Virus record (IMG/VR): IMGVR_UViG_3300046007_001369
Span: 1-24,214 of that record
Length of the DNA stretch: 24,214 bases
Origin: a virus
Reading direction: 5' to 3' (one strand)
Positions 1-24,214 of this stretch are shown here, in pieces. Below the pieces are notes generated by a model that saw only the letters and a list, made by a program, of their open reading frames with translations, did not search any database and was not told the origin of the DNA. The stretch's first letter is position 1, and every line of letters begins with the position of its first letter. A program made the translations under genes and the position numbers.

Positions 1-2020
1 AGGGACCATCTGAAGCATAATATAAATAGTCATCTGTCGCAGGTGTTGTTATACTCACACCGTGAATATCATCTAACTCATAACCGTTTTGAATAGCAAT
101 GACAATTCGACCTTGCGTTGGATGCGCTCTTGCGATATATCCAATGAAGACAGTATGATTTGGTTCAGCTGGGGCAGTAGCCGTTATCGCCCCTGCCGTT
201 GCCGCACTTAACCACACCGCATCTCCTGCCGTGAAAGCAGAAGTATCTAAGTTGTGAAGCGTACCACTTACCGCTATCTGACCATCTGCGTTGTTGGCAA
301 TGTTAGCCACCACTATTCCGATAGTCTTATCCGAAGTTGCATCTGTGTTAGCTTGAGCAAGAACTGCGTTAGGTCGGTTGCCCGTTGCACCTGAGAGATA
401 CACTACCTGACCTTTGGTCAATGTGCTGCCCGTTGAATTGCGAACAACTATCTGCACGGTCTCAGCACTATCTACTATTCCGTCATTGTCTGTATCATAA
501 ACCGATTTTAGCATATCACCACCACCTGCAATCGCAGCAGACCAAACCGCTGCACCGCCCGTGTTATTAGTACACTTGTAAAGAATCGAGTTAGTCGTGT
601 CCCAAATTAATGAGCCGACTAAAAAACCATCTGCTAAATCATCGTTTATATCTGGCGTTCCTGCCTTTGTCCAAATCCTTTTCTTTAATACTTCTTGATT
701 GATAAGGGAAAGATTGTTGAAGTTGGCGGAGTAGTCAGCGTCATAAATAACTCCCGCAAATGTTGGAACATCAGATTGAACAGATACACCACTTTGATTA
801 ACATTTATCGCGGTGGTTTCAGAAGCGTCTAACGCTTTTCCGAACACTTGTACCGTCCCGTCATCCCATAAAACTCCCGCCCTTGCGGAGTTCTCAACAA
901 ACACCTCTACTCCTAAAGTAGTTTCAATACTCCCCGTCACGGGGCTTCCGCTATCCGTTCCTGCTAATGGAATGAAAGGTGACACTTCAATCTCCCACAC
1001 CGCAGCGTCTACTGTCGCATCCGTGCAGATGTAAGATACACCATCGTCTAGAATCCATCGTGAACCAACATAGAAGCCACTTGAACTATCGTCAGTTGCT
1101 GAAGGTACTATGTTGAACTTGTAGTTAACAATACGGATGTTATCACCATTGCCATTCATCACATACTGACTACCTGCTTCCCATTTAAGTTCATACCCAA
1201 CGCCACAGATTAAAGCAATGCCATTGTTACCGCCAGTACCTGCGTCGATAGTACCCTCACGAAGTCTTGAAGCGTTATCTAGTAACACACCACCACCTGC
1301 TCCGAATATTACTTCGGCATCATCAATAAACTCGATGTCATTTGTGGTAGTGTTACCCAAGTCAGTTGTCTCTTGGAGCGTACCTGCGCCACCGCCACCG
1401 CCTACAAGTGTAACCTCTATCTTGTTGCCATTGATCGTAACGTTGAAGTCATCTGAGAAGTCAAGAAAGGAAGTGTATCCAACAAAGTCACCGTCATTAT
1501 ACACACCTATCTTGGTAAGTATTCCGCTGCCCGTGTCTGGGTTGTCGGTTATGTTTGGCGAATAGTCAGCAGGTATATCACACGCTGACCAATTATAAGG
1601 AAGTCGAATGGTCACGTTAAGTTGAACACCCGTCAGTACGTGCGTGAACTCCTCAATAAATGGAATTATAGTAGCTTGTTTGTCTACTATCTCAGCATCC
1701 TCTCCGAACAATACCTGCCCATTTTCAATCTCACTTATTAACGATAGGGCAAGACGCGACATATCGCTGATAATTTCTTTTTGATAGTCCGTCTTAATTT
1801 CTTTATCCCTGCCAATGTCAGCAAATCGAATCTCTAAAGCATAGTCAAGAGTGCCTTCACTTGCACGAATGTCGACGGGTAGAACGTGCATCATTGGATA
1901 GCGTGGTTCTTTGTCTAGGTCCGCAGCATCTATCTGCCCGTGATAAAACTTTTGAATGATATAGTGGCCATCTGCGAATTGACGCAGTCTTTCTATGAGT
2001 GTCCTATAACTGTTTGACAT
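1..2020 (-). CDS. Tail-fibre-like structural protein (3' end beyond window)
   Basis: The frame is open from the ATG at 2020 to the left edge (673 codons, no stop), so the C-terminus is missing. The first ~170 residues form a mixed alpha/beta domain, starting MSNSYRTLIERLRQF. After that the protein is Gly/Thr/Asp-rich with beta-type repeats such as GGGGGAGTLQETTDLGN and a segment with STLTKGQVVYLSGATGN, a pattern common in phage tail-fibre and baseplate-appendage proteins. It starts 17 bases inside the end of the frameshifted tail-chaperone product, so the two are probably translationally linked. Role in receptor binding or tail decoration is inferred from composition and position. It could instead be another appendage protein; a tape-measure protein is unlikely because there is no long coiled coil. 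Confidence 0.75.
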   Translation of the reverse strand, partial: MSNSYRTLIERLRQFADGHYIIQKFYHGQIDAADLDKEPRYPMMHVLPVDIRASEGTLDYALEIRFADIGRDKEIKTDYQKEIISDMSRLALSLISEIENGQVLFGEDAEIVDKQATIIPFIEEFTHVLTGVQLNVTIRLPYNWSACDIPADYSPNITDNPDTGSGILTKIGVYNDGDFVGYTSFLDFSDDFNVTINGNKIEVTLVGGGGGAGTLQETTDLGNTTTNDIEFIDDAEVIFGAGGGVLLDNASRLREGTIDAGTGGNNGIALICGVGYELKWEAGSQYVMNGNGDNIRIVNYKFNIVPSATDDSSSGFYVGSRWILDDGVSYICTDATVDAAVWEIEVSPFIPLAGTDSGSPVTGSIETTLGVEVFVENSARAGVLWDDGTVQVFGKALDASETTAINVNQSGVSVQSDVPTFAGVIYDADYSANFNNLSLINQEVLKKRIWTKAGTPDINDDLADGFLVGSLIWDTTNSILYKCTNNTGGAAVWSAAIAGGGDMLKSVYDTDNDGIVDSAETVQIVVRNSTGSTLTKGQVVYLSGATGNRPNAVLAQANTDATSDKTIGIVVANIANNADGQIAVSGTLHNLDTSAFTAGDAVWLSAATAGAITATAPAEPNHTVFIGYIARAHPTQGRIVIAIQNGYELDDIHGVSITTPATDDYLYYASDGP

Positions 2021-2743
2021 TACTTGCTCTTTTAATATTTAATCTATACATATAATTGTACAGTAATTCCTCTATTGGATAATATAGTATGGTCTTGAAT
2101 TTCACCAAATCGTCATCTGCCAATTGCATCAGGAAAAAGTACCAACCGAACTGCTCACTAACGGTCTTTACTCCTGCTGCTTCAACTCCTCCACTATCGT
2201 CTTCAGTTCCTTCTCCTTCTCCTCCAAATATGTCAGGGTAGAGTTTGACAAGTCGTTGGCAACAATCGAAAAAAAAACAAGCGCACCGTTCACCACATCC
2301 ATTGGCATCATTAACATATCTACCTCGTTGTCCATATGCTTCGGAGCATACTCCTCAATGTCGTACTTGTCACCCATCTTGGATGACACGGGACGGTATA
2401 AGATACACAACGCTTTCGCTAGGTTCTCAAATATATTATTTGGCTTTGTGAACTCTAACAAGTCTACATACTCCGCTGCCGTTATCTGCTTAAAGTTAGG
2501 AATCAATCCGTAGTCTTTAGCACCCAGTGTAACGATAGGTTTAAAGACCGCAGTTGTTTCTTTTAACGCTTCGTCAAATAGTTCAATGCAGGTGTTAATA
2601 TCGTCTATCTTAACCTTGCGAGATTGCTCAGGAGTAGTGCCGCTAATAGCTTGGTACTTCATTAGGTCGTTAGTCGCTAAGTGATAGCCGACATAGTGAT
2701 GAACTTTAATGCTTGAATATTTAGTAGGTACTGGATACGTCAT
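2004..2743 (-). CDS. Tail assembly chaperone, long form made by -1 frameshift (G-T type)
   Basis: Residues 1-158 are shared with the short form. A run of nine T (minus strand, 2277 to 2269) holds the slippery heptamer T TTT TTT, in frame after codon V156. A -1 slip there gives FFDCCQRLVKLYPDIFGGEG and continues open for 88 codons to a TAG at 2004-2006, for about 246 residues. The extension looks coding: an acidic Gly-rich linker, then EQFGWYFFLMQLADDD and a Tyr-rich helical tail. Lambda-like siphophages make tail chaperones G and G-T in this way, and the next gene overlaps the end by 17 bases as expected for a packed tail operon. Frameshifting is inferred from sequence only; a plain sequencing indel is a rival explanation, though both frames look coding. 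Confidence 0.65.
2168..2743 (-). CDS. Tail assembly chaperone, short form (G type)
   Basis: This is the zero-frame product of 191 residues. It is mainly helical: a body from ~45 to 150 (IDDINTCIELFDEALKET), then FFSIVANDLSNSTLTYLEEK and a charged Glu/Lys tail ending EELKQQE. The ATG overlaps the stop of the terminase-small-like gene (ATGA at 2740-2743), indicating translational coupling. The role, helping tail tube polymerise around the tape measure, is inferred from the slippery site plus the -1 extension and from sitting just before a tail gene. No enzyme motif is visible. Confidence 0.6.
   Translation of the reverse strand: MTYPVPTKYSSIKVHHYVGYHLATNDLMKYQAISGTTPEQSRKVKIDDINTCIELFDEALKETTAVFKPIVTLGAKDYGLIPNFKQITAAEYVDLLEFTKPNNIFENLAKALCILYRPVSSKMGDKYDIEEYAPKHMDNEVDMLMMPMDVVNGALVFFSIVANDLSNSTLTYLEEKEKELKTIVEELKQQE
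2268..2278 (-). promoter_or_regulatory. Candidate -1 ribosomal frameshift site (T9 run)
   Basis: On the minus strand the sequence is GTT TTT TTT TCG in the zero frame. T TTT TTT fits the X XXY YYZ rule and is the only long homopolymer in the gene. The -1 frame is open for 88 codons after the slip. I did not establish a downstream stimulatory hairpin or pseudoknot. Confidence 0.6.
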
Positions 2744-3075
2744 ATCTTATCTGAGATTGTGATGTTAATAGGTGCTATGTTAGTATCTATTTCCTGACGC
2801 TCTACATATCCTCTGCGCTTTCCTTTTGTCTTTAAAAAGAAGATAGTTGACGACACCTCACCTTCTTTTATCTGCTTGTGCAATTGTGATTCTGCAAAAT
2901 CAAGTGCTACATCTTCTATTGATTTGACTGCAGTAAAATATTCCTCATCTTCGCGCAGCCAACGATAGTGAGTTTCACGGCTGATTCCTACTGCCTTACA
3001 AGCTGAAGTGACAATGCCCAGAGATTTCTCTAGGGCTTCTATCATTGACTTTTTATTAATGTCATTATTTGTCAT
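2740..3075 (-). CDS. Terminase-small-subunit-like HTH protein (phBC6A51 type)
   Basis: The 111-residue protein has an N-terminal helix-turn-helix (residues ~18-42, GIVTSACKAVGISRETHYRW), followed by a helical segment (EDVALDFAESQLHKQI) and the basic stretch LKTKGKRRGY. This pattern is typical of phBC6A51-type HTH proteins annotated as small terminase subunits in Firmicutes and Bacteroidetes phages, which bind the pac/cos site and load DNA on TerL. It lies 8 bases after the UDP-galactopyranose mutase gene and overlaps the chaperone start by 4 bases. It is about 9.5 kb from terL and on the other strand, which is unusual. A transcription regulator of the same fold is the main alternative. Confidence 0.55.
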   Translation of the reverse strand: MTNNDINKKSMIEALEKSLGIVTSACKAVGISRETHYRWLREDEEYFTAVKSIEDVALDFAESQLHKQIKEGEVSSTIFFLKTKGKRRGYVERQEIDTNIAPINITISDKI

Positions 3076-3083
3076 AGTTCTTA

Positions 3084-4187
3084 TTATTTATTTACAGAAG
3101 TAAACTTTTTATATGCAATTATTGCATTGCTTATTGCTTCATCCATATTCATATACTTATAATTTGCAAGACGACCAACAAAATAGACACCTTCTTTGTC
3201 TTCAGTAGTTTCAGCTTCTTTTTGATATTGATTGTATATCGCTCTGTTTTTTTCTGTTGGAACTGGATAATACTCTTCACCTTCTGAGGTGCTATATTCT
3301 CTCGCTATTATCGTTTTATTTATGTCTATAGGATATAAATGTTTGTACTCTATTATTCTTGTGAATTTGTGCCTTTCTTCTGGATAGTTTACTTGACAAT
3401 ATGGTTGATATTGTTTCATATTCAGAAGTTCGTATTTAAAATCAAGCGAACGATATTCTAACTTACCATATTTTTCTTGGAAGTATGAATCAATTTTACC
3501 AGTAAAGAAAACAACATCAAATTCTTTCCTGAAGTCTGCAGAATATTCGGTGTTTAATAATACTTTAATATTTTCGTGATTCAACATATTGGTAACAAAT
3601 GAAGTATATCCGTTTGCTGGAAGTGCTTCATATTTGTCATTAAAATATCTATCGTTGAAATCAGTACGTACTGGTATTCTTTCAAGAACTGATGGCTCAA
3701 GTTCTCTAGGGTGCTTATCCCATTGTTTTATTGTGTAATGTAAAAAAAGCAATTCATATAATCTATCACCAACTCTTGCTTTTGCAGCATCCTCACTATT
3801 TGTAACTTTACCTTTGTATTGTAGTTTAGATAAAAAAGATTGTGCTTGTTCTTGTTTACTTAATTCAACATTAAAGACCTCATTAATAGTGTTGATGTTT
3901 ACTGGAATTGGAACATATCTGCCGTTTAAATAACTTAGAACTTTATGTTGATATGGATTCCATTCGCTGAATCTATTTACAAAGTTCCATACTTCATCAT
4001 TATTTGTGTGAAAAATATGAACGCCATACTTACTTAATCTTATCCCAGTATCTTCATCAATAAAGTCATAGACGTTTCCTCCAATGTGTTCTCGTTTGTC
4101 AATTAAACATACTTGATGATTATCTTCTGCTGCAAGTCTTGCTATTGTAGAACCAGATAAACCGCAGCCAACAATTAATATTTTCAT
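3084..4187 (-). CDS. glf: UDP-galactopyranose mutase
   Basis: This flavoenzyme interconverts UDP-galactopyranose and UDP-galactofuranose. The protein has 367 residues, the usual bacterial length. It starts with MKILIVGCGLSGSTIA, a GxGxxG dinucleotide fold, followed by the FAD-binding DKREHIGGN. Family signatures include GVHIFHTN, the substrate region IKQWDKHPRELEP, and the C-terminal FVGRLANYKYMNMDEAI. The start at 4187 is chosen because the Rossmann fold begins there and ATGA overlaps the stop of the upstream glycosyltransferase gene; the 28 in-frame residues further upstream only read across that gene. A sugar-nucleotide mutase beside a glycosyltransferase suggests the pair supplies and uses Galf, for DNA, virion or host-surface decoration. 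The enzyme call is firm; the purpose is not. Confidence 0.93.
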   Translation of the reverse strand: MKILIVGCGLSGSTIARLAAEDNHQVCLIDKREHIGGNVYDFIDEDTGIRLSKYGVHIFHTNNDEVWNFVNRFSEWNPYQHKVLSYLNGRYVPIPVNINTINEVFNVELSKQEQAQSFLSKLQYKGKVTNSEDAAKARVGDRLYELLFLHYTIKQWDKHPRELEPSVLERIPVRTDFNDRYFNDKYEALPANGYTSFVTNMLNHENIKVLLNTEYSADFRKEFDVVFFTGKIDSYFQEKYGKLEYRSLDFKYELLNMKQYQPYCQVNYPEERHKFTRIIEYKHLYPIDINKTIIAREYSTSEGEEYYPVPTEKNRAIYNQYQKEAETTEDKEGVYFVGRLANYKYMNMDEAISNAIIAYKKFTSVNK

Positions 4188-5146
4188 AAAAAGTCTGTGT
4201 AAATTAAATTTTGAACTCTTGCTATCTCCTGAAATACTTTTTCTTTTTCGTACACCATTGCCGCATCCCATTCTTTTGGCTTTCTTAAGGTGTGCTTGTG
4301 CTGAAGGAATTGCTCTTTTTGATTAGTTGAACTTTTTACATTGTAACTAACTTTCATTGTATAAATATGTGGATACTTGTTATGAGTATAAATACCACGT
4401 TTATTCTCCTTCAGTAAGTCGTTATACAATTTCCTATTTCCACCACCCTTTGACTTCTTTCCACTTTTAGAATACGAGAATAGATTTCTAATAAGAACAC
4501 TTGGTTTATTTTGATAACCGTTGTAGATGTTCATCAAGATATCTTCTTCGGTTGCATTTTCAAATTTGAAGTGCTCATCAACTTTTTGTACAAAAAACGA
4601 ATAAGCGAACCCAGATGTTAAATTGACTTCTTCATTTTTACTTGGTGCGAATGCAGCCATTTCCAATCCTACTGCTCCAAAGTTTGAGTTTTCTGCTATA
4701 AAAAACAATAGCATCATTATATGAAAAAATGCTTGTGGTTGTTTTTGACTGAAGTAAATTCTCTTACCATTTTGATTGCAGTACATTCTTTCAATATTGT
4801 CATCTAAATAAAGTACATACTCATATTTATTTTCAATAGCATATTGATTTATTATCTCTCTGGTTTCAGCACCTAAGTTTGGCTTTTCTTCTCTTTGCCT
4901 TGACATAAATTCTTGGTGCAACTCTGGAGTTAATTCAACGACTTGCATTCCATCTATTTGTCTGAATTGCCGTGCTGCTTTGTTATTGTTGGTAGCAATT
5001 ATAAAATCAACATTTGCGTCTTTAAGTTGTTTTCTAATTGAAGGAGTTAAGAACTTTCGTAACGTACTGCTATCCTTATACTCCCTTCCGCCTAATAACG
5101 CTACAAGTTTCTTATTCGAATACATATACTTTTCTTTGTGATACAA
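4184..5146 (-). CDS. Glycosyltransferase-like protein (GT-A type, possibly TAGT family)
   Basis: The 320-residue protein has an N-terminal alpha/beta region (VDFIIATNNN at ~46-55), then a hydrophobic strand ending in an acidic metal-binding-like motif, YVLYLDDNIERM (DDN at 115-117), as in GT-A glycosyltransferases. Further on are ATEEDILMNIYNGYQ (acidic ~200-202) and a Gly-rich SKGGGNRK (~232-239). This order resembles the GREB1/TET-associated glycosyltransferases described in phage DNA-modification operons, but I recognise it only loosely. It overlaps the ParB-like gene upstream (35 bases, or 14 if M8 at 5125 is the start) and the UDP-galactopyranose mutase gene downstream (4 bases), so the three are probably made together. 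Substrate could be modified DNA bases, virion protein or host glycan. Confidence 0.5.
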   Translation of the reverse strand: MYHKEKYMYSNKKLVALLGGREYKDSSTLRKFLTPSIRKQLKDANVDFIIATNNNKAARQFRQIDGMQVVELTPELHQEFMSRQREEKPNLGAETREIINQYAIENKYEYVLYLDDNIERMYCNQNGKRIYFSQKQPQAFFHIMMLLFFIAENSNFGAVGLEMAAFAPSKNEEVNLTSGFAYSFFVQKVDEHFKFENATEEDILMNIYNGYQNKPSVLIRNLFSYSKSGKKSKGGGNRKLYNDLLKENKRGIYTHNKYPHIYTMKVSYNVKSSTNQKEQFLQHKHTLRKPKEWDAAMVYEKEKVFQEIARVQNLIYTDFL

Positions 5147-5663
5147 GCTGGTCTTTCATTTCTGCAGTCAAATTGGTACTTTTTAGATTGTAGAAATCAG
5201 TAATTTTATCAATATCGTTAATGTTCTTTACACCGATAACAATAATAGTTTCAACTGAATCATCTATATGAGCATCGTCTAAAGGAAGTTCATCGTTTGC
5301 AAATACTGTATCCAATCCCCATTCAACCAACAAATCGTTATCCCATTCGTTTGCTAGTATATCCCAATCCCATTCACCAAACCCAACATTGTCTTTAATT
5401 ATAAACTCTTTCTTCTGCTCTGAAGTAAGTTCATTTGCTTTAATGATAAAAACTTCTTTTAATCCTGCTTCTTGACAAGCTTTCAATCGCATATTGCCAC
5501 CCAGCACAATCATATCTTCATCAACTACGATTGGTCTTAATTCAAGCATTTTTGGAAAGTCTTGAATTGACTTAACTAGCTTTTTAAACTTATCGTGTTT
5601 AATAATTCTTGGATTGTCAGCATTTGATTTGACAAGTTCAATCTTAACTTTTTCCGTTTTCAT
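5112..5663 (-). CDS. ParB/Srx-fold protein
   Basis: The 183-residue protein has the ParB/sulfiredoxin fold. It begins with a substrate-loop-like NADNPRI (residues 14-20), then helix LVKSIQDFPKMLELRPIVVD and the nucleotide-binding-like VLGGNMRLKACQEAG (53-67, GGNMR in place of the classical GERR). A conserved Trp-rich segment follows (FGEWDWDILANEWD, ~95-108), common in phage stand-alone ParB proteins. There is no HTH typical of segregation ParB, and no ParA nearby. Such proteins recur next to DNA-modifying enzymes in phages, as NTP-binding or DNA-clamping partners. The start overlaps the stop of the preceding gene by 4 bases, so it is co-translated with the 110-residue protein and the glycosyltransferase. 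Confidence 0.85.
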   Translation of the reverse strand: MKTEKVKIELVKSNADNPRIIKHDKFKKLVKSIQDFPKMLELRPIVVDEDMIVLGGNMRLKACQEAGLKEVFIIKANELTSEQKKEFIIKDNVGFGEWDWDILANEWDNDLLVEWGLDTVFANDELPLDDAHIDDSVETIIVIGVKNINDIDKITDFYNLKSTNLTAEMKDQLVSQRKVYVFE

Positions 5664-5992
5664 ATTGCTTTTGATTCTTTAAGTTCAACATTCAAATTAA
5701 GAATAGCAGAACCTTCTTCGTTTGTAGTAACTGTTTTGATTATTTGAAACAAGAACTTTTTTCGTGTACTGCCCATATTGCAGTAACGATAAGTAATAGT
5801 ATTATTTACTTCATTGATTTCTTTAAACAATCGTTTACGTACGAATGAAGATAACTGTGCTTCGCTTCTAAAAGTAATATCTTTTGACTTTAAGACTTTC
5901 GCTAGTGCATTCATTTCGAACTCAGCGACCTGCATAGTTATGTGAGCAGAATCTTCGAATGATAACTCTTGAAATTGTGTATTTTCTTCCAT
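5660..5992 (-). CDS. Hypothetical protein, first gene of ParB/glycosyltransferase cassette
   Basis: I do not recognise this 110-residue protein. It has an acidic N-terminus (MEENTQFQELSFED), a likely helix (EFEMNALAKVLKSK), a basic middle (FVRKRLFKEINE) and a C-terminal strand pair ending LNLNVELKESKAI. It opens the leftward cassette: a promoter-like TACATTTG lies 16 bases upstream and its stop overlaps the ParB-like start by 4 bases. By context it may be a partner or DNA-binding accessory of the cassette; nothing in the sequence proves this. Confidence 0.7.
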   Translation of the reverse strand: MEENTQFQELSFEDSAHITMQVAEFEMNALAKVLKSKDITFRSEAQLSSFVRKRLFKEINEVNNTITYRYCNMGSTRKKFLFQIIKTVTTNEEGSAILNLNVELKESKAI

Positions 5993-6007
5993 TGTTTATT
6001 GTTTGAG

Positions 6008-6015
6008 ACAAATGT
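6008..6015 (-). promoter_or_regulatory. Bacteroidetes -7 box for the ParB/glycosyltransferase cassette
   Basis: TACATTTG on the minus strand matches the Bacteroidetes -7 consensus TAnnTTTG, placing a start site near 6002 and a leader of about 10 bases before the ATG at 5992. No TTG is found at the expected -33 distance, so this half-promoter is tentative. Confidence 0.45.
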
Positions 6016-6357
6016 AGTTAATTATTCAATATTATTATTTCTAACTACTTATCTACTATTGTTTGCTTTTGGTGGATTCTGAGCTTAAAGGATAACACGA
6101 ATAACCTTACATCACTTCAAATGAAGTAAAGTTGTCGTGAACCTTTTGGCTTAACGTTTGCTTCTGGAGCCATTCGTCGCCCTTCGGATATGTTAGTGAA
6201 CTTGCACGTCCTAACACTTGGAATCTACTTAAAGACAATGTGCAATTGCCTACGGACTTACTGCTCATTCCCTAACACCGCAGCTTGGCTTTATCCGTAC
6301 CTCTTGGTAGCCGTTACAATTCATTCGCCAACGTATATACTTCCGTCCAAATGAATC
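6016..6357 (-). other. Structured non-coding stretch, function unknown
   Basis: There is no convincing gene for about 340 bases in an otherwise packed genome, and by eye this stretch is richer in G+C than its surroundings. It holds several perfect inverted repeats: 6319-6325 with 6350-6356; 6251-6256 with 6294-6299, enclosing 6261-6264 with 6280-6283; 6191-6196 with 6211-6216; 6234-6239 with 6245-6250 (one G-U); and a long imperfect hairpin over 6087-6146. The loop of the 6234-6250 hairpin (TTGCAC on the minus strand) is complementary to six loop bases of the 6191-6216 hairpin. It could be a structured RNA, a DNA site (packaging, origin, attachment) or remnant of a lost gene. The strand is not proven. 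Confidence 0.4.
6107..6268 (-). CDS. Possible small protein of 53 residues (doubtful)
   Basis: An ATG at 6268 opens 53 codons to TAA at 6107-6109 (MSSKSVGNCTLSLSRFQVLG, later TYPKGDEWLQKQTLSQ). The composition is protein-like and the frame has an in-frame stop just before the ATG. However, the start lacks the A/C-rich leader seen at other genes, and the same bases contain many inverted repeats, so this may be chance within a structured element. I recognise no family. Confidence 0.2.
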   Translation of the reverse strand: MSSKSVGNCTLSLSRFQVLGRASSLTYPKGDEWLQKQTLSQKVHDNFTSFEVM

Positions 6358-6391
6358 AAAAAAAAATCTCTAGCTGCAACCCTAGAGATTT
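6358..6391 (-). terminator. Rho-independent terminator of small RNA / leftward operon
   Basis: On the minus strand a perfect 10-bp stem (6382-6391 with 6364-6373) encloses the loop GGTTGCAG and is followed by a T run completed at 6358. It would end transcripts coming from the nuclease/sigma operon as well as the small RNA. Confidence 0.85.
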
Positions 6392-6460
6392 ATTCGAAAC
6401 ACTAGGTTTCAATTCGCGTACGCCTGATTAGGTTGCAGTCAAATAAGGAGTACGCTTAAT
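6358..6460 (-). ncRNA. Candidate small regulatory RNA with complementary (kissing) loops
   Basis: A predicted RNA of ~100 bases would start about seven bases after the -7 box TATGTTTG (6474-6467) and end at the terminator. Hairpin 1 (6416-6455) has the stem GCGTAC/GTACGC and carries CTGCAACC (6438 to 6431) in its loop. Hairpin 2 (6396-6410) has the stem GAAAC/GTTTC. Hairpin 3 is the terminator, whose loop is GGTTGCAG (6381 to 6374). The loops of hairpins 1 and 3 are perfectly complementary over 8 bases, which could form a kissing complex or, by pairing further, open the terminator. It lies in the 3' region after the Cys-rich gene, so it could also be a 3' UTR attenuator. No known RNA family is recognised. 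Confidence 0.55.
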
Positions 6461-6466
6461 ACCTGA

Positions 6467-6474
6467 CAAACATA
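6467..6474 (-). promoter_or_regulatory. -7 promoter box before the small RNA
   Basis: TATGTTTG matches TAnnTTTG exactly. The 13-base string TATGTTTGTCAGG here (6474 to 6462) recurs identically at the rightward early promoter (7827-7839). No clear TTG lies at -33, so activity may need another factor. Confidence 0.5.
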
Positions 6475-6487
6475 AATTGAATATACA

Positions 6488-6913
6488 TTATTCTATATCG
6501 TTTTTTAATTTAGTTAATAAGTCTTTTATGCAAGGTGTACACTTTGAAGGCTCAATCCAGTGCCCTGAAGCCTTTGTTGCATAATGATAAAGCTTCTTTA
6601 AATCCTCTTGACTTATGTAGTCGGTATGTACCGTTTTTAAGAATGCTCTAATTTCGTTTTTATCTTCATCACTTAATTCTCCAACTGAATTCCATTTACC
6701 TACTGGACAAGATTGATTTTTAAAGCCCGTCTTTAGAAACATATTGCAGCCGCAGAGTTCATACTTCTTTTTGCGATAGGTAACAATGTCTCCTTTAAGC
6801 GATTTGTATTTAGGAGTTCCACACCACAAGCCCGTTGATTCGCGTTTGGCGAACTTACAAGACGAGCAAATGCTTCTTCTTTCTTCAATGACTTTTGCTG
6901 GTGCGAACCACAT
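6488..6913 (-). CDS. Cys-rich, probably zinc-binding phage protein
   Basis: The 141-residue protein has cysteines in pairs: C16-x2-C19, C31, C54-x-C56, C69, and a late C-x2-C (SKCTPCIKDL). The segment RRSICSSCKFAKRESTGLWC, followed by ELCGCNMFLKT and SCPVGKW, has the layout of a zinc-ribbon-like fold seen in small Bacteroidetes phage proteins of unknown role. It overlaps the end of the sigma-like gene by 29 bases and is the last gene before the small RNA and terminator. Binding of DNA, RNA or a protein partner is plausible but not shown. Confidence 0.75.
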   Translation of the reverse strand: MWFAPAKVIEERRSICSSCKFAKRESTGLWCGTPKYKSLKGDIVTYRKKKYELCGCNMFLKTGFKNQSCPVGKWNSVGELSDEDKNEIRAFLKTVHTDYISQEDLKKLYHYATKASGHWIEPSKCTPCIKDLLTKLKNDIE

Positions 6914-7382
6914 ACTTTTTAATTTTAGATTTAATGTAATTGATATACTTATACATATACTCTACACTTACTCCTGCGATGTCTGCCCACTCTTTGTAAT
7001 TGAACGAATCGTCAAGGTATGCTTCAAACAATATTCTTTCGTGGTCTGGAAGGCGAGAAAGCGCGATATCAACATTCTCTATTTTGATTCTATCGTATAG
7101 GTTAAAGGATTCAAACTCTATTAGCGACTCGCTATTAAACTCAATCGTATCTAATTTATATAACTGACGGAAAGCAGATGTCTTGCTATTCCAGCCTAAC
7201 CACATCGCTCTATTAAGGTAACTAAATAATTCATCAGGAGTTAGTTCATCAATGCGATTCATTGAATGATTAATAGCATACTCTATTGTAAAGTGTAGAA
7301 GTTCATCACCATCATAACTATTTTTCGTCATTTGATTAGCTGACGATTTAAGACGATTGTATATGATAGTTAGATTATGCAT
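6885..7382 (-). CDS. Sigma-70-like / ECF-type regulatory protein
   Basis: The 165-residue protein ends in a region-4-like helix-turn-helix: ALSRLPDHERILFEAYLDDS, then FNYKEWADIAGVSVEYMYKY and a basic tail IKSKIKKYVV. The first 100 residues are helical and could hold a diverged region 2 (FSYLNRAMWLGWNSKTSAF). In host sigma factors region 4 reads the -33/-35 element, so this may redirect host RNA polymerase to phage promoters. It overlaps the VRR-NUC gene by 13 bases and the Cys-rich gene by 29. A simple HTH regulator lacking polymerase binding is the alternative. Confidence 0.6.
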   Translation of the reverse strand: MHNLTIIYNRLKSSANQMTKNSYDGDELLHFTIEYAINHSMNRIDELTPDELFSYLNRAMWLGWNSKTSAFRQLYKLDTIEFNSESLIEFESFNLYDRIKIENVDIALSRLPDHERILFEAYLDDSFNYKEWADIAGVSVEYMYKYINYIKSKIKKYVVRTSKSH

Positions 7383-7765
7383 TTAAAATAGGAATCTATA
7401 ACAAGTATTGCTGCATCAAATCCTTTGCATATGTGCGCCTGATATCCTCGGTCCATAAGCTTCTGTTGCCATTCTTTCTGCTCGGGTGACGCTATTCCCT
7501 TTTCTCGTTTTAGTTCAATCGCCAAACCAAAAAAACCGTTTCTAGGTTCGTATATAAATAAGTCAGGAAATCCTTTAACGTATCCCGTAGCTTTCATCTT
7601 TACTGCTTGTTTATAAGAAGTGCGTACACCACCAGCGGAAGCGCAATAAAGCGCAGTTGGATAGGCATACTTCAGATAATGAACTACTGCTTTCTGAACG
7701 GAATCTTCAAGTGGCGTAGTTCTTTTACTTATTGGTTTCTTATTTAATATCAAGTAGTTATACAA
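7370..7765 (-). CDS. VRR-NUC domain nuclease
   Basis: The 131-residue protein is a stand-alone VRR-NUC (PD-(D/E)XK-type) nuclease. Motifs are an N-terminal Glu and Gln (LEDSVQKAVVHYL), the core GYVKGFPDLFIYEP with catalytic Asp, GLAIELKRE with the E-x-K pair, and then QKEWQQKLMDRGYQAHICKG. Such proteins act as structure-specific nucleases in replication or recombination. A stop codon lies immediately upstream in frame and no ATG is near, so the start must be TTG at 7765 (used here) or another non-ATG codon just inside. It is the first gene of the leftward operon, behind the promoter at 7845-7874. Confidence 0.85.
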   Translation of the reverse strand: MYNYLILNKKPISKRTTPLEDSVQKAVVHYLKYAYPTALYCASAGGVRTSYKQAVKMKATGYVKGFPDLFIYEPRNGFFGLAIELKREKGIASPEQKEWQQKLMDRGYQAHICKGFDAAILVIDSYFKCII

Positions 7766-7804
7766 ATTTTAACATTTTTTAACAATTTTTTTGTGCTTAA
7801 TTTA

Positions 7805-7834
7805 TTGCGCACTTAAAATGTTACCGTATGTTTG
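7805..7834 (+). promoter_or_regulatory. Rightward early promoter (TTG-N19-TATGTTTG)
   Basis: TTG at 7805-7807, a 19-base spacer and TATGTTTG at 7827-7834 match the Bacteroidetes primary-sigma consensus. The expected start near 7841 gives a leader of about 37 bases before the ATG at 7878. It faces the leftward promoter and their start regions overlap. Confidence 0.75.
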
Positions 7835-7844
7835 TCAGGCAAAA

Positions 7845-7874
7845 CAAAGATACATAAATAATAAAACACACAAC
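7845..7874 (-). promoter_or_regulatory. Leftward promoter (TTG-N19-TATCTTTG)
   Basis: On the minus strand TTG (7874-7872), 19 bases, then TATCTTTG (7852-7845) match the same consensus. The start would be near 7838, inside the footprint of the rightward promoter, with a leader of ~70 bases before the nuclease gene. The -33 part lies in the leader of the first rightward gene. Confidence 0.7.
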
Positions 7875-7877
7875 ACA

Positions 7878-8021
7878 ATGAAAAAGTACAACTACACACA
7901 CAACGGTCAAATAATTTCAAAAGCAATTTTTATTACTGGCGTTCCAATGAATTGGGAAAAGGAAGTAAACGAATATGGTGAATATTCTTATGGCTACTTC
8001 AAAGCGACATTAAGAGATTAA
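7878..8021 (+). CDS. Small hypothetical early protein (47 aa)
   Basis: This is the first gene of the rightward operon. The ATG at 7878 is chosen because it follows the leader ACACACAACACA, which recurs at other starts here, and because the frame upstream runs back across the promoter. The product is hydrophilic and aromatic-rich (MKKYNYTHNGQIISKAIFI, later NEYGEYSYGYFKATLRD). No family is recognised. Position as first early gene suggests a host-takeover or regulatory peptide, by context only. Confidence 0.65.
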   Translation: MKKYNYTHNGQIISKAIFITGVPMNWEKEVNEYGEYSYGYFKATLRD

Positions 8022-8056
8022 AATAAATAACACAATAAACAACACAACACAATACA

Positions 8057-8341
8057 ATGAAAACACTACAAGCTTTTGCTGATTCTAACAATCTAAGAAT
8101 TGTTCCTATTACATACCGAACTAATGGTGTCAGAATAAAACGTAAGGGATACGACTTAGTTAGAAACGAGAACGAAATACTAATTTCGTTTGAACCTACT
8201 ACTTTAAATGGATATAAGTGGTTTATTCGTAATTCATATCGAGGATATACGGGTAACTTGTACCTGAGAAAAATGACTTCCGCATTTTTAACTACATTAG
8301 ACATAACTGCTCCAGTATTCGTTAGATTAGGTAACAAATAA
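8057..8341 (+). CDS. Small hypothetical early protein (94 aa)
   Basis: The protein is basic, with a beta-rich feel (LRIVPITYRTNGVRIKRKG, then YKWFIRNSYRGYTGNLYLRK). The start is preceded by ACACAACACAATACA. No enzyme motif, signal peptide or membrane segment is present. It is co-directional with its neighbours, 35 bases after the first early gene and 13 before the next. Unknown function; a nucleic-acid-binding role is only suggested by the charge. Confidence 0.7.
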   Translation: MKTLQAFADSNNLRIVPITYRTNGVRIKRKGYDLVRNENEILISFEPTTLNGYKWFIRNSYRGYTGNLYLRKMTSAFLTTLDITAPVFVRLGNK

Positions 8342-8354
8342 AATACACAACACA

Positions 8355-8546
8355 ATGAGAACATTTAGAAAGTACAAACAAAACTTAAGACTAATTGGAA
8401 ATAATGTATGGTCTTACTCTACAATCGTAGCAAAAATTGAAGATGATAAACTAATTCAACTTGGCTACTGGTCAGTAACTACACAAAAGCATATTAACTA
8501 CGCAGCAAAGGAATTAAACTTAACATTAATCAGAAACAATAAATAA
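8355..8546 (+). CDS. Small hypothetical early protein (63 aa)
   Basis: The protein is strongly basic (MRTFRKYKQNLRLIGNNVWS) with a Trp-rich middle (KLIQLGYWSVTTQKHINYAA). The leader ATACACAACACA precedes the ATG, as at neighbouring genes. The N-terminal strand-rich part followed by a helix (HINYAAKELNL) could be a small alpha/beta fold. No family is recognised. Confidence 0.65.
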   Translation: MRTFRKYKQNLRLIGNNVWSYSTIVAKIEDDKLIQLGYWSVTTQKHINYAAKELNLTLIRNNK

Positions 8547-8555
8547 CACACAACA

Positions 8556-8912
8556 ATGAACACACCATTTCAACATTTCATCGACCTAGCTTCTAAAGTT
8601 CTAGAAGCTACTAACATCGAAGGCGGCACTATCAATCCTTGTAAAGGCATCAGCTATCTATCGGATAAGTCTGTGAGATTCGATAACTATCCAGCTTCCT
8701 GCAACGTGATGTTTATAACGCATCAATTTCGTCAAACAAGTAGTGTTGACATTAGCTTTACCTGCCCCGTTGACTACGATTGCGACAACTACGATGACCT
8801 ATTCATTGAATGGATGCAGAACGTAGAGGATTTCCTTTCATCCGATTCAATGCTATTGCTTGACAATCAAATTAAAGCCGATTTAAGAATTAAAGCCGAA
8901 TTAATAAAATGA
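8556..8912 (+). CDS. Hypothetical early protein (118 aa)
   Basis: The protein is acidic, with an N-terminal helix (FQHFIDLASKVLEATNIEGG), strands around CNVMFITHQFRQTSSVDIS, and an acidic helix (DNYDDLFIEWMQNVEDFL). The C-terminus is a short duplicated unit, IKADLR and IKAELI, encoded by a near-perfect 18-base tandem repeat at ~8870-8901. Its stop overlaps the next start (ATGA, 8909-8912). No family is recognised. Confidence 0.7.
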   Translation: MNTPFQHFIDLASKVLEATNIEGGTINPCKGISYLSDKSVRFDNYPASCNVMFITHQFRQTSSVDISFTCPVDYDCDNYDDLFIEWMQNVEDFLSSDSMLLLDNQIKADLRIKAELIK

Positions 8913-9064
8913 AACAACGAAAATACATATGCGTTCAATCTTCAGCCGAGCCGCTGGATAGACTGAACTATAATGAGCAAAGCAAGTATATTGCTCAGCA
9001 AACCAAATCAACATCATTTGAAAGATTAAAAACATCAATAATCCAAACATTAAAAGAGATATGA
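8909..9064 (+). CDS. Short hypothetical protein (51 aa)
   Basis: ATG at 8909 overlaps the stop of the previous gene, and its own stop overlaps the next start (ATGA at 9061-9064). Such double coupling is strong support for a real gene despite its size. The product starts MKQRKYICVQSSAEPLDRLN and ends with a Thr/Ser/Lys helix (ERLKTSIIQTLKEI). Function unknown. Confidence 0.65.
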   Translation: MKQRKYICVQSSAEPLDRLNYNEQSKYIAQQTKSTSFERLKTSIIQTLKEI

Positions 9065-9300
9065 TAGATTTCACGCCATACATAAACAAAAAAGAAATGC
9101 AGGAAATTGGACTTCGCATCCGTGAAATATTCGCAGAAGCTTATGGAGACGAGGTGACTTACTTACAAGACCAGTCTATTGATTACAACGGATGGGTAAT
9201 TACATTCACTGGAACAATTGAAAACGGAGAAATTGAGATGGATGAACTAACTTTCTCACCTGCCTTTCCTGAACAAGCCAATCAAATTATTTACCTATAA
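9061..9300 (+). CDS. Small hypothetical protein (79 aa)
   Basis: The start codon overlaps the stop of the 51-residue gene. The product is acidic, with an N-terminal helix (KKEMQEIGLRIREIFAEAYG) and a beta pair (NGWVITFTGTIENGEIEMDE). No known domain is recognised. It lies 11 bases before the 127-residue gene, inside the early operon that leads to replication genes. Confidence 0.7.
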   Translation: MIDFTPYINKKEMQEIGLRIREIFAEAYGDEVTYLQDQSIDYNGWVITFTGTIENGEIEMDELTFSPAFPEQANQIIYL

Positions 9301-9311
9301 AACAAAACACA

Positions 9312-9695
9312 ATGATTGACACATTATTTGAATTACAACAACAAGTGATAGAAGGTAACGCTAATGCTCTGGAAGCTTACATTAACCTAAAGAAGCTGGA
9401 GAAGGTATTGACTACGGTTATAACTAATTTGCAGCCGTATGCAATGGATGAAGCTAGTAGATACGGGGAAAGAACCTTTGATAAGTTTGGAGCGAAGGTA
9501 GAGCTTAAAAATGCTCCTGCGCGTTGGGACTATGCGAACTGTATGCAAGTGAATCATCTATCTGCTAAACTTAAAACGATGCAGGAGTTAGCGCAGTTAG
9601 CAGTCAACTCTGAGTTATACGACGAGAATGGATTGCAGATTGAACCTGCGAAAAAAGTAGAAGGAAAATCAACAATATCAGTAACAATTAAATAA
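9312..9695 (+). CDS. Hypothetical helical protein upstream of the SSB gene
   Basis: The 127-residue protein is mostly helical: EALYINLKK-like helices at 10-45 (LEAYINLKKLEKVLTTVITN), then a conserved-looking segment ASRYGERTFDKFGAKVELKN (~49-68), which resembles phage proteins encoded beside ssDNA-binding and recombination genes, and a basic C-terminus. Position just before the SSB-like gene (10 bases) suggests a recombination or nuclease-inhibition accessory, on context alone. Confidence 0.7.
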   Translation: MIDTLFELQQQVIEGNANALEAYINLKKLEKVLTTVITNLQPYAMDEASRYGERTFDKFGAKVELKNAPARWDYANCMQVNHLSAKLKTMQELAQLAVNSELYDENGLQIEPAKKVEGKSTISVTIK

Positions 9696-9705
9696 ATAAA
9701 TCAAA

Positions 9706-10365
9706 ATGGCAATTTTAGCAGAAAACAATGGCGGCGGAAATTTCGAAAGAGAATTGATACCTGCAGGACTTCAAGTGGCGCGATGCTACTCTATGTTAGA
9801 AATCGGGACGGTCGCTGAGACTTGGGAAGGACAAAGTAAAGTGAGCAAGAAAGTTCGACTAAGTTTTGAATTACCTAATGAACTCAGAACTTTTAAGCCT
9901 GAGAACGGTGAGCAGCCTATGTCTATCAGCAAGACATTCACACTTTCGATGCACGAGAAAGCAGGACTTCGCAAATTCTTGGAGAACTGGAGAGGTAAAA
10001 CATTTACAGAAGATGAAGCGAAACGCTTTGATGTGTCGAATCTTTTGGGTGCAGCAGGTATGATTACAGTCACTCACACCGAAAAGGAAGGAAAGACCTA
10101 TTCGAACATCGCGGCAATTGCGCCCGTGATGAAAGGAATGACTTGTCCAGACCAAATCAATGCAAGTAAAATATTAAGTTACGATAACTTTGATTTTGAC
10201 TTGTTCAATGAACTACCAAAATTTTTGCAAGACCAAATGGCTGCGACTCCAGAGTACGGAAAAATTCAAGCGGAGTTAGCCGCGAAGTCGAGACAATTTC
10301 AACCTATTAAACCACAAGACCCAAGACCAAATGATGTTGAAGACTACTCAGACCTACCATTCTAA
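9706..10365 (+). CDS. Phage single-stranded DNA-binding-like protein
   Basis: The 219-residue protein has a strand-rich core like an OB-fold (YSMLEIGTVAETWEGQSKVS, then KVRLSFELPNE and MITVTHTEKEGKTYSNIAAI). It ends in an acidic tail, NDVEDYSDLPF, closely matching the C-terminal D-x-L-P-F peptide through which SSB proteins bind replication partners. It would coat ssDNA during phage replication or recombination. Neighbours are the DnaA-like and other replication genes. The family is recognised by the tail and length rather than by a search. Confidence 0.75.
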   Translation: MAILAENNGGGNFERELIPAGLQVARCYSMLEIGTVAETWEGQSKVSKKVRLSFELPNELRTFKPENGEQPMSISKTFTLSMHEKAGLRKFLENWRGKTFTEDEAKRFDVSNLLGAAGMITVTHTEKEGKTYSNIAAIAPVMKGMTCPDQINASKILSYDNFDFDLFNELPKFLQDQMAATPEYGKIQAELAAKSRQFQPIKPQDPRPNDVEDYSDLPF

Positions 10366-10600
10366 CTTCAAAGCATTTGTCAAATCGAAATTTAAGAGCG
10401 TGTCGAACTTCGGCACGACTCTTAAAATTTCAAGGAACACGGCAATGCTTTACGCCAATCAACCTTGGCGAATGAACTTAGAATATTTAGTGCTGATATC
10501 CAGCATTACGAACATATCAATTAATCAATTAACAAAATTAATAAACAATGAATACAATAGACATCAACTCGCTTCTACCGATGGTGAGGGACGAGAATAA
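10331..10600 (+). CDS. Small HTH (Cro/C1-like) DNA-binding protein
   Basis: The 89-residue protein contains a helix-turn-helix of XRE type: VSNFGTTLKISRNTAMLYAN followed by LEYLVLISSITNISINQLTK. It overlaps the SSB gene by 35 bases and the DnaA-like gene by 53, both out of frame, so both its ends are dual coding. The start could be internal, but no later ATG would leave the HTH intact. It is probably a repressor or initiation regulator of the replication genes. Confidence 0.6.
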   Translation: MMLKTTQTYHSNFKAFVKSKFKSVSNFGTTLKISRNTAMLYANQPWRMNLEYLVLISSITNISINQLTKLINNEYNRHQLASTDGEGRE

Positions 10601-11015
10601 GCAGGAGTTTATAGATTTAATGACCGATAGAAATAAGATAATTGACCACTCAACAGTTGACGATATTGTTCTATCCAGATATGTATCTACTATATGTGAA
10701 TGGTCACAATGCTACCACTCTATCGGAATGAAAGAAATCCAAAGTAAAAGCAGATTGCAGGATATTGTTTACATTCGTCACATTACAATGTTTTGTATTG
10801 AGTTAGAATTTGGACATCGAATGACTCTGGTAAGACTTGGTGCAATATTTAACAGACATCACGCATCAGTAATTCACGCGACAAGACGTTGCGAGAATAC
10901 AATGGGATATGATAAAAGACTGAATGCAATGTTAATTTCCTTAGACGAATATCTCCAGTTAAGAGGATTCAAAACCTTAGCGAAGATTTCAAATAAACTG
11001 CAACTAACTAAATAA
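10548..11015 (+). CDS. DnaA domain IV-like replication protein
   Basis: The 155-residue protein has a C-terminal region (~68-145) matching the DNA-binding domain IV of DnaA: RLQDIVYIRHITMFCIELEF, then the signature helix LVRLGAIFNRHHASVIHATR, where DnaA has a D-H-[ST]-T-V-x-[HY]-A type motif. The AAA+ ATPase part is absent. The first 65 residues are helical and unknown. It may recognise DnaA boxes at the phage origin or compete with host DnaA. Genes of this type occur in the replication modules of many phages of Bacteroidetes. Confidence 0.75.
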   Translation: MNTIDINSLLPMVRDENKQEFIDLMTDRNKIIDHSTVDDIVLSRYVSTICEWSQCYHSIGMKEIQSKSRLQDIVYIRHITMFCIELEFGHRMTLVRLGAIFNRHHASVIHATRRCENTMGYDKRLNAMLISLDEYLQLRGFKTLAKISNKLQLTK

Positions 11016-11026
11016 TTTCATAAACA

Positions 11027-11434
11027 ATGAAACAAAAATTAACTAAAGACAAAGAGGTGCTACGTAAAAGACTAGCGCACTTAACTAAAACACTTAATTC
11101 AAGGAATCACAAATCACTTAATGAAGCTTTGGGTGAGGTCAAGATTGGGCATTGGATGGCTAGAATCTTACTTCAATCAAGTGTTGTTTATAAAGATTCA
11201 CAAGGCTATTATCGCGGCATTATTAGACTGCACGATAGCAGAGTAGATAAATGTATTGAGTTAATTAAGGAGCATTACAAAGATGCTCACCTAGCAAGAA
11301 ACAAACCAACGGATAAACAACTTCCTATTGTTTTTTCAGAGCCAAAAGTTAAAGCGGCAAGAGAAAAGTTTTTGCCAAAGAAAAAGATTGGTTTCTTAAA
11401 ACGACTTGAAATTCTATTTACTGGTAAAGTCTGA
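11027..11434 (+). CDS. Hypothetical basic protein in the replication module
   Basis: The 135-residue protein is basic, with a helical N-terminus (KDKEVLRKRLAHLTKTLNSR), a middle that may be a winged helix (GHWMARILLQSSVVYKDSQG) and a Lys-rich C-terminus ending KIGFLKRLEILFTGKV. It lies 11 bases after the DnaA-like gene. Nucleic-acid binding is plausible from the charge; no family is recognised. Confidence 0.7.
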   Translation: MKQKLTKDKEVLRKRLAHLTKTLNSRNHKSLNEALGEVKIGHWMARILLQSSVVYKDSQGYYRGIIRLHDSRVDKCIELIKEHYKDAHLARNKPTDKQLPIVFSEPKVKAAREKFLPKKKIGFLKRLEILFTGKV

Positions 11435-11471
11435 AGGAATAAAACATCAACAACCTTAAAAAACAAACACA

Positions 11472-11861
11472 ATGACGGCAAAAGACTTCTTTTATAAAAA
11501 CGCAAAAGCAACCTATCAAGATTGCATCTCTCCAGATGAGTGCATCAAACTGATGAATGAATACCACAAGCACATTGTTGGCGAGTTCGTTGCCCCATCG
11601 ATGGATGATGTGGTAGCATTCTTTCAATCAAAGACGGGCGGCAGTCAATCGGATGGTATTACATTCGCGTCCAAGTTCATCGCACATTATGAACTTAAAG
11701 ACTGGAAGTACGGGAACAAGAAATTAAAAGATTGGAAACGAGCAGCGGTAGCCGCTTGGGATATGAGTAAGTTTGTAACACAAAAAACAATTAACAATGG
11801 AACATTTGGAAAAGGCACAAGTTCAGAGGGGCTTCAGTCACTCCTTAGCCAATTTGACTAA
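11472..11861 (+). CDS. Replication-initiation accessory-like protein
   Basis: The 129-residue protein has a pattern found at the C-termini of replication-initiator or primosomal proteins of phages and plasmids: PSMDDVVAFFQSK, then ASKFIAHYELKDWKYGNKKL and DWKRAAVAAWD, where a helix ends with an aromatic residue and a W-x-x-G precedes D-W-K-x-A. It has the leader AAACAAACACA before its ATG. The next gene starts 65 bases before its end. The role, helping helicase or primase loading, is inferred. Confidence 0.6.
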   Translation: MTAKDFFYKNAKATYQDCISPDECIKLMNEYHKHIVGEFVAPSMDDVVAFFQSKTGGSQSDGITFASKFIAHYELKDWKYGNKKLKDWKRAAVAAWDMSKFVTQKTINNGTFGKGTSSEGLQSLLSQFD

Positions 11862-12582
11862 GGTCGCTAACGTTGACTTTAGAAAAATAATAGCAGCCAA
11901 AGAAGCACCACTAATCGCATTGATTAGTGGAAAGGATTTCGCAGTTGAGTATTATGCGCAGCTTGTTTTTCACGGAATTGCTCAACCTGACAGAATCGAA
12001 CCTATCCAACAACTACACTCGTTTGTTTCTGATAACTTCAGTTGGTGTACTACCGTAGATTTTAAGTTAGCGTTTGAGTTTAACGCAGCAAGTAAGTTAG
12101 CGAACAAGCTAACATCGTTTAAGTCATTTGATGCTACTTATGTAGGAAGTGTACTCAGCGAATACTACCAGCTTCGAATGGATGCAATGAAAAAGTGGAA
12201 TGAGGTAAACGTGAACTATATTGAATCTGCACGACAACTAGAATCATCCAACGAAAAATTAAATTGGTTTAATGAATCTTTGCAAAAGGATATTGAGAAT
12301 GCCAAGAAAGGAATCTTTATGGCTGCTGAATTAATGGGATTTGTGATGTTGGAGAATTTATACAAGACTGGTCTTGTTACTGACGACTATTGGACGGATG
12401 CGGAGTGGTTAGCATTTAAGCAAAGAGCAAAGCGAATAGTTCACGACGAGCAGGAAATCGGCAAGACCAAGCTTGAAAGGATTTTAAACAATCCCCGAAT
12501 GAAAGAGCAGTATCAAAATAGTATTGCGCGAGAAATGAAAGTGATTATGTATCTCAACTATCTGAAAAAGCAAATAAATTAA
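11797..12582 (+). CDS. Hypothetical helical protein, possible replication factor
   Basis: The 261-residue protein is mostly helical, with an acidic/amphipathic stretch NYIESARQLESSNEKLNWFN around 140-165 and a basic C-terminal half (FKQRAKRIVHDEQEIGKTK). The start (AATTAACAATG) fits the local leader style and lies 65 bases inside the upstream gene. No Walker motif, HTH or zinc ligands are visible. Its place between replication genes and terL suggests replication or helicase loading, on position only. Confidence 0.7.
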   Translation: MEHLEKAQVQRGFSHSLANLTKVANVDFRKIIAAKEAPLIALISGKDFAVEYYAQLVFHGIAQPDRIEPIQQLHSFVSDNFSWCTTVDFKLAFEFNAASKLANKLTSFKSFDATYVGSVLSEYYQLRMDAMKKWNEVNVNYIESARQLESSNEKLNWFNESLQKDIENAKKGIFMAAELMGFVMLENLYKTGLVTDDYWTDAEWLAFKQRAKRIVHDEQEIGKTKLERILNNPRMKEQYQNSIAREMKVIMYLNYLKKQIN

Positions 12583-12587
12583 TAAGT

Positions 12588-12595
12588 TAATTTTG
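12588..12595 (+). promoter_or_regulatory. -7 box directly before terL (leaderless mRNA possible)
   Basis: TAATTTTG matches TAnnTTTG and ends 4 bases before the terL ATG at 12600. If active, transcription would begin at or near the A of ATG. No TTG is present at -33, so it may be fortuitous. Confidence 0.35.
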
Positions 12596-12599
12596 CACT

Positions 12600-13901
12600 A
12601 TGTACATACCTAACTATACTACTAGACAAGAGGAAGCATTAACACTTCTTTCACCTGCTAACTTGGTGACTGAAACCGTGCTTTATGGAGGTAGTGCTGG
12701 TGGTGGTAAAACATTTCTCGGTTGTTCTTGGCAGATTAATCGCAGATTAAAATATGCAAATACAAGAGGATTAATAGGTCGTGCAGAACTTAAGCGACTT
12801 AGACAGTCAACGATGGCAACCTTTTGGACGATTGCAAATCAGATGGGCTTAGTATCTGGTGTTCATTATACATACAACGGTCAAGACCACATTATCAAGT
12901 TCTATAATGGTTCACAGATAATGCTAATGGACCTAGCTTATACACCTTCAGATGCAGAATTTACTCGACTTGGTTCGATAGAAATCACAGACTACTTTGT
13001 AGATGAAAGCGCAGAGGTAAGTAAACGTGCGATTGACATTCTGGATAGCCGTGTCAGGTACAATCTAATAAACGGAATACCTAAAGGATTGCTATCCTGC
13101 AACCCATCAAAAGGTTGGTTGTACTCTGACTTCTTTGATGCGCATCGTAACGGTACGCTTCGTGAAGATAGAGCATTCGTCAAAGCATTGCCAACAGACA
13201 ACCCGAATTTAGAACCTGCGTACCTAGAGAAGCTTTCAAGACTTCCAGAGATAGACCGTAAACGCCTTTTAGATGGTGATTGGGACTATGATGAAAGTAA
13301 TGACCGTCTATACTACTATGATGACTTGCTGCGCTGCTTTAGGAACGAGATAAACGGTTCAACTATGTTTATAACGGCCGACATTGCAGGACTTGGTAAC
13401 GATAAAACAATCATTGGTTTATGGAGTGGATTGTCGCTTGTGGATGTGTTTGTAATGGAACAGAAATATCCTAACGAAGTAGCTGAGTTCATACGTAATT
13501 TAGCGAAGGAAAGAAGCGTGAAGCTGGGTAACATAGTTGTTGATGCTGATGGACTAGGAATTGGAGTAGTTGGTATTTTAAAGTGTCAGTCTTTCAATAA
13601 TGGTGGTCGTGCAGTTGATTCTGAAACTTATATGAATCTTAAAGCTGAGTGTTATTTTAAGTTAGGAGAATATATCAACTCAAATAAAATCATCATAATT
13701 GCTGATAAGTATAAAAGTGAAATAATAAAGCATCTTGAAGTTGTCAGAATTGCAAATATGGATAGTGAAAGAAAGAAGCAGGTGACGGGCAAAGAAGAAA
13801 TAAAAAAGAAACACGGATTTTCACCTGACTTTGCAGATATGATGATGATGCGAATGTACTTTGAACTCTATCCAAACTACGGTAAATATGCAGTCAGATA
13901 A
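12600..13901 (+). CDS. terL: Terminase large subunit
   Basis: The 433-residue packaging motor has an N-terminal ATPase with Walker A GGSAGGGKT (30-38), Walker B ITDYFVDESAEV (D135, catalytic E136) and the coupling-like LLSCNPSKGW. The C-terminal RNase-H-fold nuclease shows ITADIAGLGNDKT (D261), VVDADGLG (D315/D317) and SPDFADMMMMRMY (D410/D413), the expected acidic cluster. It docks on the portal and cuts and translocates DNA. The gene is rightward, unlike the portal and the TerS candidate, and is separated from the latter by about 9.5 kb. The length fits compact Bacteroidetes phage terminases. Confidence 0.95.
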   Translation: MYIPNYTTRQEEALTLLSPANLVTETVLYGGSAGGGKTFLGCSWQINRRLKYANTRGLIGRAELKRLRQSTMATFWTIANQMGLVSGVHYTYNGQDHIIKFYNGSQIMLMDLAYTPSDAEFTRLGSIEITDYFVDESAEVSKRAIDILDSRVRYNLINGIPKGLLSCNPSKGWLYSDFFDAHRNGTLREDRAFVKALPTDNPNLEPAYLEKLSRLPEIDRKRLLDGDWDYDESNDRLYYYDDLLRCFRNEINGSTMFITADIAGLGNDKTIIGLWSGLSLVDVFVMEQKYPNEVAEFIRNLAKERSVKLGNIVVDADGLGIGVVGILKCQSFNNGGRAVDSETYMNLKAECYFKLGEYINSNKIIIIADKYKSEIIKHLEVVRIANMDSERKKQVTGKEEIKKKHGFSPDFADMMMMRMYFELYPNYGKYAVR

Positions 13902-13917
13902 TTAAAACAAAATAAAA

Positions 13918-14919
13918 ATGGAATTTAACAAAGAGTCAACTGGAATCCCTCCAGAAATGTGGGACGAATTAAAAAACTACGTCATTGATAGACGAACTGT
14001 GAACGATTTAAAACTGAATCGTAAGCTAGTAAAAGAAACTGTACTTGTGCCAAATCCAAGATGGGCAGGTAGATACTTAACTCAAACCAAGTACGTTTGG
14101 AAAGATGGCTTTATGCCGTCAACAACCTACGTTGGAACGCCTGCTTATCTGCTCAATCTTGTATCAATGTATATCAATGATTACGGCTATGTAGTAGCAG
14201 GACAAAATGAAAATGGACATTGGCAGTTGTATCGTTCAGAACTATCTTGGCAGTTGCCCAATGGGACAACTCACACCGAAACCGAAAAGCTAGTCACTAT
14301 CGTGCGCGATGGTGCATCAGTTATGTTTGATGATTTCGAGAACAAGAATCAATGGACATTTAACTGGGTGGTAAACGGCAAGACAACAGTTCTTGAATAT
14401 GATGTAGCAGAAATTGCGGAGATTATGGGAGTAAATGAGGACACCGTACTCCAGATGCAGAACGATTATTTTGATGGCGAGATTAAAGATTCAGAGACGC
14501 ACATCACAAACATCTTTCCTCACCTAGAATTTGATGGCGATATACTTCGCGGCACGTTTTTCGTGAACGAGAAAGAGTGGAACACGTTTAATTACTCGCA
14601 GCTGCGCACTTGTTATGGCACAAGTCAAGGTGACTTTAGAAATACTTGGACTTTATACAACGGTTGCGAAAGACCAGCTAATGCGATTGATGCTGATTCA
14701 ACGGGAAACTTTGGCGAGTGCTGGAAGTCTGCGTACTTGACTAAGGATAAGGCACACGCTTTCGAACTTGACATCAATTCAATTGCTGATGTTGATTATT
14801 CAAAACCTGCACACATTAAGTTCACGGTTCACTTTTTACCACTTACTGGTAAAGAGTTTAGACTTGAAGCTTATGCAAATTTGAATACCAAGAAAATTAG
14901 TTTAACACCTTTCGCTTAA
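13918..14919 (+). CDS. Hypothetical protein following terL (333 aa)
   Basis: I do not recognise this protein. The N-terminal third is basic and Trp/Tyr-rich (VPNPRWAGRYLTQTKYVWKD), the middle has an acidic helical part (YDVAEIAEIMGVNEDT), and the end is strand-rich with several Trp (TCYGTSQGDFRNTWTLYNGC, later FTVHFLPLTGKEFRLE). There is no signal peptide or membrane helix. It sits 16 bases after terL and is closed by a terminator, so it probably belongs to the same transcript. It could be a virion protein, but the sequence does not show that. Confidence 0.75.
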   Translation: MEFNKESTGIPPEMWDELKNYVIDRRTVNDLKLNRKLVKETVLVPNPRWAGRYLTQTKYVWKDGFMPSTTYVGTPAYLLNLVSMYINDYGYVVAGQNENGHWQLYRSELSWQLPNGTTHTETEKLVTIVRDGASVMFDDFENKNQWTFNWVVNGKTTVLEYDVAEIAEIMGVNEDTVLQMQNDYFDGEIKDSETHITNIFPHLEFDGDILRGTFFVNEKEWNTFNYSQLRTCYGTSQGDFRNTWTLYNGCERPANAIDADSTGNFGECWKSAYLTKDKAHAFELDINSIADVDYSKPAHIKFTVHFLPLTGKEFRLEAYANLNTKKISLTPFA

Positions 14920-14926
14920 ATAATAG

Positions 14927-14959
14927 GTGGGCGTAATTAAGTTTGCGCCCACTTTTTTT
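14927..14959 (+). terminator. Rho-independent terminator after the terL block
   Basis: The stem GTGGGCG / CGCCCAC (14927-14933 with 14946-14952) is followed by T7. It ends the terL / 333-residue transcript on the plus strand and is 11 bases before the next start codon. Confidence 0.9.
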
Positions 14960-14970
14960 AACTTAACACA

Positions 14971-15336
14971 ATGAAACAAATCAACCAGACACACATAGTC
15001 ATTTTCATCTCAGTTATCCTATTAACTGTTTTCTTCATCCTACTATCAAATCGAAAGCGTGAAGATTCGTCACCACTTCAAATCGAAATTGAGAAACTCC
15101 AAAAAAAAATAGACAAGCAAGATAGAATGATTCACGATGCGCTGATTGATATCAAAATGATGCGCGATACTGTCTACTTTTACGAATCCAAAAAGCCTAT
15201 AATCACTAACAATTATTTCAAAAATGAGAAAGTTATACTTACTTCTAACGATAGTATTAATGCTATCATTCGCGAATCAAATCAACGCGAGTTCGAGCGC
15301 AGATACTTTAGTGGTAGATACACTCCAGTTAAATAA
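14971..15336 (+). CDS. Inner-membrane coiled-coil protein (spanin-like candidate)
   Basis: The 121-residue protein has a short positive N-terminus, one membrane helix (IVIFISVILLTVFFILL, ~8-25) with basic RKR after it, and a long charged coiled coil (LQIEIEKLQKKIDKQDRMIH). N-in topology would place the coil in the periplasm, as for Rz-type inner spanins. The last 113 bases also encode the start of the next gene in another frame, which is a hallmark arrangement of Rz/Rz1 pairs. However, no lipoprotein partner is seen, and holin and amidase lie elsewhere on the other strand. An alternative is a small structural or regulatory membrane protein. Confidence 0.7.
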   Translation: MKQINQTHIVIFISVILLTVFFILLSNRKREDSSPLQIEIEKLQKKIDKQDRMIHDALIDIKMMRDTVYFYESKKPIITNNYFKNEKVILTSNDSINAIIRESNQREFERRYFSGRYTPVK

Positions 15337-15646
15337 AGACCAAGCATTTAACCTTTGTTACTATTCGTTAGAATATTGGTGGGAGTACGCAAAGCTTCAG
15401 GACTCAATTATGATTCAAAAGGATTCAATGTTGAAAAAGTACTTTGATATCACTGGTATACAAGCGCAAAAGCAGGATGACATAGAAAGCATTTACAATC
15501 TAAAGAAGCAGATTGAGATTGATGAACAAGCAAAAGTCTTGAATGAGGAGGTTGATAGAAAAAAGAAATGGCGAAAGCGGACATTTATCGTGTCTGCAAT
15601 CGCCATTCTGGAAGGTGTGATAATCTACATAATAATAACACTATGA
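15224..15646 (+). CDS. Exported/membrane protein overlapping the spanin-like gene
   Basis: The 140-residue protein has an N-terminal signal-like segment (KLYLLLTIVLMLSFANQINA, A-x-A type cleavage site before SSSADT), a charged coiled-coil middle (KQDDIESIYNLKKQIEIDEQ) and a C-terminal membrane helix (FIVSAIAILEGVIIYIIITL). That layout, a secretion signal plus C-terminal anchor, recalls one-piece spanins, although the lipobox cysteine is missing. The first 113 bases are dual coding with the upstream gene, and its stop overlaps the PAPS-reductase-like start (ATGA). A role in envelope disruption is an inference. Confidence 0.7.
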   Translation: MRKLYLLLTIVLMLSFANQINASSSADTLVVDTLQLNKDQAFNLCYYSLEYWWEYAKLQDSIMIQKDSMLKKYFDITGIQAQKQDDIESIYNLKKQIEIDEQAKVLNEEVDRKKKWRKRTFIVSAIAILEGVIIYIIITL

Positions 15647-16383
15647 TGGAAGGAAAAACAATAGCAGTATGGTTCTCTTGTGGTGCGGCTTCAGCAATGG
15701 CTGCAATCAAAACAGTTAAACTTTATGGAGAGAAAAATAATGTTCTCATATTTAATACACCAGTTCTAGAAGAACACGAAGACAATGAAAGATTTTTGCT
15801 TGATGTTGAAAAACATATAGGAAAATCAATCATAAGAGCAGTTAATACCAGTATTACTCATAATTCAGCGCATCAAATATGGAAGGACAGAAAGTATATG
15901 AGTGGTGTTATGGGCGCACCTTGCACAAAAATTCTCAAAAAAGAAGCGAGATACCAAATAGAAAAACAATACTCAATTGATTACCACGTTTTAGGATTTA
16001 CTGTTGATGAAATCAGCCGACACGAAAGATTTATAAAGTTTGAACGCTCTAATGTTTTACCAATTCTTATTGATTTAAAGCTAACCAAAACTATGTGCTT
16101 TGATTATTTGACAGAAGTCGGTATTGAGTTGCCATACATCTATAAACACTTAGCAAACGCTAACTGCATTGGTTGTTGCAAAGCTACCTCAGCTACTTAC
16201 TGGAATGTTATTCGTAAAGAATTCCCTCAAGTGTTTAAAGAACGAATGGAATTAAGCGAAGAATTGAATGTTAAGTTGGTTAAGTATAAAAACAAAAGAA
16301 TCAAATTGAGCGAACTTCCAGAAAAAGCAAGAGGTGGTAAAATTAATACTTATGAATGTGGTATTTTTTGTGATACTAAATAA
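15643..16383 (+). CDS. PAPS-reductase-like (PP-loop) protein
   Basis: The 246-residue enzyme has a modified pyrophosphate-binding loop, WFSCGAASAMA (~10-20), the equivalent of S-G-G-x-D-S in PP-loop ATPases. It also has clustered cysteines (GAPCTK, NCIGCCKATSATYW, YECGIFC), which may hold a metal or act as redox sites. Phage members of this superfamily are found in sulphur metabolism, tRNA thiolation and DNA phosphorothioation, and the substrate here is unknown. ATG at 15643 (or 15646) is chosen because it overlaps the previous stop; the frame upstream only reads across the preceding gene. Its TAA abuts the convergent gene's stop with no spacer. Confidence 0.85.
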   Translation: MMEGKTIAVWFSCGAASAMAAIKTVKLYGEKNNVLIFNTPVLEEHEDNERFLLDVEKHIGKSIIRAVNTSITHNSAHQIWKDRKYMSGVMGAPCTKILKKEARYQIEKQYSIDYHVLGFTVDEISRHERFIKFERSNVLPILIDLKLTKTMCFDYLTEVGIELPYIYKHLANANCIGCCKATSATYWNVIRKEFPQVFKERMELSEELNVKLVKYKNKRIKLSELPEKARGGKINTYECGIFCDTK

Positions 16384-16590
16384 TTAGTTTAATCCAAGTA
16401 ATTGTTCATTCTCACTAATCAATTCGAAGTCATAAAAGTAGGCTTCGCTGCCTTCCATTGATACAATGTATATTATCATTCCTTTGCGGATGATAAAGCC
16501 AGTTACAAAACGTAACCGACTGTCAACATCTGACCGACAGTAGACGATATCACCAATGCGATAACGTACTTTGAGATTCAAATCTATCAT
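16384..16590 (-). CDS. Small hypothetical beta-rich protein
   Basis: The 68-residue product reads YRIGDIVYCRSDVDSRLRFV, then IRKGMIIYIVSMEGSEAYFY, a small beta-barrel-like pattern common in Bacteroidetes phage and mobile genes. The ATG at 16590 overlaps the metallophosphoesterase stop (TGATG) and is preferred over an in-frame GTG one codon upstream. It is the last gene of the leftward block, ending stop-to-stop against the PAPS-reductase-like gene. Confidence 0.65.
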   Translation of the reverse strand: MIDLNLKVRYRIGDIVYCRSDVDSRLRFVTGFIIRKGMIIYIVSMEGSEAYFYDFELISENEQLLGLN

Positions 16591-17546
16591 CACAGTATTT
16601 TGCCCTCGTGTATTCTGAAGTTTTGGACGTTGAAACCGTCCTTACCTCGCTTAGTTACTATACAAAATCCGTGATTATATTTTGCAAACGGTGCATATTC
16701 AGGAGTTAATTCACTTAAGCATCCAACACTCCAGCACGTAGTTAATTTGCCATTGATATCTTTTTCAGTATGCTCAGAAGTTTGATGCGAATGTCCACAA
16801 ATCGCAGAAGATTTAGCCCTCATATAAAGACCTCGCGCAACGTTCACGGGCGAGAATGTAGACTTACCAAATTCGTGACCGTGTACCACCGCTAATGAGT
16901 TTATTCGTGCTAGCTGCTTCCCTTGTATCAATTCGATTCCGAACTTGTCAAAGCCTAGTAGATTGCTCAACTCGAAATCTTCTATGCCATCTAGAGCACT
17001 CGCGTTCTTTCTGATATATCTTTCGTAGCGTTCTTCGTGGTTACCCATCTTCGCATAGATTCTAGCCTTTGGAAACTTGAAACGCAGGAAAGAAAAGAAT
17101 TGTTTAGTCAACTGAATCTCTGACCTAAATGAACGTTTGCTTCTATCCTTTTCAAAGCTACTAATCTCGTAGCAGTCAATGTAATCACCACCTAATAAAA
17201 CAGTATCGCATTTTTCTTGAACTCCTTTATCAATTGCCAAGTGTAATGCTTTAATATCGTGATAAGGAATATGAACATCGAATAGACCGAGTATTCTATT
17301 TCCTTCAATATCGACAATAGTTTTTTCTTTTGTGTCTGACTGCGGCAGATGATGCGCAACTGGTATAGATTCATCAAATTTCTTTGGACGATTCTTGCAC
17401 GTAACGTGACGATGATACTTTGACGCGATATTGCCTATAGTAGTATTGTACTTTTTAGCTATTCGTATCTTAAAAGCAGTTAATGTCTCGCCTTCTTTTT
17501 TGCTTTCAATCTTGAAAATCTCATCCCACTTTGGAGTGTTTATCAT
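16590..17546 (-). CDS. Calcineurin-like metallophosphoesterase
   Basis: The 318-residue protein carries the full metal-binding set: LFDVHIPYHD (D90, H92), LGGDYID (D121), MGNHEERYERY (N169-H170), VVHGHEFG (H222/H224) and ICGHSHQTS (GHSH at 251-254). The first ~55 residues are basic and helical (FKIRIAKKYNTTIGNIASKY), possibly a small HTH that brings the enzyme to DNA. The family includes nucleases and phosphatases; a DNA end-processing or nucleotide phosphatase role fits a phage, but the substrate is not determined. It sits 23 bases beyond the terminator following the amidase, with no clear promoter of its own, so it may rely on readthrough. Confidence 0.9.
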   Translation of the reverse strand: MINTPKWDEIFKIESKKEGETLTAFKIRIAKKYNTTIGNIASKYHRHVTCKNRPKKFDESIPVAHHLPQSDTKEKTIVDIEGNRILGLFDVHIPYHDIKALHLAIDKGVQEKCDTVLLGGDYIDCYEISSFEKDRSKRSFRSEIQLTKQFFSFLRFKFPKARIYAKMGNHEERYERYIRKNASALDGIEDFELSNLLGFDKFGIELIQGKQLARINSLAVVHGHEFGKSTFSPVNVARGLYMRAKSSAICGHSHQTSEHTEKDINGKLTTCWSVGCLSELTPEYAPFAKYNHGFCIVTKRGKDGFNVQNFRIHEGKIL

Positions 17547-17568
17547 TGTGAATTATTTAAGTTATTAG

Positions 17569-17594
17569 AAAAAAGAAAAGGAGCAACTGCTCCT
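17569..17594 (-). terminator. Terminator after the lysis genes
   Basis: On the minus strand AGGAGC-AGTT-GCTCCT (17594-17579) is followed by TTTCTTTTTT. It begins two bases after the amidase stop and would end the head/lysis transcript, with the metallophosphoesterase just beyond. Confidence 0.75.
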
Positions 17595-17595
17595 C

Positions 17596-18006
17596 TTAGA
17601 TATTTTTATATTCCGTTTTTGCGTCAAAACAAGGACAAGCTTTAGCAACGTTTGGGAAGTCTTTATGACCTTGAATTATCGCTTCTGGAAACATAGTCTT
17701 TAATGCTTTTAAGCGTGTGTATAGTTGCTTTTTTTGTGCGTCTGTTCTGTTGTCTGTTGGCTTACCTAACTTATTCACGCCACCGATATAACACACGTTG
17801 ATGATTGACTTGTTAAAACCTTTAACGCCATTGGACGGTTGAGCGATTGATAGCAGTTGTGTCTCTTTGCCGTCCGCTTCAATAATGTAGTGATAGCCAA
17901 CTTGCTTCCATCCTAACTTCTCCTTCCAATATCTTTGGATAGCTTCTACTTTTGCGTCTTGTCCAGTTGCTGAGCAATGAACGACTATGTGTGTTATTGT
18001 CCTCAT
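17596..18006 (-). CDS. N-acetylmuramoyl-L-alanine amidase (T7-lysozyme type endolysin)
   Basis: This 136-residue Amidase_2 protein cuts the bond between MurNAc and the L-Ala of the peptide stem. Zinc ligands are H10 (IVVHCSAT), H114 (IIQGHKDFP) and C124 (AKACPCFD). GYHYII (37-42) holds the conserved Tyr-x-His stretch near the active site. There is no signal peptide, consistent with release by the adjacent holin. Its start overlaps the holin stop by 4 bases. It has only the catalytic domain, normal for phages of Gram-negative hosts. Confidence 0.93.
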   Translation of the reverse strand: MRTITHIVVHCSATGQDAKVEAIQRYWKEKLGWKQVGYHYIIEADGKETQLLSIAQPSNGVKGFNKSIINVCYIGGVNKLGKPTDNRTDAQKKQLYTRLKALKTMFPEAIIQGHKDFPNVAKACPCFDAKTEYKNI

Positions 18007-18488
18007 TCATTATCTATTTGAAATTGTCCTTTTTCATCAAAAGATTTCAGCCTTTTTAGAATCCACTTTGGGAGCAGGTCAGGCTTTATAGCACCAATGT
18101 TCTCAATGATAGAAATTGCTTCACGAACAAGTAATGCTGCGTAGCAAAGTTCCTCTACCCACAAAAATAGTGACTTCGTTATTTCATTGGTACTGAAGTT
18201 TGTAAGATTGTGAACAACTATCAAAAAGAAAGCATATAGTACACTTTTGATAATCATACCACCGAACCGCGAACTACTCAAAACGTGATACTTCCAAGCC
18301 TTCCAGACACCTAAAAAAGTGTCTATCGCAATCATTATGACTAGATAGATTAAGAAAGACCAATCGTCAAACACATAGGTATTAAAAAACGCAGCCATAC
18401 TAGACCAACTGATGGCAATAAGTAATGGCATTTTCATTTTTAATAAATCAACATATGGATAAAATATGGATAGCGAATCATCTCTCAT
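18003..18488 (-). CDS. Holin (Phage_holin_4 / toxin-secretion type)
   Basis: The 161-residue protein has hydrophobic helices at ~20-38 (MPLLIAISWSSMAAFFNTYV), ~44-62 (FLIYLVIMIAIDTFLGVW) and ~75-95 (GGMIIKSVLYAFFLIVV), plus a weaker helix near 110-125. The D-T-x-x-G-x-x-K-A motif with the downstream S-S-S-R-F-G segment fits the Phage_holin_4 family. The C-terminus is charged and cytosolic. It lies directly upstream of and overlaps the amidase gene, which confirms a lysis cassette. Confidence 0.88.
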   Translation of the reverse strand: MRDDSLSIFYPYVDLLKMKMPLLIAISWSSMAAFFNTYVFDDWSFLIYLVIMIAIDTFLGVWKAWKYHVLSSSRFGGMIIKSVLYAFFLIVVHNLTNFSTNEITKSLFLWVEELCYAALLVREAISIIENIGAIKPDLLPKWILKRLKSFDEKGQFQIDNE

Positions 18489-18492
18489 AGCG

Positions 18493-18606
18493 TCAATCTT
18501 TTTTCTTGTCTGCTATGAACTTTTTAAGTTTGGCTTCAACTTCTTTACGAAGTGCTTTACCTCTTGTCTTTTTACCTCCACCATTTGCAGTCGTAGTTGT
18601 TGTCAT
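18493..18606 (-). CDS. Short basic protein between connector and holin genes
   Basis: The product is 37 residues: MTTTTTANGGGKKTRGKALR and a Lys-rich helix ending KKFIADKKKD. The ATG at 18606 is chosen over an earlier in-frame one because only the part after it looks like a hydrophilic protein distinct from the overlapping connector gene. It overlaps that gene by 35 bases and ends 4 bases before the holin start. Function unknown; it may simply link translation of the two genes. Confidence 0.4.
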   Translation of the reverse strand: MTTTTTANGGGKKTRGKALRKEVEAKLKKFIADKKKD

Positions 18607-19147
18607 ATGGATAATTATTTCTAGTTGATAAACTATTGCCCGTGCTAAACACCATCTTACCACGCCCGTAAACATTCTTTACTGGTTGCGTTTCTGGAAA
18701 TGTGCTAGATGAATATTCAGGGAATGAATTATTGTTGTGGCAAAGATAGTCAACCATTTTTTTTGTGTAGTGTAAAGCTTTACCTCGTGCGTCATCAATC
18801 AATCTATCCAGTTCACTTTGTGCTATCACTTCAGAGTCTTCACTAGTGCGTTTTACTAGTGAACCATTATCATTTCGATAGTACATAGCAGGTAGAAGTT
18901 CAACCATCACAAACCATACTAACGCTTTGCGTATGTAATCATTTCGAAGTGTTAGATAAACACCCGTAATAGATGAATCTGCGCTATCATCTTTGATTTT
19001 ATTCCACAAGTCAGAGCCTAGATACTGCTCCATATGTAAGTCTTGCGCAACGTAGATAGCTTGGTAGATTCTATTTGAATCAACTGCTCCGTTTACGTTA
19101 GTATATTTCTTGACGAAGTTTTCGTCTATGATACAAATTTCTGCCAT
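18572..19147 (-). CDS. Head-tail connector-like protein (DUF6712 type)
   Basis: The 191-residue protein is helical, with FVKKYTNVNGAVDSNRIYQA, the stretch MEQYLGSDLWNKI and LRNDYIRKALVWFVMVELLP, resembling Bacteroidetes phage proteins encoded right after the portal that act as head-completion or adaptor subunits. The C-terminal 60 residues are low complexity (Asn, Ser, Tyr). The ATG overlaps the portal stop by one base. The function is inferred from position and general similarity. Confidence 0.65.
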   Translation of the reverse strand: MAEICIIDENFVKKYTNVNGAVDSNRIYQAIYVAQDLHMEQYLGSDLWNKIKDDSADSSITGVYLTLRNDYIRKALVWFVMVELLPAMYYRNDNGSLVKRTSEDSEVIAQSELDRLIDDARGKALHYTKKMVDYLCHNNNSFPEYSSSTFPETQPVKNVYGRGKMVFSTGNSLSTRNNYPYDNNYDCKWWR

Positions 19148-21159
19148 TAGTCTATGTTTTTAAGTGAGCCGCGATTCGGAGTGTTTATTGGTCTTATTGA
19201 TTCTTTGCCTTTTGGCACTAAGAAATCTAAGCCGCTATCCTTTACACGCTCGTCATTTTTCAATCCTTTATTAGGTAGGAATTTACCATCTTTTCTTTTT
19301 CTAAAATAGATTCTTCTAAGCCAAGAATGATGACAATAACTTCCGCCCTTGTAGGTAAAGATGTCGTATGTGCTTTGTCCTTCTGGTGCAAATCCTTCGT
19401 TTACTCCTTTACTACTCATATCTGCGATGTCCTCATATCTGAACACTACACCTCTTACACTATCATTTACCATTTGTTTGCAAAACTTGCGTGAGTTTGC
19501 ACTAATATTTTCAGAGTATTTGTATCTTAATTTATATAATCCACTATCTCTATCACTCGCTTCATTTGGATTAGCATAAGAACTATAAGCCATATTAACA
19601 TTTTTCAATCCTTTGAAATATTCAAGTTCATCTAGATTTCCACCAGCTTCTTCTTCACTCATCAACTCCCATTCTTCTTCATCTATTATCTCACCACGTT
19701 GAGATAATTTATCAAGCCATTTATCTTCTTCTTCAATCGTGAACTCTGGTGCTTCAGCTTTGCAACAAACTTCAGTCGCTACTTTTTTTTTTAAGTAAGC
19801 AGAAAGTTGTTGAACTGCCAATGCACCACCACCTGCGAAGAATGCTTTAGCAACATCTTCTGGAAGTTGCAAGAATTGAATCAAGAAAATAGTCGCTTGT
19901 TCTTCAGTCAAGATTCCTTCTTTCACTTTTGCGATGATGTCAATAGCAGATGAAATCTGCGCACCGTTATAACTCACATCAGCCGCAGTAACATCTGAAC
20001 TTGTAGTAGTTGTTGCTACACTTGCAGTATCTGCATTTACTTCTTCACCATTGCTCACAATAAATACCGCACTTGATGAATTTGCAGCTTGTAAAATTGT
20101 CTCTGCCGCATCAGTTATCAAGCGTTGTGATGGCTCAATAACTTGCTCGTTAAATATCTTGAGAGCAGTTTCCATCTCATCTTTATTTGAACCCAATCCA
20201 CCGCCCTCTCGGATACCGAAAAGCAAAGGAGATGTCACACGGTGAGCAATCATTATTTGACGAGTACAAACATCTTCAAGGTATTGGTATTGTTTATCTG
20301 CATCAGTAATCGGGAATGGTGTGAACTCCGCTGCTCTATCTCTGTTCTCATTAAACATCAACACGAACTTACCAGCGTTGACTGCGCCACTAATATTTCT
20401 TTCAATATCGTGGCGAACCATATCCATTTCCTCTTGCGTCTCAGGTATACCGTTATTCATTGATACAACCATCGAAGGGAATAAACCATTCTGAATATTG
20501 TTAACGTGAAAGAGTGCTATCTGACGCGACAACTCAATGTAGTTAAGTGAAGAAATGTAGTCGGGCTTTCCGTAATAGTTAGCCGTCGAACTATTCTTAA
20601 AACAGAAATACACTTGTCTCGGATTTTCCTTCTTACTTTTTTCTGAGAATAAAGGAATGAACTTAGGAGCGTTTCTGCGCTTCTTTAAGTTTGACCAATC
20701 ATTCGAATACCATACACCATTTACATCACCATTCTCACGGTTGATTCCGATTCTGCAATTCTCAAAAGGCAAATGTTCAACGAATGATATTTCACCGCCA
20801 AGTGTCCAGACAACTTGCCAAAAGAAACCACCGTGCAGTTCCAAATCTAAAGCAGTATTGTCTATTGCTTTGTCAATCTTTAAAGACTTAATAAGAGAAG
20901 CTGTACCGACATCCTTTGATGAGATGCCTTTACCTGCAATCATTTGTGATATTGAACGTACCAATGAACCGTGAACTGGAGATTGCTCCGCTAGTTCAAG
21001 ACAGTATTGCGGAAAGCCATTTCTATCACCGTAATCAACCCATCCTTTTGAAGATTCTTTTTCATCACTAGACACCTGAGTATAGTTTGATGAAAGATTA
21101 ATTGAAGTGATTTTATTAATCAATGATGATGTCATTTGCCGTAGTTGTTTCAACGACAT
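19147..21159 (-). CDS. Portal protein fused to a MuF-like C-terminal domain
   Basis: Of 670 residues, 1-~400 look like a portal: GWVDYGDRNGFPQYCLELAE near the N-terminus, IELSRQIALFHVNNIQNGLF, EEMDMVRHDIERNISGAVNA, and the channel-region-like RVTSPLLFGIREGGGLGSN. Residues ~400-500 are acidic linker. The last ~150 residues have a minor-head (MuF/SPP1 gp7-like) pattern: ANSRKFCKQMVNDSVRGVVF, EDIADMSSKG and YKGGSYCHHSWLRRIY. One chain thus combines the DNA-entry ring with a head-morphogenesis domain, normally two genes. The start overlaps the preceding gene by 44 bases (20 if M9 at 21135 is used). Portal is firm; the C-terminal assignment is less so. Confidence 0.88.
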   Translation of the reverse strand: MSLKQLRQMTSSLINKITSINLSSNYTQVSSDEKESSKGWVDYGDRNGFPQYCLELAEQSPVHGSLVRSISQMIAGKGISSKDVGTASLIKSLKIDKAIDNTALDLELHGGFFWQVVWTLGGEISFVEHLPFENCRIGINRENGDVNGVWYSNDWSNLKKRRNAPKFIPLFSEKSKKENPRQVYFCFKNSSTANYYGKPDYISSLNYIELSRQIALFHVNNIQNGLFPSMVVSMNNGIPETQEEMDMVRHDIERNISGAVNAGKFVLMFNENRDRAAEFTPFPITDADKQYQYLEDVCTRQIMIAHRVTSPLLFGIREGGGLGSNKDEMETALKIFNEQVIEPSQRLITDAAETILQAANSSSAVFIVSNGEEVNADTASVATTTTSSDVTAADVSYNGAQISSAIDIIAKVKEGILTEEQATIFLIQFLQLPEDVAKAFFAGGGALAVQQLSAYLKKKVATEVCCKAEAPEFTIEEEDKWLDKLSQRGEIIDEEEWELMSEEEAGGNLDELEYFKGLKNVNMAYSSYANPNEASDRDSGLYKLRYKYSENISANSRKFCKQMVNDSVRGVVFRYEDIADMSSKGVNEGFAPEGQSTYDIFTYKGGSYCHHSWLRRIYFRKRKDGKFLPNKGLKNDERVKDSGLDFLVPKGKESIRPINTPNRGSLKNID

Positions 21160-21499
21160 CGTAGTACGTGCCGTTGTCTGTTAGTTCTAAATATCCAATT
21201 TCTACAATGCCAACTATTGATGCATCTTCGTCATCAATATTTGTGGACGAATTTTGTCCATATACAACATAGCGATAACGACCTGCCTGAGTAAGTGTAG
21301 ATGTCGTGACAGTGATGTGAGAATAACCGCTTCCGTCAGTTATAACTGCAGGAACTTGATTCAATTTCTCACCCGTTTCGCTATTTTCTTCTCTGATAAT
21401 TGAGAGCATATAATGCGTGAAATCAGCCAACGTATATCTGCCTTCATAGAGCGATAGATATAGTGACTGATTAGCAGTATTCGGTAACAAGTATACCAT
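21116..21499 (-). CDS. Hypothetical virion protein, beta-sandwich-like
   Basis: The 127-residue protein is strand-rich and starts MVYLLPNTANQSLYLSLYEG. It has VPAVITDGSGYSHITVTTST and GRYRYVVYGQNSSTNI with the alternation of an Ig-like or head-decoration fold, and an acidic end (TTANDIIID). It lies between the tail-tube-like gene and the portal and overlaps the portal start. A capsid decoration or connector role is an inference. Confidence 0.65.
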   Translation of the reverse strand: MVYLLPNTANQSLYLSLYEGRYTLADFTHYMLSIIREENSETGEKLNQVPAVITDGSGYSHITVTTSTLTQAGRYRYVVYGQNSSTNIDDEDASIVGIVEIGYLELTDNGTYYDVVETTTANDIIID

Positions 21500-21515
21500 A
21501 TAAAATACAATATAA

Positions 21516-21549
21516 AGTAGCGGATGAATCTCTCAATTCGTCCGCTACT
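21516..21549 (-). terminator. Hairpin between tail-tube-like gene and downstream genes
   Basis: A long stem (AGTAGCGGA with TCCGCTACT, extended inward to about 14 bp with one G-U) has a T-rich tail TTTATATTG on the minus strand. It may act as a weak terminator or RNA-end stabiliser that sets the level of the genes after it. Confidence 0.6.
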
Positions 21550-21559
21550 AAATTACGAA

Positions 21560-22099
21560 TTAATCTTCGATTGTGATAGTACCAAATGTAGCATTATCGA
21601 AAGGAACTGAAGTATAACTCTCCAATCTTGGAGCGCGATACTTGTCCTCAGCAGTCAAGACCAAAGTGTAACCATTCAAGTCACCTTTTGCCGCACCCGT
21701 TGAGCCGTTTCCACCGCTTACAAGTACGCCTTCCTGCGCACCTACCATCCAAATATTTCCGTTTGAATCTTCAACGAAAACAACCCAACGACCATAAGCC
21801 ATATTTTGAAGCTCTTGCTGCTTAGCTTGAGTAAGTTCTTTCAATGACGCATTGATAGTTGATGTCCAAAACACAGAACCCGTATCAAGGTTTGCAGTTG
21901 TTTCTTCAACCCAGTTGCCCGTGTTACGGTGTGGCACATATTTGTAGATAGTCATTGTAGGCAACACCTCAACTTGACCGCTAGTAGCATCGTAAGCAAC
22001 ACCTGCCACTACATCTTCCCAATCAGCAAAATAAAGAGCCTTTACTCCACCGATTGTATCATTACATCCAAGACCAAAACCTCTTGTTAAATTACACAT
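21560..22099 (-). CDS. Probable major tail (tube) protein
   Basis: The 179-residue protein starts MCNLTRGFGLGCNDTIGGVK and contains ALYFADWEDV, then SVFWTSTINASLKELTQAKQ, WVVFVEDSNGNIWMVGAQEG, and the Gly-rich GAAKGDLNGYTLVLTAED. This order (Cys-Gly start, G-G-x-K near residue 20, then N-G-x-x-W-x-x-G, then G-D-x-x-G-Y) is what I associate with tail tube proteins of Bacteroidetes phages, but no search supports it. The start at 22099 is chosen because the 15 in-frame codons upstream run through the terminator hairpin of the capsid gene. Confidence 0.6.
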   Translation of the reverse strand: MCNLTRGFGLGCNDTIGGVKALYFADWEDVVAGVAYDATSGQVEVLPTMTIYKYVPHRNTGNWVEETTANLDTGSVFWTSTINASLKELTQAKQQELQNMAYGRWVVFVEDSNGNIWMVGAQEGVLVSGGNGSTGAAKGDLNGYTLVLTAEDKYRAPRLESYTSVPFDNATFGTITIED

Positions 22100-22113
22100 A
22101 GTATTTTTTTTTA

Positions 22114-22148
22114 ATAAAAAAACGGATGGGTGTTTAACGCCCACCCGT
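22114..22148 (-). terminator. Terminator after the major capsid gene
   Basis: On the minus strand ACGGGTGGGCG and CACCCATCCGT form a ~10-bp stem, followed by a run of T. It lies 22 bases after the capsid stop and would let capsid transcripts outnumber those of the following genes. Confidence 0.8.
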
Positions 22149-22169
22149 TCTTTAAGTTTATAAATTCAA

Positions 22170-23117
22170 TTATGGATTTACGTAACCCAATGAAATGTCT
22201 GCACCGAAACCGATAGCAGTACCACAACGGTAACGCATTGCAACACGAACGTTGTCTGAGCCGTCAGTCATTGACATATCAATTACTTTCGCTTCGTTCA
22301 AATCTGAAAGAAGGTCAGTACCAAAAATCAAATTGTCTGCTTCAGCAGCAACCATTGTTGCATCTGGAATACCTGGACACACATAGATTTCGTAACCATC
22401 AATCAAGACTGGAGCATTCTCAGTCGCGTTGTAAGTGAATTGAAAACCAAGTGTGTTGATTGCTTGGCGATAAAACTGAGCAGTCTTACGATTAACGTAA
22501 AGCTTTACAGTATCTGTCTTACCAATCAATGTTGATGGCAATGCAGCAAGTACCGATTGCATCTGAGCGATAACGTTAGACGCAGAAGTAGCAGCACTAA
22601 AGTCAACGTCTGGAGTACCACTCTTAGCGTTGTCAACCAATCTCAAAAGACCAGTGAAAGCAGTGTATGTTGGTGTTGCGTTAGATGACGCAGCATCAAA
22701 GTTACCTTGCCACAAGTTATACTCGATTGCTTCTCCAACTTTTGCAGCGATGTGAGCCAACATAAAGTCAGCGAACTCAACTGGTACTTGGTCATTGATG
22801 AATCCTGCACCAGTGTTATACGCTTCCCAATCTTGAACGAATTGCTTTTTGCAAAGTTCAACGTTGGTGTTCAAGTCAGTAGTTGTAAGTACTGTTTCCG
22901 CTAGAGTAACAGAACCTGCAGTTGTGAAATCACAAGTAGCAGCTACTACCAATCCGCTTGATGAAAGCTTCTTGATAACTGCTTTGTATTTTACATTCTC
23001 TTTGATAGCGATGTAACCTTTAGCAAGAGTGTCGCCCGATAGAATAGCAGCTTGGATGTACGGAAGTGCTAATGCACCTGCGTAAGAAGAACTGCTAATT
23101 GTCAATGATGTAGCCAT
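22170..23117 (-). CDS. Major capsid protein (HK97-like fold expected)
   Basis: The 315-residue protein follows the protease and scaffold genes, the normal place. It is Ala/Thr-rich, with a helical segment (ILSGDTLAKGYIAIKENVKY), a conserved-looking AHIAAKVGEAIEYNLWQGNF that fits the spine helix, and a late beta part (VAMRYRCGTAIGFGADISLG). There is no separate N-terminal delta domain, so the scaffold is a separate gene. The start ATG (22 bases after T-rich DNA) is preceded by AATAAGAA. Flanking terminators suggest high expression. Confidence 0.85.
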   Translation of the reverse strand: MATSLTISSSSYAGALALPYIQAAILSGDTLAKGYIAIKENVKYKAVIKKLSSSGLVVAATCDFTTAGSVTLAETVLTTTDLNTNVELCKKQFVQDWEAYNTGAGFINDQVPVEFADFMLAHIAAKVGEAIEYNLWQGNFDAASSNATPTYTAFTGLLRLVDNAKSGTPDVDFSAATSASNVIAQMQSVLAALPSTLIGKTDTVKLYVNRKTAQFYRQAINTLGFQFTYNATENAPVLIDGYEIYVCPGIPDATMVAAEADNLIFGTDLLSDLNEAKVIDMSMTDGSDNVRVAMRYRCGTAIGFGADISLGYVNP

Positions 23118-23123
23118 TTCTTA

Positions 23124-23705
23124 TTATTTTTTTAGTGACATAATCGTCTTTAGGATTGTGTCGTTTTTAGTTTGTTTTTTTGAAAAATTAATTGCAGTTT
23201 CAACTACTGCTTTTTCTTCTTTCACAGATACTGCAGCCGCTTGTTTAGACAACTCAGTTGCTTTAGCTTGTGAAATGTTTAGATTGTTTTTTACTTCACT
23301 TAATTCTGCACGAACAGAAGCAAGTTCGGTTTCTTTTTCTGCGAGTTGATTCTTGATAGATGTCAACTGCTCATCCATTGCTGCGATAGTAGCTGCGATG
23401 TCTGCACTCATTTCTTCTTCAGAAGGTTCTACTTCAGTCACCTCAGTAATGAAGCCACCTACAGAAACAAGAACCATTCCGTTGTCAAGCGTATGCTCTC
23501 CGTCAGGTGCTGGTTGTGGATTTCCTTCGGCATCGATAACGTAAAGTTCTGCTCCTACTTCAAACGATTCATTAGGTGTAGCCACCACCGTACCGTCTGC
23601 AAGAACTCCCTCCATTGCCATCTTAACTTCAATCACTTCAGAAAGCTGAACGCCTTTGATGTTGTGCTTCTTCAAGATAGCACTCAATGTTTCTATTACT
23701 TTCAT
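23124..23705 (-). CDS. Capsid scaffold-like protein
   Basis: The 193-residue protein has an N-terminal beta part (EGVLADGTVVATPNESFEVG, GELYVIDAEGNPQPAPDG-like turns), an acidic linker (EVEPSEEEMSADIAATIAAM) and a long coiled coil (LTSIKNQLAEKETELASVRA to ~residue 150), ending with a basic tail KTIMSLKK. This composition and the place between protease and major capsid protein fit an internal scaffold that is digested during maturation. The basic C-terminus may bind the capsid, as in other scaffolds. Confidence 0.75.
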   Translation of the reverse strand: MKVIETLSAILKKHNIKGVQLSEVIEVKMAMEGVLADGTVVATPNESFEVGAELYVIDAEGNPQPAPDGEHTLDNGMVLVSVGGFITEVTEVEPSEEEMSADIAATIAAMDEQLTSIKNQLAEKETELASVRAELSEVKNNLNISQAKATELSKQAAAVSVKEEKAVVETAINFSKKQTKNDTILKTIMSLKK

Positions 23706-23771
23706 TTGTATATTGATTTACACTTAATAATATAGAAGCGTGTAAGTAGTATACAAATATTTATCAACAGT

Positions 23772-23806
23772 AAAAGAAAAGCCCGTCACACGATTGTAAC
23801 GGGCTT
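23772..23806 (-). terminator. Terminator after the prohead protease gene
   Basis: On the minus strand AAGCCCGT (23806-23799) and ACGGGCTT (23786-23779) pair over 8 bp, followed by TTCTTTTAC. It separates the protease from the scaffold/capsid genes; no clear -7 box is found in the ~65 bases after it. Confidence 0.75.
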
Positions 23807-23857
23807 CTCGACTTTAACTTAACAAAACACAATTAACACAATGAACACAAACACAAA

Positions 23858-24214
23858 TTAACCTTGCAACGAAGATAAGTATTTTTCTATCTCAACTTCC
23901 CAACTTTCTGCGATTTGAGTTTTCGACATTTCAACACCTACTTCATTAAAGAATCCTTCAATCGAGAATCCTTTTATCTTTCCTTCTTTCACCTGATTCC
24001 ATACCTCATCATTTTCAACCTTCACACCAACAAACCAAGTGCCGTTAGGCAGTTCGAATCCTAACGCTACTGACTTATCACTATCACCTTCCTTGAGCCA
24101 CGATTCAACTACTGTTAATCCAGTTACTGCAAATGTATGTTCAACAGTATGGTTGTGCTGCAGATTCTTTATCAAGAAATTGTGCGCTACTTTCTCAATT
24201 AATTTTGAAGTGAA
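23858..24214 (-). CDS. Prohead protease, XkdF-like (5' end beyond window)
   Basis: The frame is open from the right edge to the stop at 23858, so about 118 C-terminal residues are seen. A TTG at 24175 is not needed as a start. The sequence LQHNHTVEHTFAVTGLTVVE, then SVALGFELPNGTWFVGVKVE and KIKGFSIEGFFNE matches the XkdF family: H in the first part, Ser in GFSIEG as candidate catalytic residues. It cleaves scaffold and/or capsid in the prohead. Position before the scaffold and capsid genes agrees. The missing N-terminus prevents a full check. Confidence 0.8.
   Translation of the reverse strand, partial: FTSKLIEKVAHNFLIKNLQHNHTVEHTFAVTGLTVVESWLKEGDSDKSVALGFELPNGTWFVGVKVENDEVWNQVKEGKIKGFSIEGFFNEVGVEMSKTQIAESWEVEIEKYLSSLQG

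Follow-up and report, generated by a model that had tools for sequence, protein, structure and literature searches.

A small RNA of uncultivated phages appears to tie its first hairpin to its own terminator hairpin through a loop-loop contact. Sequence comparison points to a genuine small phage RNA family, of which we found no description, and its loop-loop pair is strongly supported by covariation. The window analysed here is a complete IMG/VR record, 24,214 bases long. In our model the window encodes a short non-coding RNA that would be transcribed leftward from its own Bacteroidota-type promoter, be ended by its own intrinsic terminator and fold into three hairpins, with a 7-bp kissing helix between the hairpin 1 loop and the terminator loop. 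We favour, with some reserve, a stand-alone RNA with a closed fold in which the kiss is made within one molecule. The 5′ hairpin would then most likely be locked onto the 3′ terminator hairpin, which would make for a compact, closed RNA with a probably long lifetime.

Portal, terminase and sigma-factor families were matched in the window in a family search, identifying a tailed phage. The portal shares 33% identity with that of Nonlabens phage P12024S, and because of this relationship and the TAnnTTTG boxes a Bacteroidota host is suggested. The RNA unit sits on the minus strand between a cysteine-rich gene and a second gene that has its own TACATTTG box adjoining its start and therefore no need of the promoter of the RNA (Table 1). 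The sigma-like gene is located upstream of the RNA unit on the same strand, so that its control by the RNA is unlikely.

Table 1. Predicted features of the kissing-loop RNA in the window and of its immediate neighbours.
Feature	Position	Strand	Basis or remark
Cysteine-rich gene, unknown family	6913-6488	minus	gene before (upstream of) the RNA unit
Promoter -7 box TATGTTTG, TAnnTTTG, Bacteroidota sigma-A type	6466-6473	minus	sequence
Predicted RNA of ~104 nt: 5′ leader GTATTAA, three hairpins, U-tract	6358-6461	minus	promoter box and intrinsic terminator; fold shared by all nine versions
Hairpin 1, 16-layer imperfect stem, 8-nt loop ACTGCAAC (6439-6432)	6416-6455	minus	
Kissing strand 1, CTGCAAC	6432-6438	minus	covaries with 6374-6380
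Hairpin 2, TTGAAAC/GTTTCGA, 7 bp	6394-6412	minus	hairpin here in 9/9 units, sequence differs
Terminator hairpin, 10-bp stem AAATCTCTAG/CTAGAGATTT (6391-6382/6373-6364), 8-nt loop GGTTGCAG (6381-6374)	6364-6391	minus	
Kissing strand 2, GTTGCAG, in the terminator loop	6374-6380	minus	covaries with 6432-6438
U-tract of the intrinsic terminator	6358-6366	minus	sequence
Type A non-coding element, ~310-330 nt	6031-6356	minus	neighbour, not part of the kissing RNA; starts directly behind the U-tract
Gene, unknown family	5992-5660	minus	next protein gene downstream of the RNA unit

The promoter box, the GCGTAC/GTACGC stem, the middle hairpin, the terminator hairpin and the U-tract are all found on the minus strand where they had been predicted. 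The 6-bp stem pairs GCGTAC at 6455-6450 with GTACGC at 6421-6416, and CTGCAACC at 6438-6431 is complementary to the terminator loop GGTTGCAG in 8/8 positions, confirming the loop complementarity noted at the outset. A 16-layer imperfect stem closed by an 8-nt loop describes hairpin 1 better than a 6-bp stem with a large loop does. With hairpin 1 refined in this way the core kissing helix comprises 7 bp, CTGCAAC/GTTGCAG, in the register seen in all relatives. When the upstream part is dinucleotide-shuffled 20,000 times, an 8-nt match to the terminator loop arises 7 times; the 8/8 match in the window alone is thus rare, not decisive, and suggestive only. The RNA unit of the window folds better than shuffled sequences (-29.7 kcal/mol, z -2.9).

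Since the promoter box of Flavobacterium occupies positions -12 to -5 (PMC9723704), transcription is predicted to start at 6461 and to end in the U-tract at 6358. In 11/11 kissing-type loci the box precedes the RNA start by a constant distance; three of these loci have AATATTTG and the rest TAnnTTTG. From these conserved signals we infer a stand-alone transcript with its own promoter and terminator; its 5′-to-3′ fold would be closed.

Relatives were collected from IMG/VR phage contigs through the neighbouring genes. Gene 5992-5660 led to four phage contigs, the gene before the RNA unit and the sigma-like gene to a few more, the VRR-NUC gene to 80 loci, the gene at 9706-10365 to 25 loci and the VRR-NUC gene of locus L089 to a further set; in each locus the stretch behind the upstream gene was read. 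Together with the window this gave nine distinct versions of the RNA (Table 2), the other eight lying in the same genomic place behind the same upstream gene. A truncated copy in L006 has a loop 1 identical to that of L004. Folding yields the layout of hairpin 1, hairpin 2 and terminator hairpin in 9/9 units, with a larger predicted loop for hairpin 1 of L130 under the folding constraint used. Among L002, L003, L004 and L009 identity is 68-83% in the RNA as compared to 88-92% in the adjoining gene, so that the RNA changes more quickly than its neighbour. The sequences describe an RNA family of uncultivated phages whose geometry is strict and whose loop pair changes rapidly yet stays matched. 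Among isolated phages there was no DNA match to the region and no protein match to the three neighbouring genes. Judged by its portal protein, Nonlabens phage P12024S is the nearest isolate. It retains the VRR-NUC/sigma gene pair; other genes follow this pair closely there, and no such RNA was found. A scan of bacterial genomes with the VRR-NUC protein returned only two weak hits in an unrelated phylum.

Table 2. Loop pairs of the nine distinct versions of the RNA.
Unit	Loop 1	Terminator loop	Remark
Window	CTGCAAC	GTTGCAG	
L002 (= L005)	CGGAATC	GATTCCG	
L003	CAATCAC	GTGATTG	
L004	TCGAGAC	GTCTCGA	
L009	CGACAAC	GTTGTCG	
L113 (= L115)	CGACGAC	GTCGTCG	
L089	TCCCACC	GGTGGGA	
L129	GCCCACC	GGTGGGA	one terminal mismatch
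L130	AACCACC	GGTGGGT	one internal mismatch

That the two predicted loops pair, and that this pairing is conserved, is shown by covariation. MAFFT alignment of whole units put the loops of the divergent ones out of place, so the structural register with an ungapped 14-column loop alignment was used; as this alignment was assembled with the structure known, the slid-register and mismatched-pair controls matter. In one fixed register the nine units form 7, 7, 7, 7, 7, 7, 7, 6 and 6 Watson-Crick pairs out of 7, whereas mismatched loop combinations reach 3.06 on average. None of 200,000 permutations reaches the observed sum, none of 500 shuffles matches the paired fraction (96.8% of cells in the kissing helix) or the covariation score (1.024 versus 0.226 after shuffling), and every slid register falls far short of the true one. 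These controls all leave the relatedness of the units in place. For six well-separated representatives only the true assignment out of 720 gives 42 pairs, with 38 for the next best. Changes on both sides are seen in 6/7 pairs; the seventh, a C-G pair at the loop edge, is invariant and uninformative. Descent alone does not explain the match, because the loop pairs differ widely and because those of L113 and L009 are one compensating pair apart, a stepwise co-change. A change in one loop without the other, named beforehand as the outcome that would speak against pairing, was not seen except for the partial cases of L129 and L130. At least six loop pairs are hereby ready-made for tests of kissing specificity.

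The reading as an ordinary terminator whose loop matches the preceding sequence by chance is hardly credible. Matches of 6-7 nt to a terminator loop do occur in some unrelated hairpins, but the eight further versions have different letters and all match in the same register, and the covariation refutes a chance match.

Antisense RNAs usually make their first contact through kissing loops, RNAI/RNAII being an example, which raises the question of whether the loops bind other phage or host transcripts, with their mutual complementarity as a self-masking device. Outside the unit, the window has three more copies of the 7-mer or of its complement, against 1.8 expected. However, such copies number from none (L004, L009) to seven (L003) in the relatives with no obvious shared location, and the almost complete turnover of the loop letters between close relatives makes a conserved target unlikely, so that we regard an antisense function as very improbable. 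Because the loop letters change freely while still matching, the loops appear to serve for pairing with one another and to have no fixed outside target. The RNA is unlikely to read an outside target, and the role left to it would be structural, either as a stable closed RNA or as one that assembles; a role as a leader is also possible.

A counterpart of the unit is found in more distant phages (L028-L100 and others), in which the upstream gene is only ~35% identical and the same slot is mostly occupied by a unit of ~70 nt. This unit begins directly at a stem, GUCAAGC.../GCUUGAC, and forms an H-type pseudoknot in which the loop of that stem is paired to the strand immediately preceding the U-tract (ACCCCC..UUGUUU to AAACAA..GGGGGU). 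In this structure 98.9% of cells are paired and 5/13 pairs of the second, terminator-side helix have changed on both sides (0/500 shuffles), and the TAnnTTTG box is properly placed in 49/51 pseudoknot-type units. The second helix looks as if it doubles as the terminator stem and therefore should form in the nascent molecule. One genomic slot holds two solutions, kissing hairpins and an H-type pseudoknot, that tie a 5′ hairpin to the 3′ end. Common ancestry of the two RNAs is suggested by position, element order and common principle only, rather than by sequence similarity.

No unit could be recognised behind the same upstream gene in about ten distant loci. In L040, L054, L056, L095, L140 and others, some hundreds of bases of a different conserved sequence, which contains CAATGCTTGGGGCAATGC and is perhaps another RNA, take the place of the unit. 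At L071 (6394 onward, the same as L148) stem 1 of the pseudoknot is mismatched and its two halves come from different variants. This looks like a join of two parents, either a biological recombinant or a mis-assembled contig, and it was left out of the counts.

For the arrangement of the kiss the balance tips to a contact within one molecule, with a minor share for readings other than the two considered here. The within-molecule form is favoured because the loop-to-3′-end pairing of the distant pseudoknot forms the stem directly before the U-tract. The original prediction of an intramolecular kissing-loop RNA is upheld for the pairing itself, which covaries over the eight further versions; its placement within one molecule is plausible, and a contact between molecules fits the data as well. 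In the latter arrangement, which we consider possible and clearly less likely, loop 1 would pair with the terminator loop of another RNA, giving head-to-tail dimers, rings or chains similar to phi29 prohead RNA (pRNA), and the varied loop pairs would prevent coinfecting relatives from mixing their RNAs. A protomer whose two ends carry non-palindromic loops complementary to each other is the known recipe for head-to-tail assembly (PMC7357161), and self-assembling phage RNAs, GOLLD and ROOL, are known (PMC12286853). Predicted loop-loop duplexes are strong, with energies of -7.4 to -12.3 kcal/mol, and mostly weak between different phages, except for close relatives.

The geometry was considered with a rod model, a crude lower-bound calculation that fits both arrangements. 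With hairpin 2 folded, a within-molecule kiss requires bends of ~30-45 degrees per loop junction in the window clade and of 60 degrees or more in L089 with its linkers of 0 and 1 nt; with hairpin 2 opened there is ample reach. Short linkers next to a folded hairpin 2 thus disfavour closure, most clearly in L089, but hairpin 2 could open or bend and allow it. Moreover, the distant counterpart looks like an ordinary intramolecular pseudoknot with a stem that is also the terminator, and an oligomer is not suggested by any packaging protein or partner. Possible, though less likely than not, is a self-assembling RNA whose loop 1 (the lock) and terminator loop (the key) would make head-to-tail rings or chains, with a lineage-specific pair joining mainly its own kind.

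In working principle phi29 pRNA is the nearest known RNA. It is likewise a small phage-encoded RNA with two non-palindromic, mutually complementary loops (PMC7357161), its loop letters differ between phages (PMC5340915), and the complementary loop pair is kept by covariation, as found here. In contrast, phi29 pRNA has a three-way junction, paired 5′ and 3′ ends and a 4-bp kiss, whereas the RNA described here has three consecutive hairpins, an unpaired 5′ leader and a 7-bp kiss. Phi29 pRNA belongs to phi29-like phages, while here one loop sits on an intrinsic terminator and the phage has an ordinary large terminase. Membership in the pRNA family fails on fold, ends, packaging ATPase and Rfam match: no covariance model matched in Rfam, and no phi29-type packaging ATPase was found, gene 12600-13901 matching ordinary terminase large subunit families. 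In nature, functional RNA oligomers and conserved contacts between loops have seldom been observed (PMC7357161), and the present family offers a clear test of whether small phage RNAs besides pRNA assemble with their own kind.

GOLLD and ROOL, whose function is unknown, are also structured RNAs carried by phages. They often lie close to tRNA genes, and conserved kissing loops join their molecules (PMC12286853). They are several times longer (several hundred nt versus ~104 nt), adopt other folds and have Rfam models without a match here. Neither in the window nor in the relatives did the unit match an Rfam 15 family at the gathering threshold, and the relaxed threshold gave only a chance-level hit in the window region, in agreement with the original statement that no known RNA family has this layout; open-access papers yielded no report of such a three-hairpin kissing unit. 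ColE1 RNAI/RNAII also form a 7-bp loop-loop helix, between hairpins of two different RNAs in plasmid copy control, whereas here both loops lie in one RNA. Type III antitoxin RNAs (ToxI) are small H-type pseudoknotted RNAs with an adjacent intrinsic terminator and are comparable to the pseudoknot of the distant phages. A test for a type III toxin-antitoxin system revealed no tandem repeats and no match of the neighbouring genes to a toxin family. Ordinary in length and signals, the RNA is unusual in tying its first hairpin to the terminator and in the fast paired change of its loops.

Directly behind the U-tract lies an element of one of several structured-looking kinds, suggesting read-through or processing. 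The type A element of the window is 88.6% identical to that of L003 and 93.5% to that of L113. It has a consensus fold with distant relatives, with compensating changes visible in some stems, and no Rfam match. Type A, with the motifs CGGRAGTAT and TAGATTCCA, extends from the window clade to distant phages (L003 5060-5386, L113 4193-3901, L029, L052, L072 and others). It is replaced by a conserved non-coding type B element with a CAATGCTTGGAACGAGCAAC-like core in L002 (4501-4760), L034, L039, L089 and ~30 other loci, and L004 and L115 have a type C element. In L009 a 119-nt tRNA-like gene (5556-5674) obtains 37.6 bits with the Rfam tRNA model and no ARAGORN call, and is followed by another long non-coding stretch.

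The kissing RNA might therefore act as a leader whose structured terminator sets read-through into the following non-coding RNA or tRNA-like element, with loop pairing tuning termination, which is compatible with either arrangement of the kiss. In the window, L003, L113 and the distant type A loci the next element starts a few bases past the U-tract, with no room for a separate promoter, and the tRNA-like gene of L009 begins ~8 nt past it; in the distant phages the pairing helix is the terminator stem itself. However, minimum-energy folds give only the terminator form in 9/9 units, with no competing antiterminator fold visible, and the kissing-type terminator hairpin is complete without the kiss. 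The elements behind the unit differ in kind (types A, B, C and tRNA-like) and could come by read-through from upstream or be cut from a long transcript. Thus, a leader function is unlikely. The attenuator suggested originally, with hairpin 1 invading the terminator stem, is not borne out either, as the conserved complementarity is limited to the loops and leaves the terminator stem intact.

Between the RNA unit and the homologue of gene 5992-5660, L002-L005 have a variable cargo site, which in the window is without a cargo gene. By reading the sequences, the cargo was named as DNA methyltransferase-like genes in L002 and L005 and as a GIY-YIG-type protein in L003 and L004. Further along the minus strand the window encodes a ParB-like protein (5112-5663) and a protein with a weak match to the beta-glucosyl-HMC-alpha-glucosyltransferase family (4184-5146), which together may hint at DNA modification.
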